This document shows positions 1-64,000 of a stretch of 64,000 bases of DNA, piece by piece. Both the position numbers and the translations under genes were made by a program. Origin of the DNA: a virus; the IMG/VR virus record IMGVR_UViG_3300024255_000006, positions 1 through 64,000 of that record; one strand, given 5' to 3'. The stretch's first letter is position 1; each line of letters starts with the position of its first letter. The notes beneath the pieces were generated by a model that searched no databases, was not told where the DNA came from, and saw nothing but the letters and a program-made list of their open reading frames with translations.

Positions 1-57
1 GATCTTGCTGCTGCTGAGTCAACACCTGTTGCACTCACCGCACCTTCTATCGGTTAA
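1..57 (+). CDS. psbA: photosystem II D1 protein, 3' end (partial)
   Basis: The first 18 codons of the window end in the C-terminal tail typical of D1 (…STPVALTAPSIG, then TAA). D1 is the photosystem II reaction-centre subunit that turns over fastest in light; cyanophage copies keep host photosynthesis going during infection. Only the part just before and after the usual processing site is visible, so catalytic residues cannot be checked. psbD follows about 315 nt downstream, the common psbA-psbD pairing of cyanophages. Confidence 0.9.
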   Translation, partial: DLAAAESTPVALTAPSIG

Positions 58-78
58 TATGGAACCTGGTAGTTTTCC

Positions 79-109
79 CCCCATCACAACACATGTGGTG
101 GGGTTTTTT
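79..109 (+). terminator. intrinsic terminator after psbA
   Basis: A 9-bp stem (79-87 with 95-103, one G-T wobble) with a 7-nt loop is followed by six T. It sits 22 nt after the psbA stop and would separate psbA from the psbD group. Confidence 0.85.
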
Positions 110-153
110 ATAGCGGTATTATCAATTGCCGTTCCAATCATTTGTGTTCTATT

Positions 154-372
154 ATGAATGTAAAAACTAACGATTGGTTCACTTGTACTTCAAAGGAACC
201 ATATGATAGGCATCATTACCGATTGAATTTTTCAGATGGTTCCTATAGAATTTTCGAGTCTTGGGATCTAGTTCAAGCAGAATGGTACCAAAGACTTCCA
301 ACATCACTATCACATATAGATGTGTTGGACATTAAACAAAACACGAAAAAAACAAGTGGAGGATTTAAATAG
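154..372 (+). CDS. hypothetical protein between psbA and psbD
   Basis: I do not recognise this 72-aa protein. It is rich in Trp, Tyr and His ([16 protein letters not shown]) and could be a small beta-rich fold. I chose ATG 154; a TTG at 142 in the same frame would add four residues. Its TAG overlaps the psbD GTG start by one base, so it is translationally coupled to psbD, and the psbD ribosome binding site (GGAGG, 359-363) lies inside it. A photosystem-related role is only a guess from position. Confidence 0.6.
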
Positions 373-1427
373 TGGTAGCATCAACTTTACAACAACAAAG
401 GAGGGGATGGTTTGATATCCTTGATGACTGGCTTAAACGTGATCGCTTTGTCTTTGTGGGCTGGTCTGGACTTCTTCTTCTTCCCACTGCTTATCTTGCA
501 ATTGGTGGCTGGATTACAGGCACGACGTTTGTTACGTCTTGGTACACCCACGGACTTGCAAGTTCGTACCTCGAAGGTGCTAATTTCCTTACAGCAGCTG
601 TGTCAACGCCTGCTGACGCTATGGGTCATTCTCTTCTTCTACTTTGGGGTCCTGAGGCTCAGGGAGATTTCGTCCGCTGGTGCCAACTTGGGGGACTCTG
701 GGCTTTTGTGGCTCTCCACGGTGCCTTCGCCCTCATTGGTTTCATGCTTCGTCAATTCGAGTTGGCTAGGTTAATTGGAATTCGTCCGTACAATGCTATT
801 GCGTTCTCTGGGCCTATCGCTGTTTTTGTCAGTGTGTTTCTCATCTATCCTCTCGGACAGTCCAGTTGGTTCTTTGCACCGTCGTTTGGTGTGTCTGCGA
901 TATTCCGCTTTCTACTCTTCCTACAGGGTTTCCATAACTGGACGCTCAACCCTTTCCATATGATGGGGGTTGCTGGTATCCTAGGTGGAGCATTGTTATC
1001 TGCTATTCATGGCGTAACTGTGGAGAATACTCTCTATGAAGATGGGGATCAAGCAAATACCTTTAAGGCTTTTGACTCTACGCAAGAGGAGGAGACTTAC
1101 TCGATGGTTACTGCGAACCGTTTCTGGTCACAGATCTTCGGTATTGCTTTTAGTAATAAGCGTTGGTTGCATTTCTTTATGCTCTTCGTTCCCGTCATGG
1201 GTCTCTGGACAAGTTCTATCGGTATTATTGGACTCGCTCTTAATCTTCGTGCTTACGACTTTGTATCTCAAGAGATTCGTGCAGCAGAAGACCCTGAGTT
1301 TGAGACTTTCTATACAAAAAACATTCTTCTGAATGAAGGACTCCGTGCATGGTTAGCACCAGTTGATCAACCACATGAAAACTTCATCTTCCCAGAAGAA
1401 GTTCTACCTAGAGGTAACGCACTGTGA
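372..1427 (+). CDS. psbD: photosystem II D2 protein
   Basis: This is full-length D2, 351 residues, as in hosts. D2 binds half of the P680 chlorophylls, Tyr-D and plastoquinone QA in the thylakoid membrane. Visible landmarks, numbered here one less than in plants: Tyr159 (Tyr-D), His196 in HMMGVAG (P680 ligand), His213 in [10 protein letters not shown] and His267 (non-haem iron ligands). The conserved C-terminus ends [10 protein letters not shown]. The start is GTG, behind a GGAGG site. The intact length and residues indicate a functional protein. With psbA upstream it forms the usual cyanophage photosystem II repair pair. Confidence 0.98.
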
Positions 1428-1684
1428 TCAAAGCATTCTTCAGTTTTATATTTGCTGCGGTGATGTGGGTTCAAGTCCCACAGTGGAGCGATGACTGGAG
1501 TAAGTGCGCTGTTGATGTACCAGACACAGCATGTCATTGGTACATCACAGCACCCGATAACACCTTTGGTGAAGGATTTAGTTGGGCAAATGCCCCTTGG
1601 TTTAGTGCTGAAGGTCTCCGAGACATTGGAGAACTTCACGACACCATGACATCCCTACAAATAAATAATACTACCGATAGCTAA
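1424..1684 (+). CDS. small exported hypothetical protein
   Basis: This 86-aa protein overlaps the psbD stop by 4 nt (GTGATCA: GTG 1424, TGA 1425-1427), so it is coupled to psbD. Residues 2-18 form a hydrophobic N-terminus resembling a signal peptide. Two cysteines ([10 protein letters not shown]) could form a disulfide outside the cytoplasm. The middle is rich in Trp and acidic residues. I do not recognise a family; the link to photosystem genes suggests a thylakoid or periplasmic role but nothing proves it. Confidence 0.7.
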
Positions 1685-1690
1685 CAGTAA

Positions 1691-1960
1691 ATGAACGTAG
1701 TAAAACTTTTAGGCGAAGCAACATTGCTTACAACTACGCCAGATAATATTGACTCTGGAGAAAGAATTCTCCTTCAACATAATCATGTTGGTGGTAACGC
1801 TCACCTAGTAACACTCAAGAATGTTGGCGGCGATGTAATCGGTAGTGTATATGTTGCTCCCCATAGACCACTATTAATTGACAAAGAAAAAACTGATACA
1901 CTTGAAGTCATAAATGGCGTCAGTGATTTATATGCTACATCTGTTGCACACATGGGATAA
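1691..1960 (+). CDS. small conserved-type hypothetical protein
   Basis: An 89-aa soluble protein with alternating hydrophobic residues that suggest beta strands (e.g. AHLVTLKNVGGDVIGSVYV). No catalytic motif is visible. It could be a small virion or decoration protein, but this is inference from composition only. It begins 7 nt after the previous gene and ends 5 nt before the next. Confidence 0.65.
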   Translation: MNVVKLLGEATLLTTTPDNIDSGERILLQHNHVGGNAHLVTLKNVGGDVIGSVYVAPHRPLLIDKEKTDTLEVINGVSDLYATSVAHMG

Positions 1961-1964
1961 CTAA

Positions 1965-2174
1965 ATGAATAGTTTTGAAGTCTTTCTTTATTTCACATGC
2001 TTCGCTCTCATTGCTGGTGGTGCTTTTGCTATGATGTGGGCAAACATTCAATCTATTAACATAGAGATGAGGACTCCTCCCAAACCAAAGCATCCTGAAG
2101 CACCACAAGCAGGTGAAGAACTGATGTATGTAGATTTATCTAGAGAAAAACTAGAAAATCTCTACAAGGACTAA
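1965..2174 (+). CDS. single-pass membrane protein
   Basis: A 69-aa protein with one clear transmembrane segment at about residues 5-27, followed by a Pro/Lys-rich linker (TPPKPKHPEAP) and a short acidic tail. It is the last gene before a strong terminator. No family is recognised. Confidence 0.65.
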   Translation: MNSFEVFLYFTCFALIAGGAFAMMWANIQSINIEMRTPPKPKHPEAPQAGEELMYVDLSREKLENLYKD

Positions 2175-2213
2175 CCTACCTCCTAGACACAATAAATAAT
2201 CTATGATATACTA

Positions 2214-2235
2214 GGGGTCTTCGGACCCCCTTTTT
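2214..2235 (+). terminator. intrinsic terminator with UUCG tetraloop
   Basis: The stem GGGGTC/GACCCC is closed by a C(TTCG)G tetraloop, one of the most stable RNA loops, and followed by C and five T. It ends the psbD operon. An ATAAATA motif lies just upstream at 2192-2198. Confidence 0.92.
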
Positions 2236-2238
2236 ATT

Positions 2239-2781
2239 ATGGAAGACTACATCTTTCCTATCAAACTTGTGTCGGAAAGAGTAACTGAATCATTCGATCT
2301 TGATAAATTTAAAAATATTATTCAAGATTATCGACAGGAACATCCGAGTGTTCAGAAAAGTAATATTGGGGGATGGCAGTCACAATTATTTCCATCTGAC
2401 GAATCTATTTCTGATGTGGTGCGTTCTGTTGCAGAGACTTACAAACGTGGAACTAGAATTGCAGAACTTGGTTTAGATTTAGAACTTAGTACATACTGGT
2501 TTAATGTAAACCCACCTGGAACATATAACAGTCTTCATATTCATCCAGGTGCTATTTTATCTGGAGTCTTCTGGGTATCATGTCCAGAAAATTGTGGTAG
2601 ACTTATCGTAAGACATCCAAATGAAATGGTAAACTATTACCTAGGACCAGATGAATTATCAATTGATCCACATGAAGGTCTACTAGTTTTGTTCCCGTCT
2701 TACCTACCACATCTTGTAGAACCTAACCAAGGTTCAGAAGATAGAATTTCTATATCATTTAACTTGACTATTAAACAATGA
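2239..2781 (+). CDS. 2OG-Fe(II) oxygenase
   Basis: A 180-aa member of the putative 2OG-Fe(II) oxygenase family common in cyanophages (TIGR02466 type). Iron ligands are likely His100/His102 (LHIHPGA) and His158 (LPHLVEPN); Arg169 (DRISISFN) would bind 2-oxoglutarate. The first motif is HxH rather than HxD, as in several relatives here. The substrate is unknown. The start codon is only 4 nt behind the terminator T-tract, so transcription must read through it or begin nearby. The protein at 50162 has the same length and places the distal His and Arg at the same positions. Confidence 0.88.
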   Translation: MEDYIFPIKLVSERVTESFDLDKFKNIIQDYRQEHPSVQKSNIGGWQSQLFPSDESISDVVRSVAETYKRGTRIAELGLDLELSTYWFNVNPPGTYNSLHIHPGAILSGVFWVSCPENCGRLIVRHPNEMVNYYLGPDELSIDPHEGLLVLFPSYLPHLVEPNQGSEDRISISFNLTIKQ

Positions 2782-3017
2782 AAATTACTGCACATACTAT
2801 TGATGGTTGCTTTTATTGTAACCAGTTGAAAGAACTTCTCAGACGAGCAGACCTACCTGCAGAGTTTATTTTAGTGGAAGACAAAGAAGAGTTTGTTAGC
2901 AAGTATCCAAACGCCAAAGGATATCCTTGGGTAATTATTGATGATGAAGAGGTTGGTGGACTGGTAGAAGTTGCAACTTTTTTAGTTAAAAAGGGTCTTG
3001 TGTCTTCTAAAAAATGA
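2778..3017 (+). CDS. glutaredoxin
   Basis: A 79-aa thioredoxin-fold protein with a CxxC active site (CFYC, Cys11 and Cys14), the cis-Pro region (GYPWVIIDDEEVGG) and a C-terminal helix, the normal length of a phage glutaredoxin. It would reduce disulfides with glutathione, for example for ribonucleotide reductase as T4 NrdC does. ATG overlaps the previous stop (ATGA), so it is coupled to the oxygenase. Confidence 0.92.
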   Translation: MKITAHTIDGCFYCNQLKELLRRADLPAEFILVEDKEEFVSKYPNAKGYPWVIIDDEEVGGLVEVATFLVKKGLVSSKK

Positions 3018-3181
3018 CTATAAATAAAGGAACAGAGTTGATGCTTAGGAGGACACCCAGGGAACCTGAATCAGAGTCCCCAGTGCTCAGAAGACTGGGA
3101 ACGGAGATCGCATTCTCCCTTCTACGTAGAAAGTTTCTATTTAAACTAGAACTTAGTTGGGAAAAACTACTAGACAACTAA
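3014..3181 (+). CDS. small basic hypothetical protein
   Basis: A 55-aa reading frame whose ATG overlaps the glutaredoxin stop (ATGA) and which ends 10 nt before the next start. It is rich in Arg, Glu and Leu (PVLRRLGTEIAFSLLRRKF) and looks helical. The coupling and fit in the gap support it; no family is recognised. A TATAAATA motif (3019-3026) lies at its 5' end and might be a late promoter for the next gene. Confidence 0.5.
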   Translation: MTINKGTELMLRRTPREPESESPVLRRLGTEIAFSLLRRKFLFKLELSWEKLLDN

Positions 3182-3191
3182 GGAGTACGAC

Positions 3192-3422
3192 ATGGAAACG
3201 GCAACAATCCTATTCTTCTCGGCAACAGCATCATTTCTCTTTCTATGTGTCGGGATTGTCGCAGGGTGGACAGCAAAGGATTTCATGCATGATTACTTCG
3301 TATACGAAGAAGAACAGTTAACACATCCTGAAATGTATGATCAAAATGGTCAATACATAAACGAAGAACTATTATTTGTGAGATTTTTAGAGGAAGACGA
3401 CGATGAGACTTTTGATGAATGA
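3192..3422 (+). CDS. membrane-anchored acidic protein
   Basis: 76 aa: residues 5-27 form one transmembrane helix, followed by a strongly acidic tail (EEDDDETFDE). An AAGGAG site lies 7 nt upstream of the ATG. The 3' end overlaps the next gene by 20 nt. No function is recognised. Confidence 0.65.
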   Translation: METATILFFSATASFLFLCVGIVAGWTAKDFMHDYFVYEEEQLTHPEMYDQNGQYINEELLFVRFLEEDDDETFDE

Positions 3423-3834
3423 GGTACTGCAAAAGGTATCAAACGCAAAGACCAAGAAAGAAAAGATCGTGTTGCTGCAGGAGTACAACACTCCTGCACT
3501 TCGTTCTCTTCTAATTATTAATTTTGATGAGAGTATCATCTCCCTACTTCCCCAGGGTGATGTACCATTCATTCCCAACGATGCCCCAGAGGGCACAGAA
3601 CACACCAAACTAGAGCACGAGCATAGAATTCTTTACCACTTCTTTAAGGGCGGTTCTAAGGTCGCACAACACAAGCGCGAGTCCATGTTCATTCGCCTTC
3701 TTGAGGGATTGTCTGAACCAGAAGCGCGTATTATGATTCTTACAAAGGACAAGAAACTTGGTAAGCGTTATAAGATTACCAAACAATGTGTTGTTGAAGC
3801 CTACCCATCAATTGTTTGGGGAAATCGATCTTGA
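3403..3834 (+). CDS. conserved T4-like phage protein (DUF6433-like)
   Basis: A 143-aa soluble protein. The combination NTPALRSLLIINFDESI, a proline-rich acidic middle and HEHRILYHFFKGGSK resembles a hypothetical family I recall as widely conserved in T4-like phages (DUF6433); this assignment is from memory. The C-terminal half is basic and helical, which would suit nucleic-acid binding. The start could also be ATG 3415. Confidence 0.65.
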   Translation: MRLLMNEVLQKVSNAKTKKEKIVLLQEYNTPALRSLLIINFDESIISLLPQGDVPFIPNDAPEGTEHTKLEHEHRILYHFFKGGSKVAQHKRESMFIRLLEGLSEPEARIMILTKDKKLGKRYKITKQCVVEAYPSIVWGNRS

Positions 3835-4085
3835 GTAAAGTAAGAGTAATTCGTGAAGATTGTGATCCAGAATTGGCGCAAGACAGAACACTTCCTAACA
3901 CCACATTTCTAATAGAGTATGAGAAGGATGGGAAAACTTGTTACGATATTTCTATTCCAAGAAAGATAGTGGACATGTTTGATTACTACTGGGACAAATA
4001 TAAACATGGACTAAAGGGATGGACTCAAACTGAAGGAAGATCTAACCCAAAACTATGGGTAGATCCACAAGATAAGAAAAAATAG
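3831..4085 (+). CDS. hypothetical protein
   Basis: An 84-aa soluble protein with a Tyr/Lys-rich C-terminal part (FDYYWDKYKHGLKGW). The start is uncertain: TTG 3831 overlaps the previous TGA and has GGGGA at 3818-3822; a TTG at 3816 is the alternative. It overlaps the GTG start of the sulfotransferase by one base. No family is recognised. Confidence 0.6.
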   Translation: MSKVRVIREDCDPELAQDRTLPNTTFLIEYEKDGKTCYDISIPRKIVDMFDYYWDKYKHGLKGWTQTEGRSNPKLWVDPQDKKK

Positions 4086-4705
4086 TGCTTTATCAAAAAG
4101 AATATACAAGTATCTTCCACGTTCACATACCAAGAACTGCTGGAAGATACATTAGAAATATCTTTCTTGATAATAAATTTGATGGTAAGTATCTATCTTA
4201 TGATGAATTCTATAGAGGTATAGAAGTTCCTCACTTACATTATCCATTGTATAACGACCTTTCATATGTTGAAAACTCCAATCACTTTGCTGTGGTAAGA
4301 GATCCATTTGAAAGATTCAAGTCGTCAATGCAATTGATGATTAGAGCAATGAATTATCCAGTCGAATTGTATGATAAGTTAAAGGACAAAGATTGGTTAT
4401 TTAATTTTCTGAATCACTCTCGTGATTACAAACAGTATCATCAAAATCATTTTAGAAAACAATCTGATTTTATATCTGCAAGAACACACGTCTATAAATT
4501 TGAAGATGGATTAGGTATAGAACTCATAGACTGGTTGAATGATAGACTAAACCTAGATCTAAATCGGACTGAATACAGGTATGAAATCTTCCATCCTCAT
4601 TCGATTAGTGGCGAGGAGTTACCAAACAAAAAAGATATTGATCCCATAGTTGAGAATTGTATTAGAGATTATTACTCAGATGATTATGAGAATCTTAAGT
4701 ATTAA
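4085..4705 (+). CDS. sulfotransferase family protein
   Basis: A 206-aa protein of the Sulfotransfer_2 type. The 5'-phosphosulfate-binding loop IPRTAGR (15-21) and the 3'-phosphate-binding motif VVRDPFERFKSS (70-81) that bind PAPS are both clear. Such enzymes sulfate sugars or polysaccharides; here the target could be host surface glycans or a virion glycan (inference). It starts with GTG, coupled to the preceding gene, and is AT-rich like its neighbours. It is the last gene before a host-type promoter. Confidence 0.85.
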   Translation: MLYQKEYTSIFHVHIPRTAGRYIRNIFLDNKFDGKYLSYDEFYRGIEVPHLHYPLYNDLSYVENSNHFAVVRDPFERFKSSMQLMIRAMNYPVELYDKLKDKDWLFNFLNHSRDYKQYHQNHFRKQSDFISARTHVYKFEDGLGIELIDWLNDRLNLDLNRTEYRYEIFHPHSISGEELPNKKDIDPIVENCIRDYYSDDYENLKY

Positions 4706-4726
4706 CACGGTATTTAATGTTACTAT

Positions 4727-4755
4727 TTGCACACACTAAATAGATATGGTATAAT
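4727..4755 (+). promoter_or_regulatory. sigma-70-type promoter before the riboswitch
   Basis: TTGCAC (4727-4732), exactly 17 nt, then TATAAT (4750-4755). Transcription would begin near 4762, the first base of the riboswitch stem. A TAAATA motif (4737-4742) between the boxes may add late transcription. Confidence 0.85.
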
Positions 4756-4762
4756 TACCATA

Positions 4763-4817
4763 CGTTCATCCCCCGCAAGGAGGACGCAAGTAAGTCGCGG
4801 AACGGAGCCGTTCATCC
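4763..4817 (+). promoter_or_regulatory. glutamine-type (Downstream-peptide) riboswitch
   Basis: The aptamer features of the glutamine riboswitch family (glnA and Downstream-peptide motifs of cyanobacteria) are present: outer stem CGTTC (4763-4767)/GAACG (4800-4804), a hairpin with a GCAA loop (TCCCCC GCAA GGAGGA), then the GCAAGTAAGTC core. CGTTCATCC occurs twice (4763-4771 and 4809-4817). The second copy can pair with the same GAACG across a GAGC loop that holds the Shine-Dalgarno GGAG (4804-4807), giving a mutually exclusive fold 5 nt before the ATG at 4819. Which state is ON is not clear from sequence. Confidence 0.8.
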
Positions 4818-4818
4818 T

Positions 4819-4983
4819 ATGTTAGAACTATTATTCTATTCATCACTCACCTGCCAACAAGCTGATACAATCATGCTGAGGATGGAAGCAAATGAGAATA
4901 TCTCAAATGCTTTTAAGGTAGAGTTGATTGAGGTCATGAAGGAGTCAACTCCTGATTGCTATCCATGGGACGCACACGACTGA
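4819..4983 (+). CDS. 54-aa riboswitch-controlled peptide
   Basis: It starts directly behind the riboswitch; the family name Downstream-peptide comes from such short frames. It is acidic with two cysteines (LTCQQADTIM and TPDCYPWD). The last third (VELIEVMKESTP) looks helical. In host cyanobacteria glutamine riboswitches control nitrogen genes, including glutamine synthetase inhibitors; a nitrogen-control role here is inference. Confidence 0.75.
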   Translation: MLELLFYSSLTCQQADTIMLRMEANENISNAFKVELIEVMKESTPDCYPWDAHD

Positions 4984-5024
4984 AGGAACGGGGATTAAAA
5001 ACCCTAACTTCAGGAGACTGACAA

Positions 5025-5192
5025 ATGAACACACTGCAAATGATCAAGAAGCAGATCAACAAAGCATCTGCACTTCACGACGCACAGATTACCCACACTT
5101 CATATCGTGGTGTTGAGTATACTACACGTTGTGTCGAATTAAAGGAACCCCACGGCACATTCTGTTATCGTGGTCGTACCTACAGTAAGTGA
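5025..5192 (+). CDS. small DUF4278-like protein
   Basis: 55 aa with a good site CAGGAG 9 nt before the ATG. The second half contains YRGVEY…CYRGRTY, resembling the YRG…Y pattern of short cyanobacterial DUF4278 proteins; that match is tentative. It lies downstream of the riboswitch peptide and ends before a strong terminator, so the two form one short transcript. Confidence 0.65.
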   Translation: MNTLQMIKKQINKASALHDAQITHTSYRGVEYTTRCVELKEPHGTFCYRGRTYSK

Positions 5193-5213
5193 GTTACTTG
5201 TAAACTTGTAAAC

Positions 5214-5238
5214 GAAGGGTTAACACCCTTCTTTTTTT
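5214..5238 (+). terminator. intrinsic terminator
   Basis: Stem GAAGGGT/ACCCTTC with loop TAAC, followed by seven T. Confidence 0.92.
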
Positions 5239-5379
5239 GTGCCTATTTATTTTTAAGCATATTTACGGATGCTAAAATGTTAGCAAACCCTTATAATTAG
5301 ATATAGAAATGAGGATTAGTGATGTAAAAAATAACTCTTAGTTATGATTTAGTTTTATTCTATACCAAGGAGGTTTATC

Positions 5380-5550
5380 ATGCATAATCTAATACCATTC
5401 AATCAACTACATGAGTGGAGAAATTTTGAATCATCTGTAAAACAATCACAAGAGGAACTAGAAACAATTAATGAATACTATGAATGCTTAATCGAATGTC
5501 GAGAAGGTCAGTCATTGTGTAAACGTATTTGTAGGAGAATCTTAGCATAA
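5380..5550 (+). CDS. small hypothetical protein
   Basis: 56 aa behind an excellent AAGGAGG site 7 nt upstream. It is mostly helical, with four cysteines in the C-terminal third (ECLIEC…CKRIC). A TATAAT at 5292-5297 could be its promoter but no clear -35 box is seen. It is a single-gene transcript ended by the next terminator. The 5239-5379 gap is AT-rich and otherwise shows nothing definite. Confidence 0.7.
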   Translation: MHNLIPFNQLHEWRNFESSVKQSQEELETINEYYECLIECREGQSLCKRICRRILA

Positions 5551-5559
5551 TATCATCAC

Positions 5560-5584
5560 GAGGGGTTGCGACCCCTCTTTTTTT
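5560..5584 (+). terminator. intrinsic terminator
   Basis: Stem GAGGGGT/ACCCCTC with loop TGCG, then seven T. Confidence 0.92.
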
Positions 5585-5591
5585 GTGCTAA

Positions 5592-5599
5592 TATAAATA
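5592..5599 (+). promoter_or_regulatory. T4-type late promoter motif
   Basis: TATAAATA, identical to the T4 late promoter core, just behind a terminator and 18 nt before the next ATG. Confidence 0.6.
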
Positions 5600-5617
5600 T
5601 CAAAAAGAAGAGGTAGC

Positions 5618-5782
5618 ATGGAAAGAGAAAGACTCAAACTCATCTACAGAAACCTCAAGTCCCTGCTCAATGCTTTAGAAGCAGAGATTTATTCAGACCC
5701 TGAATCCTATAAGTCTCGCCAAAAAGATGCTATAATAGGGTTTAGTGTTTCTTCAGACGATGATGACGGATACCCAGACTAA
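5618..5782 (+). CDS. small acidic hypothetical protein
   Basis: 54 aa with GAAGAGG before the ATG. The N-terminal half is helical (ERLKLIYRNLKSLLNALEAE), the C-terminus acidic (SSDDDDGYPD). The next gene starts directly after its TAA. No function is recognised. Confidence 0.65.
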   Translation: MERERLKLIYRNLKSLLNALEAEIYSDPESYKSRQKDAIIGFSVSSDDDDGYPD

Positions 5783-6055
5783 ATGACCAGACTCAAAGAC
5801 CAAATTAGATTAGCGAAGATGGCTTTAAAACAAGCCAAGAAACACCCAGAACTGTATAAGAAAGAAGAACTTTTGTATATGGCAGTTCAACTTAAACGTG
5901 CTAAAATAGCACTAAAAGCAAAACAACAACGTCGTAGACAGGAGAAAGGTTTTAGTAATGACGCAAGTGAATCTAGTATCAATCACTCCCGAAGCGGAGA
6001 AGATGATGGGGTACGTAGCGAGGGTATCCAATCCAGCAAACCAGGAGAATCCTAA
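5783..6055 (+). CDS. basic helical hypothetical protein
   Basis: 90 aa. Residues 1-55 are a strongly basic helix (KQAKKHPELYKKEELLYMA; ALKAKQQRRRQEK), likely nucleic-acid binding. The last 33 residues are Ser/Gly/Asp-rich and lie entirely over the start of thyX in another frame (98-nt overlap), so this tail is constrained by thyX. No homologue is recognised. Confidence 0.6.
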   Translation: MTRLKDQIRLAKMALKQAKKHPELYKKEELLYMAVQLKRAKIALKAKQQRRRQEKGFSNDASESSINHSRSGEDDGVRSEGIQSSKPGES

Positions 6056-6596
6056 GGTTGCTGGTCTTCTAAAGTATTGCATTAAGCATCAACACTGGTC
6101 TGTCTTTGAGCAAGCATACATGACGCTTGAGATCAACACCACCAGGGGACTGGCGGCTCAAATATTACGTCATAGAAGTTTTACATATCAAGAGTTTTCT
6201 CAAAGGTATGCTGATAGTTCTATGTTAGCAGACAAGATTCCTCTACCTGAACTACGCAGACAAGACACTAAGAATCGTCAGAACTCTATTGATGATATCG
6301 ATCCTTTTGTACGCCAAGAATTCCAAATCAAAATGCAAAAACATTTTGAAGATGGAATGAAACTCTATCAAGAAATGCTTGATAGAGATATTGCAAAGGA
6401 GTGTGCTAGATTTGTGCTTCCACTCGCCGTACCAACAAAAATTTACATGACGGGATCGATCAGGTCATGGATTCATTACATCGATCTGAGATCTGCTAAC
6501 GGCACACAAAAAGAACACATGGATATTGCGGAGGGAGCACGTAATATCTTTGTGGAACAACTACCTATCGTATCCGAGGCATTAGAATGGCAATGA
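5958..6596 (+). CDS. thyX: flavin-dependent thymidylate synthase
   Basis: 212 aa. It contains the ThyX signature RHRx7S (Arg71-His72-Arg73 … Ser81; RHRSFTYQEFS) and downstream conserved Arg-rich regions (CARFVLPLAVPT, SIRSWIHYIDLR). ThyX makes dTMP from dUMP using FAD and methylene-tetrahydrofolate, supplying thymidine for phage DNA. ATG 5958 has AGGAG about 17 nt upstream and AAAGG closer. It overlaps its neighbours on both sides. Confidence 0.97.
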   Translation: MTQVNLVSITPEAEKMMGYVARVSNPANQENPKVAGLLKYCIKHQHWSVFEQAYMTLEINTTRGLAAQILRHRSFTYQEFSQRYADSSMLADKIPLPELRRQDTKNRQNSIDDIDPFVRQEFQIKMQKHFEDGMKLYQEMLDRDIAKECARFVLPLAVPTKIYMTGSIRSWIHYIDLRSANGTQKEHMDIAEGARNIFVEQLPIVSEALEWQ

Positions 6597-6814
6597 CTGA
6601 CCCAATTACAGTAGAAGATTACAAGTGCGTGAGTGACGAGTTCTTTCAGAAGTATAACTATGTTGTAGAACGCATGGGTTCTGTGCCCCCAAAGGCAGAG
6701 GATGTTCTGAAGATTATGGAAGCACTCAGCGCACAAGTTATTAAAGAGAGAGTCAAGAGTAAGATCGGACCTTTTGGTTTTAACAAATGCAAAAGTGAAG
6801 ATGCGAATCCATAA
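6593..6814 (+). CDS. small hypothetical protein
   Basis: 73 aa. The ATG 6593 overlaps the thyX stop (ATGA); an in-frame ATG at 6587 is the alternative. It is helical and mixed-charge (VLKIMEALSAQVIKERVKSK). Its place behind thyX and before phoH suggests the replication and nucleotide module, but no family is recognised. Confidence 0.65.
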   Translation: MTDPITVEDYKCVSDEFFQKYNYVVERMGSVPPKAEDVLKIMEALSAQVIKERVKSKIGPFGFNKCKSEDANP

Positions 6815-6862
6815 ATCTGGATAAATTTTTCCCGCTAAAAAATGACCTAAAACCTTTTTCAT

Positions 6863-7105
6863 ATGCCTACCTATCCTATAAAACATAAAGAAACTGGAGA
6901 GAAAAAAGAACTCTCCATGACAATTGCTCAATACGAAGAGTGGAGAAAAGAAAACCCTGACTGGGATAAAGATTGGTCTGCAGGTGTCGCAGGCGTCGGT
7001 GAAGTCGGGGAGTGGCGTGATAAAATGTCGAAGACACATCCTGGATGGAAGGATGTGATGAAAAAAGTTCAACAAGTCCCAGGTTCTCAAATTAAAGGTT
7101 GGTAA
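6863..7105 (+). CDS. small FmdB-like conserved protein
   Basis: 80 aa. The opening MPTYPIKHKETGEKKEL looks like a zinc-ribbon regulator of the FmdB type whose cysteines are missing, so zinc is not expected. The middle is Trp-rich (EEWRKENPDWDKDW). I recall similar proteins as conserved hypotheticals in cyanophages. Confidence 0.6.
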   Translation: MPTYPIKHKETGEKKELSMTIAQYEEWRKENPDWDKDWSAGVAGVGEVGEWRDKMSKTHPGWKDVMKKVQQVPGSQIKGW

Positions 7106-7110
7106 ACAGT

Positions 7111-7866
7111 ATGCCTAGAAAGCAAAAGCAGTACACGATTCCCGTTCCTCCAGGTATGAGTAAGAAGCAGATGAAACGTCGTCGTCCTATCAACAGCGGG
7201 TATCTTCTCGACATCAATCCACTCACAGATAATCAAGAGATTATGTTCACTGAGTGGGAAGACAATAAGAACTTGTTTGTCTATGGTTGTGCTGGTACAG
7301 GTAAAACTTTCATCGCACTTTACTTAGCACTGAAGGAAGTTCTTGAAGAAGATTCTCCTTACGATAAGGTGTATATTGTCCGCTCACTAGTTGCTACTCG
7401 TGAGATTGGGTTTCTTCCTGGAGATCATGAAGACAAGTCATCTCTCTACCAGATTCCTTATAAGAATATGGTTAAGCATATGTTTGAGATGCCTGACGAC
7501 AATAGTTTTGAGATGCTGTATGCAAACCTCAAGAGTCAGGAAACTATTTCATTCTGGAGCACATCTTTCCTTCGCGGCACTACTCTAGACAATGCTATTG
7601 TCCTCGTAGATGAGTGCCAGAACCTGAACTTCCACGAACTTGATAGTCTTATCACTCGTATTGGTCAAGACTCCAAAGTTATTTTTGCAGGTGACGTTGC
7701 ACAGACTGACCTACAAAAGAGTGCAGAAAAAGATGGCATCCTTGATTTCCAGAGGATCCTCAGAGAGATGGATGAATTCTCTATGATTGAATTCGGTATT
7801 GAAGACATCGTTAGATCTGGTCTAGTGAAGTCTTATCTTGTGAACAAAATTAACCTCGGTCTATGA
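7111..7866 (+). CDS. phoH: PhoH-like P-loop ATPase
   Basis: 251 aa from ATG 7111 (a TTG at 7099 would add four residues). Walker A GCAGTGKT at 59-66, Walker B AIVLVDECQN at 162-171, and the sensor region VIFAGDVAQTD fit the PhoH family, related to SF1 helicases. PhoH is very common in marine phages; its role (RNA metabolism or phosphate-stress link) is unsettled. ATGA overlap with the following exonuclease points to joint translation. Confidence 0.93.
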   Translation: MPRKQKQYTIPVPPGMSKKQMKRRRPINSGYLLDINPLTDNQEIMFTEWEDNKNLFVYGCAGTGKTFIALYLALKEVLEEDSPYDKVYIVRSLVATREIGFLPGDHEDKSSLYQIPYKNMVKHMFEMPDDNSFEMLYANLKSQETISFWSTSFLRGTTLDNAIVLVDECQNLNFHELDSLITRIGQDSKVIFAGDVAQTDLQKSAEKDGILDFQRILREMDEFSMIEFGIEDIVRSGLVKSYLVNKINLGL

Positions 7867-8567
7867 ACATTTTCAATCACGTTGGTGACTATACTCCAAT
7901 TCATATGGAGGCGCAGACAGATAAAGAAACTGGTAAGCGCATCTACGTTACCCCTAGCGGCAACAGATATCCATCAGTCACCACTGTGATTGGTAGCAAT
8001 AAGAAAAAGATGCAGTCCATCATGCGGTGGAGAAAGCGGGTTGGTGCGGAAAAAGCAAACAACATTACCACTCGCTCCTGTAATCGTGGAACAAAGTATC
8101 ATAGTATTGTTGAGGATTACTTTAACAATGAACTAGATCTCAAGAAGTACAGCAAGTATCCGCTTCCTGTGCTGATGTTCAATCATTCTAGGGGTATACT
8201 TGATCGTATAAATAATATATACTTTCAAGAAGCGGCGCTCTACTCAGACAAATTAGAGTTAGCAGGGCGTGTTGATTGCATTGCAGAATTTGATGGAGTA
8301 TTGTCCATCATTGATTTTAAAACATCAGCATCTGAAAAAGCGGACAATAGACTCTACGATTACTTCGTTCAGGAAACAGCATACGCCTGCATGTTAATGG
8401 AGGTGCATGGTATTAGAGTCTCTCAGTTAGTTACAATCGTCGCTTGTGAATCGGGCGACACGCAGGTTGTTATTCGTCCACTTTTGAAAGAATATCTAGA
8501 TTCCTTACTTAAGTACATCGACGAATATAAAACTGCCCATGGACAAAAGCAAACTATTAGAGGATAA
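7863..8567 (+). CDS. PD-(D/E)XK exonuclease
   Basis: 234 aa. RecB/Cas4-type nuclease core: His80 (GTKYHSIVED), Asp138 (GRVDCIAEF) and Asp151-x-Lys153 (IIDFKTS), followed by a Gln/Tyr motif (VQETAYACMLME). This matches phage exonucleases that process DNA ends for recombination or host DNA breakdown. It sits between phoH and gp33, a usual cyanophage order. Confidence 0.88.
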   Translation: MNIFNHVGDYTPIHMEAQTDKETGKRIYVTPSGNRYPSVTTVIGSNKKKMQSIMRWRKRVGAEKANNITTRSCNRGTKYHSIVEDYFNNELDLKKYSKYPLPVLMFNHSRGILDRINNIYFQEAALYSDKLELAGRVDCIAEFDGVLSIIDFKTSASEKADNRLYDYFVQETAYACMLMEVHGIRVSQLVTIVACESGDTQVVIRPLLKEYLDSLLKYIDEYKTAHGQKQTIRG

Positions 8568-8571
8568 ATTT

Positions 8572-8793
8572 ATGACTGCGGCTAGATTCTCGCAGGAAGT
8601 TGAAAAAATAGTTTTGAACAATAGAGACATGAACTATATTGATGCTATAATTCACTACTGTGATTTGAATGAGATTGAGTTGGAGACTGTTCCTAAACTC
8701 ATTTCTAAACCATTGAAAGAAAAACTCAAGTTCGACGCACAAAAGTTGAACTTTATCAAACGCACTTCTAGAGCAAAGTTAATGTTAGTATGA
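8572..8793 (+). CDS. 33: late-transcription coactivator gp33
   Basis: 73 aa from ATG 8572, which lies 5 nt behind the exonuclease stop with AGAGGA 7 nt upstream; ATG 8539 in the same frame would add 11 residues. The pattern IDAIIHYCDLNEIELET…KLISKPLKEKL…LNFIKRTSRAKL fits the phage late-transcription coactivator family. With the gp55 sigma and sliding clamp it links host RNA polymerase to late promoters of the ATAAATA type seen in this window. Confidence 0.85.
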   Translation: MTAARFSQEVEKIVLNNRDMNYIDAIIHYCDLNEIELETVPKLISKPLKEKLKFDAQKLNFIKRTSRAKLMLV

Positions 8794-9134
8794 CTGAATT
8801 CTTTAAATCGGAGATGGTCCGAGGTGACTTACAAGACATGATGGAACTTCAGCAGACCTGCTTCAGGTATGCATCTAGTTTCCCAATTCTAGATACTGAA
8901 AGGAGACTTGAGTATCTGGAAGCGTTGATTATTTTGCTGGAAAAGCAGAAGATCATGTATCATCGCATGAACTTAAGTGATGACGAAGAAGCGAAGTCCG
9001 TTGTTGAAAACATGCGGACTGCTGTTGAAATGCTGGGTGGAAATCCAGAATTAACTGTAGAAGATATGTTTGCTGACCTTGAGAGCAAGGTCAACATCAT
9101 GATAGACAAACTACAAAGCGGCACATGGGGTTGA
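8790..9134 (+). CDS. DUF1825 family protein
   Basis: 114 aa. FFKSEMVRGDLQDMMELQQT, the block LEYLEALIILLEKQKIMYHR and TVEDMFADLESK match the cyanobacterial DUF1825 family. The function is unknown; in cyanophages it sits between gp33 and gp32 as here. ATGA overlaps gp33. The last codons overlap the gp32 promoter -35 box. Confidence 0.8.
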   Translation: MTEFFKSEMVRGDLQDMMELQQTCFRYASSFPILDTERRLEYLEALIILLEKQKIMYHRMNLSDDEEAKSVVENMRTAVEMLGGNPELTVEDMFADLESKVNIMIDKLQSGTWG

Positions 9135-9159
9135 CGCCCCACTCTGTGTCTGATATTAT
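9131..9159 (+). promoter_or_regulatory. gp32 promoter
   Basis: TTGACG (9131-9136), 17 nt, TATTAT (9154-9159). The -35 box is the loop of an inverted repeat GGGG/CCCC (9127-9130, 9137-9140). Transcription would start near 9166, the first base of the gp32 leader stem. Confidence 0.85.
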
Positions 9160-9165
9160 ATCTTT

Positions 9166-9250
9166 GTTGGGCAGATGAGTCGGGGAGACCCGCCTGTACG
9201 TAAGACCCAACGCATAAACCAAATCCAATTATATCCAACTAAATCCAATG
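9166..9250 (+). promoter_or_regulatory. structured gp32 leader with 10-nt repeats
   Basis: Outer stem GTTGGG (9166-9171)/CCCAAC (9206-9211), inner CAG/CTG, and a hairpin CGGG-GAGA-CCCG with a GNRA loop (9181-9192). Then three 10-nt repeats start at 9221, 9231 and 9241 (consensus AWATCCAAYK); the third contains the gp32 ATG at 9248. No Shine-Dalgarno is present. In T4, gp32 represses its own mRNA through a folded 5' element plus unstructured repeats; this layout is analogous but the sequence differs. Confidence 0.7.
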
Positions 9251-10159
9251 GCATCTATCCACGATCTAAAGCGCAAGTCCCAGGCAAACTTCGCTTTCCT
9301 GCAGAAGGAAATCGAAAAGTCCACTACTCAAGGCAGTAGCGACGAGAGGTTCTGGAAGCCCGAACTTGACGCTAGCGGCAACGGTTACGCTGTTATCCGC
9401 TTCCTTCCTCCCCCTGACGGTGAGGATGTTCCTTGGGCAAAACTGTACTCCCATGCCTTCCAAGGTCCTGGTGGTTGGTTGATCGAAAACTGCCTCACTA
9501 CCAAGAACGAGAAGTGTCCTGTCTGTGCTCACAACAACGGATTGTGGAACAGCGGTGTGGAGTCAGATAAAGAAATCGCACGTAAGCAGAAACGTAAACT
9601 GACTTACTACACTAACATCTATGTTGTTCGCGATCCTAAGAACCCTGATAACGAGGGTAAAGTCTTCCTCTATAAGTTTGGTAAGAAGATCTTTGATAAG
9701 ATCATGGCTGCTATGCAACCTGAGTTCCAAGATGAGGAACCAGTGAATGTCTTTGACTTCTGGGAAGGTGCTAACTTCAAACTTAAGATCAAGACTGTTG
9801 CAGGTTACTGGAACTATGACTCCAGTGAGTTTGATCGCGTCTCTGCTCTCAGTGCAGACGATGAAGAACTGGAAACCATCTATGGTCAGCAGACCAGTCT
9901 AGAAGCGTTCACCGCTCCGTCTGAGTTCAAGACCTATGATGAACTGGAATCACGCAAGAACATCGTTCTAGGCGCTGCTCCTGCAGTCTCACGAGCACAG
10001 CGAGAGGAAGAGTATGAACCCGCTCCCATGAGTGGTGGATTCAACGACTCCGACATCACACCTAAGTCTTCTTTCCGTGAGAAGATTGAGAGCAGTTCTT
10101 CTACTGCAGACGAGGATGATGATGCACTGTCTTACTTCGCACGTCTGGCGGAAGACTGA
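9248..10159 (+). CDS. 32: single-stranded DNA-binding protein gp32
   Basis: 303 aa. N-terminal basic segment (LKRKSQANF), an OB-fold core with the zinc ligands His69, Cys82, Cys90 and Cys93 (T4: His64, Cys77, Cys87, Cys90), and an acidic C-terminal tail (TADEDDDALSYFARLAED) that would contact replication partners. It coats single-stranded DNA in replication, recombination and repair. Codon use is more GC-rich than that of its neighbours, in keeping with high expression. Confidence 0.97.
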   Translation: MASIHDLKRKSQANFAFLQKEIEKSTTQGSSDERFWKPELDASGNGYAVIRFLPPPDGEDVPWAKLYSHAFQGPGGWLIENCLTTKNEKCPVCAHNNGLWNSGVESDKEIARKQKRKLTYYTNIYVVRDPKNPDNEGKVFLYKFGKKIFDKIMAAMQPEFQDEEPVNVFDFWEGANFKLKIKTVAGYWNYDSSEFDRVSALSADDEELETIYGQQTSLEAFTAPSEFKTYDELESRKNIVLGAAPAVSRAQREEEYEPAPMSGGFNDSDITPKSSFREKIESSSSTADEDDDALSYFARLAED

Positions 10160-10162
10160 TCA

Positions 10163-10348
10163 GTGAACAAGATCATGCAAGTCCTAGGACATCCAGTCAC
10201 ACTACTTAATTTGGTGTTGGTTGGGTTCCTAGGAATGATTGAAGTAATCCACACCAGAGCACACCATACTATGGAGATGGATGTTCATGGTCACGTACAT
10301 CAGTTCTTGAGAAAAAACCCAGATATATGTAACAAAATGGAATATTGA
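10163..10348 (+). CDS. small membrane protein
   Basis: 61 aa from GTG 10163, 3 nt after the gp32 stop. One transmembrane helix (about residues 10-28) is followed by a His-rich segment (HTRAHHTMEMDVHGHVHQF) that could bind metal. Last gene of the gp32 transcript, facing the - strand baseplate genes. Confidence 0.55.
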   Translation: MNKIMQVLGHPVTLLNLVLVGFLGMIEVIHTRAHHTMEMDVHGHVHQFLRKNPDICNKMEY

Positions 10349-10360
10349 ATTCCATAAAAC

Positions 10361-10397
10361 AGGGAAAATTTTTCCCTCTAATTTTTGATCAAAAAAG
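10361..10397. terminator. palindromes between convergent genes
   Basis: Two AT-rich palindromes, AGGGAAAA T TTTTCCCT (10361-10377) and TTTTTGATCAAAAA, lie between the end of the + strand gp32 group and the - strand gp53 end. They would act in both directions as weak terminators. Confidence 0.55.
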
Positions 10398-10402
10398 TCG
10401 CG

Positions 10403-11068
10403 TCACTTTAGAGTAGACTTCAACTTTTTATTCACATAAGCAGAGCACTTCTTGTAGGTGCTCTGCTTTCTTAGTTCTGAGAGAAGTGGTTCTATGTATG
10501 GTTGCTTTAGAATGTAGATTTCTCTTCTTGCCTCATTTTTCCTCACTTCGTCTTCCCAGATAGTTACGGGCACAGAAATGGTTTGACCGCTAACTGTGAT
10601 TGTCGTATTGGAAATATCTCCATTATTATATTCGTGATTTGAGTTATAGAACTTCAAATCAACTTTTTGCCCTTTTTTGTAAATTGCGCCATTTTGAGAA
10701 TTTTTCACATCGCTTGAAATCTCGTAATATGCGATCTGACTGTAAACATCGCTTTCATAGGCAGATTCTGCCCATTCTTGCAATGCAGAATTAGACATCG
10801 GCCAATCTTCATACACATTAGTCATATTATTGACTAAAGCGACAATCCAGTCTAATTCTGGATCTCCATATGCATTTGATGCAACCCAGTCAATTCTTTC
10901 ACCGTCTTTTACGGCATATTTACCATAATATGTCGCATAATCGAAAATATCCTCACTGAGCGTATAACGCCTAAAGAAGTTATTGACCATAACGAAGTCT
11001 GCACTCGAAAATGGGAAACTTTGTGGTTTTAGGTCGTAATTGATGTTTGGTAAAATAGAAAAATACAT
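10403..11068 (-). CDS. 53: baseplate wedge protein gp53
   Basis: 221 aa from the ATG at 11068, which overlaps the gp48 stop (TAATG). The start MYFSILPNINYD, the segment VMVNNFFRRY and LDWIVALVNN match gp53-type baseplate wedge subunits of T4-like phages. It helps join wedges around the hub. Last gene of the - strand operon gp4-unknown-gp48-gp53. Confidence 0.85.
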   Translation of the reverse strand: MYFSILPNINYDLKPQSFPFSSADFVMVNNFFRRYTLSEDIFDYATYYGKYAVKDGERIDWVASNAYGDPELDWIVALVNNMTNVYEDWPMSNSALQEWAESAYESDVYSQIAYYEISSDVKNSQNGAIYKKGQKVDLKFYNSNHEYNNGDISNTTITVSGQTISVPVTIWEDEVRKNEARREIYILKQPYIEPLLSELRKQSTYKKCSAYVNKKLKSTLK

Positions 11069-12054
11069 TAGTAGGTCCAACCGCTTTTATTGAGATCGTT
11101 TCTATATACGATTTTAGTTTCGACAAATGAGACTCTTAATTCCACGGCAGATGGAATACCATCAATCAGAGTAGAATAAGAACCATCAGGTGTGTAATTG
11201 ATATCGACGTTTGTAATTGCGAGTGCTTTATATTGAGACAAATATGGATGTTTTGCTCCACCTTTCATCAATTGCATCCTACAAAGATTTGGAACGGTTA
11301 GATATCCAGCTTGATAATCAGTTGCAGCTGCAGATGCAGGTGTTGATGCATTACCTTGTATATCCAGTGCGGAGTTCTGTGTTCCTTGTGCAAAATTACC
11401 AACGTCATTAATAAATCCAGCAACACCTTCGTCTAAAGTTGGGCTTCCGCCAAAACTAGCAAGTGATTGTTTTTTGAAAATATTGCATATATTGATCATG
11501 TCTACAGCTTCTTCTTTGTTTCGACCAAACATTTTGAATGCAAATCCAATATTACGAATTTGAGGTCCACCAAAGAATAATTCTACATTTGGGTTTAGGA
11601 TAACCCCTTGCGTGGTGCTCAAAATATCATTTAGAGTCAGATTAGTCTGCATTGTTTGCAGACCCATTCTTGCTAATTCGCCACCTAGAGCAGTTGGAAG
11701 TCTTACTAGACCTTGGACACCTTGGGCAGCATTGTCTGCTAAACCACCAAGATTTCCGTTAGTGATATTGGCGTATCCTGATAACGCTCCTGCACCAAAG
11801 TTGGATAATTCTTTACCACCCCATGATGTAGCGTATGATGTGCTAACATCTTGAGGCATGTAAATATTAATTGAGTCAAGAGGACCACTACCAAAATTAC
11901 CATCAATATCATTGCCCCCAGTTGAATTCGTCTGATTATAACCACTGAGACCAGATCCTCCTCTTTTTAGAGGTGGTTTATAGGTCCAAAAATCAAATTT
12001 GATATAGTCGGTTTGATCCGTAACGATCATATCTCTTGGATACTTTAGCGTCAT
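11068..12054 (-). CDS. 48: baseplate tail-tube cap protein gp48
   Basis: 328 aa. It opens MTLKYPRDMIVTDQTDYIKF, is Gly/Asn-rich in the middle, and has FFGGPQIRNIGFAFKMFGRN and the C-terminal block INYTPDGSYSTLIDGIPSAV followed by VELRVSFVETKIVY, characteristic of gp48-type tail-tube caps. It sits on the hub and starts tube assembly with gp54. ATGA overlap with the upstream gene. Confidence 0.88.
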   Translation of the reverse strand: MTLKYPRDMIVTDQTDYIKFDFWTYKPPLKRGGSGLSGYNQTNSTGGNDIDGNFGSGPLDSINIYMPQDVSTSYATSWGGKELSNFGAGALSGYANITNGNLGGLADNAAQGVQGLVRLPTALGGELARMGLQTMQTNLTLNDILSTTQGVILNPNVELFFGGPQIRNIGFAFKMFGRNKEEAVDMINICNIFKKQSLASFGGSPTLDEGVAGFINDVGNFAQGTQNSALDIQGNASTPASAAATDYQAGYLTVPNLCRMQLMKGGAKHPYLSQYKALAITNVDINYTPDGSYSTLIDGIPSAVELRVSFVETKIVYRNDLNKSGWTY

Positions 12055-12674
12055 ATTTTGGTCTCGTTTGTGTAGCGTTCAAATATACGTTTTTCTTTGA
12101 AGATATCCATACGTTTTTTGTGGGTTTTATCCCAAACGTCATTCTTCTTGTAGGAGAAGGTCCGACCTCCCCTCCCATAGACAAAATTATCAATTGGTAA
12201 AAGTATAGCGGTATCCCACTCTTCCTTTCCTAGGTCAAGAAATCGACCTTTTACGTTATCATAGAGATATTTATGGACAATACTTGAAGGAACGAGAATT
12301 TGGTTGTTTTCTAGTAGATTTGTGATGATTTTGGCGCGGTGCTTTGGTTGCACATAGTGCAAATTTGCTCCTATAAAACCATCCTCCTCTCTTCCAATTA
12401 CGTAAACTAGAGGATTTGTGTCGTAGTAAGGTAATCGTTTTGTAGTCGCTTCATACTGGAAAATGAAGAGATGACCGCGTAAAACTTTAATTCTCATCTC
12501 GTTATCATCTTGAAACTCATCATTTAGAACAGTTTCAACTTTTTCGTCTTTAAACATCTTTTTGACTTTGTAATTTGCAGCAATAGTCTGCACCTTGCGA
12601 CGATACCAAGATGCTCCGTAGGATTTGCCCTGTGTTTCTTCTTTTATTTGCTCAAATATTGTTTTTCTAGACAT
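12051..12674 (-). CDS. phage structural/packaging protein, unassigned
   Basis: 207 aa. N-terminus helical and basic (SYGASWYRRKVQTIAANYK); a beta-rich middle contains YYDTNPLVYVIG and GFIGANLHYVQPKHRAKII. The motif looks familiar from T4-like phage genes next to gp4, where the DNA end protector gp2 lies in T4, but I cannot confirm that identity from sequence. It overlaps gp4 and gp48 by a few bases. Confidence 0.6.
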   Translation of the reverse strand: MSRKTIFEQIKEETQGKSYGASWYRRKVQTIAANYKVKKMFKDEKVETVLNDEFQDDNEMRIKVLRGHLFIFQYEATTKRLPYYDTNPLVYVIGREEDGFIGANLHYVQPKHRAKIITNLLENNQILVPSSIVHKYLYDNVKGRFLDLGKEEWDTAILLPIDNFVYGRGGRTFSYKKNDVWDKTHKKRMDIFKEKRIFERYTNETKI

Positions 12675-13104
12675 TAAGGTGATCCTCTGTGAGTATCATG
12701 AAATTCATTCTTCTATCATCACAATACTCTTCTGCTGCTTCCCATTTTGCTCTATTTTTTGCATAAGTCATAACTGATCTTTTCCATGCAGCAGTTTTCC
12801 TTTTGGGATTTTTTTCTGGACCAGCAACTTGTTTCTTTGGTTTTATTTCAACGATGTACTTTTTATATTTTTTTTGTTTATCAACAACTTTAACGTAAAA
12901 GTCAGGATAATACCTATGAACTCTTCCGTCAGTTGGGCAACGATATGGTATAATAACTTCTTCACTACCCCACTCCACGATTGATGAGGTATGGTCACAA
13001 AAGATCATAAACTTTTTCTCCCACATAGATCTATAAATGATTCTTGTGGGATTGCCTTTGTACTTCTTAGGATTCATGGGTTTATAGATTCCCGAATAAG
13101 CCAT
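12667..13104 (-). CDS. 4: head completion protein gp4
   Basis: 145 aa. TnsA-like nuclease-fold residues are visible: Glu29 (YRSMWEKKF), Asp68 (YYPDFYVK) and Glu86-x-Lys88 (IVEIKPKK). In T4, gp4 (gp50) finishes the head before tail joining. First gene of the - strand operon; its ATG lies beside the divergent late promoter for gp54. Confidence 0.92.
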   Translation of the reverse strand: MAYSGIYKPMNPKKYKGNPTRIIYRSMWEKKFMIFCDHTSSIVEWGSEEVIIPYRCPTDGRVHRYYPDFYVKVVDKQKKYKKYIVEIKPKKQVAGPEKNPKRKTAAWKRSVMTYAKNRAKWEAAEEYCDDRRMNFMILTEDHLNV

Positions 13105-13134
13105 AAATACAATTGCTCACTATAATTTATTTAG
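13103..13134. promoter_or_regulatory. divergent late promoters gp4/gp54
   Basis: ATAAATA on the + strand (13103-13109) lies 27 nt before the gp54 GTG. CTAAATA on the - strand (13128-13134) lies 23 nt before the gp4 ATG. The two late motifs are only 18 nt apart and each overlaps or abuts the other gene's start. Confidence 0.65.
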
Positions 13135-13136
13135 AA

Positions 13137-13874
13137 GTGCCTTACAACTCGATTAATGATTATATCAATATGATCAGTAGCCAGGGTGGTATGGCGCTCT
13201 CTACTGGTTATATTGTTAGTTTTACATTTAACAGTCCAGACGGTGTAAAGACTGTAATTGATTCTCTTACGCCAAGTATCAGTAAATTATATGAAACTTT
13301 TTGTGATGAAGTAAGTCTTCCACCATCACAAGCAGCAACTGGTCAAGTTACTGGTGTAAATTTAGGTGAAGGGATGCGATCTTACGCACACACTAAAATG
13401 TATACTGATTTTAGCTTGGGGTGGATGTGTGATGCTAACATGGAACCATATAAGTTTGTCCAATCATGGTGGCAGTACATTTTTCAAGAATATGATGCGG
13501 CGGGGGAGATTGATACAACATCTGGATCTCAAATAGGTGCTAGTGAGGGAGCAATGCTGGGATCAGCACCTCTAGTATCAAATAGAACAACAAGACTCAG
13601 ATATCCCGACGATTATTACTGCACGATTAAGATTGCTAAAGCAGAGAAAGGACCTAGTGGAGCTGCATCTAGAGTATCTGCAGTACATATTCTTCAGGAT
13701 GTATATCCATATCAAATAGATGCTGTTCCTCTCTCATTTGGACAGTCACAACTTACAAAATGTACTGCTAATTTTTACTATTCTAAGCATAGAGTAGTGT
13801 ATAATGATAATAGAGGTCCTGGACTACTAGCATTAAACTTCTTGGATGGATTCGGATCCCAAACTATAACATAA
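13137..13874 (+). CDS. 54: baseplate tail-tube initiator gp54-like
   Basis: 245 aa from GTG 13137 (MPYNSINDYINMIS). The C-terminal half (DYYCTIKIAKAEKG…VHILQDVYPYQIDAVPLSFG) followed by a strand ending NFYYSKHRVVY is the tail-tube-like fold shared by gp54 and gp19. It would nucleate tube polymerisation on the gp48 cap. It runs opposite to gp4 and is followed by a late motif for gp26. Confidence 0.75.
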   Translation: MPYNSINDYINMISSQGGMALSTGYIVSFTFNSPDGVKTVIDSLTPSISKLYETFCDEVSLPPSQAATGQVTGVNLGEGMRSYAHTKMYTDFSLGWMCDANMEPYKFVQSWWQYIFQEYDAAGEIDTTSGSQIGASEGAMLGSAPLVSNRTTRLRYPDDYYCTIKIAKAEKGPSGAASRVSAVHILQDVYPYQIDAVPLSFGQSQLTKCTANFYYSKHRVVYNDNRGPGLLALNFLDGFGSQTIT

Positions 13875-13877
13875 ATA
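13871..13877 (+). promoter_or_regulatory. late promoter motif before gp26
   Basis: ATAAATA overlaps the gp54 stop and lies 19 nt before the gp26 ATG. Confidence 0.55.
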
Positions 13878-13896
13878 CTTAAAATCGGATTTTATT

Positions 13897-14607
13897 ATGG
13901 CATTACCAAAGGTTACTGCACCAACCTATGAGTTGGAACTGCCTTCTACAGGCAAAAAAGTTAAGTATCGCCCATTTCTTGTAAAAGAAGAAAAACTTCT
14001 CCTTATCGCTACAGACTCTGGAGATGAGAATCAAATCACTCAAGCAGTCATGGATGTTATGAGTGCTTGTATAATCACTCGTGGCGTAAAACCAGAGAAC
14101 CTAGCAAGTTTTGATCTTGAATATCTTTTCTTGAGAATTCGTGCCGCTTCAGTTGGTGAGGAGATTGTTCTCAATGTTCGTTGTTTAGATGATAACGAGA
14201 CTGAAATGAGTCATACCGTTAATATCAATACGATTCAAGTGTTCAAACCAGAAGGACACAGCGATAAGATTATGCTGAGTGATAAAGTTGGTGTAATCAT
14301 GAAGTATCCTAGTGTTTCTCAGTTTATTAGAACTGGGTTTGTTGCTGATCCAAATGCAGATCCTTTGGATATTGTTGTTGAATCTCTTGATCAAATCTTT
14401 GAAGATCAAGAGATCACAGAGGCATCCGATTGCACAAAGAAAGAACTTCTTTCCTTTATCGAGAGTATGACTCAAGAACAGTTCCAAAAACTTACTGTAT
14501 TCTTTGAGACGATGCCCAGACTTCAGCATTCATTTGAAGTCAAGAATCCTAATACAGGAAAGACATCTAATTATACTATCGAGGGCTTACAGAGTTTTTT
14601 CGCATAG
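13897..14607 (+). CDS. 26: baseplate hub protein gp26 (T4_baseplate family)
   Basis: 236 aa. Start MALPKVTAPTYELELPSTGK, then KYRPFLVKEEKLLL and the acidic middle match the T4 baseplate/gp26 family found also in other contractile tails. It acts in hub assembly. The final codons read AGT TTT TTC GCA TAG and contain a slippery T TTT TTC heptamer (14595-14601); a -1 slip gives a longer product (next entry). This resembles the tail-assembly chaperone pairs made by frameshifting in many tailed phages. Confidence 0.9.
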   Translation: MALPKVTAPTYELELPSTGKKVKYRPFLVKEEKLLLIATDSGDENQITQAVMDVMSACIITRGVKPENLASFDLEYLFLRIRAASVGEEIVLNVRCLDDNETEMSHTVNINTIQVFKPEGHSDKIMLSDKVGVIMKYPSVSQFIRTGFVADPNADPLDIVVESLDQIFEDQEITEASDCTKKELLSFIESMTQEQFQKLTVFFETMPRLQHSFEVKNPNTGKTSNYTIEGLQSFFA

Positions 14608-14780
14608 CACTCTTCCATACATCTTTGGAGGAGTATTACCAGACTAATTTCGCCCTGATGCAGCATCATAAATACTCTTTGACCGAGCTAGATAATATGA
14701 TACCTTGGGAAAGAATCGTCTATTTGGCGTTACTTACCCAATTCATTGAAGAGCAAAAACAACAACAATCTAACTTCTAA
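14601..14780 (+). CDS. -1 frameshift extension of gp26
   Basis: In the -1 frame after the slippery site, 59 open codons (FRIALFHTSLEEYYQ…DNMIPWERIVYLALLTQFI) run to TAA 14778-14780, which overlaps the ATG of the next gene. The sequence is protein-like and helical and occupies the position of T4 gene 51. No good start codon or ribosome site opens it on its own; the first ATG would leave only about 37 residues. The fused product would be about 295 aa. Confidence 0.7.
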   Translation, partial: RIALFHTSLEEYYQTNFALMQHHKYSLTELDNMIPWERIVYLALLTQFIEEQKQQQSNF

Positions 14781-17668
14781 TGCCTTCAGGAACTCAGGGT
14801 TATGAAATTACCTCTGGTAGCATAACCGAATCACTAATTGATAGATTTAGAAAACGAAAGGACAAAACCAAAGACGAAAAAAAGTCTGGTTCTGGGAAGG
14901 GTGGAGCCTTAGCGCCAACTGGTATGCCAACTGGTGGCGGAGGAGGGGGAGCGGTTCCTGCTAGCGTATCTGTTGTTACTCCAAATCAGAAGTTATTAGT
15001 TTCTGGACAAGCAAATGTATTAGGTGCTGGAAGTAGTGCGATTGTTCCTACAGATAATGGAGCAATCACAAAGAGTGATAATAAGTTAGTTGAAGTAAAC
15101 GTAAGGATATTAGAAGAACAAAAAAAGCAAACTAAGTTAATTGCTGCTCAAACTAGTTTACTAGCATCATCCCAAAAAGGTGGAGCACTTGCTAAATTTG
15201 CAAGTCAAGAATCTCAGTTAGAAGAAATTGAAGATCTCTCAGGAACTCAAGATTATTCTAGAGCGAAAAGACCTAAGTGGTTAGACTTTTTGATGGGTCT
15301 AATCAAGGGTGTATTAGCTGCTGTTAAAGCATTAGCGCCAGTTATTATGAAAGCGGCAGCATTAGTTGCTGCAGCAGTTGCTGCTGGAAAACTGGCGGGT
15401 GCTCTTGCTAATGCTCTTAGAACCATCCCAGTAAGAGTTACTGAGATACCTAGAGCAGCATTGCCGCCCGCGGCTGCTAGAGCAGCATTGCCGCCTGCAG
15501 CAGCTGTTAGACCATCTGCACTTCCTAGAGCAGCAGCAGTATCTCCTAATGCGAAATTATTACCATCAACAACAAGTGGAACTTCATTAAGTACACAAGC
15601 AGCATCGGGACAGAGAGCACTTCCTCCTGGTCAAGGTACAGCATTTAATCCTGAAATAAAACCACAGACTAGGGTTCTAGAACCAGTTGAGGTTGGAAGA
15701 GGAAACTTCAAAGGAAATGATAGAACATTTGAAGCACTTAGACAGCAGGCTCAGAGAGGAGTACCTGAAGAAGCAGAAAATGCTAGAAGAATCCTACAGA
15801 ACAAGGGTGCTAATGTAAATGTAAAACCAGTAACTCCTGCTATTCCAAAAGGTGCTGGTGCTGCTGACGATATAGTTGGTGCAGCGGGTGATATTGCTAA
15901 AACTGGTAAAAAATCTGGACTGAGATTTTTGATTCCTGGCGCAAGTGCTATTACAGCAGGACTGTCTATAATCTCTGGAGATTACGCTGGTGCTATTGTT
16001 GATTCTGCCGATGCTGCAGGTGATCTAGCAATCGCAACGGGTGCTACAGGCACTGCTGCTACAATCGGAACTGCTCTGAGCGCAGGTGCTGCAGTCATTG
16101 GTACTGGTATTACAGCATCTTACGTTGGTGAGTGGACTCGTGGTGTTGGTGATTGGGTTCGTGGAGATGGTAATAATGCTGCATTGAACGTTGTAAGTAG
16201 TATTACTGAAGGACTTTCTGCAGCACTTGAGACAATTGGTGCTCCATTCCGTGCAATCTTTGAGTTTATCAACTCTGGATTTAACATGGAGAAATCCAAT
16301 GATGTGATGGCGGAAGTTGATTCAAACATCCGTGAGTCCACCAGACAAGGACTCAATGCTATTGACTTCTTAAATATTATTCCAGATGATGCAGGATCGT
16401 TTGGTACACTAGGATTATATGGCGACTCTGCTAAGAGAGCAGACGCTAAGATGCGTGGTGAAGGTGATGTTAAGAACGCTAGTGGTGGTTCATACTTCTT
16501 AGACAATCCTTCTAGCTTTGGACCATTCCAAGGTGGAGAAGCAGGTAGTGAAGTTGTTACTTTTACTCCGTTTGGAGGAAGGAAACTTGTTAATGAGATG
16601 GGATCTCATATGACGACTGCATTAGAGCAACCATTTAAGTTCGCAATCGGTGGTATTGCTGTCGCTATTAATGAAGTCATCAAAATTCTTGGTCCCATTG
16701 GAAATCTCATGGGTCCTGCAATCAGACCAGTTCTTGATAAATTAATTAAAATTAGTGGAATAAGTAATCTTCAATTGACTGGAGTCAGTGGTGGAGCATT
16801 GAGTCAACTTGGTGGAATGATGAACAGTCCTGGTGGAGCGATGAATAATATGTTCCAAGGAATTAGTGGAAACTTCCAAAGAATGATGAGAATGATGGGA
16901 TTAAACACTATGCCTGGTGTAACTCCTGGTGCTCAACCTTTCACTGGTCAAACTACTGAGAGTGATTTCTCTGCAGTTCTACCACAAGGAGCTCCTCAAT
17001 TTACTAGTGGTTTTGGTAAAAGAGATCTTGGATATGGATCTAAAGATCATGGGGGAGTTGATATTGGTGTTGATAGAGGATCGCCAGTTACCGCAATGGA
17101 AAAAGGAACTGTTAGTTCGATTATTCCAGACTTTATGCATGGATCTGCTGTTGTTGTAACAAGTCCAGGTGGCGCTGCTACTTTGTATGGTCACGTTGAT
17201 CCAACAGTTGCTCAAGGAGATGAAGTAAATAAAGGTGATAAGATCGCTACAGTTAAATATTGGCCAGGCACTGGTAATATGGCTGCTGATAATACACACT
17301 TACATCTAGAAAGACATCCTGGTGGGTATAATGGAAGATCCTCTGCTGTAGATCCTCTGCAGTTTACAAAAAATGCATCTAAGGCAAAAAATACAGAACT
17401 TTCCGCTGCAGCAGCAACTCCACAAACTTCGGCACCACCGTCAACAGCATCCCTTATGCTCCCAACTATCAAAGCAGCAGCAAAAGATAATCCTCAAATG
17501 GCGGCATTGGCTAAGATCGTGGAATCCAATATGGCTGCTCAGCAAAGATCAGCACAACCTCAACAACAGCAATCTGCTGGTCTTGGTGCAAATCCATTCG
17601 TAATGCCTTTGGCTGATCCTAATGCTGCGAACCTAGCACCACTTACACTGTTTAAGTTATCGCAATGA
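14780..17668 (+). CDS. tape-measure-like protein with M23 peptidase domain
   Basis: 962 aa. Ala/Gly-rich with long hydrophobic helices (about residues 175-215 and 390-460), as in tape measure proteins, and placed where T4 has genes 28/29. Residues about 735-865 form an M23 (lysostaphin-type) peptidase: HxxxD at 756-760 (DHGGVDIG) and HLHLE at 839-843 provide the zinc ligands. It would set tail length and cut cell-wall peptide bridges at DNA entry; no gp5 lysozyme domain is present elsewhere. The tail is Gln-rich. Confidence 0.8.
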   Translation: MPSGTQGYEITSGSITESLIDRFRKRKDKTKDEKKSGSGKGGALAPTGMPTGGGGGGAVPASVSVVTPNQKLLVSGQANVLGAGSSAIVPTDNGAITKSDNKLVEVNVRILEEQKKQTKLIAAQTSLLASSQKGGALAKFASQESQLEEIEDLSGTQDYSRAKRPKWLDFLMGLIKGVLAAVKALAPVIMKAAALVAAAVAAGKLAGALANALRTIPVRVTEIPRAALPPAAARAALPPAAAVRPSALPRAAAVSPNAKLLPSTTSGTSLSTQAASGQRALPPGQGTAFNPEIKPQTRVLEPVEVGRGNFKGNDRTFEALRQQAQRGVPEEAENARRILQNKGANVNVKPVTPAIPKGAGAADDIVGAAGDIAKTGKKSGLRFLIPGASAITAGLSIISGDYAGAIVDSADAAGDLAIATGATGTAATIGTALSAGAAVIGTGITASYVGEWTRGVGDWVRGDGNNAALNVVSSITEGLSAALETIGAPFRAIFEFINSGFNMEKSNDVMAEVDSNIRESTRQGLNAIDFLNIIPDDAGSFGTLGLYGDSAKRADAKMRGEGDVKNASGGSYFLDNPSSFGPFQGGEAGSEVVTFTPFGGRKLVNEMGSHMTTALEQPFKFAIGGIAVAINEVIKILGPIGNLMGPAIRPVLDKLIKISGISNLQLTGVSGGALSQLGGMMNSPGGAMNNMFQGISGNFQRMMRMMGLNTMPGVTPGAQPFTGQTTESDFSAVLPQGAPQFTSGFGKRDLGYGSKDHGGVDIGVDRGSPVTAMEKGTVSSIIPDFMHGSAVVVTSPGGAATLYGHVDPTVAQGDEVNKGDKIATVKYWPGTGNMAADNTHLHLERHPGGYNGRSSAVDPLQFTKNASKAKNTELSAAAATPQTSAPPSTASLMLPTIKAAAKDNPQMAALAKIVESNMAAQQRSAQPQQQQSAGLGANPFVMPLADPNAANLAPLTLFKLSQ

Positions 17669-18996
17669 AGAATACTAACAACGCTGCCTCTTTCGTATTT
17701 GAAAGTATCACACTTACCACAAATACTGGTAAGGCGTATGGTATTGCTCCTTTGGTCATGGGATACAGTTACTATGAAGATATTTCAAAACCATTCATTA
17801 CTGCGAATTTAAACGTTATTGACTCTGGTATTAATATTATTGGATCTGAAGAAGATGGTGGTATCACTGGTGGTGAAAGTGTAGAGATTAAAGTAAAAGG
17901 ACCAGACGAAGAGACATATACTTACAACTTTATTGTTTATCGTGTTGGTGATCGATTTGTTTCAAACAAAATTCAGAGATATAATATTGGTTTGATTAGT
18001 GCTGAGGCACTTATTAATGAAGGGCGTAAGGTCAGTAACACACAAGAGGGATATCCTCATGAAATTGTTGAGAGTATAGTAACCGAGTTTATTGGTACGG
18101 AAAAGGAAGTTGTATCTGACCCATCACAGAATAGACTGAAAATTATTCCAAGTGGTAAGAGTCCATTCTCTGTAATTGCATCCATTCAGGATAAAACACT
18201 ACTAAGCAAGTCATCTACAGCAGAGCAATCTAGTCAGTCTGGAGAATTTCTATCTGGAAGTGCGGGATATTTCTTCTTTGAAAATCATAATGGATACAAC
18301 TTCAGATCTATTGATTCTTTATGTGATTTAAACGGTAAATTTGGTAATACACAAACTGAAGTAAAAACGTTTGTTAATGGGGTTTCAGAAGATTCATATA
18401 ACGATACTCTCTTATCAGTGCAGTTTCTTGGTGAGATCAATCTCATGGAAGGATTGAGACTGGGAGCATATGCATCTAAGGCAGCTTTCTATAACATGTC
18501 TACAGGAGAGTATGAGCAGAAAATTTTCTCTGCAAAAAAATCATTTGAAAACCAAGCACACCTAGGATCACAAGATAAACTAAATCCTGAACAAGAAAGA
18601 CTATCTAATTTTCCAACTCGACAGATCTCTGCTATAATTGATCATGAGACTTTTTATAGTGGTCAAGACTCTGCTTCTCCAAATGGAGATGGAGACAATC
18701 AATTACTAGACTGGAGTCGTGATGTTATATGTCAGTCTATCTCTAGAAATTATCTCCTAAATACTCAAGGATTGCGTATCGAGGTCCCAGGAAACCTTGA
18801 TTTAGTAGTGGGCGATAAGGTGCGCGTCCTGCTTCCTAATTCTAGTAATCAAGAGGACAGAAAAAATAATAGTGTTGATAGACTAAACAGTGGATATTAT
18901 TTAATTACTCAGATATCCAGAGCGTTTGCAGTTTCTAACATGCAGGTTAGAACATCATTAAGACTCCAGAGAGACTCTCTTGGAATGGTAGAATAG
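17665..18996 (+). CDS. baseplate hub protein gp27-like
   Basis: 443 aa. N-terminal beta domain (FVFESITLTTNTGKAYGIAP) and later VRVLLPNSS and YYLITQISRAFA resemble gp27-type hub subunits that form the ring carrying the gp5 spike. Position between the tape-measure-like protein and gp5 agrees (T4: 27, then hub). The gene overlaps the preceding stop by 4 nt. Sequence similarity is low, so the assignment leans on context. Confidence 0.7.
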   Translation: MKNTNNAASFVFESITLTTNTGKAYGIAPLVMGYSYYEDISKPFITANLNVIDSGINIIGSEEDGGITGGESVEIKVKGPDEETYTYNFIVYRVGDRFVSNKIQRYNIGLISAEALINEGRKVSNTQEGYPHEIVESIVTEFIGTEKEVVSDPSQNRLKIIPSGKSPFSVIASIQDKTLLSKSSTAEQSSQSGEFLSGSAGYFFFENHNGYNFRSIDSLCDLNGKFGNTQTEVKTFVNGVSEDSYNDTLLSVQFLGEINLMEGLRLGAYASKAAFYNMSTGEYEQKIFSAKKSFENQAHLGSQDKLNPEQERLSNFPTRQISAIIDHETFYSGQDSASPNGDGDNQLLDWSRDVICQSISRNYLLNTQGLRIEVPGNLDLVVGDKVRVLLPNSSNQEDRKNNSVDRLNSGYYLITQISRAFAVSNMQVRTSLRLQRDSLGMVE

Positions 18997-19022
18997 GAAA
19001 TCACGTCACATACAAACAAACT

Positions 19023-19250
19023 ATGGAAAACATCGAAACCCATATTGAAAAGGATAAGGAGATTCTTGAGAATCCCATGACCTCTCCCCAACAGCGTCGT
19101 CACGTTGAAGGAGAACTGCATGATCTAGAAGAATACGTTGAGCATCACAAAGAAGAAATCGACGCAGGTGATCACCACGATCCCTCTCCATTAGAACTCT
19201 ATTGTGATCAAGAACCAGGCGCACCCGAGTGCAAAATCCATGATAACTGA
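19023..19250 (+). CDS. cp12: CP12-like Calvin-cycle inhibitor
   Basis: 75 aa. The C-terminus ELYCDQEPGAPECKIHDN has the CP12 signature: two Cys eight residues apart (Cys61, Cys70), with the Asp-Asn end. CP12 ties GAPDH and phosphoribulokinase into an inactive complex, shutting the Calvin cycle; phage copies are thought to divert carbon and NADPH to nucleotide synthesis. The N-terminal helix (THIEKDKEILENP…RRHVEGEL) is typical of phage forms; the N-terminal Cys pair of plant CP12 is absent. Oddly, it lies inside the hub operon. Confidence 0.9.
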   Translation: MENIETHIEKDKEILENPMTSPQQRRHVEGELHDLEEYVEHHKEEIDAGDHHDPSPLELYCDQEPGAPECKIHDN

Positions 19251-19255
19251 TTAGT

Positions 19256-22114
19256 ATGGATCCATCTATCCGATCTCTATTACCAACCAACCAATTAGGA
19301 TCTGACGGTGCTGAATGGTGGATTGGTCAAGTTGAAGAAATTGATCAACCAAAGAAATCTAACCGTTTCAGAGTTAGAATCGTTGGGGTACATGATGCTG
19401 ACTGCAAAAATGTAAAGACTGAGGACTTGCCTTGGGCACACACTGCTTTACCAGTTACTGTACCTTACAAAACTGGTGGATCTTCTGGTGCTTCTGCAAA
19501 CCTTGAAGAGGGAGATTGGGTATTTGGTTTTTGGTTAAATGTTGAGAAAACAAAACCACTTATTCTTGGATCTATTGGACATACTGCTAACTCAGCGGAT
19601 TCACCTCCTGAGGATGTTATATCTACTACTTCTGAAGATAAGTGCTTAAGTTTTAAGGTTGCTGTAAATCCAAAGACAAACCCTACTGCTGATAGTAGCG
19701 CAAATGCATCTACAAATAAGAACCTAGCATCTGGTCAACTTGCTGGTAACTCTCAAACAACTATGTCTTCAGCAGATGGAGCTCATTCTTCTGAGAATAG
19801 TGCAGCAAATCCATTTGGTACACAAGTTTGCGTATCCACTGCTCAAGCAGAATGTAATCCTGATACGAAAAAAGAACTTACCTATGTTCTTAGTGAGTTG
19901 TTTAAAATGGTTCAGGATAGTGGTGGAAACATCGGAGATTATCTTGTCGGTAAAGTAAATGGTGAAATCTTCAGCTATACTTCAAAAGCACAGGGGTACA
20001 TCAATAAAGTTCTGAGGATTGTTAAATCTTCTCTTGCTCGCGTTAGAGGCGAGATTATCGCTAAGTTGAAAGAAGGTATTGAATACCTAGTAAAACTAAT
20101 TTTAACCCCCTTTGAGGGCATTCTAGAGGGCGTTCAGGAGTATCTGGAAACAGTATTAGAGAAAATAGGTTGTAGCATTGAAGATATCTACGAGAGATTG
20201 GTTGACTTTATCACTGCTCTCATCTTCGACTATCTGCTTAAAGTATTCAGAGCAGCAACATGTCAAGTTGATATCTTCGTTAACGCAATTATTAATAAGA
20301 TTACTGGATTTGTAAGTCAACTTCTAGATGTTGTTTTAGGTCCATTGCAGGCAATTTTAGGCATTGCTGGTGGTGCTCTAAACCTTGTCGGTGGAGCGAT
20401 GTTTAAGATTATGTCTATCTTAGGTATTTCTTGTGGTGGTATTGACTCCGCTTGTGGTGGTGAAGATAGTCGCTGCAATAAGAAAAAGAAAGATGAAGTC
20501 GATGATTTCTTGGATGGTTTACTTGCTGGACTTGAAAACGGTCCACTAGATTATGGACAGAGTGTATGTGATGATGCAAGATCTTATGCTCCACCAGAAT
20601 TAGCAGGTGGTATTATTTTTGGTGGTCTTCCTGATGTTCCTACTGGTGGTGGCAATAGTCCTATCTATCCTGGTCCTGGAGATCAAAATCCCCCAGGCGG
20701 ATCTACCTTACCCCCAGGAGAAACTACTCTAACAGGTCCTCCTGTAGAAGCAATTACTTATGAAATTAAAGATACCAATGTCTTTGAGGGTAATATAGCG
20801 CAGGTAAAAGTAATAAGATCTGGAAATGTTCAGGCATCTAGTTCTGTTACTTTCCAAACTTATGAACTAAGTGCAACCAAAGATGTTGACTATCAAGATG
20901 TTAGTGGTATTTTAGGATTTGGACCTAATCAAACTGAAAGAGTAATTTCTATCCAGACATATCAAGATAGTGAAAATGATACTCCTGAAGAGTTTGAAGT
21001 AGCAATCACATATTCTACAGGGACACAAGATGTATCTTTCATTCAATCTACTGCTGTCGTTACTATTGGATTAAAACCTTCTGTTGACCCGAATAATAAA
21101 ACTCCAACAACACCACCAAACATTATCGTTGGTCCTACACCCCCACCACCACCAGGAGGAGATGGAGGAACTGGTGAACCAGAATCTAATGATCCAGATC
21201 CAGATGCATTAATTCCTGAGATTCTTATAGCTGAAGAAGTAACTGTAATTGTTAAGAGTGATAAGACTCAAGTCAAAGAAGGAGAGTTTATCACGTACAC
21301 TATTACAACAAATGGTATTCCAAACGATACTGTGTTGAGCTATAGTTTGTTTGGTGTGAACATTAATCAGGATGATATTATTGGTGGAAACCTATATGGA
21401 ACCTTCACAATTGTGAATAACCAATCAACAGTTGTTGTTGGTGTTAGAAAGGATGCTGAGATTGAAGGAACTGAAACACTTGTATTTACTGTAAATGGAA
21501 CTGGTGCTAAAACTTCAGTCGATATTAGCGGACAATCTGAGTCACCAGTAAAACCACTAGTACCATCATCACCTGAAGATCATAAACCACCTACCATTGG
21601 TGATATTATTGTTGATATTGATGGTAAGATTCTTGATATTACGATTGATGATCCTGGAGATCCATACTTGCTACCACCACATATAGCAATCACTGGTCAA
21701 GGATGGGGAGCACTTGCAGTTCCTCTTCTTGATTCCAATGGATATGTTACGGAGATTCGCGTTACTCAGAGAGGAAGAAACTTTGTACCAAATAGACCAG
21801 ATGATATCAATTGTGTGCTAGACTCACTAACACTAACTAGACCTGGAACTAACTATACTTCAGTACCAACTGTTTATATCAATGGAGATTCATCTTTAGT
21901 TGTCGCTAGAGTTAATGCTAGTGGATTTGTGATTGGTTTTGATGTCTTAAATAGAACAAAAATCTTTGATACTGCTCCTACGGTAGAAATTGTTGGTGGT
22001 GGTGGACTAGGTGCTAAGGCACTTGCTAGCCTATCATGTCTAGATAGTGATACTCGCGATCTACTTGGATATGCGAAGATTGGAACTGGTCGTTACGTTG
22101 ATTGCCCATCATGA
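19256..22114 (+). CDS. 5: baseplate hub protein gp5 (OB domain, no spike)
   Basis: 952 aa. N-terminal gp5 OB-fold (about 20-115: EWWIGQVEEIDQPKKSNRFR, then VRIVG and GDWVFGFW). Long amphipathic helices (about 200-390) follow, then two Calx-beta-like domains (about 500-600 and 655-760), then repeats of the type G.Y..VP.V.I.G (about 800-930). No lysozyme domain is seen. The T4 gp5 spike helix is encoded by the next gene, so hub and needle are separate chains. Cys-rich patch near 395-410. Confidence 0.82.
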   Translation: MDPSIRSLLPTNQLGSDGAEWWIGQVEEIDQPKKSNRFRVRIVGVHDADCKNVKTEDLPWAHTALPVTVPYKTGGSSGASANLEEGDWVFGFWLNVEKTKPLILGSIGHTANSADSPPEDVISTTSEDKCLSFKVAVNPKTNPTADSSANASTNKNLASGQLAGNSQTTMSSADGAHSSENSAANPFGTQVCVSTAQAECNPDTKKELTYVLSELFKMVQDSGGNIGDYLVGKVNGEIFSYTSKAQGYINKVLRIVKSSLARVRGEIIAKLKEGIEYLVKLILTPFEGILEGVQEYLETVLEKIGCSIEDIYERLVDFITALIFDYLLKVFRAATCQVDIFVNAIINKITGFVSQLLDVVLGPLQAILGIAGGALNLVGGAMFKIMSILGISCGGIDSACGGEDSRCNKKKKDEVDDFLDGLLAGLENGPLDYGQSVCDDARSYAPPELAGGIIFGGLPDVPTGGGNSPIYPGPGDQNPPGGSTLPPGETTLTGPPVEAITYEIKDTNVFEGNIAQVKVIRSGNVQASSSVTFQTYELSATKDVDYQDVSGILGFGPNQTERVISIQTYQDSENDTPEEFEVAITYSTGTQDVSFIQSTAVVTIGLKPSVDPNNKTPTTPPNIIVGPTPPPPPGGDGGTGEPESNDPDPDALIPEILIAEEVTVIVKSDKTQVKEGEFITYTITTNGIPNDTVLSYSLFGVNINQDDIIGGNLYGTFTIVNNQSTVVVGVRKDAEIEGTETLVFTVNGTGAKTSVDISGQSESPVKPLVPSSPEDHKPPTIGDIIVDIDGKILDITIDDPGDPYLLPPHIAITGQGWGALAVPLLDSNGYVTEIRVTQRGRNFVPNRPDDINCVLDSLTLTRPGTNYTSVPTVYINGDSSLVVARVNASGFVIGFDVLNRTKIFDTAPTVEIVGGGGLGAKALASLSCLDSDTRDLLGYAKIGTGRYVDCPS

Positions 22115-23313
22115 GCCTTACAAAAGAAGCACTAAAAAATTATCTAACAAGTTTATCCAACTTTATTTCTGATCTTCCTGATGGTGGTGATATAAACGAA
22201 GCAGTTGTAACACCACCACACTCAGCAGATCAGAGATCGACATCTGTTGATAAGATCAATGGTGTAAAGATTACAAAAGCACAGAATGAAGAAGGGAGAG
22301 TTACCCTAATCATATGTACTGATAATGGACAGTCCATTCACATGGATGATACTGGAAACATTTTCTTTGGATGTGGAAAGATTGGTGAAGATGAGACTGG
22401 TGGTCAAATTACTATGAGACCACAAGGTGATATGACTGTGAAGGTTGGCGGTAGATTCGCCATGGAAGTTGAAAACATGCTCGACGAAGAGAAACCACTC
22501 TCCGTTGTGTCTTATGGTGATATTAACGTAGAATCTAAGGGTGGAGATGTATTTCTCAAAGGAGATAATGTAACTATTCGTGCTCTAAAAGATCTAAACT
22601 TATCAGGAAGCACTGTCAACATTCAAGGTGGAGATGGTGCTGGTGGAGCAGTCTCTCTCGTAGCAAATACTTTCAAGACAGATACAGTCTTCATTAATCA
22701 GACAGTTACTGGTGGTATCACACAGAATGTTCTTGGTGAAGCAACAATACGACAGATTCTAGATCCTAGAGCATGTCATACTATCTCAAGTGCTGGACAT
22801 TTGAAACTTACTGCAGCTGGTGATTTTTCCATTGATGTCGGTGGAAAAATGGAGGTAAATGTTGCTGGTACACCACCAAAACCAATTCCGACAGTTAAAA
22901 ATCCCAGTACATTCTCTCTTAGTGTTGCTCAGGGAAATGTTACGCATACTATCGTTGCTGGAAATCTAACCGAGAAGTACACTGGTAATGTTACTACTGC
23001 AATTGAGGGAAATGTTACTGAACAAATTACTGGTAACTTGACTGAGAGTGCTACTGGAAACTATTCAAACACAGTTGAAGGTAACTTTCTTGAAGCTATT
23101 ACTGGTAATGTTACAGAGACTATTACTGGAAATAATACTGTAGCAATTACTGGAAACTATACTGGTACAGTGACTGGTAACACTACAGAAACGTTTACTG
23201 GTTCTTATGCAGGAACTTACTCTGGTAATATGACTGAGACAGTCGCTGGTCTGATGACCACCACAGTCGCAGGTCTCGTCAATATTACTGGTGCTCAGAT
23301 CAATCTCAACTGA
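22111..23313 (+). CDS. gp5-type C-terminal spike (beta-helix)
   Basis: 400 aa from ATG 22111 (ATGA overlap with gp5). Middle region like VgrG/gp5C (DDTGNIFFGCGK, NIQGGDG). The C-terminal 130 residues are near-octapeptide repeats (TGNVT, EGNVT, TGNLT, TGNYS, and so on) that form a trimeric triangular beta-helix needle. It would pierce the outer membrane, probably tipped by the PAAR protein at 61286. Confidence 0.82.
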   Translation: MSLTKEALKNYLTSLSNFISDLPDGGDINEAVVTPPHSADQRSTSVDKINGVKITKAQNEEGRVTLIICTDNGQSIHMDDTGNIFFGCGKIGEDETGGQITMRPQGDMTVKVGGRFAMEVENMLDEEKPLSVVSYGDINVESKGGDVFLKGDNVTIRALKDLNLSGSTVNIQGGDGAGGAVSLVANTFKTDTVFINQTVTGGITQNVLGEATIRQILDPRACHTISSAGHLKLTAAGDFSIDVGGKMEVNVAGTPPKPIPTVKNPSTFSLSVAQGNVTHTIVAGNLTEKYTGNVTTAIEGNVTEQITGNLTESATGNYSNTVEGNFLEAITGNVTETITGNNTVAITGNYTGTVTGNTTETFTGSYAGTYSGNMTETVAGLMTTTVAGLVNITGAQINLN

Positions 23314-23344
23314 TTATGAAATGTGACCGATAACAAACTGGCAC

Positions 23345-23370
23345 AAGGGGGCTTGCATTGTCCCCTTTTT
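23345..23370 (+). terminator. intrinsic terminator
   Basis: AAGGGG (23345-23350) pairs with CCCCTT (23362-23367) over an 11-nt loop, followed by further T. Ends the hub operon. Confidence 0.8.
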
Positions 23371-23384
23371 GATGATAAATTGTA

Positions 23385-23442
23385 TTCATGCGGTCGGGAG
23401 TCGAACCGATCCATCATCTGCGGGTATTCATTCCGCAAGTAA
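23385..23442. other. structured leader / tRNA-like remnant
   Basis: Two hairpins precede the porin-like gene: TCGG/CCGA (23394-23409 region) and TGCGG/CCGCA (23420-23439 region). On the - strand the first reads GGTTCGACTCC, the tRNA T-loop consensus, but the T-stem has a C-C mismatch and no acceptor stem is found. GTATTCAT is repeated around the hairpins. It may be an mRNA leader or a tRNA relic. Confidence 0.4.
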
Positions 23443-23463
23443 ACACAAAGGTAATTAAACAAA

Positions 23464-23835
23464 ATGATCAAATCTGTATTCGCAGCAACTGCTGCTCTGT
23501 CTGTCTCTGCTGGTGCTGCTTTCGCAGGACCCTACGTTAACGTCGAAACCAACGCTGGTTGGACTGGATCCGAGTATAATGGTGCTGGAACAGACCTGCA
23601 CGTAGGGTACGAAGGTGCTCTTGGCGAAAATGGTTCTTACTACGTTCAGGGTGGCGCTACCGTGCTGACTCCTGATGGTGGTGACGCCGACACTGTTCCT
23701 TCTGGTAAGGCAGGTCTGGGTCTAGGACTTACCGAGCGCCTTGGTGCTTATGGTGAAGTATCCTTCGTAGGTTCAGGTGACGAAGATCTTGACCGTGGCT
23801 ATGGAGCTAAGTTGGGTGTGAAGTACTCCTTCTGA
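23464..23835 (+). CDS. small porin-like outer membrane protein
   Basis: 123 aa. A clear signal peptide (about residues 1-21, cleavage after AAFA) is followed by alternating beta strands with Tyr/Gly (YVNVETNAGWTGSEY, GSYYVQGGATV) and a terminal aromatic residue (LGVKYSF), the signal for beta-barrel insertion. It has only enough strands for part of a barrel. It may be a phage-encoded envelope protein or a virion component. Codons are GC-rich, suggesting high expression; single-gene transcript between two terminators. Confidence 0.7.
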   Translation: MIKSVFAATAALSVSAGAAFAGPYVNVETNAGWTGSEYNGAGTDLHVGYEGALGENGSYYVQGGATVLTPDGGDADTVPSGKAGLGLGLTERLGAYGEVSFVGSGDEDLDRGYGAKLGVKYSF

Positions 23836-23860
23836 TATAAATAGGTTATATCGTCGCCGC

Positions 23861-23900
23861 AGGGAGAGTCTGGTCAGAATCAGACTTCTCCCTTTTTTTT
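23861..23900 (+). terminator. strong intrinsic terminator
   Basis: A 12-bp stem AGGGAGAGTCTG/CAGAC-T-TCTCCCT with one bulge and an 8-nt loop, then eight T. A TATAAATA motif lies just before it (23836-23843). Confidence 0.93.
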
Positions 23901-23938
23901 ATGCGTTAAATAGTGGTGTAGAAAGCATAACATCTGTT

Positions 23939-24217
23939 ATGGAATTTAAGGGATATGAGGTTAAGTCGTCACACTGTTGGGTTGACTCAAGACCAGTCAA
24001 AGTATATTTTATCGAGAACGTCCCTTTTACATTTGATGCACTTGAAAAAGAAGACGAAGAAAACAAATGGATATTAGCAGAATGTTCTCTAAATCCTGAG
24101 TTTACAATGGAACAAATTTTTAAATACTCTGACTACTTAATTGAAGAAGAGGTGCATCCACTGCTATTTGAAATACCTCTCGTGAATCCTGAGTTGATGC
24201 CTGATGAAAGCGTTTGA
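23939..24217 (+). CDS. hypothetical protein upstream of cpeT
   Basis: 92 aa, acidic (LEKEDEENKWILAECSLNPE). No family is recognised. A GTTAAATA motif (23905-23912) may serve as late promoter. It overlaps cpeT by 14 nt, suggesting co-translation. Confidence 0.6.
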   Translation: MEFKGYEVKSSHCWVDSRPVKVYFIENVPFTFDALEKEDEENKWILAECSLNPEFTMEQIFKYSDYLIEEEVHPLLFEIPLVNPELMPDESV

Positions 24218-24731
24218 AGATTGTCTGGAAGGACGTTTTAGTAATAAGTATCAAGCGATGAAGCAACCTACTAGGTATGCACACATCAACATCGCACACA
24301 TTAGACTAGGTGATCACTTGTTTTATGGTGAGCAAGCATATGATTACAATCCTAGGCAACCATATCGTCAGTTCATTCTAAAAATACTCCCCATTGGGGA
24401 TGACTACATAGTACAGAACTACGAAGTTCAGGATCCTGAACAGCACGTTGGTTGTAAGAATATAGATATTCTTCGCGAAAAACCCTTGCAAAGACGACTG
24501 GGTTGTGATATACTTTTTAAGGCGGACAGCGAGATGTACAAAGGTTCTCTCGCAGGCAAAGAATGCACAGTTCAGTGGAGAGGTAAGAAGACTTATCTCA
24601 AGAACCAAATTGAACTTGGTGATGATTATTACTGGGTTCTAGATCAGGGATTCGACTGTGAAACCGATCGACAAGTTTGGGGAAGTGAGTGGGGATTCTT
24701 GAAATTCTACCGAGAACGTGGTATACTTTGA
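24204..24731 (+). CDS. cpeT: CpeT-type phycobiliprotein chromophore lyase
   Basis: 175 aa. The CpeT/CpcT family pattern is clear: EGRFSNKYQAM, HIRLGDHLFYGEQAYDYN, PYRQFILKI, Cys-Asp-Ile-Leu-Phe, a GSLAGKECTVQWRGKKTYL block and GFDCETDRQVWGSEWGF. Such lyases attach or chaperone bilins on phycoerythrin or phycocyanin. Phage copies may adjust the host antenna; their exact activity differs from host enzymes and is not settled. It suggests a phycoerythrin-bearing host. Confidence 0.93.
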   Translation: MKAFEDCLEGRFSNKYQAMKQPTRYAHINIAHIRLGDHLFYGEQAYDYNPRQPYRQFILKILPIGDDYIVQNYEVQDPEQHVGCKNIDILREKPLQRRLGCDILFKADSEMYKGSLAGKECTVQWRGKKTYLKNQIELGDDYYWVLDQGFDCETDRQVWGSEWGFLKFYRERGIL

Positions 24732-24749
24732 AAGTAGTCCTGATGGATG

Positions 24750-25018
24750 ACTCTAAAAGCCATGTAGGTGACGCCATCGACATTTCGGACAGGAGTTCGA
24801 TTCTCCTCGCTTCCACTCATGGGGGCGCACTGGTTTCGACGGGGTACACGGAGCGTGACTGAAACCTGCTTGGATAAGCAACCAATAGATGCAAAAACAT
24901 CTGATGTCGCTGCGAACAACATCGTAGCATTCTCCCGCAGCACCGTTGCTGCCTGAATGGGAGATCGGGGTTAGACTAGCCTTGTTACCCAAATAGTCCT
25001 CTGGGGGTGTAACGCCCC
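24750..25018 (+). ncRNA. ssrA: circularly permuted (two-piece) tmRNA
   Basis: The acceptor piece comes first: T-arm AGGAG-TTCGATT-CTCCT (24791-24807), 3' acceptor strand CGCTTCC and discriminator A (24808-24815). After 5 nt the coding piece begins GGGGGCG (24821-24827), pairing with that strand over 7 bp, including the G3-U70 wobble needed for alanine charging. TGGTTTCGACGGGG is the tmRNA 5' signature. The tag frame (24912-24956) reads ANNIVAFSRSTVAA then TGA, close to marine cyanobacterial tags. P2 helix candidates: ACCTGC/GTAGGT and GCGT/ACGC. It rescues stalled ribosomes. The outer ends are approximate. Confidence 0.88.
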
Positions 25019-25025
25019 CTCCTAC

Positions 25026-25097
25026 GCCCCTGTAGCTCAGTGGTAGAGCAGGGCTTTTGTAAAGCTCAGGTCGTCTGTTCAAATCAGATCGGGGGCT
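25026..25097 (+). tRNA. tRNA-Thr (TGT)
   Basis: Acceptor GCCCCTG/CGGGGGC, D-arm, anticodon stem GGGCT/AGCTC with loop TTTGTAA (anticodon TGT), T-loop TTCAAAT. 72 nt; CCA not encoded. Directly follows the tmRNA. Confidence 0.95.
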
Positions 25098-25100
25098 TGT

Positions 25101-25173
25101 GGGGAATTAGCTCAGATGGTAGAGCGCCTGCTTTGCAAGCAGGATGTCAGGAGTTCGAGTCTCCTATTCTCCA
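25101..25173 (+). tRNA. tRNA-Ala (TGC)
   Basis: Acceptor GGGGAAT/ATTCTCC, anticodon stem CCTGC/GCAGG with loop TTTGCAA (anticodon TGC), T-loop TTCGAGT. 73 nt; CCA not encoded. Confidence 0.95.
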
Positions 25174-25178
25174 CTCGA

Positions 25179-25251
25179 TCCTCTATAGCTCAGTTGGTAG
25201 AGCACGGAACTGTTAATTCTGTTGTCCCTGGTTCGAGTCCAGGTGGAGGAG
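25179..25251 (+). tRNA. tRNA-Asn (GTT)
   Basis: Acceptor TCCTCTA/TGGAGGA, anticodon loop CTGTTAA (anticodon GTT) on stem CGGAA/TTCTG, T-loop TTCGAGT. 73 nt; CCA not encoded. The next gene starts 3 nt later. Confidence 0.95.
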
Positions 25252-25253
25252 TT

Positions 25254-25691
25254 ATGCAACTAATCAGAAATCACGTAAAATATAGAGTCACCTGGGATGA
25301 TGTGATTGAAAAGATTGAGTTGGATTCGACTGCGAATTCTTCAGAACCAATTGTTATGTTGATTCGTAATCCAGATAATGCTATGCTACCATCATATCAA
25401 TTAAAACATGGGGAAGCATCTAGTTTTCCTGGTGGTTTTAAGGATGTGATGGAAGAATTAAATCCGAAAAGCATGGATGTTTATATCTCACTCTCAAAGA
25501 TTTCTGAGTTATTTCCTATGCATACGGACAAATTTGATGTTACAATATCTCAAATGCTAGGAGATATCTCTTATGCATTCGCTGATGGGTCTCTACATAC
25601 ATTATGTCCAGGAGATTCTATTATGATTCCGAAAGGTGTACCACATAAAGCAATCTTACATGGACCTAGAATTACACTAAGTTGTACTTAA
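25254..25691 (+). CDS. cupin-like protein
   Basis: 145 aa from ATG 25254; in-frame codons further upstream lie inside tRNA genes and were not used. The C-terminal part (LHTLCPGDSIMIPKGVPHKA followed by ILHG) is a cupin second motif; the first motif is degenerate (MHTDKFDV). It may be a small metal-binding or regulatory cupin, possibly distantly related to the oxygenases in this window. Function unknown. Confidence 0.6.
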   Translation: MQLIRNHVKYRVTWDDVIEKIELDSTANSSEPIVMLIRNPDNAMLPSYQLKHGEASSFPGGFKDVMEELNPKSMDVYISLSKISELFPMHTDKFDVTISQMLGDISYAFADGSLHTLCPGDSIMIPKGVPHKAILHGPRITLSCT

Positions 25692-25697
25692 TTTATT

Positions 25698-25901
25698 ATG
25701 AATTACAAACCTTATAGTCAAGAGTGGCATCGTAAAAGATACCTGAAAGAAGCACTAGATAAATACCTTGATGACTACGTTCTTAATAACGAGATTATTG
25801 ATGATATCTTAGATATTCTCCATGATCGTTCGGAATCCGCTCATGCTGAATTTGTAAGAGTAACCGAACTTGAGCATTGGATTAATAAAGCAAAGGATTG
25901 A
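25698..25901 (+). CDS. small hypothetical protein
   Basis: 67 aa, helical and charged (KYLDDYVLNNEIIDDILDIL). It begins 6 nt after the cupin-like gene. No family is recognised. Confidence 0.6.
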   Translation: MNYKPYSQEWHRKRYLKEALDKYLDDYVLNNEIIDDILDILHDRSESAHAEFVRVTELEHWINKAKD

Positions 25902-25904
25902 CAT

Positions 25905-26219
25905 ATGCTATCTACTCAATACAGACTACGACTGGAATTTATCTGTAAGAAGATCGCTAACAAAGAGGAAGTCAAATTAGATGACATGATTTGGGCAGAG
26001 AAACTTGCAAAAGCACATACCACTGCTAGAGATTGGTTAAAGCAAGCAAGAAGACAAGCTGCTCAAGATATTGAGGAAGGTAGTACCGACGATTTTCTGA
26101 ATAGGATGGGTTTAGGTGATCCCGATCCATCCAACCATAAGAAGGGATTCACTGATGCTGATGATATCAAAAATTGGTTTCAGCAAGACAAACCTGATGA
26201 CTGGAGACAACGTGACTGA
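25905..26219 (+). CDS. small helical hypothetical protein
   Basis: 104 aa. N-terminal helical half (KKIANKEEVKLDDMIWAEKL), C-terminal Asp/Lys-rich half. ATG starts 3 nt after the previous stop. Cyanophage-type small gene of unknown role. Confidence 0.62.
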   Translation: MLSTQYRLRLEFICKKIANKEEVKLDDMIWAEKLAKAHTTARDWLKQARRQAAQDIEEGSTDDFLNRMGLGDPDPSNHKKGFTDADDIKNWFQQDKPDDWRQRD

Positions 26220-26343
26220 TTATGTTTGTGTCGCAACATGGGATCCTATCTTTGAGATGATGCGGTATCATTGGGTACATAAGTCAGAAAAAGATCCTGT
26301 ACAATTTGTGAAAAACCTCAACCCAGAGCAAGAAGTGCTATGA
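26212..26343 (+). CDS. small hypothetical protein
   Basis: 43 aa from GTG 26212 with GGAG at 26203-26206; ATG 26197 in the same frame is possible. It overlaps both neighbours by a few bases (ATGA at its end). Aromatic-rich (FEMMRYHWVHKSEKD). Confidence 0.5.
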   Translation: MTDYVCVATWDPIFEMMRYHWVHKSEKDPVQFVKNLNPEQEVL

Positions 26344-26546
26344 CAATTAAGATCACTCCTCAAACATATATTGATATGAATAAGGAATTTGAAGATGATA
26401 ATATACCTTTTAGAATTGCTATTCCCACACAACAAGTAATTGATGAGTGGGCATCTACAACAACGCCACATTATCAGGCACCACCAGCAGTAGATATGGT
26501 TCAAGAAATGTGGGATGCTATTGGAGGACGCCCTGATGAAAAATGA
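26340..26546 (+). CDS. small hypothetical protein
   Basis: 68 aa; ATGA overlap with the previous gene. Sequence of mixed type (FRIAIPTQQVIDEWASTTTP); no family is recognised. Confidence 0.55.
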   Translation: MTIKITPQTYIDMNKEFEDDNIPFRIAIPTQQVIDEWASTTTPHYQAPPAVDMVQEMWDAIGGRPDEK

Positions 26547-26700
26547 CAATGACGAAAAGTTTGCACTTGAAATACAATTAGATAATATATGCAGAATATT
26601 AGGTGGTGAGGCAAAGTATTATTTCTGTTCTAGTAAAACTACAACTCATAGAAAACTGGTAATCGAATATGACCACAGCAGTAATCTACACGAACGGTAG
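26536..26700 (+). CDS. small hypothetical protein
   Basis: 54 aa from ATG 26536 with GGAGG 10 nt upstream. Two cysteines (DNICRILGG; YYFCSSK). It overlaps neighbours on both sides (11 and 32 nt). No family is recognised. Confidence 0.5.
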   Translation: MKNDNDEKFALEIQLDNICRILGGEAKYYFCSSKTTTHRKLVIEYDHSSNLHER

Positions 26701-26905
26701 TCAAGAGTGTGAGCGTATCGCAGCACTACTTAAGTCAATGGGTGGGGAGTTTCATGAGTATAACCTCAACGAACACTTTACTCAAAGGGCATTTGAAGCA
26801 GAGTTTGGATCTGAGGCTACATACCCTCAGGTAGCTATTGGTGCTAAGCATCTTGGTAGCATGAAAGAAACACTAAAATACATGAATGAAAGAGGAATGT
26901 TTTAA
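26669..26905 (+). CDS. glutaredoxin-like protein, SxxC active site
   Basis: 78 aa with the glutaredoxin layout: TAVIYTNGSQECERIAALL, the cis-Pro loop TYPQVAIG, and the GSMKETLKYM helix. The active site is Ser11-Gln-Glu-Cys14 instead of CxxC; Ser11/Cys14 match Cys11/Cys14 of the glutaredoxin at 2778. Without the first Cys it should act in monothiol fashion or as a binding protein. Confidence 0.78.
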   Translation: MTTAVIYTNGSQECERIAALLKSMGGEFHEYNLNEHFTQRAFEAEFGSEATYPQVAIGAKHLGSMKETLKYMNERGMF

Positions 26906-27051
26906 TGACTAAAAATCAAAAAAAAGTTAAATCTGGTGATACCTGGGAATGGGAAGAGACTGAAGAAACTCGTAAAGCAGTAGAAAAACTGAATCAAACG
27001 ATTCAGTCTAATCTAGAATCAACTGCATCCGACTATGGAGTCGGTAAATAA
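26905..27051 (+). CDS. small charged hypothetical protein
   Basis: 48 aa; its ATG overlaps the preceding stop (TAATG). Highly charged (GDTWEWEETEETRKAVEKLN), likely helical. Ends just before a late promoter motif. Confidence 0.6.
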   Translation: MTKNQKKVKSGDTWEWEETEETRKAVEKLNQTIQSNLESTASDYGVGK

Positions 27052-27056
27052 CTCTG

Positions 27057-27063
27057 ATAAATA
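27057..27063 (+). promoter_or_regulatory. late promoter motif before the giant virion gene
   Basis: ATAAATA, 40 nt before the ATG at 27104 and followed by CGAGGA. Confidence 0.6.
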
Positions 27064-27103
27064 ATCCGAGGACTAACAACACCAGTATTGGTAACACTGA
27101 ATT

Positions 27104-30100
27104 ATGCCGCTAACTAGACTAGATAACCTGATTTCCAGTAAGACAGGTCGTTATCTTTATGTATCTCCTGATGACTTCAATGCTAGTGATGAACTAGACA
27201 ATAGAGGTAACTCTCCAAATCGTCCATTCAAGACAATTCAGAGAGCATTTGTTGAGGTAGCACGTTACTCGTACCTGCCTGGTATCGATAACGATAGATT
27301 CGATGAGTTCACCATCATGCTGATGCCTGGTGATCACTACATCGACAACCGTCCTGGTCCAGCGAATAATTCGACAACACCAGTATTCAGTTTTGACCAG
27401 TCAAACAATGCTTGGACAGATTCTTCTCTCCTAGATCTATCCAATCCTAACAACGTTCTCTATCAGTTTAACGGCACTGAAGGTGGTTGTGTAGTTCCTC
27501 GTGGTTGTTCACTGATTGGTTACGACCTTCGTCGTACAATCATTCGTCCTCTATATGTTCCTGATCCTGCAGATACAGAGCAGGCAAGAACATCGATGTT
27601 CAATGTAACTGGTGGCGCATACATCTGGCAGTTCACAATCAAGGATGGAGATCTCACTACCAAGTCTCCTCTGTATGATTCAAACAATGGTGTTGGTAAG
27701 GTCTACTATCGCAAAGATGATACTGCTAACCTAGCAATTCCTGAGTTCTCTCACCACAAGATCACTGTATTTGAGTATGCTCAAAAGACTGAACTTGAGA
27801 TTTATTATGAGAAGATTGCTAAAGCATTTGCTGAGTATCAACCAACAATTGATGATGCAAATGAGTTTGGTGCAAAGATTCAAGAGACCAGAATTGTTGG
27901 TCCTTTGTCTGACCTTAGAACAATTGATTCGATCAGAGTTACGGATTCCTCACCAGCAGGAACTGTTACTGTTCAGGTAACGACCAAGATCGCTCATGGT
28001 TATATTGTAGGACAGTACGTTGCTATTCAAGAGAATGGTCTAGATGATGCACTGAATGGTACGTTTGACGTTACTGCTCTCGACACCACTAACCGTAGAG
28101 TCTTTGAGTTTGAATTAACAGGAACTGTTGCTGGTCTGGGTCTACAAAATAACCAGACATATACCACAGGCAATGGTCTATCGACTAATGCATATGTTCA
28201 GGCAGAGGTTGACTCTGTTGAGTCTGCATCTCCTTACATGTTTAACCTGTCGATTCGTTCGACTTGGGGTATTTGTGGTCTGTGGGCAAATGGTGCGAAA
28301 GCATCTGGATTTAAGTCCATGGTTTGCGCTCAGTACACGGGTGTTTCGTTGCAGAAAGACGACAGAGCATTCATTCGTTATGATAGATTCACTAACACAT
28401 GGAACCAGGCATCGCTAAGTGATGCTTTCGCAACCACACCTTATCACACTAAAGGTGATGCATATTGGAAGGATGACTGGAGAAACTTCCACATCCGTGC
28501 ATCGAATGACTCATTTGTTCAGTGTGTTTCGATCTTCGCTGTTGGTTTTGCTGATCACTTCCTGATGGAGTCAGGTGGTGACATGTCTATCACCAACTCA
28601 AACTCTAACTTCGGTAACACATCACTTCATGCTATCGGACATAAGGGTTACTCCTTTAATCAGGATAAGGGTGGATACATTTCAGATATTATTCCACCAG
28701 AAAGACTAATCGAATCTTCTGCGAACGAAGAAGAAGTCGATTACTATACTTGGGATGTTCAAGCATCTCGTGGTACAAATACCAAACTATATTTTGCAGG
28801 AACAGGAATCGCTGATCCTAAGAAGCGTCCTGCTGCTACTATTAATGGGTATAGAATTGGTGCAAAATCAAATGATAAGATCTATGTTGAACTAGATCCT
28901 TACGCGACAGGTTCTGGTAGAACTACACCAACTGATTCTGTCTTCAATGCAACTCTGAAACCATCAGGTTTCATTTCATATCCATCTTCAATTCAGATCC
29001 TCAACCCCACTACGGTGGTTGTTGATAACAAGAACCAAGATTCTGCTAACAGAATTGAAGATAACAAAGAACTGATTGCAGGAGAAGCATATGGATACAT
29101 CACTACAAAGTATCCTGCACTTTTAAACAAGAACATTATTATCACTAAGTGTAAGAGAGATATTGGATATCTTCTCGATGCTATCATTAGTGACTTGAGA
29201 CTTGGTGGTAACATCAATAGTGTTCAAGCTGCTGAGTCATACTTTAGTGGTGGAACACTTAACTATATTGATGGTGAGAAGTTTGAAACCATTGAAGGTT
29301 TTGAATATGCTCGTGACCTAGCAATCGCATCAATGCGTAACTGGGACTTCCTACAAACAGGATGTACAGTTACTAATGGTTCTGCATATGTTACTGTTCC
29401 ATCTACTGTCGGTCTATTCATCGGCATGAAGGTTGAGGAATACACTGTAGTCAACTCTAACAACACAACTGTTGATACTAACAGTCTGACTACATCAAAC
29501 ATTCCTGCTAATACTTACATCAGAAACGTTGTTAACTCAACAACTATCGAACTCGGTAGTGTTGTAAATGGTGTGAGAGCATATTTGGCTAATGGTCAAG
29601 CAGTTAATGCGGTTGGAACCAATAGCAATGCGAAAATTTTCTTCAAGTTAGAAGATGATAATGGCGACCGTAAGGGTATTTGGTCAAGCGAAGAAGGTAC
29701 AGTAGATACAACCATCACTCAAGATACTGTTTATCCTGAGTGTGCTACTGCTGCATCTGCAATTCAATCTTTGTTTGGTCAGATTAAGACCATCCTTAAT
29801 AATGGTATTAGTCCTGTTGGTGATCGTTTTGCTGACGCACATGATCTGTTGCTTTCTAACAAGAACTGGATTGCTGATGTAGCAGTCAAGGACATGCAGA
29901 TTCAGTTCCCTACATTCCAAGTTCCTGGTGGTGCTGTTAATTGTTTTGACGATGTTGTAGATGTTGTTGAAGCAATCGCATATAACGTCAAGTATGGTTC
30001 AAACAACCAAGTATATGATGCTGCTAATTTCTATGTTGTAGGTGCTCACGTTTCTGGTGAAGAAGAGCAGTCTGTATATGTCTTCGATATTGCTAAGGCA

Positions 30101-33100
30101 ATGGCGGAGAAAGTAATCCAGAACGTTACTTATACTCCTCGCGCTGGTGTAACCACAACTTACTCTCAGATCAAAGATCTAACTATCACTGTTGATCCTG
30201 CTCCTGTTGGTGGTAACTATTGTGCTGATGTTATCTCTGCACAGAATACTCTATTCGATATCATCGAAGCAGGTATTGATAATGCTGGTACTGTTAACAA
30301 TGCAAACGCTGGTGTATTTGCTGCTCTAACTAAGACTTCTCCACAGCAGACAGTAGTTTCTCGTCAGAATCCATCAACAGATACATCACAGTTTGCTAAC
30401 CGTGCAACACTATTCACTGTTAATGCTGGTGGTACTAATCCTCACAAATTTGAAACTGGAACCCCAATTCGTTTGGTTGCTAGAGAAAAATCAGGAACAA
30501 CTCCCGATGAAAGAGACGTTCGTCTACCAGTTGGATTTGAACCAAACAGAACTTACTTTGTAATTGCTCCTGGTAGAGATACTCAACCATTCAACTACAA
30601 CCAAGCAAGTGTTTACAGTGGTATCTTTGATGGTGGCGATCAGACCAAACTGATGCTCGCTAACACCAAAGAGAATGCTGCAGCAGGTATCTACATTTAC
30701 TCACCTGAAACTGAGGCGATTGATGATGATGTTGAGATCTTAGTTCAACAGTATGTTTTAGATGAAACATATAATCTTCACGAGTATCGTGTTACTTTCG
30801 ATGGTAGCAGCGGTACAGTATTGAAGACGGATGTTGCACATATCTTCGACAAACCAACAACAGGACTGGGTGCAGATTATATCCAGAAGATATTCTTCAG
30901 AGCAGAAGGTTCTGATGGTCAGGTAGGAACTCTACCCACACTATCGGGTATTGGTGGTACACAAATCTCTAATACTCGCGAGTATTTTGTACGCTACAAT
31001 AGCGATGATACCTTTAAGATCTTTGCTACGGCACAGGATGCAATTACTGGTGCGCCAGAAGTAACACTAGTCAACAGTACGACTCAGTTCTGGTATGTCT
31101 TCGCTAACAAGCGTGTATCTCCAATGAGATTCGACCCAACGTTTGTTGATACAAGTGCATCTAGAACACCTGCAATTACTGATGGTCTCTGGTATCTAAA
31201 TCTCAAAGATGAGACCACTAATGATGATAACATTCTAGGAAGATTTAGTGAGACTGACTATGATTCTGCATCTGGTCAGGTTCAGACAACTGACTCCTAC
31301 TATACACGTCTTGAAGATAATCGTGATAAAGATGATAGAATCTATCGTTTGCGTTATGTCCAACCAAAAGACTTTCCTGGTGCTGTAAGAAAACCAAACA
31401 ACGGTTTTGTTATCAAGATTCGTACTGATACGAAGAGAAATCTTCTACCTCAGAGAATCGTACTTGAACCTATTGGTGGTGCTCCTGCATTAGCAGAGTT
31501 CCGCAACCCAGATACAACCAATGCCGCTGAGGTTATTGGTATGTCTGTAAGTCAGTTTGATTCTGCAGTTCAGGCTGGTACTTTAGATAAGGACAATATC
31601 TATGATCCAGATAACAATCCAGTTGTTGTTAACACAGATAACTTCCTACGTTTCAGCGTCCGTTCTGCTAGAACGGTCACTATTAACTCTCAACCACTGC
31701 TAGAAGTTACCGCGTTTGATCATACTGTTGATGATACAAATGCACCACAACTTAAGAACACAGTCTTCCATACTGTAGAGATCAATGCACCTCAAGCAGG
31801 TACATTTACTGTAAGTAAGACAGCATCTACAGTATCAAATAGAGTTGAGTGGACTGGTGGATCCAGTGGTTTTGGTTACATTCATGCTTACTTTAACGTC
31901 GGTGCTAAGCATTACATCATTCTGAAAGATGTTAGTGCTCGTCCAACATATGATCCACTGGTCAACACAAGATTTGATCAAAATGGTGTCTATGCGGATC
32001 AACAGGCAGATGTAAATAGTGGTAGAGATCTAACTTCTAAGTACCTCTATGTTGTACAGGGTGCTAATGTATTCACTCTAACTCCTGGTGATACAGTAGA
32101 TGACTCTGTTGGTAATACGTATAAGGTTCTTTCTGTTGAAGATGAGAATGATATCGATGATACTTTCTACATCTTTGATGCTGAAGAAATTCAAGAGCGT
32201 GTATCTGGTCAGCAAAATGGTATTTACTATCTAACTGCTGTTCGTGGTAACATCACTCCACTACCTCGTGGTGCTGGTGTTGCTAACAACTTCCAGAACT
32301 TTAAGTTCTCTCAGCCTATTTCCTCACTGTATCCTCTAGACTATAAGAACGATCCAACTTGGTATCAGGTTATCGACAATGATGGTACTAAGGACACTCT
32401 AATCAAGGATCCACAGGCATCTAGTTCTTTCGCTAATAACTATACTCACGGTCTAGTTTACGTCAACGACTACAAGCGTTCGATGACGAAAGAAGCAGTT
32501 GTTGATCTAACTGAAAGTGCATACTTTGAAGATTACACCTACACTAGTGCTAACTCAATTGCTGCACAAGATGGTAATGCAACATCTGGTTCTGAGCAAA
32601 GAAAGATTCCTATTGCTGGTGATACTGCATCTGTTCATGATCAGAAGGTTTATGTTGAACTTAGAAGACCATCTATTGCTAGATCTGGTAACCATACATT
32701 TGAATATCTTGGTTTCGGTCCTGGTAACTACTCCACAGGTCTCCCAGCACGTCAGGAAGTCATTCTAACTGAGTTCCAAGACTACTATGCTCAAGCGAAG
32801 CGCCAAGACGGTGGTATCGTCTTCTACACGGGTCTAAACTCTAACGGTGACCTCTATATTGGTAACCGTAAGATTGACGCCATTACAGGCGAAGAGGAGT
32901 TCCTTGAGAGAGCAGTTCTAACAGCATCTGAAGATGATTCTGATCCTATCGAGTCACTGGTTACATCATTTGATACTCCAGTTACATTTAAGGATAAGAT
33001 TACTGTTGAAGGTATTTCTTACCTCAACAACAGAGTCATCATCAATACTCAACCACCTGCAGAATCACCAGCACTGGTCATTCAATCAAACCCAAGAAAT

Positions 33101-36100
33101 GATGGTGGTAACGAGGATAATACTTTAACAAGAGGTAGCTTCGCTAACCGAAGTGACGGCGACATTACTATTGATCGCAATAAAATTTCCGCGGCTATTT
33201 TTGAGACAAAAGGTCGCGGTACAGTTTCCTTCCCTGGACAAACATATAGTCAGAGAACTCACTATTCATACTCTGAGCAGATCCCAACCAACAGAACTCC
33301 TGATCAAAGTTCGACATTCTCATCTGATCAGTTTGTAAGATATTATCAATCTACAGATGTAGATGCGAATCCACAACCAGGAGATATGCTGCTGAAGGGC
33401 AATTCTGTCCAGAATTCAGGTTCTCTCGGATGGGTTTATTCAAACTATTATCAAGAAATTCCTGCTGGTAGTATTCTTGATCTTGTAACTAACGGTTCTT
33501 CGACTGTTAGAATCAACTGGAGTGGTGTTCTAACGAACGCAGACACTAGCATTAAGATGAGTGTTGGTAAGACAATCCGTATTCAAGGATTCTCTCAATC
33601 ATTGATTAACGGTCTATGGACAGTTACAAGAGCAGATCAGACAGGTGCTGATAATGACTTTATTGAATTTATTGTTGCTAATGCGATCACTGGTCAAACT
33701 TACAACTGGGATCCAGCAAGTCAACCAACCGCAGTTCTAGAGCGTTCTGAAGAATCGTGGAAAGAATTTGGTGTTCTCGGTTCTGAAGCACTTAGAACTG
33801 ATACTGATGCTATCGGTGAGTATAAGTTGGGTGTTAACACACTTGCTCGTACTGCACATGCTGCACATGAATTTGGATTCTTAACATATTCTGCTGGTGG
33901 AACAACATATGATCAGCAAGAACCAAGAGCAAACTTAGATGTTGTTGGTAATGCATTTATTAGCGGTAGAACAATCAGCAATGCTCAGTACATGGCTGGT
34001 ACTGGAACCGCGAAGGTTGAGTCAAACGTTCATGAAGCATTCTTGGTTGGTGGTAACTCTGCTTCACCACAATCTACAGCACTGTTTAGAGTTGATACAA
34101 CCAACAATCGTATTGGTATTAACCTATCCAGAAGTGATCTAAGTGATACTCTAACAATCAATGGTACACTTAAACTACTTGGCCCATCATCTAATGTAGA
34201 TATTGATGGTGATCTCAATGTTGATGGTGGAGACATCACAACTAACGTTGCTACATTCAATCTACTGAATGATAATGCACTTACAATCAATGCATTTGGT
34301 GATGCTACTACACTCACCATTGCTGATGATGCAACATCAGATCAAACTATCAATATCGGTACATCTGCTGCAGGACTTGGTACTCTCAATATTCATACCA
34401 GTCTAGACAGATCGGTTATTAACATTGGTACAACACCAAATAATAATCCTACATCAACGTCTGTTATTACAATTGGTGGTGGATTCCAGAATACTGCTAA
34501 TTCCACACTGACTGTTAAGAATGCTCAGACAATTCTTGATGGTGATCTAGATGTTAATGGTGGTGATATTCAGTCCAATTCTTCTACCATTAATCTCTTT
34601 ACGAGATCTGGATTTGGTAACATCGTCAACTTTGCAACGAGAGCGTCACAGTTCACCATTGGTGGTGTTGCTGGATCAACAACAATTAGAAACTCTCTGA
34701 TTGTTAACGGCGACACAGACATGATGGGTGATGTCACCATGAATGGTGGATCAAACAGCGGTACTGTTACTGTTACTAGAGCATCACTGAATACTGCAAA
34801 GATTACTCACACTGCTGGTTCACTTTCAAATCTGAATGTTGACTTCTATGAGTTCATCGCTGATATTGATGGTGCTGAAATTCTTACTAGTGTAAATGGT
34901 AGCAATGGTCAAATCGCTGTTGCAGATAACTATTTCCTCGATGGTAATACAGTTAGATTCAGTGATACTACTGGTCTTTCTAACAATGTAAACACCACTA
35001 CAACATATTTTGTCGTTAATAGTTCTGCTGCTAATGGAACACTTCAAATTGCTGCTACTGAAGGTGGTACTCCTATTGTTTTCTCTGGTACTCCTGGTAC
35101 TTCAACTGGCATCACACTTCAGAACACGTTGGTTGATACTGGATCAGGCACTAACGCTTGGACTGGTAATTCTTCTGATGCTGAGTATACTAGACTTCCT
35201 GTTAATAACGTTGAGGGTATTGAGATCGGTGATATTCTAATCATCGGTAGTGAACTGGTTGAGGTTATCTCTCCTGGTCCAGATTCTAATACTAGAATCG
35301 TTCCTGTTAATAGAGGTGTTGACTGTACAACTATTCCAACCAATACAGCAGACAACACAGTTATCAACAAACTTGCTAAGTCTCCTGGTGCAACATATAC
35401 TGTTGGTAGAGTTCCACAGAACTCATCAACTCCTACAGTATCTAATCTAAATGCAGTTGCAGATACACTTGAAGTTCCCATTGGCGCACTACAAGAAGGT
35501 GATGCAGTCTCCTTCAGTTCAATCGGAAGCATTCAAGGTGCTATCGTACAAGGTCCAACATACTTTGTAGCGAATGTTATTAATGATACTGCTAATAGCG
35601 TCACTAGATTTAACCTAGCAGGTGATCCTGGTGGTGGTGCTTTAGATATCACTGGTGGATCTACAACTGGTGCAGTTCTTAACTTCAGTGATACTCTGAT
35701 TGCTCTTGCTGAGTTTGGTGGTCAGATTAAGGTTGGTGACTACTTGAGAATCAGTCCAAGTACCACTTGCCCATCAGGTGAATTTGTAGAGGTTATCAAT
35801 GTTAACACTACAAACGCTGAGAAGTTTACTGTTAATAACGGTGCAAATCAGGATAGATTCGTAATTGATTCTGTCTTTGGTGGTGTTAATTCAACTATTC
35901 TTGGTGAGCAAGACTTCAGCATTAACCTCACTGCTGTTGCATCAACTAATGCAGATGATAACAAGTTCAGAGTTGTTAATGGAACTGGTCTCAGTCCAGC
36001 AGAGAGATTTACAATTAATTCTGCTGGTACTGTTGACTTTGTTGGTGATGGAACCACGGCAGATCCTAATGCTAGACTCAAGTCTGATGGTATGTTCTGG

Positions 36101-36907
36101 TTGTCTAATGACTTCAGAGTTACCAATGGAAATGGTTCTAACATTGATAGTGATGTTAATGACCTATCTCTATTATTTGATAGCAGTGATGGTGACCTAG
36201 ATGTTCAGGGTCATATCAGACTTGGTGATAATCTCTCTGTATTCAAAGACCATGGTACTGGTGTTGGATTTAGTGGCGCTGATCGTGTCTTCCATGTTGC
36301 AAATGCCGATGGTGATACAATAATTGGTGAAACTGGTGGTGCATATGGTGCAGGTGATCTAACTGTTAACGGTGGTCACCTCCAATTGGTTGGTGCATCA
36401 ACTACAACTCCAAGTAGTACTGATTATCCACTAAGCATCACAAACATGGGTGTAAGTGGTAATAGAAACTATAGAATCCGTCGTGATGCTGCTATTGATG
36501 CATTTGGTGTTACTCAGTTCTATAACAAGAACGGTGGTCGTAGATGGGATTACATCAACGCCGACACAACACTTGAAACTGGTAAGAACTACATCGTCGC
36601 AGTTTCTGCAGATATGGTTCTAACTTTACCATCTAATGCAGAGACAGGTGATATGATTAGATTCATCGAAGTTACTGGTTCAATCTCATATGCACAATCT
36701 ATAATTCTTCGTGCTCCAAACGGTGGTTCTATTCAAGGTGATAACCAAGGTACAAACGCTGGTGGTCTTCCCTCCGCTTATCAAGGTGGTGAGTTGATCG
36801 TCCAAACTAGAAATGCTGGTTTTGGACTAGTCTATATGGGATCACAAGATGGTGGTGGTCAGTCAATCCCGACTACATATAGGGGATGGTGGTTAACTGA
36901 AATTTGA
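27104..36907 (+). CDS. giant virion protein (3267 aa), probable fibre/baseplate
   Basis: The N-terminus (LISSKTGRYLYVSPDDFNAS…NRPFKTIQRAFVEVARYSY) resembles pectate-lyase-like phage fibre proteins that begin a parallel beta-helix. Long Asn/Asp/Thr/Gly-rich beta repeats fill the rest; residues about 2280-2560 have regular fibre-like repeats (DLNVDGGDI, DLDVNGGDI, TINIGT). The C-terminal part ends near an intact fibre tip (GWWLTEI). It is a late gene, directly before three tail-collar genes. Probably a host-contacting fibre or baseplate periphery protein; the exact T4 equivalent is not clear. Confidence 0.75.
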   Translation: MPLTRLDNLISSKTGRYLYVSPDDFNASDELDNRGNSPNRPFKTIQRAFVEVARYSYLPGIDNDRFDEFTIMLMPGDHYIDNRPGPANNSTTPVFSFDQSNNAWTDSSLLDLSNPNNVLYQFNGTEGGCVVPRGCSLIGYDLRRTIIRPLYVPDPADTEQARTSMFNVTGGAYIWQFTIKDGDLTTKSPLYDSNNGVGKVYYRKDDTANLAIPEFSHHKITVFEYAQKTELEIYYEKIAKAFAEYQPTIDDANEFGAKIQETRIVGPLSDLRTIDSIRVTDSSPAGTVTVQVTTKIAHGYIVGQYVAIQENGLDDALNGTFDVTALDTTNRRVFEFELTGTVAGLGLQNNQTYTTGNGLSTNAYVQAEVDSVESASPYMFNLSIRSTWGICGLWANGAKASGFKSMVCAQYTGVSLQKDDRAFIRYDRFTNTWNQASLSDAFATTPYHTKGDAYWKDDWRNFHIRASNDSFVQCVSIFAVGFADHFLMESGGDMSITNSNSNFGNTSLHAIGHKGYSFNQDKGGYISDIIPPERLIESSANEEEVDYYTWDVQASRGTNTKLYFAGTGIADPKKRPAATINGYRIGAKSNDKIYVELDPYATGSGRTTPTDSVFNATLKPSGFISYPSSIQILNPTTVVVDNKNQDSANRIEDNKELIAGEAYGYITTKYPALLNKNIIITKCKRDIGYLLDAIISDLRLGGNINSVQAAESYFSGGTLNYIDGEKFETIEGFEYARDLAIASMRNWDFLQTGCTVTNGSAYVTVPSTVGLFIGMKVEEYTVVNSNNTTVDTNSLTTSNIPANTYIRNVVNSTTIELGSVVNGVRAYLANGQAVNAVGTNSNAKIFFKLEDDNGDRKGIWSSEEGTVDTTITQDTVYPECATAASAIQSLFGQIKTILNNGISPVGDRFADAHDLLLSNKNWIADVAVKDMQIQFPTFQVPGGAVNCFDDVVDVVEAIAYNVKYGSNNQVYDAANFYVVGAHVSGEEEQSVYVFDIAKAMAEKVIQNVTYTPRAGVTTTYSQIKDLTITVDPAPVGGNYCADVISAQNTLFDIIEAGIDNAGTVNNANAGVFAALTKTSPQQTVVSRQNPSTDTSQFANRATLFTVNAGGTNPHKFETGTPIRLVAREKSGTTPDERDVRLPVGFEPNRTYFVIAPGRDTQPFNYNQASVYSGIFDGGDQTKLMLANTKENAAAGIYIYSPETEAIDDDVEILVQQYVLDETYNLHEYRVTFDGSSGTVLKTDVAHIFDKPTTGLGADYIQKIFFRAEGSDGQVGTLPTLSGIGGTQISNTREYFVRYNSDDTFKIFATAQDAITGAPEVTLVNSTTQFWYVFANKRVSPMRFDPTFVDTSASRTPAITDGLWYLNLKDETTNDDNILGRFSETDYDSASGQVQTTDSYYTRLEDNRDKDDRIYRLRYVQPKDFPGAVRKPNNGFVIKIRTDTKRNLLPQRIVLEPIGGAPALAEFRNPDTTNAAEVIGMSVSQFDSAVQAGTLDKDNIYDPDNNPVVVNTDNFLRFSVRSARTVTINSQPLLEVTAFDHTVDDTNAPQLKNTVFHTVEINAPQAGTFTVSKTASTVSNRVEWTGGSSGFGYIHAYFNVGAKHYIILKDVSARPTYDPLVNTRFDQNGVYADQQADVNSGRDLTSKYLYVVQGANVFTLTPGDTVDDSVGNTYKVLSVEDENDIDDTFYIFDAEEIQERVSGQQNGIYYLTAVRGNITPLPRGAGVANNFQNFKFSQPISSLYPLDYKNDPTWYQVIDNDGTKDTLIKDPQASSSFANNYTHGLVYVNDYKRSMTKEAVVDLTESAYFEDYTYTSANSIAAQDGNATSGSEQRKIPIAGDTASVHDQKVYVELRRPSIARSGNHTFEYLGFGPGNYSTGLPARQEVILTEFQDYYAQAKRQDGGIVFYTGLNSNGDLYIGNRKIDAITGEEEFLERAVLTASEDDSDPIESLVTSFDTPVTFKDKITVEGISYLNNRVIINTQPPAESPALVIQSNPRNDGGNEDNTLTRGSFANRSDGDITIDRNKISAAIFETKGRGTVSFPGQTYSQRTHYSYSEQIPTNRTPDQSSTFSSDQFVRYYQSTDVDANPQPGDMLLKGNSVQNSGSLGWVYSNYYQEIPAGSILDLVTNGSSTVRINWSGVLTNADTSIKMSVGKTIRIQGFSQSLINGLWTVTRADQTGADNDFIEFIVANAITGQTYNWDPASQPTAVLERSEESWKEFGVLGSEALRTDTDAIGEYKLGVNTLARTAHAAHEFGFLTYSAGGTTYDQQEPRANLDVVGNAFISGRTISNAQYMAGTGTAKVESNVHEAFLVGGNSASPQSTALFRVDTTNNRIGINLSRSDLSDTLTINGTLKLLGPSSNVDIDGDLNVDGGDITTNVATFNLLNDNALTINAFGDATTLTIADDATSDQTINIGTSAAGLGTLNIHTSLDRSVINIGTTPNNNPTSTSVITIGGGFQNTANSTLTVKNAQTILDGDLDVNGGDIQSNSSTINLFTRSGFGNIVNFATRASQFTIGGVAGSTTIRNSLIVNGDTDMMGDVTMNGGSNSGTVTVTRASLNTAKITHTAGSLSNLNVDFYEFIADIDGAEILTSVNGSNGQIAVADNYFLDGNTVRFSDTTGLSNNVNTTTTYFVVNSSAANGTLQIAATEGGTPIVFSGTPGTSTGITLQNTLVDTGSGTNAWTGNSSDAEYTRLPVNNVEGIEIGDILIIGSELVEVISPGPDSNTRIVPVNRGVDCTTIPTNTADNTVINKLAKSPGATYTVGRVPQNSSTPTVSNLNAVADTLEVPIGALQEGDAVSFSSIGSIQGAIVQGPTYFVANVINDTANSVTRFNLAGDPGGGALDITGGSTTGAVLNFSDTLIALAEFGGQIKVGDYLRISPSTTCPSGEFVEVINVNTTNAEKFTVNNGANQDRFVIDSVFGGVNSTILGEQDFSINLTAVASTNADDNKFRVVNGTGLSPAERFTINSAGTVDFVGDGTTADPNARLKSDGMFWLSNDFRVTNGNGSNIDSDVNDLSLLFDSSDGDLDVQGHIRLGDNLSVFKDHGTGVGFSGADRVFHVANADGDTIIGETGGAYGAGDLTVNGGHLQLVGASTTTPSSTDYPLSITNMGVSGNRNYRIRRDAAIDAFGVTQFYNKNGGRRWDYINADTTLETGKNYIVAVSADMVLTLPSNAETGDMIRFIEVTGSISYAQSIILRAPNGGSIQGDNQGTNAGGLPSAYQGGELIVQTRNAGFGLVYMGSQDGGGQSIPTTYRGWWLTEI

Positions 36908-36916
36908 TAACTAAAA

Positions 36917-38455
36917 ATGTCTAAAAGTTACGAAACAGAAAGGAGAATGCGTGCTGCTACAATCGGCACCATTCTTCCTTGGACAGGAAGTGCAGGAGAT
37001 AAGCCAGATGGTTGGATCGAATGCAATGGACAAACACTAGAAGCAATTGACTTTCCAGTTCTTGCTTCAGTTATTGGTAACACCTATGGTCCTACTAATG
37101 GACTGAATAGTAGAACTTATGGTGCATACATTCTTGGTGATCAGTTTAGACTGCCTACATTGAATGGTAGAGTCCTTGTTGATTATGAAGCAGACTATTT
37201 GTCTATAACTGCATTACAGATGGGACAAAATTACTCATCTGGTGCTGTTGGTGGTATCAATATTATTCAGGGTGAAGTTGACTTACTTAGAAGTGCTACT
37301 AACCCTCAAACAATTGCTAATGGAACTGGAAACTTAGCAAATGGTCCTGGAGTTTCTGGTACTGGACTACAACTTAGCGTAAGTTGCAACTCTGCTGGTA
37401 GAGTTGGTATCGATAACATTATTGCAACTGGGTCTGGATTTGCAGCAGGAAATCAATTTATAATTCCTGCATCTTTGTTTGGTGCAAATTCTCAAGAAGA
37501 TGTTATTCTCGAAGTTCAGTGGGTTCTACCATCAGTTGCTGATGTTCTAACACCGTCTGGAGCAGGAACTACACAACTTATTACTGGTAATGGAGATGCA
37601 ACTACTCCACCAACATCAGCAAATGCTACGGCAGACATCAACTTTGTTGTTTCTGATTCTAGCAATCTAACCGCACAGATTAGAAATTTTAGTATTAACC
37701 CACCAGCATATTTCAAATCATTCTATACAGTTCCTAGAAGACTTTCTAAGGATCATATGCCTTCTCATAGACATGCTAATCCTTCAGGTGAATCTGGATA
37801 TAGTCGTGCTGACCCTGATGCTGGTTTTGTTGAAGGATTCCAATGTCCCTCTTTCGGATCTTCTGTAGAAGGAAATCAAAAACAAAAATCGCTACAATCT
37901 CCACGAGATTCTGTTCTTCCTGGAGTTGGATTTGTTACTACATTTGAGGAAGGAAGAACAATTGTTTCTACATCTGGACCTGCAAAATTAAACGTTAATA
38001 CTATTGGTGGTGGTCTTGGTGTTGATCAACCTGTTTGGTCTGGTCCTCATCCTAGACCTTTAAGTGGTAACTCTGGTGCTAGTGGAAACTGTAATTACAG
38101 AGAAGCAGCAGCAAGTGGATTGTTTACCAATAGAAAAAACTGGTATGGTAATCAGTCTGCAAACCAAATTGCTAATGCTGGTGGTCCATCTTTAACATAT
38201 CCAACAACTCTAAACCATAATGGTGAAGATCATACAGGAATTAGATCTCATAATCATTATAGTTTTGAGGTTGCTATGAATGCTGGATTCTTGAGACCAC
38301 CAACAATTGTTCCTGTTAACAATTTGCAAATTGATAGCAGTTTGACTGGTGTAGCAACCAATATTGCTGCTCAAAACCTTCCATCAGCACTAAATATCAA
38401 TGTGGATGTTAAAACTCCATCATTAACCATGATTTATCTCATCCGAGCTTTCTAA
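36917..38455 (+). CDS. tail-collar domain fibre protein 1
   Basis: 512 aa. N-terminal phage tail-collar domain: TIGTILPWTGSAGDKPDGWI, ECNGQTL, FPVLASVIGNTYG, QFRLPTLNGR. The rest is Gly/Asn-rich with His-rich segments (DHMPSHRHANPSG, RSHNHYSFE) typical of T4 gp12-like fibres that bind metal at the tip. First of three tandem paralogues. Confidence 0.85.
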   Translation: MSKSYETERRMRAATIGTILPWTGSAGDKPDGWIECNGQTLEAIDFPVLASVIGNTYGPTNGLNSRTYGAYILGDQFRLPTLNGRVLVDYEADYLSITALQMGQNYSSGAVGGINIIQGEVDLLRSATNPQTIANGTGNLANGPGVSGTGLQLSVSCNSAGRVGIDNIIATGSGFAAGNQFIIPASLFGANSQEDVILEVQWVLPSVADVLTPSGAGTTQLITGNGDATTPPTSANATADINFVVSDSSNLTAQIRNFSINPPAYFKSFYTVPRRLSKDHMPSHRHANPSGESGYSRADPDAGFVEGFQCPSFGSSVEGNQKQKSLQSPRDSVLPGVGFVTTFEEGRTIVSTSGPAKLNVNTIGGGLGVDQPVWSGPHPRPLSGNSGASGNCNYREAAASGLFTNRKNWYGNQSANQIANAGGPSLTYPTTLNHNGEDHTGIRSHNHYSFEVAMNAGFLRPPTIVPVNNLQIDSSLTGVATNIAAQNLPSALNINVDVKTPSLTMIYLIRAF

Positions 38456-39579
38456 TGAAGTTTTTACAAAAAGAAAGAGCAAAATTAGGATCTGCTCCTG
38501 GTACGATTATCCAGTGGTCTACTCCTATTTTAGATAATGATCCAGATGCATCAAATAACGTAGTTGATTTACCAGCTGGTTATTTGAAGTGTGATGGATC
38601 AATCTATAGCAGCAGGCAATATCCATACCTAGCAAAAATTCTAGGTACTGGTGGTGGTAGTCTCTATAAAAAAGATGATCAAACCTTAGATGATGATCAG
38701 TTTCAAGTTCCAGATTTAGGATCTAAACATATTGAAGCATCTGTTGGTGCAAACATTGGTTCATATAGAAATGATACCAAAGTAACTGGAACAGATACCG
38801 TAGTACAGAAAGCAGGTGTTGGTGTAGATATTTTCTCTAATATCGGTGATACAGCACAGGTGGGATTCAATGGTGTTTTTACTGTACCATCACAAAATTT
38901 TGCCCTGAATGGTAATATTGGTTGGACTTTCCCAACATCATCTGAAACTGAAAGTGTTAGTGATAGAGCGATCGGTCCTCATATGCACTATTCTTCTACT
39001 GGTAGAGTTGCAGTTAAAGAGGCACCTGGATTTGGTAATACTTCTAGACCATATTATTTGCGTCCAGAAGATACTTCAACGGCATCTCCTGATTGTAATT
39101 CAGTTGGTGAAGCATATCACAGTCGCGAAGGTCAAGGTCCTAATTTCTGTAATAATACCTGTGAGAACTTTCAGGAGGCATTTATTGGTAATGTTGAAGG
39201 ATCTTCTTCTCAGTGGACAACTTCTAAGACAATCTCTACTATCACTGCAGCAAACTGGCCAAACACTGCTACAGTTAATGTAGGTAATTTGAGACCATTT
39301 GATACAGTACCACAAGGTGCTCAGATTGCATATGCAACTGCTAGAAATACTGAGCAGGTAGTTGAGTCTCCACCTGGAACAGATACTACTGACCTTACGT
39401 CACATTCTCACAGACTTGATAGAGATTTTAGTGAAACTAGTTATGAAGCGACAACTGATGTCGGAACTATCAGACCTGATGGATTGAGTGCTGCTGTTAA
39501 CGTTAGAACGTCAACATCGACTAAATTTGATGATGTTGTCTCTCCATACATTGTTATTGAATTTCTAATCAAATACTAA
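38455..39579 (+). CDS. tail-collar domain fibre protein 2
   Basis: 374 aa. Tail-collar motif: GTIIQWSTP, LPAGYLKCDGSIYSSRQYPY, LAKILGTGG, FQVPDLGS. A His-containing C-terminal part (THSHRLDRDF, GPHMHYSS) resembles the neighbours. Its ATG overlaps the stop of protein 1 by one base. Confidence 0.85.
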   Translation: MKFLQKERAKLGSAPGTIIQWSTPILDNDPDASNNVVDLPAGYLKCDGSIYSSRQYPYLAKILGTGGGSLYKKDDQTLDDDQFQVPDLGSKHIEASVGANIGSYRNDTKVTGTDTVVQKAGVGVDIFSNIGDTAQVGFNGVFTVPSQNFALNGNIGWTFPTSSETESVSDRAIGPHMHYSSTGRVAVKEAPGFGNTSRPYYLRPEDTSTASPDCNSVGEAYHSREGQGPNFCNNTCENFQEAFIGNVEGSSSQWTTSKTISTITAANWPNTATVNVGNLRPFDTVPQGAQIAYATARNTEQVVESPPGTDTTDLTSHSHRLDRDFSETSYEATTDVGTIRPDGLSAAVNVRTSTSTKFDDVVSPYIVIEFLIKY

Positions 39580-39580
39580 A

Positions 39581-40654
39581 ATGGCTGTACGATCAAAAGG
39601 TAGTTATACACATCATTATTCGGATCAGATAGGAGACTCTGGAGCTCCAATCGGTTCAATTTGTTGTGTCTTTGTAGATGATGCTAGTTCTGCATCTGCT
39701 ACAACTGATGCTGTTGCAGATAATTATCCTGGTTGGTTGTACTGTGATGGTTCTTTAGTCAGTGTAGAGAATTATCCTCTGTTATTTGAAGTTCTTGGTA
39801 ATAAGTATGGTGGAACAAATCCACAATCAGTGAATTTGCGTGACTGGGGAAGCACTGCGGGCAGTACAGTTAGTGCTACATTTAACCTACCTGATCTCAG
39901 AATGAAGAGATTAAATGGTCCTGGTGGTGTCGATGGTCCTGGTTCTATTACTCCTGATAATTCTCAGATGCAGGTTGGTGATACTGGCGGTGAGTGGTAT
40001 ATCTCTAGATCAAGACAATTAGATGAATATACTATTGGAACTGTTAGAGTGCAAGGATATGATACATGTATTGACTTCATCGATGGATCTTTGAGTGGTA
40101 ACACACAAATTACTGTTGGACCACTACAATCTAGACCTCTAACTGGTCCACCACCACACACTCACTTGCTACTTAATAGTGAGGGAGACCAAAGACAGGG
40201 CATGAAAAATGGTGATGCTCATAATGGTAATACATTTTCACCAAACTACATCACAAACAAAGCAGCAGTTTCTCAGTTTGACCCAGCAGAAGGCATTCAA
40301 GCTGAGCACAGTCACTATCTTGCTGAATTTAATCCAATTAGAATTGGAAGTAACGAGCAGTATTCATTTGATACAACTGTAACTTACACTAATAGTCCAA
40401 CTGCGTATTCAAATGTATATGGTGCGAGTAAAGTAAATGATGGTTCGACTAATAGTCAGGGACAAACAGTTGATATGGAGGAACAGTTTATTATTAACAT
40501 TAACCCAGCACAGGCAGGTATTACTCTAAACTCTGGTACAATAACAATGACTGCTGCAGAACAAATTAGTGTTGTTGCATCAATCATACCTACTACTCCT
40601 GTCCCACTTGTGCTAAAATACTTTAGGGTCAAATATTTAATTAAAGCTTGGTGA
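39581..40654 (+). CDS. tail-collar domain fibre protein 3
   Basis: 357 aa. Collar motif: APIGSICCVFVDD, YPGWLYCDGSLVSVENYPLL, FEVLGNKYGG, FNLPDLRMKR. Also PPPHTHLLLNSEGD and EHSHYLAEF. The third paralogue; different C-termini of the three suggest variable receptor tips. Confidence 0.85.
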   Translation: MAVRSKGSYTHHYSDQIGDSGAPIGSICCVFVDDASSASATTDAVADNYPGWLYCDGSLVSVENYPLLFEVLGNKYGGTNPQSVNLRDWGSTAGSTVSATFNLPDLRMKRLNGPGGVDGPGSITPDNSQMQVGDTGGEWYISRSRQLDEYTIGTVRVQGYDTCIDFIDGSLSGNTQITVGPLQSRPLTGPPPHTHLLLNSEGDQRQGMKNGDAHNGNTFSPNYITNKAAVSQFDPAEGIQAEHSHYLAEFNPIRIGSNEQYSFDTTVTYTNSPTAYSNVYGASKVNDGSTNSQGQTVDMEEQFIININPAQAGITLNSGTITMTAAEQISVVASIIPTTPVPLVLKYFRVKYLIKAW

Positions 40655-40662
40655 AATAAATT

Positions 40663-41364
40663 ATGCCTATTACAACTCCTGGGTCATCTAACTTTAACGA
40701 GATGTTGAACCCAATCATTCCCGTCAACCTGATGGGTGGAAAGGGAAAGTTTGATGATTTTGTTGGCGTTTGGGAAAACTTTGTTCCTGAATCAGTTTGT
40801 ACAGAACTCATTGACTTCTTTAAATGCTGGAAAGAAAATGCAACTATTGTGAACGAAGAGCGTGACCTACAGTTATTAGATATTGCAGATGCATCGACTG
40901 AAGCTTGTAGTGGTCAAACACAATTTGCTTCTGGTCATCTTGGAAGAAGCGATCTTGCTCTCATGATTGATAACATGAGTATCCCGCTTTCAAATACTGT
41001 TAATCAGTATTTGCAATCTTGTGTTAATCATTACTGTAGAGAATATCATGCACTTGGATCATCGCCTATTACATCTTGGTCGATTAAGATGCAAGAAACT
41101 CCTGCAGGTGGTGGATATCACGTTTATCACTATGAGCGTGGATCTTTTAACGAATCAGCACGAGAACTAGTGTGGATGATTTACTTGAATGACGAATTTG
41201 ATGGTGGTGAAACTGAATTCTTTTATCAGAGAAGACGCATCAAACCTTCTATTGGAACTGTAGTCATTTGGCCATCTGGATTCACACATACACATCGAGG
41301 CAACTTAGTGCTGGAAGGTACTAAATATATTGTAACAGGATGGTATTATCAGCAACCCGTTTAA
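40663..41364 (+). CDS. 2OG-Fe(II) oxygenase (prolyl-4-hydroxylase type)
   Basis: 233 aa. P4H-type core: YHVYHYE (153-158), WMIYLNDEFDGGETEFFYQ, GTVVIWPSGFTHTHRG with the distal His at 209 or 211, and Lys221 for 2-oxoglutarate. Position directly after the fibre genes and before a fibre chaperone suggests it may hydroxylate virion proteins (inference). Confidence 0.85.
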   Translation: MPITTPGSSNFNEMLNPIIPVNLMGGKGKFDDFVGVWENFVPESVCTELIDFFKCWKENATIVNEERDLQLLDIADASTEACSGQTQFASGHLGRSDLALMIDNMSIPLSNTVNQYLQSCVNHYCREYHALGSSPITSWSIKMQETPAGGGYHVYHYERGSFNESARELVWMIYLNDEFDGGETEFFYQRRRIKPSIGTVVIWPSGFTHTHRGNLVLEGTKYIVTGWYYQQPV

Positions 41365-41365
41365 C

Positions 41366-42241
41366 ATGAATATCACAAATAAAACCGTTATGATTAGCGG
41401 TCCTAGCAGGACCGTACAGAGAGGAACATTGACCGTTACGGTTAATGAGTCTGACTGGAATAGATATATCCTTCCGCTTATCTATCCTTTGTGGGATTCA
41501 GACAAGGATGTTCTGATGTCTTTTACATATCGTGATCTACCAGAAGAACAATTCTTCTGTGAGAAGAAAAAGTATGTTCGTAATCACACAACTGGAGAAT
41601 ATTTCTGGAAGGATTACATCTTCAGTGAAATTGAACTTGAAGTTGCACGTCAGTTAGCGACAGATCTCAGTGAAGCAATTGACGCTATCGCATCAACAAC
41701 AAAGAGAGATGTTGATGAGATGTTTAACACCATCATGAAAAGAGAGAAAGGTCTTTCTCTTGCACGAATTAAAGCATGGAGAAACTTCTTCTTGTTCTCT
41801 TCTGATTGGACTATGTTGGAAGATGCTCCAGTTTCAGCAGAAGAAAAAGAACAGTGGAGACTGTATCGTCAGAAGATTCGCGCATTGCCTGATCTATTTG
41901 ACTCTAATACTAAAGTTCTTGCTGAGGTCCATATTCCTATTGACCCAATTGTTTACAGAAAGAACTATTTGCCTTATAATGAGGGAGCAACTTATCTTGG
42001 AAGTGATGATCAGTTTATCTGGTTCCCAGGTAAAGAAGGACTTCCTGGTGGAGCACTAGACAGAGCAATGCATGAGTATATGCATCTTGCTGTTAAGATG
42101 TCTAGACCATCTCCAATGTTTAATGTTCCTAATATCTCCCATCTCACCGATCCAATCGATGCATTGGTAGCAGAGATTGAACGTGAACAAGCACTACTTG
42201 ATGAATTAAGAGAACAACAAAATGCAGCTTCGTCGGATTAA
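41366..42241 (+). CDS. tail-fibre assembly chaperone-like protein
   Basis: 291 aa. The middle block ARIKAWRNFFLFSSDWTMLE…EEKEQWRLYRQKIRALPDL matches the C-terminal pattern of phage tail-fibre assembly chaperones (SDWT..D.P.S..E...W..YR..LR.LP). The N-terminal part is unassigned. It lies after the collar genes, the usual place for a fibre chaperone. C-terminus helical (EIEREQALLDELREQQ). Confidence 0.72.
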   Translation: MNITNKTVMISGPSRTVQRGTLTVTVNESDWNRYILPLIYPLWDSDKDVLMSFTYRDLPEEQFFCEKKKYVRNHTTGEYFWKDYIFSEIELEVARQLATDLSEAIDAIASTTKRDVDEMFNTIMKREKGLSLARIKAWRNFFLFSSDWTMLEDAPVSAEEKEQWRLYRQKIRALPDLFDSNTKVLAEVHIPIDPIVYRKNYLPYNEGATYLGSDDQFIWFPGKEGLPGGALDRAMHEYMHLAVKMSRPSPMFNVPNISHLTDPIDALVAEIEREQALLDELREQQNAASSD

Positions 42242-42956
42242 ATGGTTAGATGATGTGGTATGCAGTCACATCAATAACTTCTATGATTTTTGTGAATTTC
42301 AAGATGGTTCTAATACTGGACCAAGGAATCGATCGGTTAAAAGAAATGTAGAAATGATCGACAAAGACATGAAAGCATCGTCTTTGTTAATGGATCAATT
42401 CCATAAACACCCATTCATGCAAGCACTAACACTACGTCATGTAAGTGTTCCTTTGTTTGCAGAGTATAGATCTGAAGAGAATGGTCATTATTCATTTCAT
42501 AATGATGCTCCTCTCATGCATGACTTGAGAACGGATCATTTGTTTATTACTGCTATCAATGATGAGAGTGAGTATGAAGGTGGTGACTTAATCATTCGTT
42601 GGGGAACTGAAAATATTTCTTTCAGACTTCAAAAAGGTGAAGGCATTCTGATTGATCCCAATTTATGGCATACGGTAACTCCAGTCACAAAAGGCAAACG
42701 AAGAGTTGCTATCATGTGGTTTGAGAGTTTGATTCGTGATACTACAATACGAGAAATATATTTTGATTATGTTGATCTCTGTCATAGAGCAATTCAATGT
42801 ATTGATCCAGAGAAATGGGATGAAGTAAGTGATATCGATATACCTACATATTTCAACGGCATCAAATATAAAATTCTAAGAGAATATGGTGATGCATATC
42901 CAGGAAAACACTCTCCTGATTTCTCTGTACCATTAGACGAAAAATCCTATGAATAA
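42222..42956 (+). CDS. PKHD-type 2OG-Fe(II) oxygenase
   Basis: 244 aa. PiuC/PKHD-like core: His93-x-Asp95 (YSFHNDAPLM), DHLFITAINDESEYEGGDL, GILIDPNLWHTVTPV with His150, and basic residues 159-161 for 2-oxoglutarate. Cyanophages often carry such hydroxylases; substrate unknown. It overlaps the chaperone-like gene by 20 nt. Confidence 0.88.
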   Translation: MQLRRIKWLDDVVCSHINNFYDFCEFQDGSNTGPRNRSVKRNVEMIDKDMKASSLLMDQFHKHPFMQALTLRHVSVPLFAEYRSEENGHYSFHNDAPLMHDLRTDHLFITAINDESEYEGGDLIIRWGTENISFRLQKGEGILIDPNLWHTVTPVTKGKRRVAIMWFESLIRDTTIREIYFDYVDLCHRAIQCIDPEKWDEVSDIDIPTYFNGIKYKILREYGDAYPGKHSPDFSVPLDEKSYE

Positions 42957-43320
42957 CTTTCTTACATTACAAGAACTCATCTCTGACTACGCTGTAGCAA
43001 GAGAAAAGGTTTTAATTTGGTTTGATGCTAGAGGCATTCGTAAACTGGAGGATGCTGGAAATGTAGATAAATTGAATCAAGTCTACACTTTCTATCGTGA
43101 ATTCCTACCTGATGATATTTACGCAGAGTTCTTTAACTCTTCCTTTGGAACATTTGAGCGTCAAGATCCTATCGTTGCACAAGATATAGTTGAAGATTGG
43201 TTTCCACCTGTAGAAACTCTTCCTGACTCAGATTATTATGTTTATTCATGTGTCTTCGCTAAAAATGGTGTAATTGCATATGAAAATGTTACGCCAACTC
43301 GTCAGGAAGATACTGACTGA
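42949..43320 (+). CDS. hypothetical protein
   Basis: 123 aa, acidic, with helical N-terminal half (YAVAREKVLIWFDARGIRKL) and an aromatic C-terminal half (PDSDYYVYSCVFAKNGVIAY). Its 3' end overlaps the convergent gene by 32 nt. Not recognised. Confidence 0.6.
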   Translation: MNNFLTLQELISDYAVAREKVLIWFDARGIRKLEDAGNVDKLNQVYTFYREFLPDDIYAEFFNSSFGTFERQDPIVAQDIVEDWFPPVETLPDSDYYVYSCVFAKNGVIAYENVTPTRQEDTD

Positions 43321-44065
43321 CGAACCATGATGCTCCCTGTTCATTCATACCATGATATTGAACAGAGTGATCAATACCTTCTAGTTTTACACCAAACCAT
43401 CCTTGCGGTTCTTTCGTGAGTAAATCTTTATCTCTTTGAGGGGTCAGTGTTACTGATCCCTTTTTAATTTCATACGGTAGATTATATTCAACACATGCTG
43501 GTTCATATGGTTTGGTCCTCCATATGTTGTACATCAATGTGATTCTTTTTTCGCCAGGATACATCTCACCATAGTTTGAAGGAACTCCATGGAAATAAGG
43601 CATTGCCCAAGTTATATGTTTACCTGCCTTAGGTGAACTCCAAAATGACCATGAGTCTTCTCCTGTAACGTAAACACCATCAGTTTTACCCCAGTCATGA
43701 TATTGATCCAATAGAATTGTGGGTTGACCTGAGTTAGTTAAATACGTTACAGTGCAGAATGGAGCAGGATAATACACACCATCTTTGTTAAACCTATCCA
43801 GATCTCCATCTACATGGAAATACCAATAGGAACTTAGGTCATCGTGCGATCTTATCCACCATTCTGCACCAACATAACTGTGATACATGTTATGTTTTCT
43901 AGCAGACTCAAAAATATATTGCTCGATAATATTCTCTGGGTGTCTATCAAATCCATACCACCACGTTAGTTTTTGATCTTCATCGTGTGCTAGAATGTTA
44001 TCAGCTTCCTCTTTGATGCGAGCAGTGCTCTCTTCACTGATATAGGTATTATATGATTCAATCAT
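43289..44065 (-). CDS. 2OG-Fe(II) oxygenase-like protein (reverse strand)
   Basis: 258 aa, the only - strand gene in the right half of the window. A double-stranded beta-helix core is suggested by His84-x-Asp86 (WYFHVDGDLD), His159 (MPYFHGVPSNYG) and Arg174 (GEKRITLMYNIW). Divergent from the next gene with a 2-nt overlap of starts (TCATGA), so both promoters lie inside coding sequence. Substrate unknown. Confidence 0.72.
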   Translation of the reverse strand: MIESYNTYISEESTARIKEEADNILAHDEDQKLTWWYGFDRHPENIIEQYIFESARKHNMYHSYVGAEWWIRSHDDLSSYWYFHVDGDLDRFNKDGVYYPAPFCTVTYLTNSGQPTILLDQYHDWGKTDGVYVTGEDSWSFWSSPKAGKHITWAMPYFHGVPSNYGEMYPGEKRITLMYNIWRTKPYEPACVEYNLPYEIKKGSVTLTPQRDKDLLTKEPQGWFGVKLEGIDHSVQYHGMNEQGASWFVSQYLPDELA

Positions 44066-44756
44066 GACTAATCAAATTTTTCCACTTTTTCCTACTGTTA
44101 TTTACCAATGCAAATTAGATGGGTTTGAAGAGTGGCGTGACCTTCTTCTCTCCAAGAAAGAATACCAGTTTGATCCTAACGATGGTGATCCTCATCTGAC
44201 TGGTGAGTTTAGAGACAAGTGTCTCATGCATAAAGATGAAGATCTGATGTCTTTTTTTGCTGAGGTAACTGATGGTATCTACGGATGCTTAGAAGCAGCA
44301 GGAGTCAAGAAAGACATGCATATTCCATACATCATGAAGTCTTGGTTTACAATCAAGGACAAATCTGATATGCTTGGTGAACATCGTCATGCATGTTCGG
44401 ATCTTTCGTTTGTATATTATTTGACTGGTGGTCAACTGTGCTTCAAACAAGAGTGGAATGCTAACCAATACTTTGGTGGGATGCTCGATGCTAAACCACC
44501 TGAGCGTAGTCACATTAATAATGAAACCTTCTTTACTACTAAAGTTACTGCAACCACCGTTGCTCCTGGGGATCTACTCATCTTCCCTAGTAATCTGCTA
44601 CATTTTGTTATGCCTGAAGAAGGAACAGACACAGTAGTAAGATCTGTTGCTGGTGATATTAAACTCATGCTTACTGATGAGTATACTGATCTTGAAACTG
44701 GACTGATTCATTACAGTCATTGGAGAAAGTTTAACACTAAAGGACTACATAAATGA
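44064..44756 (+). CDS. 2OG-Fe(II) oxygenase
   Basis: 230 aa. His107-x-His109 (LGEHRHACSDLS), His180 (PSNLLHFVMPEEG) and Arg193 outline the iron and 2-oxoglutarate sites. Starts MTNQIFPLFPTVIYQCKLDG, the typical opening of this cyanophage oxygenase family. First of three consecutive coupled oxygenases. Confidence 0.85.
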   Translation: MTNQIFPLFPTVIYQCKLDGFEEWRDLLLSKKEYQFDPNDGDPHLTGEFRDKCLMHKDEDLMSFFAEVTDGIYGCLEAAGVKKDMHIPYIMKSWFTIKDKSDMLGEHRHACSDLSFVYYLTGGQLCFKQEWNANQYFGGMLDAKPPERSHINNETFFTTKVTATTVAPGDLLIFPSNLLHFVMPEEGTDTVVRSVAGDIKLMLTDEYTDLETGLIHYSHWRKFNTKGLHK

Positions 44757-45355
44757 ATTTTGCATTCATACAACCAATTGTACAATTCGAGTCTCCCAGT
44801 GTAGACATTAAGAAAATTGTTGATCGTGTCTATGACTTTTGGGACAAAAATATTAATAACACAACTATGCAAGGTGGGTATCAACTACGTCTTGTAAATC
44901 ACGAGAGTGGTAAAGTGAATGAACTTTTTGTCCCAGAGATCAATGCACTCTTGCAAGAAGGTATTACAACTGGTGTTGAGAACTATATTGCAACATTGAA
45001 TGTCGATCAGAAAGAAGAGTTCTCTACTAAAATTTGGGTTACCAATGTGTGGATCAACATCGCTACTCCTGGCGCATATCATCGAACACATATTCATGGA
45101 AACTCACACCTGAATGGTATATTCTATTTGCAAGTACCAGAAAATAGTGGTGAGACCTTTGTAGTTAATCCATATCCTACTGGTGTTGAGAGTATAGTGA
45201 AAACACCAAACTCATCTATCTCATTAAGTGCTCAACAAGGTGTTGGATACATATTCTCCTCATCTCTAGCGCACTACACAGATCCAAATCATTCTGAATC
45301 TGATAGAATCTCACTAGCATTTGAAGTTAAACTCGACACCATATTAAAGTCATGA
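44753..45355 (+). CDS. 2OG-Fe(II) oxygenase
   Basis: 200 aa. WINIATPGAYHRTHIHGNSH with HIH at 113-115, GIFYLQVPENSG, His174 (SSLAHYTDPNHS) and Arg185 (DRISLAFEV). ATGA overlap with the gene before and after. Confidence 0.88.
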   Translation: MNFAFIQPIVQFESPSVDIKKIVDRVYDFWDKNINNTTMQGGYQLRLVNHESGKVNELFVPEINALLQEGITTGVENYIATLNVDQKEEFSTKIWVTNVWINIATPGAYHRTHIHGNSHLNGIFYLQVPENSGETFVVNPYPTGVESIVKTPNSSISLSAQQGVGYIFSSSLAHYTDPNHSESDRISLAFEVKLDTILKS

Positions 45356-45969
45356 GACATAATATACAAATTCCTATCTTTCAGTATTCTGTAGAAAACT
45401 GGGAGACTGTGAAACCTGAAATTTTGAATGTTCTTCAAAAATTTAAAGGATCTAGAAATAATCGAGTTAAAAGTAAGGAGACTTACTATCTCAGTGGAAC
45501 AGATGTAGAGACAGATTTCTTTCTATATCGGGGAGCATCTGATCCTCCACCATATGCTCTTGATATAATGAAATATATCAAACCATGCATTCAACAATTC
45601 AAGGAAGATGCTGGTGTTGCTGATATCCCATACGAACTTGATGGGTTTTGGTATGAACTAGCAGCAAAAGGTGAGTGGCATGGTTTACACGATCATGGTA
45701 CAAAAGGCATGTCCGCAGTATTTTTTATCGAGATGGATGATGGACAGTATCCAACAGAATTTGGTGGAGAATTTGGTGAGGAATTATTCAGTCCACCTGC
45801 AAAAGAAGGAGATATGTTATTTTTTCCCTCATGGATGAAGCATTGTGGAGGTCAAAATACTATCGATAAAGGTAGAACTATCATTTCATTCAACATGAAG
45901 AGAAAGCCTACGCAAAAAGATATTGACGATCCGAACAGTTTTTATCATGTTGCATCAGTTCACATATAG
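45352..45969 (+). CDS. 2OG-Fe(II) oxygenase-like protein
   Basis: 205 aa. His113-Asp114-His115 (WHGLHDHGTKGMSA), GDMLFFPSWMKHCGG with His164, and Arg175 (GRTIISFNMK) mark the core. Coupled to the previous gene by ATGA; the three oxygenases 44064-45969 form one unit ended by a hairpin at 45991. Confidence 0.82.
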   Translation: MRHNIQIPIFQYSVENWETVKPEILNVLQKFKGSRNNRVKSKETYYLSGTDVETDFFLYRGASDPPPYALDIMKYIKPCIQQFKEDAGVADIPYELDGFWYELAAKGEWHGLHDHGTKGMSAVFFIEMDDGQYPTEFGGEFGEELFSPPAKEGDMLFFPSWMKHCGGQNTIDKGRTIISFNMKRKPTQKDIDDPNSFYHVASVHI

Positions 45970-45990
45970 ACAGTCAGAAAAGCGTCACAC

Positions 45991-46032
45991 GGGGGTCACA
46001 CGACCCCCTTTCTGCTGTATAATTGATTCATC
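45991..46032 (+). promoter_or_regulatory. hairpin plus -10 box before the helicase
   Basis: GGGGGT-CACACG-ACCCCC hairpin (45991-46008), then TATAAT (46018-46023) followed by TGATTCATC. The hairpin can end the oxygenase unit and covers the -35 region of the helicase promoter; no good -35 hexamer is seen. Confidence 0.7.
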
Positions 46033-46051
46033 GACGGAGACACCACACCAC

Positions 46052-47299
46052 ATGACCCTGACCCTGCGTCCACACCAGACCCGAGCACTTCGTGCCCTGT
46101 CTACTTCTCCCCGTGGTCGCGTGACCATCCCTACTGGTGGTGGTAAAACCCTTGTTATGATTGAGGACGTGAAGCGCACCCTTCAGGTGTCTGATCGCCC
46201 TCGCACTGTGGTTGTGGTTGCTCCTCGGATTCTTCTCGCCAACCAACTGTGTGACGAGTTCTTCTCTGCTCTCAACGGCAATGTCGATGTTGCAGTGATG
46301 CACGTTCACAGTGGTGAGACTTCTTTCAACAGCAGCACCAAAGTTGATAACATTCGTTGTCATGATGCTGTCTGCCGTACTGCTGGTGTTAATCAACTGA
46401 TCTTCACCACTTACATTTCCCTGCGTCGTATCAATGAGTCAGGCATTGATATCGACCACATTTACTTTGACGAGGCACACAACAGCACTCGTCGCGATCA
46501 CTTCAAGGAGACTGCGATTGCATCTCTGACTGCTAAGACTGCATATTTTTTCACGGCGACACCTAAGTATCGTCACAATGCTCATAACAGCATGAACAAT
46601 GTTGCAGTCTATGGTCCTGAACTTATCAGCATTCCTGCTCCTGAACTGATCGACAATGGTAGCATCATTCCTCCTACTATCAAATCTCACATTGTTGAGG
46701 TTGAGCGTCAGAAGTCTATGTACGCTGCTGAGAACGACCGTGAGGTGCTTCTGGACATTGTGAGCAACCTTGATGCTGACTCTGCTCAGAAGATCCTTGT
46801 CGCCGCTCCTAGCACCCGTGTGCTGTGGCGTCTGCTCTCCAATACTGATGTGATGCAGCAGTTTGCTGAGCGTGGTTATGATGTGATGCATATTACTAGT
46901 AAGCATGGTGCATATGTCAACAAAACTAAAGTCAACCGTGAAGAGTTCTTCAACACGCTGACTGCCTGGGGCAAAGATCCTTCCCGTAAGTTTGTGCTGT
47001 TTCACTACAGCATTCTGTCTGAAGGTATGAATGTCCCTGGTTTGACTCACTGCATTCTTCTTCGCAACCTGCCCATCATTGAGATGGCGCAGACTATCGG
47101 TCGCGTGATTCGACTTGATCGTGATGACGCTGCTGATATTGCTGCTGGTAACATCACTCCTGGTCGCCTTGATATGTATCGCAAGTCCACTGGTTATGTG
47201 ACTGTGCCTGTCTTTACCAACTATGGTAAGCAGACTGCGAAGCGTCTCCAGCACGTTGTTGATGCTATCTTCACCAAAGGCATCGCTGCAACTGAATAA
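46052..47299 (+). CDS. SF2 DEAD/DEAH-box helicase
   Basis: 415 aa from ATG 46052 (an upstream in-frame extension overlaps the promoter and was rejected). Motif I IPTGGGKT (26-33), motif II YFDEAHN, motif III FFTATP, and motifs V/VI EGMNVPGL…QTIGRVIRLD are all present. It resembles UvsW/Res-type DNA helicases for recombination or replication fork repair. Codons are GC-rich relative to flanking oxygenases. Confidence 0.92.
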   Translation: MTLTLRPHQTRALRALSTSPRGRVTIPTGGGKTLVMIEDVKRTLQVSDRPRTVVVVAPRILLANQLCDEFFSALNGNVDVAVMHVHSGETSFNSSTKVDNIRCHDAVCRTAGVNQLIFTTYISLRRINESGIDIDHIYFDEAHNSTRRDHFKETAIASLTAKTAYFFTATPKYRHNAHNSMNNVAVYGPELISIPAPELIDNGSIIPPTIKSHIVEVERQKSMYAAENDREVLLDIVSNLDADSAQKILVAAPSTRVLWRLLSNTDVMQQFAERGYDVMHITSKHGAYVNKTKVNREEFFNTLTAWGKDPSRKFVLFHYSILSEGMNVPGLTHCILLRNLPIIEMAQTIGRVIRLDRDDAADIAAGNITPGRLDMYRKSTGYVTVPVFTNYGKQTAKRLQHVVDAIFTKGIAATE

Positions 47300-47307
47300 T
47301 AAAGAAA

Positions 47308-47330
47308 TGCTGAAAACATCAGCGTTTTCA
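47308..47330 (+). terminator. weak terminator after the helicase
   Basis: GCTGA-AAACA-TCAGC stem (47309-47323) followed by GTTTTC; short stem and T-run. Confidence 0.45.
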
Positions 47331-47372
47331 CACATAATAATCTAAAATACTTCTATACCACAAAACTATCTT

Positions 47373-47579
47373 ATGGAAGAGTACCAATCCTGCATTGATG
47401 ACGAAAAACATCAGAAACGACGTGATGCTTTCAATCTTTTCTATGAGAGTGTCTTGAAACCAGATCCTGAACTTAGGCGGGATTCACACGAACAACTATG
47501 CTATCATGAACTGATGGAATGGCGAGGAGATATTCTCGCTTATCTTGACCTCCGACGTATTGAAGAGTTTCACAAATGA
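47373..47579 (+). CDS. small hypothetical protein
   Basis: 68 aa, helical and charged (DEKHQKRRDAFNLFYES). ATGA overlap with the next gene. No family is recognised. Confidence 0.6.
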   Translation: MEEYQSCIDDEKHQKRRDAFNLFYESVLKPDPELRRDSHEQLCYHELMEWRGDILAYLDLRRIEEFHK

Positions 47580-47854
47580 CTATTGACGGAAAACCCAACA
47601 TTCAACATGACTGGAACAAAGAGTATGCGAAACAACGCAAAGATCGTATGCAAGATGCTATCGATGATTACCTCCAAGATGGTAAAGTACCAGCACGACA
47701 AACTTATGAAGAGATGTTATCTTGCGTCAATGACGTGATTGATTATCATCGTACGAGTATGAACCGAGCAGTGAAACTTAAGGAGTTAATGCTTGGACAT
47801 CGTGATATTGAACTGCTAGATCCAGATGAGATTAGTTTGTTAGATACTCTGTGA
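47576..47854 (+). CDS. small hypothetical protein
   Basis: 92 aa, helical (YAKQRKDRMQDAIDDYLQDG; MNRAVKLKELMLG). Coupled to both neighbours by 4-nt overlaps. Its start DGKPNIQHDWNKEYAKQR recalls short cyanophage proteins of unknown role. Confidence 0.6.
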   Translation: MTIDGKPNIQHDWNKEYAKQRKDRMQDAIDDYLQDGKVPARQTYEEMLSCVNDVIDYHRTSMNRAVKLKELMLGHRDIELLDPDEISLLDTL

Positions 47855-48471
47855 CCTATAATCTTATCAATATTTTACCGACCTGGGTTATGGAGATTGA
47901 GTTTCCTGACTCAGGTTCTTTTATACCACACTTCGATGATCTTACTTATCGTGATCTAAACTCGTTTGTATCACACGAGACTGATGTTTTAGATCGTGAT
48001 CCATTCACTAAGATCAGAGAATTGATCCTAAAACATCTACAGATCATCATTGATGAGTGTGGTTATGAAGGTGATATTGGTTCAAGAATCACTCAGTCAT
48101 GGGCAATCAAGGCAACAGGAGGAAACAATACACCACCACATTCTCATCCTAACAGTCAGTTCAGTGGTGTTTGCTACTTCAATGATAGTCCACACGCACT
48201 AGTTCTCTGTCGCAAAGACATGTGGTATGATGATAAGATGCCTATCCGCGTCTTTGATTGCATAAATGAGCATCGGTTCTTTCAGAATACTCATAACCAG
48301 TTCAGATATGAACCAAAAGCGGGTAAGATCCTCATTTTTCCGTCTACTATGAAGCATTATGTCGAAATGATTCCGCATGAAGTCACGGAGACACGATACT
48401 CGCTAGCATTTAATACGTTCCTGACTGGTAAAGTCTTGACCGATTCCACTCTTGCCTCTATTATACTATGA
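47851..48471 (+). CDS. 2OG-Fe(II) oxygenase
   Basis: 206 aa from GTG 47851 (GTGA overlap). TPPHSHPNSQFSGVCYFND with HSH at 97-99, KAGKILIFPSTMKHYVEM with His169, and Arg182 (ETRYSLAFNTF) define the core. Same family as 44753 and 2239. Confidence 0.85.
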   Translation: MTYNLINILPTWVMEIEFPDSGSFIPHFDDLTYRDLNSFVSHETDVLDRDPFTKIRELILKHLQIIIDECGYEGDIGSRITQSWAIKATGGNNTPPHSHPNSQFSGVCYFNDSPHALVLCRKDMWYDDKMPIRVFDCINEHRFFQNTHNQFRYEPKAGKILIFPSTMKHYVEMIPHEVTETRYSLAFNTFLTGKVLTDSTLASIIL

Positions 48472-48767
48472 TGGAAACATTCCCTGCCGCTTTTACTCAT
48501 GAACCACCAACAGGATATCGATACGAGATCGTTCGCTTTAAAGCTACTATTCTTGCAATTTGGATTGTTCATATCAGTGGGTTTAATTACAGTGATCACG
48601 ATCCTGTTCGTTGTATCTGGGGATTCTACAACACAAAAAAAGAATCATTCTTTGAACCAAAAAACTCAAAGTCAGTTGGTGCAGCAGTAGATTTTACAGA
48701 CACCACACAGTATTCAGCAATGACGTTTAAGCGTCCGTTCACTCCAACCATTGCTAATTTCCTCTAA
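48468..48767 (+). CDS. conserved-type hypothetical protein
   Basis: 99 aa. GYRYEIVRFKATILAIWIVH…FNYSDHDPVRCIWGFYNTKK is a compact beta-rich protein resembling hypothetical cyanophage proteins I have seen; function unknown. ATGA overlap with the oxygenase. Confidence 0.65.
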   Translation: MMETFPAAFTHEPPTGYRYEIVRFKATILAIWIVHISGFNYSDHDPVRCIWGFYNTKKESFFEPKNSKSVGAAVDFTDTTQYSAMTFKRPFTPTIANFL

Positions 48768-48792
48768 ATACTATCGTCAATCAAATGTAACT

Positions 48793-48954
48793 ATGAAAGC
48801 AAAACCAGAAGTACATAGAGTGGAATTCAAGGACGATAGTCGTCCTGCTCTGCTATTTCATGGGGATACGAAGAGCTTGAAACGATATATTTCAGAGAAT
48901 ATGGATTGCATTGAAGCAGTCTATCAGTTAGAATGGAGATCAATTCGCTTCTAA
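48793..48954 (+). CDS. small hypothetical protein
   Basis: 53 aa from ATG 48793 (the frame is open further upstream without a good start). HRVEFKDDSRPALLFHGDTK has a beta-rich look. A CTAAATA motif (48764-48770) precedes it. Confidence 0.55.
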   Translation: MKAKPEVHRVEFKDDSRPALLFHGDTKSLKRYISENMDCIEAVYQLEWRSIRF

Positions 48955-48996
48955 GACACCCCTAGAAGCGTCTGTAACGCCCTCGAACCCTTTATC

Positions 48997-49203
48997 ATGA
49001 CCAATTCATCTACTGTGGTTACTGAAGTGACTCTAGACACCCACCAGATCCAATTTATCATGGATCTGATGATGGGATGTAATTCAGGCACCACCAAAAT
49101 CCACTCACGTAAGAATCAAATCAACGATTCTAGTCTCTATAATCACCTTGATAAGTGTCTAACTGATGCTCTATGGTTTGAATCCCAATCGGAGGGACTA
49201 TGA
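48997..49203 (+). CDS. small hypothetical protein
   Basis: 68 aa; N-terminal Thr/Val-rich strand, then helical (HQIQFIMDLMMGCNS; LYNHLDKCLTDALWFESQ). ATGA overlap with the following membrane protein. Function unknown. Confidence 0.58.
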   Translation: MTNSSTVVTEVTLDTHQIQFIMDLMMGCNSGTTKIHSRKNQINDSSLYNHLDKCLTDALWFESQSEGL

Positions 49204-49415
49204 AATTAGATAGTAAAGCAAGAGTATTAGGTAGTGTTGGAGTCATCACTGCCTATTTTATTGTCTTGCATGTAAATGTATTACTTGGTGTGATCATTCA
49301 TTTTGTGGCTGATCTAATCAGTGTACCGTATTTCATTCGTACTAAAGCATGGGATGTGGTGATCATGTTAGCGTTCCTCTTGTTCATCGGCATGTCTAAG
49401 CTGACCACTTTGTGA
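49200..49415 (+). CDS. two-helix membrane protein
   Basis: 71 aa with two or three hydrophobic segments (about 10-45 and 52-67). The pattern LGVIIHFVADLISVPYFIRT is of a conserved cyanophage membrane protein type; role unknown. Confidence 0.62.
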   Translation: MKLDSKARVLGSVGVITAYFIVLHVNVLLGVIIHFVADLISVPYFIRTKAWDVVIMLAFLLFIGMSKLTTL

Positions 49416-49419
49416 TCTG

Positions 49420-49611
49420 ATGCTATCAACTAAACTCATCACATCTGCCTCAACTGCTATAAAGATTGCTAATCCAGACTGGGAGTTGAGACAAATACTT
49501 TCAGTCCTTAATCTATCCAATCAAGTATATGATCAATGGCATCCTGCTGCTCTAGGTGTTATGAATGCAAATAGAGTTATAGGCACAAAAGGTGGATTCA
49601 AACGGTTCTGA
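49420..49611 (+). CDS. small hypothetical protein
   Basis: 63 aa with helical N-terminus and a basic end (NRVIGTKGGFKRF). It starts 4 nt after the previous stop. Function unknown. Confidence 0.52.
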   Translation: MLSTKLITSASTAIKIANPDWELRQILSVLNLSNQVYDQWHPAALGVMNANRVIGTKGGFKRF

Positions 49612-49639
49612 TGCGCCAGTTGCTGAACTGCCCACTGAC

Positions 49640-49678
49640 TGACCACAGGGCACTCAAATGCCTTATACTATATTCATC
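49640..49678 (+). promoter_or_regulatory. early-type promoter
   Basis: TGACCA (49640-49645), 18 nt, TATACT (49664-49669), followed by the recurring ATATTCATC element. Confidence 0.6.
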
Positions 49679-49695
49679 AGCAAGGGACACACCAC

Positions 49696-49935
49696 ATGAC
49701 CACCACAGTCGTCAAGCACTCTCACTACAAGATCCAGGTTGATTTCGTTGAGTCTCCTGGTCATCCTATCGTATACTTCCGCAAGGAAGGCAAGTGCAAG
49801 ACGTTCAATGGCGGCATGAGGCAGATGGATCGCGTCACCAATGAGTCCTGTGATGCATGGAGAGATTATAACTTCCGCCGTCTCACCGTGTCTGTTGTAC
49901 CAGCTGAGGAAGTGACTCCTTTGGTGGTCAACTGA
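49696..49935 (+). CDS. small hypothetical protein
   Basis: 79 aa, beta-rich (VKHSHYKIQVDFVESPGHP; YNFRRLTVSVVPAEEV). GC-rich codons like other early-type genes. Own promoter; no Shine-Dalgarno is evident. Function unknown. Confidence 0.6.
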   Translation: MTTTVVKHSHYKIQVDFVESPGHPIVYFRKEGKCKTFNGGMRQMDRVTNESCDAWRDYNFRRLTVSVVPAEEVTPLVVN

Positions 49936-49962
49936 CCCCGTACCTGTTATACTTAATTCATC
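49925..49962 (+). promoter_or_regulatory. early-type promoter
   Basis: TGGTCA (49925-49930), 17 nt, TATACT (49948-49953), then TAATTCATC. The -35 region is part of the palindrome GGTCAACTGACC. Confidence 0.55.
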
Positions 49963-49985
49963 AGTAAACCACACTCTCCAGACCA

Positions 49986-50162
49986 ATGTTTTCTAAAGAC
50001 GACCACGATTTCCTTGACTTTCTCTTCGGCAAACTCACTGCATTTGTAGACAATGAAGAACTTGATCTGTCCGAGAATGATGATACTGTCTGCACTAGTC
50101 TTGAATTCAGAGCAGCAGAACTTGAGATGACTGTGGATGAGATGCTTCATGCTGATCTATAA
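49986..50162 (+). CDS. small acidic protein
   Basis: 58 aa, strongly acidic (MFSKDDHDFLDFLFGKL; VDNEELDLSENDDTV). Its TAA overlaps the ATG of the next oxygenase (TAATG). A small acidic phage protein of this kind could be a DNA mimic or inhibitor, but that is speculation. Confidence 0.65.
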   Translation: MFSKDDHDFLDFLFGKLTAFVDNEELDLSENDDTVCTSLEFRAAELEMTVDEMLHADL

Positions 50163-50704
50163 TGTATCGAGACTTTTTTCCAACGCCACTCATAGCAGAA
50201 AGATGTGATATTGATAATGATAGACTGCTTGAGAAGGTATTGAGATATGCTCGTCGATCAGAGTCAGTATATTATTCTAATATTGGTGGTGAGCAGTATC
50301 ATGAGTTTCGTGATGAACAATTGTTCGATGCAATTGGTAAAGCAATTCCACAACGTGTAGATGTAGCACAAGATATTTTTAGTATCTACGCATGGATCAA
50401 CATCAATCCTCCTGGTGCATATAACAAAAGACACCATCACATTGATCCACACATTATCTTTTCAGGTGCTTACTATGTTGTAGCACCAAAGGATAGTGGA
50501 GAACTTAAGTTCCATGATCCACGCGGATCAATGATTGCTGAAGATGCTGCCCTAGGGTATTTCTATCAGCAACCTACGGAATCTATCGCACCTGAAACAG
50601 GTATGCTATGGATATTTCCGTCTTGGTTAGAGCATGAGGTTACACCAAACAACTCTAACGAAACTCGTATCTCTATTTCATTTAACATTTCAATCCCAAT
50701 CTGA
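50162..50704 (+). CDS. 2OG-Fe(II) oxygenase
   Basis: 180 aa. ININPPGAYNKRHHHIDPHI with His91-His93, SGAYYVVAPKDSG, IFPSWLEHEVTPNN with His158 and Arg169 (TRISISFN). Same length and same His158/Arg169 positions as the protein at 2239, so the two are close paralogues, 48 kb apart. Confidence 0.88.
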   Translation: MYRDFFPTPLIAERCDIDNDRLLEKVLRYARRSESVYYSNIGGEQYHEFRDEQLFDAIGKAIPQRVDVAQDIFSIYAWININPPGAYNKRHHHIDPHIIFSGAYYVVAPKDSGELKFHDPRGSMIAEDAALGYFYQQPTESIAPETGMLWIFPSWLEHEVTPNNSNETRISISFNISIPI

Positions 50705-50856
50705 TGAACACTTTTGACGACGTGATGCTTGACCGTGCTCTGCTGTCTCTCCTGGAAGACGTAGAAGTAGATTGGACCGATGACGTGCCTGATGTAAACC
50801 AGGAGTGGGCAGTTGAGGAACTGACCCCTGAGGCACTCAAGGCGATGAATTGGTAG
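50704..50856 (+). CDS. small acidic hypothetical protein
   Basis: 50 aa starting at TGATG overlap with the oxygenase. Acidic with three Trp (VEVDWTDDVPDVNQEWAVEE). GC-richer than the gene before it. Confidence 0.6.
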   Translation: MNTFDDVMLDRALLSLLEDVEVDWTDDVPDVNQEWAVEELTPEALKAMNW

Positions 50857-50885
50857 TATGATTACTAGGTAATCGAGAGACAGGC

Positions 50886-51257
50886 ATGACCACTCAATCG
50901 TTCGCTGACTTCGCTACCCAGCAAGACGCTCGTCACACCATCGAGTTGAACATCCGCAAGTATACTCTCATGCTCTGTGATGCTTTGGTCCTGGACTTCG
51001 AGACTCATCATCCTGAGTCTGATCCATACAAATTCGACATTGAATCTGGTCGCAAGTATCACAAACTGATCATGGAGACCAATGCTGGTTCCCGTAGTGT
51101 TCATGCTTTCGTTGATAAGAAGACGGGTGAGGTTTACAAACCTGCCTCATTCAAAGCACCTGCTAAGCACGTTCGCTTCAACCTACTGCTGATCAACGAT
51201 CGTGAGTGGTTGCTAGAGAACGCTGACTGGGCAGGTGGTTATCTTTACAAGCGTTGA
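50886..51257 (+). CDS. conserved phage protein of unknown function
   Basis: 123 aa. FDIESGRKYHKLIMETNAGS followed by RSVHAFVDKKTGEVYKPAS and AKHVRFNL resembles a hypothetical protein recurring in cyanophages and other T4-like phages. The VHAFVDKKTGEVYKPA block is a beta hairpin. GC-rich, early-type gene. Confidence 0.7.
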   Translation: MTTQSFADFATQQDARHTIELNIRKYTLMLCDALVLDFETHHPESDPYKFDIESGRKYHKLIMETNAGSRSVHAFVDKKTGEVYKPASFKAPAKHVRFNLLLINDREWLLENADWAGGYLYKR

Positions 51258-51282
51258 CGCGCTGCCCATTTTCTGCTAAATT
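51254..51282 (+). promoter_or_regulatory. early-type promoter
   Basis: TTGACG (51254-51259, overlapping the previous stop), 17 nt, TAAATT (51277-51282). Confidence 0.72.
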
Positions 51283-51306
51283 ACTCTAGTTCTTTCTTTT
51301 ACCACA

Positions 51307-51543
51307 ATGTTCTATCTTGTTGCTGCTGGTAACGGTTACGCCATGGATCACGCTGGTGATACCATGTATGGTATGACTGTGTTTGAAGATAACACGGTCG
51401 ATATTGACGATTCTTATGACATCGCTTATGATGAAGTTGATGAGGGCGAGCAGGAGTATCTTGCTCACGTCGCTTATCACATGCAGCAAATCGCCAAATT
51501 GACCGAGGAGCACCGTAAACTTAACGAGGTATTCATCAAATGA
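51307..51543 (+). CDS. small acidic hypothetical protein
   Basis: 78 aa, acidic middle (FEDNTVDIDDSYDIAYDEVD) and helical C-terminus. No Shine-Dalgarno; own promoter. ATGA overlap with the next gene. Confidence 0.6.
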   Translation: MFYLVAAGNGYAMDHAGDTMYGMTVFEDNTVDIDDSYDIAYDEVDEGEQEYLAHVAYHMQQIAKLTEEHRKLNEVFIK

Positions 51544-51809
51544 GTATTGTGACGGATGACCTGGTGGAGAATCTTATTCAACCACCCTTTGTAAATCCTT
51601 TCTATGGTACACATACTACGTCTGTTGTACCACGCACAGATCTTTCAGAAGAAGATCTCACACGCTATTGGCGCTATTTCAAACGATTCCCAAATGAATT
51701 TGCGTCGGCAGTCAACAAACTGCTTCCAAATTCATGCATCTTTGTTACCTTCGATCACCTCAACAACGTCCTTACCTATGAACAACGAACTCGCTCTTCA
51801 AATCTCTGA
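51540..51809 (+). CDS. small hypothetical protein
   Basis: 89 aa; TDLSEEDLTRYWRYFKRFPN is a probable helix pair. It overlaps the next gene by 32 nt. Function unknown. Confidence 0.58.
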   Translation: MSIVTDDLVENLIQPPFVNPFYGTHTTSVVPRTDLSEEDLTRYWRYFKRFPNEFASAVNKLLPNSCIFVTFDHLNNVLTYEQRTRSSNL

Positions 51810-52011
51810 ACAACGTGACGATATCTGTGAATGGATGATGACTCGCTTTCGTGAGTTGATGTCTGAGGAACGTATTGATGATGCACTGCATTTCGCAGAT
51901 GAGTGGTTTGAGTGGATGGATCCTGAGGGCTACATAAACGAGTCCACACACTTCTACAACGAAGATGAGCTCCTCCAACTCTACCTCAGCCTACCAGAAA
52001 CAGATCGCTGA
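51778..52011 (+). CDS. small acidic helical protein
   Basis: 77 aa from ATG 51778. Helical and acidic (ISEQRDDICEWMMTRFREL; FADEWFEWMDPEGY). The frame is open upstream but overlaps the previous gene further, so this start is preferred. Confidence 0.6.
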   Translation: MNNELALQISEQRDDICEWMMTRFRELMSEERIDDALHFADEWFEWMDPEGYINESTHFYNEDELLQLYLSLPETDR

Positions 52012-52138
52012 TCTACTGGTAGACATATGTTATGAGCGAGATCCTAAGCAATTAGAAGTGCTTAGTGAGAGACTCGCTATGATTCGTAAACTTTGCCCCG
52101 ACTGTACTAATGAGAATCAAAGACAGCAACACATCTGA
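51965..52138 (+). CDS. small hypothetical protein, overlapping
   Basis: 57 aa. AYQKQIADLLVDICYERDPK and RLAMIRKLCPDC look like real helical protein and fill the interval between neighbours, which it overlaps by 47 and 29 nt. Support is limited to sequence quality and context. Confidence 0.45.
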   Translation: MSSSNSTSAYQKQIADLLVDICYERDPKQLEVLSERLAMIRKLCPDCTNENQRQQHI

Positions 52139-52436
52139 AGTTGTTGACATCGCAGCAGAGAATGCTGGTACTGCTACAACTTATGTCTCTACTAATTCAG
52201 ATCCCGAAGCAGCACAAATGGAAGAATATCTTCACAATGTTGCTGTTCCTGAGCATCAACAAAAGATGGCATCACTGCTAGAGACTGATGGTTATGAAAT
52301 TAAACGAACACCAGCAACCTTTCGCCGTATTCAAACTCTTGGTTTGTCCGATGCAAATCTTACAGAGATGCTGAAAACCCACCAAGGTCGAATTAAATTC
52401 GGTTATAATTACATTGAGCGAGTACAACTGAGCTAA
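52110..52436 (+). CDS. small hypothetical protein
   Basis: 108 aa. N-terminus acidic, middle helical (MEEYLHNVAVPEHQQKMASL), C-terminus basic (KTHQGRIKFGYNYIERVQ). Function unknown. Confidence 0.6.
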   Translation: MRIKDSNTSEVVDIAAENAGTATTYVSTNSDPEAAQMEEYLHNVAVPEHQQKMASLLETDGYEIKRTPATFRRIQTLGLSDANLTEMLKTHQGRIKFGYNYIERVQLS

Positions 52437-52438
52437 CT

Positions 52439-52714
52439 ATGAAAAACTGTATGGCAATGAACTGTTTAGTTCATGACGATCTATATGAATTGGGTGCAGA
52501 ACTGCCTGATTCACCAATGCGTCGATTCAAAATTGTTGACACATTGACCAATAAGGAGTATGATATTATTTCATCGATGGGCCACCTTAATGGTTCTCCC
52601 GCATTCTTCAAAGTGAAACTCGATGATGTTCCTGTAGAAAATCAAGATGGTGATCTCTACGTGAGCGAAAACGATTACAATGATCTGAATGAGCGTGGGG
52701 CAGTTGAAATCTAA
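52439..52714 (+). CDS. small hypothetical protein
   Basis: 91 aa, beta-rich (MRRFKIVDTLTNKEYDIIS; SPAFFKVKLDDVPV). It starts 2 nt after the preceding stop. Function unknown. Confidence 0.6.
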   Translation: MKNCMAMNCLVHDDLYELGAELPDSPMRRFKIVDTLTNKEYDIISSMGHLNGSPAFFKVKLDDVPVENQDGDLYVSENDYNDLNERGAVEI

Positions 52715-52868
52715 AAAGATTGAGATTGCATTGGGTGAAGATCTCCAACATGAATATGAATCATGGTTAGCGTGTAAAGAATCGCTAGGCATTGAACGTA
52801 GCATCAACAGTTTTTTAAATTACATCTATCATTATGGGACTTTTCAATATCCGCAACTACCTGAGTAA
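52689..52868 (+). CDS. small hypothetical protein, overlapping
   Basis: 59 aa from ATG 52689. LGEDLQHEYESWLACKESLG and SINSFLNYIYHYG look like genuine helical protein. It overlaps both neighbours (26 and 35 nt), as is common in this region. Confidence 0.48.
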   Translation: MSVGQLKSKKIEIALGEDLQHEYESWLACKESLGIERSINSFLNYIYHYGTFQYPQLPE

Positions 52869-53538
52869 TGTTATCATTGCTGGTGCAATGCTCGGCATGG
52901 CGCAAGGTATGAGTGTGCAGGCAGGAGAAGATAGGATCACTAAAGGTTACAACTCTATGGATTCCATGGGGTGCATGTTAGTACGTGAGTGTACTAAAGA
53001 CGTGAATGAAGTTCATTCATTGTTAGACATTAGTTCACAGTATCCTAACACTGATCAGTTCACATCAGTCGCACTAGAGTTCAACACTCTACTGATGACG
53101 TTGAATCAAATTGGTACGAAAGTGTACCTTGCTGATGAACGTTACTTCCCTACAGGTCATCGTGGTGTGTATCACACTGTGAGCAATAATTTCTATCTTA
53201 ATAAGAAATATATGAATCGCCCTGGTGTGATGATGAGCGTAATGAGGCACGAGGGTTGGCATGCTGCACAAGATTGTATGGCTGGAACTATCAAGAATAG
53301 TCTGATTGCTATCATCTTGCCTGAGGAAAACGTGCCGATGATCTGGCGCACTCTAGCAGAACGCACCTATCCCTCCTCTGCGGTCCCCTGGGAGGCAGAA
53401 GCAGGTTGGGCAGGTAGAACTGAAGGAATGACTCAGAAGGCGCTTTCTGCTTGCGCTAGCGGGCAAATGTGGTTAGAATATGAACCAACCCCACTTACTC
53501 GACAATGGTTGACTGAAAATGGATACATCAAAGACTAG
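52834..53538 (+). CDS. exported zincin-like metalloprotease
   Basis: 234 aa. The N-terminus (about 8-30) is a signal peptide or membrane anchor ending in SVQAGED. The zinc motif HExxH is His139-Glu-Gly-Trp-His143 (VMRHEGWHAAQD). Four to five cysteines (for example GCMLVREC, QDC) suit disulfides outside the cytoplasm. Possible roles are envelope processing or lysis; not established. It ends overlapping the AbrB-like gene. Confidence 0.72.
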   Translation: MGLFNIRNYLSNVIIAGAMLGMAQGMSVQAGEDRITKGYNSMDSMGCMLVRECTKDVNEVHSLLDISSQYPNTDQFTSVALEFNTLLMTLNQIGTKVYLADERYFPTGHRGVYHTVSNNFYLNKKYMNRPGVMMSVMRHEGWHAAQDCMAGTIKNSLIAIILPEENVPMIWRTLAERTYPSSAVPWEAEAGWAGRTEGMTQKALSACASGQMWLEYEPTPLTRQWLTENGYIKD

Positions 53539-53830
53539 TTTCACCACTGAAGTTCAACAGTATGCCGACACGCAAGACCTCTGCATCGAAATCCCGCAAT
53601 ACGTCCTCCAAAACCTTAACTGGGAAGAAGGTGACGAACTCGCGTGGAGTATCGAAAACAACCAAATCATCCTCACCAAAGTCAAAGACAGCGGAAGCGA
53701 TGAAGAAGAATGTAGAGAAGTTGACTTCGACACCATCTACGACAACCACATCAACCCGATCTACGAAGCAACAGAAGCAGACTGGAAAGGTTTCTGGTAC
53801 TCGCCAGAAGAAAACGACGCCTGGAGTTAA
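53519..53830 (+). CDS. SpoVT/AbrB-like DNA-binding protein
   Basis: 103 aa. Residues about 20-55 form a swapped-hairpin AbrB fold: LCIEIPQYVLQNLNWEEGDE then LAWSIENNQIILTKV. The acidic C-terminal part is separate. It may regulate transcription, or be a MazE-like antitoxin; no toxin partner is seen beside it. Overlaps the protease gene by 20 nt. Confidence 0.75.
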   Translation: MDTSKTSFTTEVQQYADTQDLCIEIPQYVLQNLNWEEGDELAWSIENNQIILTKVKDSGSDEEECREVDFDTIYDNHINPIYEATEADWKGFWYSPEENDAWS

Positions 53831-53870
53831 ACATACAAGGAGCAGAGATTTAAAACTCTTCCCACATAGT

Positions 53871-54023
53871 ATGTTTCCATGGAGATTTCAACCACGAGGT
53901 AAATGTAATCATAATCTCGCATGGTTTGAATGTCTAGAGCATGTCGAAAAGCATGTCGCACGTTATCATCTTAAACCCACACAATACAAGGTAATTTGTA
54001 ATGCATATGTTGTCTCATCATGA
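53871..54023 (+). CDS. small Cys/His-rich protein
   Basis: 50 aa from ATG 53871; no close ribosome site (AGGAG lies 26-32 nt upstream), so the start is uncertain. GKCNHNLAWFECLEHVEKHV then ARYHLKP has Cys and His spaced as in a small zinc-binding domain. Overlaps the next gene by 23 nt. Confidence 0.45.
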   Translation: MFPWRFQPRGKCNHNLAWFECLEHVEKHVARYHLKPTQYKVICNAYVVSS

Positions 54024-54309
54024 GTGGAAACTAGTCTACACCGCAGTGCGTAAAGCACAGAAACAATTAAACTATGAAGATCTCTCATATGCTGGTGAGT
54101 ATGAAGAGTATCATCATATTTTAAACAAACTGTATACACTAGCATATAGTGAGGGTTATGATCAGAGCACTTCCATCCCTGGTAAACAAGTTTCTGCAGA
54201 TGTTCTTCAGCAGAAAAACCCGTTTGATGGGTTTATCAACCCAATCTCAGGTAATCGACCGCTCAATGAAGCAGAACTCACACGACTCTATGAAGGTGGA
54301 TTCCTATAA
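54001..54309 (+). CDS. small hypothetical protein
   Basis: 102 aa; N-terminal helical, Tyr-rich (SYAGEYEEYHHILNKLYTLA), C-terminal end PLNEAELTRLYEGGF. Overlaps neighbours on both sides. Function unknown. Confidence 0.58.
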   Translation: MHMLSHHEWKLVYTAVRKAQKQLNYEDLSYAGEYEEYHHILNKLYTLAYSEGYDQSTSIPGKQVSADVLQQKNPFDGFINPISGNRPLNEAELTRLYEGGFL

Positions 54310-54526
54310 ACCAAAACTGAATGATTACGTCAAGTGGTGTACGCCATGGCGTAATGTCGAAGGTTGGGTGTATTTTGTTGATGTAGATTACATTACAATC
54401 GAGATCTCTGTGCGGGACAAAGATCCTGCTGATCTAGAGCATTCTTCATTTCATAGGAAACATCATGTATTACTTCTATGTCATCAAATATATTGGAATG
54501 AACTCATTTATGTGAGGTCACGATGA
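54290..54526 (+). CDS. conserved T4-like small protein
   Basis: 78 aa from ATG 54290. DYVKWCTPWRNVEGWVYFVD followed by YITIEISVRDKDP and HHVLLLCHQIYWNELIYV resembles a hypothetical beta-barrel-like protein conserved in T4-like phages. ATGA overlap with the next oxygenase. Confidence 0.65.
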   Translation: MKVDSYKPKLNDYVKWCTPWRNVEGWVYFVDVDYITIEISVRDKDPADLEHSSFHRKHHVLLLCHQIYWNELIYVRSR

Positions 54527-55068
54527 CTATTTGCACAGTTATTGATGATCTCTTTGATGAACTTTATGTTCAGGAGATGAGTGCTAAAGTTATGGATATT
54601 CCTGTCTCTCCCAATAACATTGCGGGGAGGCAGACTTTTCCATATGGATTGAAAGGTAATCATCGATTTTTTGGTACAACGTTGTTTCGTCGTGATTCAA
54701 TTAATAAGATTACAAAACTCGAACCATCAGCACAGTTATTCTTCCCAATCCTAGAACAGATTGAGCATGTGATGAATACTGCATTATATTGTAGTGAGAT
54801 CGCATTGAATGTACAATGTTATGGTCAGGATGGTACTGAACATATTGATTCATCAGATTCAAATGATTTAACCATACTACAATTCACGACAGCGAGCTGG
54901 AAGTCAAGCTATGGTGGACAGTTTGAACTCTGCACACCTCATGAGGTGCATGAGTATGTGTCTGGTAGACTTGTAATCTTACCATCAAATATACCGCATC
55001 GTGGTCTTGGTCCTACTGAACCGAATCAAATTCGTACTAGCATTGTTTATCGCGTGAGACCATTATGA
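54523..55068 (+). CDS. 2OG-Fe(II) oxygenase
   Basis: 181 aa. His107-x-Asp109 (GTEHIDSSDSND), GRLVILPSNIPHRGLG with His159, and Arg171 (QIRTSIVYRV) define the core. Unlike several relatives here it has the canonical HxD motif. Confidence 0.82.
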   Translation: MTICTVIDDLFDELYVQEMSAKVMDIPVSPNNIAGRQTFPYGLKGNHRFFGTTLFRRDSINKITKLEPSAQLFFPILEQIEHVMNTALYCSEIALNVQCYGQDGTEHIDSSDSNDLTILQFTTASWKSSYGGQFELCTPHEVHEYVSGRLVILPSNIPHRGLGPTEPNQIRTSIVYRVRPL

Positions 55069-55259
55069 AAGAAATGGAACAATTTAAGTTCATGTTAACA
55101 ATGGAGGATTATACGATTCTCCTGAATGCATTACATTATTACAAGAAGGTAGACAAATATCCTAATTTTAAACAATATGATGAACAACGTATTAACCAAT
55201 TAAGAGATAAACTTGCATACCAACTCATACCGTCGAAAGACTCGAAGAATCCCACCTAA
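55065..55259 (+). CDS. small helical protein
   Basis: 64 aa. EQFKFMLTMEDYTILLNALH then DEQRINQLRDKLA is helical. ATGA overlap with the oxygenase; overlaps the next gene by 47 nt. Confidence 0.55.
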   Translation: MKEMEQFKFMLTMEDYTILLNALHYYKKVDKYPNFKQYDEQRINQLRDKLAYQLIPSKDSKNPT

Positions 55260-55422
55260 AAGATATTACACAGTAGAGTATGAACATATTCCTTATGGAC
55301 ACACTCAAAGTAGAATCGAAAAGGCAACTTACTTTCAACTTGAATCGGCACAAGAAGCAATGATGAAAATGATTAGACGTGGTAATGTCGTTACTGGATT
55401 AAATGAACAACAATTATTTTAA
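55213..55422 (+). CDS. small basic protein
   Basis: 69 aa, apparently from TTG 55213, because no ATG or GTG occurs earlier in the coding part. RRKTRRIPPKRYYTVEYEHI suggests a nucleic-acid-binding N-terminus; the rest looks like a small alpha/beta domain. Overlaps neighbours. Confidence 0.5.
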   Translation: MHTNSYRRKTRRIPPKRYYTVEYEHIPYGHTQSRIEKATYFQLESAQEAMMKMIRRGNVVTGLNEQQLF

Positions 55423-55993
55423 ACATTTCATCTATACTACACAAGCATTTACTCAGGAACAGTGTGAGCATCAAATTCAAAGGTTTGAAGAAGATACTAC
55501 TCATCAAACAGTAGATCACTCACATCATAACAATACTCAATGGAAGAACTATACGAGTGTTTATATCACTAAGCATAAGCATTGGTGGGACATAGACAAA
55601 CTCTATGCGAATACTATTGATAAACTACTACAAGAGTATATCAATCATTGTGAACTAGTATTAGATGATTGTAATCCAAGACCAGTGATGTTTAAATCTA
55701 ATACTTACAATGATACTGGATTTAAACTGAGACGTTATGATCCTGGAGATTATTTTCATTGGCATCATGATTTAACCAATAAAGATGAACTTGGATGGAG
55801 ACATGTAGGATGCATATTTTATTTGAATGATGTAGCACAGGGAGGAGAGACTGAGTTCTTAGATGGTACACTGATTAAACCAACACAAGGTACAGTATTG
55901 ATGTTTCCATCCTCTTGGACTTACATTCATAGAGGGTTATCACCAGTGAATCAACCCAAATATGCTACAACAACTTTTATATGTGCTAACTAG
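55403..55993 (+). CDS. 2OG-Fe(II) oxygenase (prolyl-4-hydroxylase type)
   Basis: 196 aa. His121-x-Asp123 (DYFHWHHDLTNKDE), GCIFYLNDVAQGGETEF, GTVLMFPSSWTYIHRGL with His176, and Lys187 for 2-oxoglutarate. It shares the GGETEF block with 40663. Last gene before a large non-coding region. Confidence 0.9.
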   Translation: MNNNYFKHFIYTTQAFTQEQCEHQIQRFEEDTTHQTVDHSHHNNTQWKNYTSVYITKHKHWWDIDKLYANTIDKLLQEYINHCELVLDDCNPRPVMFKSNTYNDTGFKLRRYDPGDYFHWHHDLTNKDELGWRHVGCIFYLNDVAQGGETEFLDGTLIKPTQGTVLMFPSSWTYIHRGLSPVNQPKYATTTFICAN

Positions 55994-55994
55994 T

Positions 55995-56208
55995 GTTCAC
56001 CGAGGGGAGTGAACTGTTCTCCGCGTAAGTCATAGCAAGGGTTCTCAATAAGTTAACCCAGTTGAGAACAAACAATAATTAATCATTAAAAAAATATAGT
56101 ATAGTAGCTCGGTAGTTACTGTGAGGTTACTGTAAAGGTACTCTGGAGACGTTGGCTTAGCACGTAACCTATCGAAAGACAACTCAAAGTGGTCAGAACT
56201 CAAAGTGG
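55995..56208. repeat. repeat-rich structured intergenic region
   Basis: From 55994 to 56253 no gene is seen. The region holds GTTCAC/GTGAAC (55995-56014), GTTCTCAA/TTGAGAAC (56041-56069) with an interleaved GGGTT/AACCC, a run of three related GTTACTGT/GGTACTCT repeats (about 56116-56149), and a direct repeat AACTCAAAGTGG at 56181 and 56197 (16-nt period). This could be a replication origin or regulatory region; function not shown. Confidence 0.6.
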
Positions 56209-56241
56209 CACACAGGACCGCCCAGAACTCGCAGAATGCCG

Positions 56242-56316
56242 TATATTAGATTCATGGAAAACAACGGATTCTTAAAAATCTCAAAGTCTCACTTTTTGAC
56301 TTTTTTGACTTTTTGA
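56242..56316 (+). CDS. 20-aa leader-like peptide with its promoter
   Basis: -10 box TATATT (56242-56247) and exactly 6 nt later ATG 56254 begins MENNGFLKISKSHFLTFLTF, TGA 56314-56316. The frame lies over both arms of the following inverted repeat. It may be a leader peptide or only a chance frame. Confidence 0.35.
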   Translation, partial: YIRFMENNGFLKISKSHFLTFLTF

Positions 56317-56329
56317 GATTTTTAAGAAT
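56268..56329. repeat. 18-bp perfect inverted repeat
   Basis: ATTCTTAAAAATCTCAAA (56268-56285) is perfectly complementary to 56312-56329; the 26-nt spacer has two TTTTTGAC units. Transcribed, it is a long AT-rich hairpin 36 nt before the next gene, possibly an attenuator. Confidence 0.75.
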
Positions 56330-56364
56330 TTAACCTTTTTCATTTTTTAAGTTTTAACAATTAA

Positions 56365-56604
56365 ATGGATTCATTAGTCTTTGAAAACCTAAACTCTAGT
56401 GCTATTTTTAGTATTAAAGTAACTAATATAGAGGTAAACATAGCTTATCAGAGTAAAAAAGAGAAGATTTACACATATAACTGTGATAATCTTCAAGAAT
56501 TTGCAAATAATCTCCAAATAGTAGTAAAAGACCCAGAAAAGTCCGTTGGTAGTTGGGTTAACCGACAAATCAAAGAGAAAAGTCTCATTCTAAATACTAT
56601 TTGA
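56365..56604 (+). CDS. small hypothetical protein (KTSC-like?)
   Basis: 79 aa. Short beta strands then helix (NIEVNIAYQSKKEKIYTYNC … SVGSWVNRQIKEKS). The order recalls KTSC domains (two strands plus a terminal G.w.n..I pattern) but the match is weak. No Shine-Dalgarno is present. Confidence 0.5.
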   Translation: MDSLVFENLNSSAIFSIKVTNIEVNIAYQSKKEKIYTYNCDNLQEFANNLQIVVKDPEKSVGSWVNRQIKEKSLILNTI

Positions 56605-56619
56605 AGATATCACTTACTG

Positions 56620-56763
56620 ATGGCCAAAACTAACAAGAACTACGACAAGTTCACCGACAACAACTACGACAAAGAACTTTATGGTTATGAAGTAAAGAAC
56701 ATTCGTCGCCAAAGTAAGAAGAAAGTCAGGAAATTCAAAGACTATGACGAATATGAATCATGA
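56620..56763 (+). CDS. small basic Tyr-rich protein
   Basis: 47 aa. NKNYDKFTDNNYDKELYGYE then IRRQSKKKVRKFKDYDEYE: basic and Tyr/Asp-rich, likely disordered. Overlaps the next gene by 20 nt. Confidence 0.55.
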   Translation: MAKTNKNYDKFTDNNYDKELYGYEVKNIRRQSKKKVRKFKDYDEYES

Positions 56764-57247
56764 TCAAAATGCCTGGGTTAATGCATTAGAATTAGCCCAG
56801 GATTCAACCAATGAAAAGAGAAAACAACTCGTCAATGATTATGGTGGACGTAACCTCAACTCGTTAGAAGTTAACGCCGATGAGAGATACGTAATCGTTT
56901 CATTTAAAGACAGTCCAGAGATAACGACCATCTTTAAATATCCAAACGATGAACTCACTGTGATGGAAATCGAAGGTGAGTTACATAAAGTGATGCATGA
57001 ATTAACAGAAGAGAATGAAGAATCAATTCTTTCTGCAGTGTTTACACTTTGGTTGATGAATGATAGACTATCATACTTTGCACAGTTTACTGATGCATTA
57101 GTGGACGCTTCCGAGACTGTCCACTCTGATCTAGATGACGAAGGCAATGTCATGGTGGATTCTTATCGTGAGGAAGGTTGGACTCAACACGACAAAAACA
57201 AACCAGTTGACGAAGTGGCACCTGAGAGCGGGACAGGGTTCGGATAA
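56744..57247 (+). CDS. hypothetical protein
   Basis: 167 aa, acidic, mixed fold: beta strands near ERYVIVSFKDSPEITTIFKY, then helices. The acidic C-terminal third (DLDDEGNVMVDSYREEGW) may be flexible. Start ATG 56744, with ATG 56753 as alternative. No family is recognised. Confidence 0.6.
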   Translation: MTNMNHDQNAWVNALELAQDSTNEKRKQLVNDYGGRNLNSLEVNADERYVIVSFKDSPEITTIFKYPNDELTVMEIEGELHKVMHELTEENEESILSAVFTLWLMNDRLSYFAQFTDALVDASETVHSDLDDEGNVMVDSYREEGWTQHDKNKPVDEVAPESGTGFG

Positions 57248-57284
57248 GGTGTATTGTTAGGAAGTCAAACACACAGGACCAATT

Positions 57285-57611
57285 TTGCGTAAGATCGAAA
57301 CCCAGATGAACGCTGCTATCAAAGGCAACCTCAACTGGACCAATGCTAACACGTCTGTCACCACGACCGATGGAGTTTCAGAGGTTCGTCTACATGGCAA
57401 CAAGATTGCTGAGGTTGGTGATGATTTCGTTCGCATCTTTGATGGTGGGTGGCAATCAACCACGACTAAATCACGTTTGAACGCTATCATCAACGAGTTC
57501 TGTTGTGCATTCACTGACGGTGTCTTTCAGAAGGATTTTCAGTGGTTCGTTCGTGATAACAAGGTGACCAAAGATTTCGTTAACGGTTACACCTTCGCTG
57601 AGTTTGCCTGA
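57285..57611 (+). CDS. conserved-type hypothetical protein
   Basis: 108 aa from TTG 57285, or ATG 57306 (101 aa). SEVRLHGNKIAEVGDDFVRI, FDGGWQSTTTKSRLNAI is a pattern I recall from T4-like cyanophages and other phages (small beta-rich domain plus helix). Function unknown. Confidence 0.65.
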   Translation: MRKIETQMNAAIKGNLNWTNANTSVTTTDGVSEVRLHGNKIAEVGDDFVRIFDGGWQSTTTKSRLNAIINEFCCAFTDGVFQKDFQWFVRDNKVTKDFVNGYTFAEFA

Positions 57612-57617
57612 TAACAT

Positions 57618-57659
57618 TGGGGGAGTACAAAAGATCTGCAATTAGAAGCAGCGCCCCCA
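57618..57659 (+). other. double-stem RNA structure
   Basis: TGGGGG (57618-57623) pairs with CCCCCA (57654-57659) around an inner CTGC/GCAG hairpin (57636-57651). No T-run follows, so it may stabilise or process mRNA rather than terminate. Confidence 0.5.
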
Positions 57660-57686
57660 CACTAATTAACACCCACTCACTTCATC

Positions 57687-57977
57687 ATGAACTACACACT
57701 CAAACAACTTCAAGACAAAGTATCACGAATGATTGAAGAACAAGGCGAGGATGCAGAATGTGGAGCATGGATTTATACCAAGAATGATTGTCATCTAAAG
57801 GATGAAGATGGTAACACTGATTATAATAACAATGTAGAAGATCCTGCACTGATTGCACGTATCTTTGATGATGTAGGCAACGTTGATTACATCTACACTG
57901 TGATTCAAGATGCAGTAGATGAAGCAACAGAGGAGCAACTTGTGCAGTACCAACAAGAATTAGTAGAGGTAAAATGA
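57687..57977 (+). CDS. small acidic hypothetical protein
   Basis: 96 aa, acidic. N-terminal helix (LKQLQDKVSRMIEEQGEDAE), then beta, then a helical tail ending EEQLVQYQQELVEVK. ATGA overlap with the next membrane peptide. Function unknown. Confidence 0.65.
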   Translation: MNYTLKQLQDKVSRMIEEQGEDAECGAWIYTKNDCHLKDEDGNTDYNNNVEDPALIARIFDDVGNVDYIYTVIQDAVDEATEEQLVQYQQELVEVK

Positions 57978-58108
57978 GAATGACGCAATACGTACTCAGC
58001 GGCATTTGTGTCTTTATGGGTATGACTTGCTATCTGCTATTCTTAGCAGAACGTGATAGTAAGATGATGAATTACTATGATTCAACAATTCAAAAATCGA
58101 ACTACTAA
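57974..58108 (+). CDS. small membrane protein
   Basis: 44 aa with one transmembrane segment (about residues 6-25, VLSGICVFMGMTCYLLFL). Coupled to the previous gene by ATGA. Confidence 0.6.
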   Translation: MRMTQYVLSGICVFMGMTCYLLFLAERDSKMMNYYDSTIQKSNY

Positions 58109-58140
58109 ATGTTACCTAGGTCAGCCGCGAGTGGACGATC
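58104..58140 (+). repeat. duplicated promoter-upstream cassette, copy 1
   Basis: A 37-nt stretch, ACTAAATG…GTGGACGATC, nearly repeats 58640-58677. In both copies GTGGAC can pair with a downstream GTTCAC/GTCCAC. A GGGGGGC run and a -10 box TATACT (58184-58189) follow. Confidence 0.7.
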
Positions 58141-58195
58141 TGCAAAGTGGTTCACCAAGGGGGGCAATCGGTTCAAAATGTCCTATACTAACAGC

Positions 58196-58387
58196 ATGAG
58201 AAACGAAACACCAAGCAACAACCCATACGTCAACAACCTCGTTGAGATGGGATACGATCGGGCAGACTGTGAGATGGTCGCCTCTGCTGGTCTTGATGCC
58301 ACCTATCCTAGGGTGATCCACGGTCGGACCTTTGACACCAAGGAACAGTATGACGAGGAACTGGCAGACTACATCGCTGGTCTGTGA
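58196..58387 (+). CDS. small hypothetical protein, predicted leaderless
   Basis: 63 aa from ATG 58196, 6 nt after TATACT; the longer upstream frame crosses the promoter and was rejected. YVNNLVEMGYDRADCEMVAS and VIHGRTFDTKEQYDEELADY form two helical parts. GC-rich. Function unknown. Confidence 0.62.
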   Translation: MRNETPSNNPYVNNLVEMGYDRADCEMVASAGLDATYPRVIHGRTFDTKEQYDEELADYIAGL

Positions 58388-58446
58388 CACTTCGCAAACT
58401 GCTCCACAAAATAGACACAGCACTCAAAACCGTCTATTGTAGACTC

Positions 58447-58623
58447 ATGAACAAAACACTAACCGATCTCACCCCTTCCATTCGTTCCTTTTGCCTGACC
58501 AATCCAGAGGCAGACTTTGAAATGGTCATGGACTTTGTAGACTCGCAGATCATGCCCTTTGAGGCAGACGATGACCTCGTAGACCTTGCCATGGAAATCA
58601 TGCTGGAGTGCGACTCTAAGTAA
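58447..58623 (+). CDS. small acidic protein, predicted leaderless
   Basis: 58 aa from ATG 58447, 6 nt after the -10 box TATTGT (58435-58440); a GTG at 58384 in frame was rejected because it would place the promoter inside. Acidic helical tail (FEADDDLVDLAMEIMLECDS). Function unknown. Confidence 0.58.
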   Translation: MNKTLTDLTPSIRSFCLTNPEADFEMVMDFVDSQIMPFEADDDLVDLAMEIMLECDSK

Positions 58624-58639
58624 CACTAACTGTGGTATC

Positions 58640-58727
58640 ACTAAATGATACCCAGGTTCGGCCGACCGTGGACGATCGACCTAGTGTCCACTCAGGGGGG
58701 CGAAACGTCCTCCCCTGTGTCTATAAT
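58640..58727 (+). repeat. duplicated promoter-upstream cassette, copy 2, with promoter
   Basis: ACTAAATG…GTGGACGATC (58640-58677), then GTCCAC (58685-58690) pairing with GTGGAC (58667-58672), a CAGGGG/CCCCTG hairpin (58693-58717) and the -10 box TATAAT (58722-58727). Confidence 0.7.
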
Positions 58728-58733
58728 AGATTC

Positions 58734-58943
58734 ATGATCAAAACCGCTCCTCAAATGCTCTCCAACACCTATTGGGTTTCCTGCCCTGCTCTCGGTGAGT
58801 CTGAAGTCTGTAACAGCATGGAACTTGCAAACGACCTGTGCTTCGCTCTTCACGATGACGCTAATGGCGCTTATGCGTTCGTTGAAGACTACCTCGGACA
58901 CACCGTGATGGAGTATGGGACACCCGACGAACTGGTTGCCTAG
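58734..58943 (+). CDS. small hypothetical protein, predicted leaderless
   Basis: 69 aa from ATG 58734, 6 nt after TATAAT. A compact alpha/beta protein (NTYWVSCPALGESEVCNSME; AYAFVEDYLGHTVMEYG). The longer upstream frame runs through the promoter cassette and was not used. Confidence 0.62.
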   Translation: MIKTAPQMLSNTYWVSCPALGESEVCNSMELANDLCFALHDDANGAYAFVEDYLGHTVMEYGTPDELVA

Positions 58944-58946
58944 GGG

Positions 58947-58974
58947 TTGAATCCCCCCCTTGCTCCTCTATACT
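58947..58974 (+). promoter_or_regulatory. early-type promoter
   Basis: TTGAAT (58947-58952), 16 nt, TATACT (58969-58974). As at gp32, the -35 hexamer is flanked by GGGG and CCCC. Confidence 0.8.
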
Positions 58975-58995
58975 AACAACAGTTCAACCAATCAC

Positions 58996-59247
58996 ATGAC
59001 CGCTTCAATGACTCAGGACACGACCTACAACGGTTGGGCAAACTATGAAACCTGGAACGTTGCCCTGTGGATCGGTAACGATGAGATGATCTACCGCCAT
59101 GCCAAGGAGAATCAGAACCTAGGTTATCGCAAGTGGGCGAAGCGTTACATCGATGAGTTTGGCGAGTACATCACGGGCGATGGCATCTCCTGGTTGTCCG
59201 ATGACGTGGATCAAGACGAGATGGACGCCATGCTTGCCGAACTCTAA
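58996..59247 (+). CDS. conserved small protein (YNGWANYETWNVALWI type)
   Basis: 83 aa from ATG 58996. The N-terminal block YNGWANYETWNVALWIGND is a signature I recall from small proteins found in many phages (DUF7249-like); function unknown. The rest is acidic (DDVDQDEMDAMLAEL). Own promoter. Confidence 0.72.
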   Translation: MTASMTQDTTYNGWANYETWNVALWIGNDEMIYRHAKENQNLGYRKWAKRYIDEFGEYITGDGISWLSDDVDQDEMDAMLAEL

Positions 59248-59297
59248 ACTGTCACAGGGGGGCGAGATCTGCCCCTCTAAGGGTCTATACTAACAGC

Positions 59298-59486
59298 ATG
59301 GAAAACAAAGCAATGACTAGAACAGGTTTCTTTCTTCACAACGAGAACCCCTCCCCTCTGATGACTAAGGTCATGGAGAAGATCCAACGCCAACACATGG
59401 CAGAGCAGGAGTACAGGCAGGCAGTGAGAGCAGGTCGTATCGAACCTGTCCAGTCTACGAACTGGGACATCTCAGATCGCCACTAG
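59298..59486 (+). CDS. small hypothetical protein, predicted leaderless
   Basis: 62 aa; ATG 6 nt after TATACT (59286-59291). Upstream GGGGC-GAGATCT-GCCCC hairpin (59259-59275). Helical and charged (VMEKIQRQHMAEQEYRQAVR). Confidence 0.62.
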   Translation: MENKAMTRTGFFLHNENPSPLMTKVMEKIQRQHMAEQEYRQAVRAGRIEPVQSTNWDISDRH

Positions 59487-59544
59487 GCGCTGACCCGCTA
59501 CAATTAATTCATCAACCAACAGCGTGTCGATCACGCATCAAACT

Positions 59545-60306
59545 ATGTTCAAAACCAACGGCAGCACCCATCACCAAGGCGTCTCTAACGAGCACGCCAC
59601 GATTGACCTGCTCAACGAATTTTCAGTCTACCCCGACAGCGTAACTCACCTAGGTGGGACGAAGCACAAAGCAGACGCCATGGCGGGAGAGAAGGGGATC
59701 AGTATCAAGCACAAAGCAGGTCTAAAGAACGGGTCTTTCGATTGGGTCAACACCTCCGACATCTTTGGCGTCATCGACAGAACCATTTTTGCCGACTTCT
59801 TCGCCTTCGTTACTGAGGCGCGTGGTTGGTCTGTTGCTAAGCGTGAAGCGATCGTAGAGGAGACTCGCGACCTCTTCAACGAGTGCTGTGAGAAGGCGCT
59901 AGACAGCATCCACCCCTATGATCTGCTCTGCTTTCTTAAGTCAAACGTTACTGAGAAGCAGTATGGCATGGGGATCGTCATCAACGACACCAAGCACGAG
60001 ACCCTCCACATCATGGAGGCAGACCGTCTCCTGATGACTCGCTGCATCAATTCAAACTATTCGTGCGAGTTGATCAAGGGCAAGGGCAAGAGTTCACGTC
60101 GTCTCGTCTTCAACTCCATGGCGGTCCCTCACGGTTTCGATTGCGGTCTACGTGTGAGAGTCACCAGCAACAATGGCATCCGTGCCTTCCTTGGACTAAG
60201 CAAGGCAAACAAGTCTAGTCAGGTTGTGATCAAGGTGCAACAGGACAACGTTCGGGATTTCGTCACCCACGACCCCGACCGTCAGATCCTCACCTATGCC
60301 AACTGA
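59545..60306 (+). CDS. putative PD-(D/E)XK nuclease
   Basis: 253 aa from ATG 59545, behind -10 TACAAT (59499-59504) and TTAATTCATC. NEHATIDLLNEF is an N-terminal helix; GGTKHKADAMAGEKGISIKH then K gives Asp in the first strand and a SIKHK motif in the second, which fits a restriction-like nuclease core. The C-terminal half is basic (KGKGKSSRRL). It may cut host or rival DNA; the family is not certain. GC-rich. Confidence 0.5.
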   Translation: MFKTNGSTHHQGVSNEHATIDLLNEFSVYPDSVTHLGGTKHKADAMAGEKGISIKHKAGLKNGSFDWVNTSDIFGVIDRTIFADFFAFVTEARGWSVAKREAIVEETRDLFNECCEKALDSIHPYDLLCFLKSNVTEKQYGMGIVINDTKHETLHIMEADRLLMTRCINSNYSCELIKGKGKSSRRLVFNSMAVPHGFDCGLRVRVTSNNGIRAFLGLSKANKSSQVVIKVQQDNVRDFVTHDPDRQILTYAN

Positions 60307-60376
60307 GGCACTGTCCTCCTAGGGGTAGGCAGACCTGCCCCTGCTGCTACAATTAGTTCAACAAACAAACAAAGAC

Positions 60377-60604
60377 ATGTTCGCAGTTCAACCCACTTCA
60401 TTCGGCACCTTTGACGAGTACGGTGCAGACTACACGCCAACGATCGCTGGTGCTTACCGTATCGCAGCGATCAGGCAGCAGGAGCAAGAGGGCGATCAGA
60501 TGATCTGGCGTCTCACCTCTGGTCAACCTATCCCATGGGTTCGGGTCTATGAAGACGAGGACATCTCTAGTGTGACGACTCAGGAGCTGGCGTTGCTGGT
60601 CTGA
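60377..60604 (+). CDS. small hypothetical protein
   Basis: 75 aa. Promoter -10 TACAAT (60348-60353), then TAGTTCAAC; hairpin AGGGGTAGG/CCTGCCCCT just upstream. TIAGAYRIAAIRQQEQEGDQ and IPWVRVYEDEDIS are recognisable segments; function unknown. Confidence 0.58.
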   Translation: MFAVQPTSFGTFDEYGADYTPTIAGAYRIAAIRQQEQEGDQMIWRLTSGQPIPWVRVYEDEDISSVTTQELALLV

Positions 60605-60649
60605 TCCTGACCCCTGACCCTGTAGACTATTCAAAGAAACAACCGACTC

Positions 60650-60859
60650 ATGTCCATGATTAATCCAGTCATCGTCCTCGACACCGACAGCACAGCAACC
60701 GAGCAGATCAGACTCTACCCGATGACCCGTCAGTGCATGGTCTTCTGGCACTCACGTCACTACAGCACCCACACCGTTCGCCGTCGCGACATGCTGCGAC
60801 TGCTCCTGAATCTGAAGCAGAGCGCAGGGCAGTGGGTGAACCGCTACGCCCTCGGGTGA
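60650..60859 (+). CDS. small KTSC-like protein
   Basis: 69 aa. TEQIRLYPMTRQCMVFWHSR, then HTVRRRDMLRLL and SAGQWVNRYAL resemble a KTSC-type fold (strands, then a helix and a terminal G.w.n motif). Very basic. Last gene of the early-type block, before a triple hairpin. Confidence 0.55.
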   Translation: MSMINPVIVLDTDSTATEQIRLYPMTRQCMVFWHSRHYSTHTVRRRDMLRLLLNLKQSAGQWVNRYALG

Positions 60860-60891
60860 GGGACAGAGGCAGAAAACAGGTAAATCCGACA

Positions 60892-60945
60892 GGGGGCAGT
60901 AATATGCCCCCCCTTAGGGGTATACCCCCCGCGCCAAGCGGGTTT
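60892..60945 (+). terminator. triple hairpin closing the early-type block
   Basis: GGGGGCA/TGCCCCC (60892-60911), the palindrome GGGGTATACCCC (60917-60928) and CCCGC-GCCAA-GCGGG (60928-60942) followed by TTT stand in tandem. Confidence 0.8.
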
Positions 60946-60991
60946 GGGACTCCTACCCCTACCCTAACCTACAAAAGTATCCAGACGACCG

Positions 60992-60998
60992 ATAAATA
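60992..60998 (+). promoter_or_regulatory. late promoter motif
   Basis: ATAAATA in GATAAATATT, 48-58 nt before the first late gene. The rest of 60946-61045 is AT-rich spacer with TATATAAAA at 61029-61037. Confidence 0.5.
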
Positions 60999-61045
60999 TT
61001 ATTGCAAAGTCTTTTTATAAAACCTTCGTATATAAAAAAATTCCC

Positions 61046-61301
61046 GTGGAAAAAAATGACCCAAAAACCTGGAGCTACGCCGACGCTCTCAACAATTTTG
61101 AAGCATTCTGCAACTACTTCGACGCGGCAGCTGCTTCAAGTTATCGTTCAACAAAATCGCAAGATCGCCCAGCTGGAGATCGAGATAATGCAATTGAAAG
61201 CGATGAAACTGATGTACCGCCCACCAGGGGCGAATGAGCATATGAATGTCGTCGAATATTTGGATACCATCGAGGAGAGACTAAGATGCCTGGAAAAGTA
61301 G
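61046..61301 (+). CDS. small structural-type protein, frame uncertain
   Basis: Two frames share this stretch. From GTG 61046 one reads protein-like sequence at first (PKTWSYADALNNFEAFCNYF) but then turns Arg/Asp-rich to a stop at 61237. From ATG 61056 another reads poorly at first but becomes a good helix (LLQVIVQQNRKIAQLEIEIM … DTIEERLRCLEK) to TAG 61301. The natural protein may join both through a frameshift near 61125-61145. It overlaps the PAAR gene. Confidence 0.5.
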
Positions 61302-61615
61302 CAGGATTTAACGGAGCAGTCGATAGTGGTGGTACAGGTATCTGTAATACGCCCCCATGCGTAATTGGACCCGTGACCCCACGTACTGTGACTGTAGGAG
61401 GATTGTTTCCGATCTTAGAGGGTGATGTATTAACACCAGCACCAGGAACAACACCAGGAGGCAATCCCTGTACCACTCCTCGTGTTGCGATTAGCACGAC
61501 AGCAAAGGTGAGAATAAATGGGAGACGCCCCTGTTGTCCTGGAGACTTGCTAGCACCGACTACAGGAATCATGATCACTGCGTTGTCGGCAAACCCAAAA
61601 GTCAACGTGATATGA
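61286..61615 (+). CDS. PAAR-type spike tip protein
   Basis: 109 aa. Proline/Gly/Cys-rich with PAAR-like features: repeated PRTVTVGG, VLTPAPGTTPGG, VRINGRRPCCPGDLL. Conserved cysteines (CNTPPC, PCT, CC) could bind zinc at a sharp tip. It would cap the gp5-type spike encoded at 22111. Gene lies in the gp25-gp6 late block. Confidence 0.72.
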   Translation: MPGKVAGFNGAVDSGGTGICNTPPCVIGPVTPRTVTVGGLFPILEGDVLTPAPGTTPGGNPCTTPRVAISTTAKVRINGRRPCCPGDLLAPTTGIMITALSANPKVNVI

Positions 61616-61647
61616 TATAATAACAAAGTACATTGAGGTAATCAGAC

Positions 61648-61791
61648 ATGGCAAAACGCCCTTCACTGACTGGATCAGATACAATTGAACCCAAGGAGAA
61701 GATGAGTCGCCAAGGAAGTGGTAGAAATACTAAATATAGTGCGACTAGTCGCAACAAAGCAAAAAAACGCTACAGAGGACAAGGACGATGA
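61648..61791 (+). CDS. small basic protein
   Basis: 47 aa, very basic and Ser/Arg-rich (MSRQGSGRNTKYSATSRNKA KK in two parts), probably disordered and nucleic-acid binding. GAGG lies 11 nt before the ATG. ATGA overlap with the next gene. Confidence 0.6.
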   Translation: MAKRPSLTGSDTIEPKEKMSRQGSGRNTKYSATSRNKAKKRYRGQGR

Positions 61792-61946
61792 CTGAATTCA
61801 ATTATATTGTAGGACGCCCATCCACACTGCAGTATCGTAGTGACGCTGATACTGATGGTGATGGTACGCTTTCTAAAGAAGAATTGCAGGCAGCAGGTAT
61901 TAAAGACGGCATTGAAACAGCAGAGTCAGTAGAATTTGAAGAATGA
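61788..61946 (+). CDS. small EF-hand protein
   Basis: 52 aa. Residues 21-32, DTDGDGTLSKEE, form a canonical EF-hand calcium loop (Asp1, Asp3, Asp5, Gly6, Leu8, Glu12). Only one hand is present, so it may dimerise or be part of a calcium-bound virion piece. ATGA overlaps on both sides. Confidence 0.65.
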   Translation: MTEFNYIVGRPSTLQYRSDADTDGDGTLSKEELQAAGIKDGIETAESVEFEE

Positions 61947-62608
61947 ATCTAATTTGTAATCTCCCTGCCGAGAAAGTATGGGTTCGTAAGGAATATCTTA
62001 CTGATCATCAAAGTGGGCATGGAGAATTTGTTGAGGGCGTCTGGGTATCGGCAAAATCGATACCAGGGCGTGCTTTTTATTTTGAGACTTATCTCCCACA
62101 ATACGGGGCAATGTATGATAAGTTACCAATTAGTGCGTTTCTCCGAACGCCGAAAACTCCGACAATTGATATGGGACTGGAGAATCTGCAATTTTGGAAT
62201 TGCATGGACTATGGCGTCGTATGCATGAATAAGGGATTTGTGTCGAGCATGACTGCCGAAGTTAGAACTCGTAACTTTGGATACATGAAAGGTCAATATC
62301 TGTTAACATTGGATAACTACCATGCAAACATCGATGTTATAGATAACAACGTAAGTGAAACTCCTGCAGAGCACAAGTCTCACAACTGTATAGAATTAGA
62401 GAATGGTCAGTTTGGATTATATCCTAATAACAGGATGCGTCTATATGACCTCTCTATCACGCCTGAAGTACCTTTAACTCCAGATTTCAAGGTATCTACC
62501 ATAAAATACCAAGTTGAGAATACTGAGGGTTGGGGACGTTTAGGAGACACTGATGAATATTTCTGGGAAACACAACAGGAGAAAGAAAATGGGCAACAGC
62601 AGAGTTGA
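61943..62608 (+). CDS. structural-type hypothetical protein
   Basis: 221 aa, beta-rich and aromatic (KVWVRKEYLTDHQSGHGEF; AFYFETYLPQYGAMYDKL; NFGYMKGQYLLTLDNYHANI). It lies between the spike tip and gp25 and is likely a virion or baseplate-associated protein; no family is recognised. Confidence 0.65.
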   Translation: MNLICNLPAEKVWVRKEYLTDHQSGHGEFVEGVWVSAKSIPGRAFYFETYLPQYGAMYDKLPISAFLRTPKTPTIDMGLENLQFWNCMDYGVVCMNKGFVSSMTAEVRTRNFGYMKGQYLLTLDNYHANIDVIDNNVSETPAEHKSHNCIELENGQFGLYPNNRMRLYDLSITPEVPLTPDFKVSTIKYQVENTEGWGRLGDTDEYFWETQQEKENGQQQS

Positions 62609-62792
62609 TAAAGGTCAAAACTTCATCGATGAGGGAAAGACTTTAATTACTGAGACTGACTCTGATCGGTATCTAGATCAAGCAGCACGTCAACGTAGAT
62701 CAAAGAAAAAAGAAGAACTCTATCCAATGCCTGAAGAACGTCGCAGCAGTGCTGGTGGATATGACGATTTTATAGAGCGTTGGACTGAGTGA
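62589..62792 (+). CDS. small charged protein
   Basis: 67 aa from ATG 62589 with AGGAG 9 nt upstream. KGQNFIDEGKTLITETDSDR, then RQRRSKKKEELYP: charged and probably flexible. The next late motif overlaps its stop region. Confidence 0.6.
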   Translation: MGNSRVDKGQNFIDEGKTLITETDSDRYLDQAARQRRSKKKEELYPMPEERRSSAGGYDDFIERWTE

Positions 62793-62799
62793 CTAAATA
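62793..62799 (+). promoter_or_regulatory. late promoter motif before gp25
   Basis: CTAAATA, 23 nt before the gp25 GTG. Confidence 0.6.
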
Positions 62800-62822
62800 A
62801 AAAGACGGTCATATAGTGTGTA

Positions 62823-63218
62823 GTGCCTACAGTAAACCCATTTAAGGATTTATCATTATCTTTTGGAAGAAATAAGGTTACAGATGACCTTCTTCTGAAG
62901 AAAGATGATGCTGCTGTAAAACAGGCAGTGCAAAACATTATTTTGACGAATAAAGGAGAACGTCTATATGATGATCAGTATGGATCTAACGTTAGATCTT
63001 ACTTGTTTGAACCATTAGACTTAGCGACATCCAGTTCAATCTCTGATGAAATCAGGGGTGCATTAAGCAGGTATGAGCCAAGAATTATAATTACTCAGCT
63101 GTTAGTAGAACCAGATTTTGCTAACAATGGGTTTGAAGTTATTTTGGAATTTGTGATTCAAGGACGTTCCGATATCCCACCACGTTCCATTGAGTTCTTT
63201 CTCAACCGTACTCGATAA
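62823..63218 (+). CDS. 25: baseplate wedge protein gp25
   Basis: 131 aa from GTG 62823. The gp25/GPW family pattern is clear: DDAAVKQAVQNIILTNKGER then LYDDQYGSNVRSYLFEPLD and YEPRIIITQLLVEPD. gp25 locks sheath to baseplate and is shared with type VI secretion systems. TAATG overlap with gp6. Confidence 0.95.
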   Translation: MPTVNPFKDLSLSFGRNKVTDDLLLKKDDAAVKQAVQNIILTNKGERLYDDQYGSNVRSYLFEPLDLATSSSISDEIRGALSRYEPRIIITQLLVEPDFANNGFEVILEFVIQGRSDIPPRSIEFFLNRTR

Positions 63219-64000
63219 TGCCTTATACTCAAGTAGCAAATTTAGACTTTGCAGACATTAAAACGTCCCTGATTGATTACATGAGGGGGAACTCGGATTT
63301 CACTGACTATGATTTCCAAGGATCTGCAATATCTACATTATTAGATGTGTTAGCATATAACACGTACTATACAGCATTCAACACTAACATGGTGGTGAAT
63401 GAACTGTTCTTAGATTCTGCTACGTTAAGAGATAACGTTATCTCCCTAGCAAAGCAAATTGGATATCGTCCTAGATCCTCAACTGCACCAAAAGCAACAG
63501 TCAACTTTCAAGTTAACTACACTGGATCAGGAACAGCACCTGATGGTGTGAAATTAAAGAAAGGAACTGGATTTCTAACTAACTTTGACGATACCCTCTA
63601 TCAATTCGTCACTATCGATGACCAGGAGTCACCTCTAAACGGTGGTATTGCTGACTTTGGTGATATTGATGTCTATGAAGGAACATTAATCACACAGTCG
63701 TTTACGATCAACACAGGACTTAAGAACCAAAGATTCATTTTACAAAATAGTGGATTAGATACATCATCAATTCGTGTAAGAGTATACCCACAAGAGAACG
63801 ACACCACCTACGTCACATACAACGCAGCAGATAACATTCTAGATCTCAACGGTTCATCTCAAGTCTTCTTTGTTGAGGAGATTGAAGATGAGCAGTATGA
63901 GGTCTTTTTTGGTGATGGAGTATATGGTAAGAAACTTACTAATGGTAACTTCATTGAGGTTTCATATCTGGTAACGTCAGCAGCTGCTACAAATGGCGCT
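63218..64000 (+). CDS. 6: baseplate wedge protein gp6 (5' part)
   Basis: First 261 codons. QVANLDFADIKTSLIDYMRG, then FQGSAISTLLDVLAYNTYY and NELFLDSATLRDNVISLAKQ followed by IGYRPRS match gp6/J-type wedge proteins, which form the iris ring of the baseplate. It runs off the window end. Coupled to gp25. Confidence 0.95.
   Translation, partial: MPYTQVANLDFADIKTSLIDYMRGNSDFTDYDFQGSAISTLLDVLAYNTYYTAFNTNMVVNELFLDSATLRDNVISLAKQIGYRPRSSTAPKATVNFQVNYTGSGTAPDGVKLKKGTGFLTNFDDTLYQFVTIDDQESPLNGGIADFGDIDVYEGTLITQSFTINTGLKNQRFILQNSGLDTSSIRVRVYPQENDTTYVTYNAADNILDLNGSSQVFFVEEIEDEQYEVFFGDGVYGKKLTNGNFIEVSYLVTSAAATNGA

Follow-up and report, generated by a model that had tools for sequence, protein, structure and literature searches.

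A probable cyanophage glutamine riboswitch with two nested cores folded around a small open reading frame

The window analysed here is a stretch of 64,000 nucleotides (positions 1 to 64,000) of a 135,242-base viral record (IMG/VR IMGVR_UViG_3300024255_000006), and it resembles T4-like Synechococcus phages. A sulfotransferase-like gene (phrog_3347, 4085-4705) lies immediately upstream of the region described below. The window also carries a permuted tmRNA gene of the cyanobacterial type (24735-25251; RF01851 135 bits, RF04321 89 bits), which is followed by three tRNA genes in the phage record. The locus was matched by 415 phage records, each of which is named Synechococcus phage, cyanophage or Prochlorococcus phage, and the 54-aa protein encoded in it was found in 308 marine cyanophage records. 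The features of the locus are as follows, in window coordinates.

4727-4755, plus strand: sigma70-like promoter TTGCAC-17-TATAAT (TTGCAC 4727-4732, TATAAT 4750-4755)
4736-4742, plus strand: late-promoter-like box CTAAATA, overlapping the sigma70-like promoter
4747-4760, plus strand: palindrome TGGTATAATTACCA over the -10 box, assessed by comparison of stem lengths
4763-4767, plus strand: outer P1, 5' strand CGUUC (partner 4986-4990)
4769-4784, plus strand: outer P2 (P2a) hairpin, whose first pair covaries in relatives
4783-4792, plus strand: linking strand GACGC (4783-4787) and 5' half of the E-loop, AAGUA (4788-4792)
4793-4797, plus strand: P3, 5' strand AGUCG (partner 4977-4981)
4799-4813, plus strand: inner permuted unit GGAACGG, loop, CGUUC, with hairpin P1' (4800-4804/4809-4813)
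4804-4807, plus strand: GGAG, presumed Shine-Dalgarno sequence of the nested open reading frame (ORF), in the last base and loop of P1'
4815-4821, plus strand: P2b, 5' strand UCCUAUG, including the ORF start codon (partner CAUGGGA, 4964-4970)
4819-4983, plus strand: nested 54-aa ORF (phrog_504), whose C-terminal codons and stop are aptamer nucleotides
4964-4976, plus strand: P2b 3' strand and inner linking strand GACGC (4969-4973)
4977-4984, plus strand: P3, 3' strand CGACU (4977-4981), and 3' half of the E-loop, GAA (4982-4984)
4985-4991, plus strand: outer 3' strand GGAACGG (P1 at 4986-4990)
4980-5013, plus strand: anti-Shine-Dalgarno hairpin CUGAAG (4980-4985)/CUUCAG (5008-5013), exclusive with P3 and the E-loop
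5013-5016, plus strand: Shine-Dalgarno GGAG of the downstream gene
5025-5192, plus strand: downstream gene, 55 aa, phrog_545, DUF4278-like
5214-5237, plus strand: hairpin GAAGGGTTAACACCCTTC and a T run, terminator-like by eye

The promoter described in an earlier note on this DNA, with TTGCAC, a 17-nt spacer and TATAAT, was present, and the pattern TTGnnn-16..18-TAnnnT was found in 215 of 247 distinct upstream stretches (raw count). That note's single +1 on the opening base of the aptamer is insecure, however, since the promoter shares nucleotides with the CTAAATA box and its -10 box is covered by a conserved palindrome. Late-like boxes of the form [CT]WAWATA occurred in 170 of the 247 distinct stretches (raw count), and across 247 distinct upstream 26-mers the mean best stem of the palindrome was 6.4, compared with 4.8 in base-shuffled sequence. 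The palindrome might act as an operator or, in transcripts that begin upstream of it, form a 5' hairpin. Its sequence varies among relatives (AGGTCTA/TAGACCT, ATGGTAT/ATACCAT, TGTGATG/CATCACA, GGTAAC/GTTACC), in which it sits on the -10 box or 3' of a TATAAATA late box.

A core resembling a glutamine aptamer, reported in the earlier note from 4763 onwards, was confirmed, and its kinship to glutamine riboswitches, its phage origin and nitrogen sensing as its likely role were supported. The region assigned to it was nevertheless too short: the aptamer runs to 4991, and its 3' half occupies 4969-4991. The complete Glutamine-I layout (P1, P2, linking GACG, E-loop AGUA/GAA and P3) is present in the window, and the same helix layout was recovered de novo in the window's relatives. 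Both P3 and the AAGUA/GAA E-loop point to Glutamine-I (glnA) and away from the Downstream-peptide type that had been proposed. The stop codon UGA of the nested ORF (4981-4983) spans the P3 3' strand and the E-loop 3' half. Published glutamine pocket residues, taken from passages of PMC6698751, were mapped by eye, so that C1, G2, G18, C19, C39, G40 and G41 of the outer pocket correspond to 4763, 4764, 4786, 4787, 4989, 4990 and 4991. The pocket nucleotides named in those passages are kept, with a C-G long-range pair in place of the G-C of the glnA consensus; under the published scheme G4991 pairs with C4787.

The Rfam comparison suggested in the earlier note gave matches to both glutamine families, but below gathering: RF01739 scored 20.8 bits (gathering 35), its 3' half lying about 175 nt away behind the ORF, and RF01704 scored 20.4 bits (gathering 33), and no glutamine element was returned by a scan of the window at gathering thresholds. 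The RF01739 gathering score was passed by none of 20 ORF-bearing loci and by 8 of 20 ORF-less sources, whose elements are 85 to 101 nt long. In the best of these (L216, 46.4 bits), the Rfam alignment joins the first CGUUC to the distal GAACG, and a P3 of AGU/ACU closes over the inner element. A home-made model (R1) scored 20.4 and 8.9 bits on the ORF-bearing window and left the halves across the ORF unjoined, and a search for low thermodynamic z-scores in short stretches found that the local region folds no better than shuffles. Judged by sequence and predicted pairing, the outer core belongs to the Glutamine-I type and encloses a second, inner core within its P3; glutamine is its presumed ligand.

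Conservation was assessed in two samples. The protein-retrieved loci comprise 80 IMG/VR loci and 16 phage records, which makes 96, or 97 with the window; the double-element sample, collected by pattern and protein searches, is a biased sample of at least 298 distinct elements. The regular expressions of the pattern search fix parts of both cores and the first copy of CGTTCATCC, and covariation counts are uninformative at the positions fixed by them. Since these expressions fix core parts and the sample is biased, the conservation claims rest on the protein-retrieved set. In this set all 97 loci had the 3' core and 96 had the 5' core, the exception being L049, whose contig begins 2 nt before the match. 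The leader GACGCAAGTAAGTCGCGGAACGGAG-CGTTCATCC-ATG was nearly invariant in the 80 IMG/VR loci and 16 phage records. A pattern scan found that the ORF end reads TGGGACGCAAACGACTGAAGGAACGG, which is the 3' half of the aptamer, and that a short hairpin replaces the ORF in L216 and some other loci. The recurrence of these putative aptamer halves around the ORF is not a product of chance.

The duplication of CGTTCATCC (4763-4771 and 4809-4817), the ability of the local GAACG to pair with the second copy with GGAG alongside, and the 54-aa ORF at 4819-4983 were all found as the earlier note had stated. The inner core has its strands in circularly permuted order and lacks an E-loop; by-eye mapping places its C1, G2, G18, C19, C39, G40 and G41 at 4809, 4810, 4972, 4973, 4803, 4804 and 4805. 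In the window, the start codon AUG (4819-4821) pairs with the CAU (4964-4966) within the Pro-Trp codons CCA UGG. Being without an E-loop, the inner unit may not bind glutamine.

When RNAalifold was applied to 68 sequences with no structure supplied, the nested layout P1, P2a, P3, P1' and P2b was obtained, with 99.4% of cells paired and 78 two-sided changes against 13.5 in shuffles. The covariation score of this fold was 0.175, compared with 0.061 in shuffles and at most 0.036 for slid structures. Covariation was uneven over the 68 sequences, being strong in P2a and P2b, with P1 and P1' nearly invariant; as P1 almost never varies, its proposed pairing is supported indirectly. The alignment (A1, 68 rows) retains one row, L273, despite its misaligned 5' end. 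On the window itself, forcing P1 and P2a alone yielded the entire nested fold.

The same strands could also be arranged as two complete glutamine aptamers in series, a pseudo-cooperative doublet in which the first copy pairs with the local GAACG, the second copy pairs with the distal GAACG, and the ORF merely sits in the hairpin of the second aptamer. There is precedent in the 157 doublet arrangements of glutamine riboswitches given in a passage of PMC9481103; P2a, P2b and the same pairing strands are kept in both configurations, and in L513 (AG-345-P14) Rfam pairs the second copy with the distal strand, at 37.8 bits. The two configurations are told apart by variants. In 6 loci the local GAACG has become CAACG and the second copy CGTTG, and the first copy and the distal strand stay CGTTC and GAACG; L018 is a partial seventh case. 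This covariation implies that the local strand pairs with the second copy and that the partner of the first copy lies downstream of the ORF, so that these elements (L018 partly) break both P1 helices of a series arrangement and keep both nested helices. For this count, ten further variant rows were judged, by reading only, to have the wrong sequence assigned as first copy: either the match was a spurious near one, or a P2a ORF separated the element from its real copy. In five rows a first copy was not visible. Two aptamers in series would also place the E-loop halves (AAGUA, GAA) and the P3 strands in different units. P3 covaries in L040 (AAUCG/CGAUU) and differs compatibly in L273 (GUCAA/UUGAC), and RNAalifold picked nesting. 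A serial doublet is therefore regarded as unlikely. Variant elements with a longer P3 (AGCCGAC type) and A-C mismatches were seen in L513, L514, L095 and L249. L249 and L273, which carry full nested elements, are contigs binned as Dehalococcoidia and Rhodospirillaceae; misbinned phage DNA is the more likely explanation.

The CAACG/CGTTG elements also bear on the competition proposed in the earlier note, in which a local aptamer (4763-4811) lets GAACG alternate between the two CGTTCATCC copies and so exposes or hides the GGAG of the 54-aa ORF. These pairings are possible, and the low Rfam scores fall on exactly this stretch, but in the six loci the local strand keeps its pair with the second copy, which contradicts competition by the first. 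A local aptamer moreover ignores the second core at 4969-4991, found in all 97 protein-retrieved loci, and cannot account for loci whose first copy lies 200 nt away; it has very little chance of being correct. A nearby first copy is absent in S-CAM1, S-IOM18, S-TIM5, S-TIM54, S-8S55, Sf-CH3 and Sf-CH8. In all 39 such loci with at least 260 nt upstream (3 others were too short) it was located 203-238 nt upstream, where it directly precedes another small ORF, whose stop is at the start of GACGCAAGTAA or, in few cases, inside it. With the 5' strand located there, before the ORF, a classification of these 'type B' loci as stand-alone permuted aptamers without a 5' strand was rejected. We thus favour the nested arrangement: the comparative analysis demonstrates the predicted nested fold, the helices spanning the ORF, the overlap of codons and core, and the covarying anti-Shine-Dalgarno hairpin.

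ORFs occupy more than one of the predicted loops. Among the matches listed, the 298 double elements comprised 157 with an ORF in P2b only, 51 with ORFs in both hairpins, 21 with an ORF in P2a only and 69 with neither; ATG ORFs ending at the core filled every long P2b loop (208 of 208) and nearly every long P2a loop (69 of 72), again among the matches listed. The P2a ORF of many relatives encodes about 60 aa (phrog_6471). In P2a the nucleotides before the start covary with those at the stop, across the ORF (68 distinct proteins): UCU..AGA goes with UAA or UGA except in 4 cases (UAG one codon earlier), UCC..GGA goes mostly with UAG, and at the third P2a pair no C-A mismatches were found in these 68 proteins. 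The first P2a pair was U-A in 201, A-U in 18, G-C in 4 and C-G in 3 of 226 hairpin elements among the matches listed. The mean P2a helix length was 5.46, against 3.90 after shuffling of partners (n=72; maximum of 2000 shuffles 4.5), and the P2b mean was 5.72 against 5.38 (n=208; maximum 5.51), a small margin; the shuffles ignore kinship in both cases. The variable P2b pair was U-A in 203 and C-G in 5 of the matches listed, and the five P2b elements with CGTTCACC carry GGCGC, which turns the protein end WDAND into WGAND. In L208 (1640-2218), a 192-aa ORF occupies the P1' loop, flanked by the local GAACG on one side and by the second CGUUC on the other, and ends immediately 5' of the second copy; it is degenerate in L155 and L191. 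This ORF looks GIY-YIG-like by eye, and a Pfam search with it gave no match. The predicted loops that bear ORFs are three: P2a, P2b and, in L208, P1'.

The overlap with the aptamer is visible in codon usage. In the window the last codons of the nested ORF, W-D-A-H-D-stop, are aptamer nucleotides. Third-base identity among 67 distinct protein-retrieved ORFs was 0.96-1.00 over the final five codons, compared with about 0.6 upstream of them (L049, whose contig starts 2 nt before the match, and L060, with a short 3' flank, were excluded). The last Asp of the protein-retrieved ORFs was GAC in 64 and GAT in 1, while other Asp codons were GAC in 16 and GAT in 109. Directly 3' of the stop, AGGAACGG was present in 65 of the 67 distinct ORFs; the exceptions are S-CAM1 and S-TIM54, whose proteins end earlier with the RNA core intact beyond. 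A DAND terminus as a protein motif was rejected, since the RNA core persists where the nested ORF is of another kind or cut short; the odd conserved C-terminus (WDAND/WDAHD) is explained by an RNA constraint and not by a protein constraint. AlphaFold2 predicted a helical hairpin for the nested protein (helices 12-24 and 30-43; pLDDT 79.7, pTM 0.58), and two conserved Cys residues lie at 12, the start of one helix, and 47, after the other. A small membrane-near or disulfide-bonded protein would suit the short hydrophobic start and the two Cys. Homology between the P2a and P2b proteins was also rejected: single-linkage BLAST in a tiny database had joined both, but no E-value was better than 0.10 once a realistic database size was set, and the hhalign probability was 9.8%.

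The 54-aa ORF, which the earlier note had taken as the downstream target, is embedded in the aptamer. That note missed the DUF4278-like gene at 5025-5192, which belongs to the unit and is the downstream target. Against Pfam DUF4278 (PF14105) the downstream protein of the window scored 21.4 bits (E 3.4e-4), below the gathering value of 25.3; at the same position 3 of 6 relatives encode proteins that pass the DUF4278 cut-off, with scores up to 38.1, and the downstream gene of S-SSM5 is annotated DUF4278. CUGAAG, whose nucleotides also belong to P3, to the E-loop and to the 3' strand of the outer core, is complementary to CUUCAG. Among the matches listed, AGGAG was found in 275 of 292 elements with enough sequence and the first six pairs of the anti-Shine-Dalgarno hairpin were intact in 259 of 275; among them too, the pair at the stop-codon base was G-C in 128, G-U in 54, A-U in 79, A-C in 0 and other in 14. 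The ligand-free minimum free energy fold of the window (-77.2 kcal/mol) is the anti-Shine-Dalgarno state, and the nested fold with P1 and P2a forced lies at -70.7, i.e. 6.5 kcal/mol above it. The unpaired probability of the downstream AUG rose from 0.43/0.12/0.02 ligand-free to 0.82/0.59/0.54 when P1 and P2a were forced. The AUG of the nested ORF was paired in both computed states, and its regulation is therefore less clear than that of the downstream gene. In the ligand-free fold, GUUCAU of the first copy (4764-4769) pairs with AUGAAC at the downstream start (5025-5030), a complementarity that is absent where the downstream gene starts AUGGC.

These observations suggest the following scheme. 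Two glutamine-aptamer cores would share one common P3 helix, the strands of the inner core being circularly permuted and its P2b loop filled by the 54-aa ORF. In the folded, glutamine-bound state, the GGAG of the nested ORF would lie at and in the P1' loop and its AUG in P2b, giving poor translation, and CUGAAG would be held in P3, the E-loop and P1, so that CUUCAG is uncaptured and the ribosome site of the DUF4278-like gene is free. At low glutamine CUGAAG/CUUCAG would form and close this gene. Ribosomes on the nested ORF would pull the aptamer apart and terminate on the E-loop, making translation and sensing mutually exclusive. Most likely, then, glutamine frees the DUF4278 gene and hides the start of the nested ORF, the latter effect being the weaker claim in these computed folds. 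We infer the occupancy of both pockets, the direction of switching and the functions of the proteins.

Another possible explanation for the conservation is a translational operator bound by a phage or host protein, which would re-use the glutamine-aptamer scaffold without glutamine binding. Its near-invariant core fits protein recognition too, and so does an inner unit without an E-loop. Retention of the pocket nucleotides from the passages of PMC6698751, with C-G replacing G-C at the long-range pair, argues for glutamine instead, as do the ORF-less members that reach RF01739 gathering and a controlled gene that is DUF4278-like, as with host glutamine riboswitches; we consider a protein operator quite improbable. 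The element is probably a phage glutamine riboswitch, a nested double core with an ORF inside that controls the downstream DUF4278-like gene. For the wider claim, a new RNA gene architecture with protein genes in the hairpin loops of a double, partly permuted aptamer and glutamine toggling between the nested and the DUF4278 protein, we see the balance as about even.

It appears that a glutamine-sensing RNA switch with a small gene enclosed in its fold is widespread among ocean viruses of cyanobacteria, and the virus may choose between two small proteins by the nitrogen supply of its host. The metabolite sensor would be built around, and from, coding sequence: start, stop and C-terminal codons would double as sensor helices, ribosome passage and glutamine binding would exclude each other, and the inner core would represent a circularly permuted aptamer occurring in nature. 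Phage gene choice would be tied to host glutamine, a cyanobacterial nitrogen signal, and the competition between ribosome and ligand is testable on one RNA. Covariance models without space for 150-250 nt in a loop miss the element, and other riboswitch classes may therefore hide similar inserts.

Glutamine riboswitches in cyanophages and other marine phages appear in passages of PMC9964418, PMC9602691 and PMC9004378, and tandem glnA RNAs in one of PMC2864571. The S-CREM1 glnA match spans 99 nt according to a passage of PMC9964418, close to the length of an ORF-less element, and part of the nested-element family has therefore probably been annotated as plain glnA already. No recognised description of nested cores, or of genes in aptamer loops, was found in the open-licence literature searched. 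In an excerpt of PMC10085705 the only RNAs listed as naturally circularly permuted are ribozymes, 5S rRNA and group II introns; the processed tmRNA, rRNA, tRNA and SRP permutations are treated separately. In hosts, under stricter filters, the nested form was found in 0 of 70 pattern-selected loci (those remaining of 72 sources once the metagenome-bin contigs L249 and L273 are removed) and in 0 of 300 genomes of one host family, and the best result of the host search was a simple aptamer of 44.3 bits. A plain Glutamine-I aptamer with a phage-type core (GACGCAAGUA, GAAGGAACGG) and a short P3 was seen at 48.6 bits in L516 (genome G278 of the host family); it is possibly an ancestor or an acquired phage element.

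The phage element shares with Glutamine-I (RF01739) the P1 CGUUC/GAACG, the P2 hairpin, the GACG linking strand, the AAGUA/GAA E-loop, P3 and the probable control of DUF4278-type genes, for which activation by glutamine is reported for this riboswitch class in a passage of the review PMC6316151. It differs in that the usual P3 is a short hairpin (AGCC/GGCU in L516), whereas the phage P3 encloses the permuted core and ORF, and in the long-range pair, G-C in Glutamine-I and C-G in the phage element. The tandem glutamine doublets of PMC9481103 likewise have two glutamine cores per leader, but in series, and the passages of that paper do not mention a shared P3 or an internal coding sequence. With Glutamine-II (RF01704) the phage element shares CGCA after the hairpin, GGAACGG and the C-G long-range pair; in Prochlorococcus and Synechococcus (L217, L253) elements of that class are likewise followed by a DUF4278-like gene. 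These host elements (67.5 and 61.8 bits, respectively) are unlike the phage element in sequence and precede genes with the same YRG repeats as the phage downstream gene. Glutamine-II differs in forming a pseudoknot that has a P2 of its own, in lacking both an E-loop and nesting, and in having its peptide downstream of the aptamer; CUGAAG/CUUCAG holds a similar place to its 3' P2 in the window, but covaries as a hairpin masking the Shine-Dalgarno sequence. Group I introns also carry ORFs, those of homing endonucleases, in peripheral loops of a structured RNA. They are self-splicing ribozymes, whereas the phage element is a putative ligand-binding leader in which core nucleotides serve as codons.

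Follow-up and report, generated by a model that had tools for sequence, protein, structure and literature searches.

The stretch of DNA analysed here (hereafter the window, 64,000 nucleotides) opens a viral record of 135,242 bases that encodes T4-like baseplate and tail proteins, PhoH, a CpeT-like protein and a photosystem reaction-centre protein, and its source is a T4-like cyanophage, infecting ocean cyanobacteria. The reaction-centre protein, the usual photosynthesis gene of cyanophages, is encoded at window positions 372-1427 (Photo_RC, 245 bits). Further along lies a circularly permuted tmRNA gene of the cyanobacterial type (Table 1). Rfam's cyano_tmRNA model RF01851 matched it over the full model (positions 1-288) with 135.3 bits, above a cut-off of 70 (E 1.4e-36), the tmRNA_permuted model RF04321 matched 24767-24956 (88.8 bits, E 1e-15), and ARAGORN independently called a permuted tmRNA (tmRNA*). 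Chance resemblance is ruled out by an E-value of 1e-36. Together with the relatives described below, the two covariance models and ARAGORN confirm what a sequence-only reading of the window had reported, a virus-borne permuted cyanobacterial-type tmRNA, and leave only its tag to be corrected.

Table 1 Features of the tmRNA locus in the window
Feature	Position	Strand	Details and basis
Sigma-70-like promoter TTGAAA-17-TATACT, TG before second hexamer	24699-24727	+	10/12 matches
Circularly permuted (two-piece) cyanobacterial-type tmRNA gene	24735-25018	+	RF01851, ARAGORN, same RNA in isolates
3' (acceptor) piece	24735-24815	+	Encoded upstream of 5' half
T-arm	24791-24807	+	5 bp, loop TTCGATT
Acceptor 3' strand CGCTTCC	24808-24814	+	
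Discriminator A (A73)	24815	+	
Intervening spacer CTCAT	24816-24820	+	5 nt
5' (mRNA-like) piece	24821-25018	+	
Acceptor 5' strand GGGGGCG	24821-24827	+	
Hairpin AGATG-CAAAAA-CATCT around probable resume codon	24887-24902	+	Covarying stem
Probable tag frame from GCA, AKTSDVAANNIVAFSRSTVAA	24891-24956	+	ARAGORN; A at -4; stop TGA at 24954-24956
Hairpin GCAGC-ACCGTT-GCTGC in last tag codons, enclosed by TCTCCC/GGGAGA	24937-24952	+	Sequence
tRNA-Thr(TGT), tRNA-Ala(TGC), tRNA-Asn(GTT)	25026-25251	+	ARAGORN and Rfam; directly 3' of tmRNA

The structural details given in that reading, namely the 7-bp acceptor pairing, G3-U70, the discriminator A and the 5-nt spacer, each proved correct on the sequence. 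All seven acceptor pairs form, a second G-U at 4-69 among them, and with G3-U70, A73 and its T-arm the RNA has the elements of alanine identity; the CCA end is not encoded. The promoter sits within the end of the cpeT-like gene and finishes 8 bases before the RF01851 match, and the same site recurs in the nearest relative (L157) with 11/12 matches. More broadly, at least 10 promoter matches were found within 83 nt upstream in 23 of 95 distinct phage tmRNAs, compared with about one in shuffled sequences. The three downstream tRNAs probably share one transcript with the tmRNA. An Rfam search of the window found no glutamine riboswitch. Positions 27104-36907 hold an open frame of 3267 aa with zero Pfam matches; in phages Sf-FS3 and S-SSM7 the equivalent position 3' of the tmRNA is occupied by genes for a peptidase S74 protein and a fiber protein.

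Two in-frame codons compete as the start of the tag. The sequence-only reading had chosen GCG at 24912, which yields the 14-residue tag ANNIVAFSRSTVAA, and had described the tag as shorter than that of the host. This start has C at -4 and is probably wrong, whereas GCA at 24891 has A at -4 (ATAGAT before GCA) and probably opens a tag of 21 residues, against 16 in the host. Because of this upstream start, the whole tag is probably longer, and the description holds for the C-terminal part alone (RSTVAA versus RQAAPVAA). In hosts the resume codon follows GTAAC(A/T) or a similar sequence, with A at -4 in all 90 genes of the unbiased sample described below, and an in-frame GCN with A at -4 was present in 96/96 distinct phage genes tested. 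In phages of the window's type, the codon at the position of GCG usually has C or another base at -4, and a GCA, GCC or GCT lies 6 or 7 codons upstream, in frame; it follows a sequence such as ATAGAT or ACAGAT and has A at -4. The inserted stretch, 6 or 7 codons in most of these phages, keeps the frame and is free of stops; its versions include ANNIDTA-ANNIVAF and AKNIEA-ANKIVRF, and it resembles the host A-N-N-I-V module repeated in tandem. The hairpin around the probable resume codon occurs with three compensating stem types (AGATG/CATCT, ATCTG/CAGAT and GACG/CGTC; 17 distinct relatives). The window's tag ends VAA and thus carries the Ala-Ala degron.

BLAST recovered the same gene in Sf-FS3 (92% identity over 89% of the query), S-CAM1, S-CAM3, S-SSM7, S-SSM6a and AG-345-P14, and Rfam confirmed a tmRNA in Sf-FS3, S-CAM1, S-CAM3, S-SSM7, S-CBWM1 and AG-345-P14. 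None of the GenBank cyanophage records examined marks the tmRNA; hypothetical proteins are placed over all or part of it, for instance at L005 3034-3252 (SSSM7_025), L001 3253-3462 (SfFS3_24) and L002 2974-3099. The annotation is hereby corrected for a gene that is unmarked in these records and covered by spurious proteins in several. To one side of this subject, S-CAM1 carries a wcaG RNA motif upstream of a tRNA-Gly (L002 and L009, 5566-5662).

We scanned viral and genome collections with sequence patterns and read the hits with a single parser, which yielded 144 complete genes from phages (100 distinct) and 114 from hosts (100 distinct). The patterns demanded the TTCGA loop, the TTCGAC motif and an A-N-N-I-V stretch, and parsing demanded at least 6 acceptor pairs, so decayed copies would have escaped and some of the conservation was built in by the method; the C-terminus of the tag was left unconstrained. 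Since the first host pattern fixed part of the 3' half, which partly imposed the acceptor uniformity seen there, we added an unbiased host sample: a covariance-model search of the host family found tmRNA genes in 171 of 201 genomes, of which 90, deliberately chosen from the lower-scoring end, were parsed.

The scans also brought up several variants. Twelve of the 100 distinct phage tmRNAs, scattered over several regions of the tree, have their halves separated by an intact gene for tRNA-Asn or tRNA-Tyr, with spacers of 81-90 nt (loci L485, L487, L488, L495, L498, L546, L548, L555, L557, L565, L566, L567 and L569); such a nested tRNA has been called a unique feature of one nominally archaeal sequence (PMC11915505). 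Three cyanophage tmRNAs (L140, L145 and L150), with tags ending VAV or QTV, have a post-tag sequence unlike the usual 3' domain. Many non-cyanobacterial permuted tmRNAs lie on viral contigs (L174, L181, L205, L228, L239 and others); they mostly show an apparent encoded CCA and about 4 further nucleotides between the halves, and their tags mostly end AA.

Across the phage copies the tRNA-like part is well preserved. A 7-bp acceptor stem, G3-U70 and A73 are present in 100/100 distinct copies, which is partly conditioned by the parsing, and they are built from eleven strand combinations, against two in the 90 unbiased hosts; the median spacer is 6 nt in phages and 12 nt in hosts. The collected copies thus appear free of simple decay, insofar as the collection patterns did not condition this. 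That the gene is a functionless passenger of the phage tRNA cluster, or a remnant of integration, is therefore highly improbable in our estimate: it does sit in such a cluster, and these clusters are mobile, but acceptor changes are compensated and frames intact across about 100 distinct copies, the gene is complete rather than an att-site fragment, and T4-like phages do not normally integrate.

SmpB (PF01668) had no match in the 135-kb record, itself possibly a fragment, nor in the five isolate genomes that carry relatives, so the phage tmRNA, if working, must use host SmpB, which Synechococcus host WH7803 does encode. The window's RNA is a tmRNA all the same, with a partner that would have to be the host's. 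Sharing SmpB would also suit an RNA that soaks up the protein and stops the host's own trans-translation, a role suggested for the tag-less tmRNA of mycobacteriophage DS6A (PMC4131195, PMC11915505), and some relatives are without a recognisable 3' domain. An inhibitor, however, needs neither tag frame, resume context nor stop, and all three are kept in every complete copy collected; we regard this explanation as very unlikely.

The ends of the tags set phages apart from their hosts. Host tags end VAA in 100/100 distinct genes of the pattern sample and in 89/90 of the unbiased sample, the exception being VLA (in total 203 of 204 parsed genes, though the two sets may overlap). The 100 distinct phage tags end in VAA (26), ATA (17), ALV (16), VAV (12), VTA (10), ATV (6) or, for the remainder, SLV, QTV, VSV, TLV, FLV, SCA and VPA, so that the Ala-Ala degron end is absent from 74 of them (Fisher P 1e-32 for VAA frequency against hosts, a value that ignores relatedness). 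Among isolates, S-CAM1 and S-CAM3 end in STVAA, Sf-FS3 in RELATA, S-SSM7 in DELVTA and S-CBWM1 in VSCA. Among other permuted viral tmRNAs an AA end is the usual one: of 38 distinct tags that were parsed, 29 have it, and the parse is doubtful for several of the others.

With the tag left out of the trees, switches between AA and non-AA ends number at least 13 or 14, and changes of the last two residues 26 or 27; the trees have some 119 columns and few supported forks, so these numbers of independent changes are rough. Direct comparison of pairs offers stronger support for an exchange of tag ends. The 3' halves of loci L494 and L535 (47 bases) are identical and their 5' halves agree at 83 of 84 bases, yet the tags end RTRTLATA and RSTVAA, respectively. 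The window and its near-twin Sf-FS3 differ by the same exchange on another backbone (RSTVAA to RTRELATA).

This pattern has to be weighed against a plainer account, in which the phage gene is a full functional duplicate of the host tmRNA that only adds rescue capacity, and differences at the tag end are neutral because tagged proteins are irrelevant in a dying cell. We consider this a serious contender, if somewhat short of probable. The window keeps VAA, the rescue domain is conserved and relaxed selection would also yield many endings. The endings are nonetheless non-random: the final residue is A or V in 100/100 distinct phage tags, and STVAA and TRxLATA recur on different backbones, which together argue for some constraint, or for recombination. 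RNA structure could also drive the changes, as part of the tag end forms an RNA hairpin.

What a changed ending would mean for the tagged protein can be gauged from the ClpXP system. For E. coli ClpXP the terminal Ala-Ala is the most important element of the tag and makes the main contact with ClpX; substitution of either alanine raises KM but leaves Vmax almost unaffected (PMC7652416), and AAV and ASV ends are degraded more slowly than LAA (PMC9097571). Tag variants of differing strength also exist in Synechocystis, according to a review (PMC3766872). The TRDV, RKH and GYVG loops of the E. coli protein (residues from PMC7652416) recur unchanged in ClpX of host WH7803. Given these three lines, the role of Ala-Ala, the slower AAV and ASV ends and the conserved loops, phage tags with non-AA ends should be weaker degrons in these hosts.

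The same considerations make it unlikely that the phage tmRNA serves to tag host proteins for destruction and so to recycle amino acids, a role among those put forward in PMC9004378. The VAA end of the window's tag would fit, as would the host-type promoter, which suggests early expression; against it, most relatives are without the Ala-Ala end that ClpX needs most, and tmRNA tags the products of stalled ribosomes rather than finished host proteins.

Taken together, the DNA presents the gene, its two halves and their pairing, the identity elements, an open tag and a resume-codon context, without a recognisable SmpB in the record. We think it likely that the gene specifies a functional two-piece tmRNA, permuted as in cyanobacteria, and belongs to a cyanophage tmRNA lineage in which the rescue part is kept and the degron end either evolves freely or is selected off Ala-Ala. 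The gene would be transcribed, probably from the host-type sigma-70 promoter together with the phage tRNAs; host tRNA-processing enzymes would cut the precursor at the spacer and remove it; the RNA would be charged with alanine and, with host SmpB, would release ribosomes stalled on broken mRNA during infection. Many relatives would then attach a tag less readily recognised by host ClpXP. The window's own phage keeps VAA, and its tmRNA is most simply read as one that rescues ribosomes and marks proteins for degradation in the normal way, with a longer tag. Across the phages, it appears likely that the RNA works in rescue and that selection on its proteolysis signal differs from that in hosts. 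Control of ribosome rescue or of tagging during infection, as the sequence-only reading had suggested, may follow, and altered tagging becomes more plausible because phage tag ends turn over.

A stronger version can be offered only tentatively, and we lean against it at present: the lineage may uncouple rescue from proteolysis, keeping the rescue domain and repeatedly swapping the degron end for ends that ClpXP reads poorly, perhaps sparing tagged phage proteins or the host's protease load. If so, the two jobs of trans-translation would be separated in nature, and this could be tested with natural alleles such as STVAA and TRELATA on near-identical backbones. The finding bears on the question of why phages carry tmRNA at all.

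Every one of the window's nearest relatives is a phage sequence. A branch separates phages from hosts, supported at 100 with one host sample and at only 46 with the unbiased sample, and in view of this drop we do not claim a single origin. An ancient cyanobacterial origin is likely; a recent capture from a sampled host is unsupported, so that the earlier suggestion of capture from the host stands in its ancient form only. Similarly, phage tmRNAs had been called uncommon, and they are still a rarity, albeit a known one: permuted tmRNAs of marine phages had been surveyed before, and 144 complete genes of the cyanobacterial type were collected here. In that survey (Buchholz et al. 2022, PMC9004378), 402 of 18,146 phage genomes screened carried a tmRNA; two-piece forms made up 53 of 133 unique structures, and 50 of these came from marine or aquatic phages. 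With two-piece marine-phage tmRNAs thus already published, the basic finding is a further case of a known kind. What goes beyond it is the lineage-wide turnover of phage tag ends against the near-constant host VAA, of which we found no published report in a literature search whose reach excluded most subscription journals.

Among known systems, the closest is the two-piece tmRNA of cyanobacteria (RF01851; ssrA of marine Synechococcus and Prochlorococcus), with which the window's gene shares the permuted order, the T-arm, the 7-bp acceptor with G3-U70, A73, the tag core A-N-N-I-V-x-F-S-R and the VAA end. It differs in an N-terminal extension of 7 codons resembling a second A-N-N-I module, in the resume-codon hairpin, in having RSTVAA where the host has RQAAPVAA, in a spacer shorter than in most hosts and in its RF01851 score (135 bits, against about 285-330 in the listed hosts). 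The two-piece tmRNAs of PMC9004378 are likewise permuted and come from marine myophages, and AG-345-P14 is our relative L004; the accessible part of that study covers presence and phylogeny, whereas tag endings, tag duplication and tRNAs between the halves are reported here. The tmRNAs of mycobacteriophages and Bacillus phage G (PMC4131195) are phage-borne like the window's, in non-cyanobacterial hosts, and that of mycobacteriophage DS6A has little beyond the tRNA-like part and is tag-less, unlike the window's copy with its complete tag (PMC4131195).
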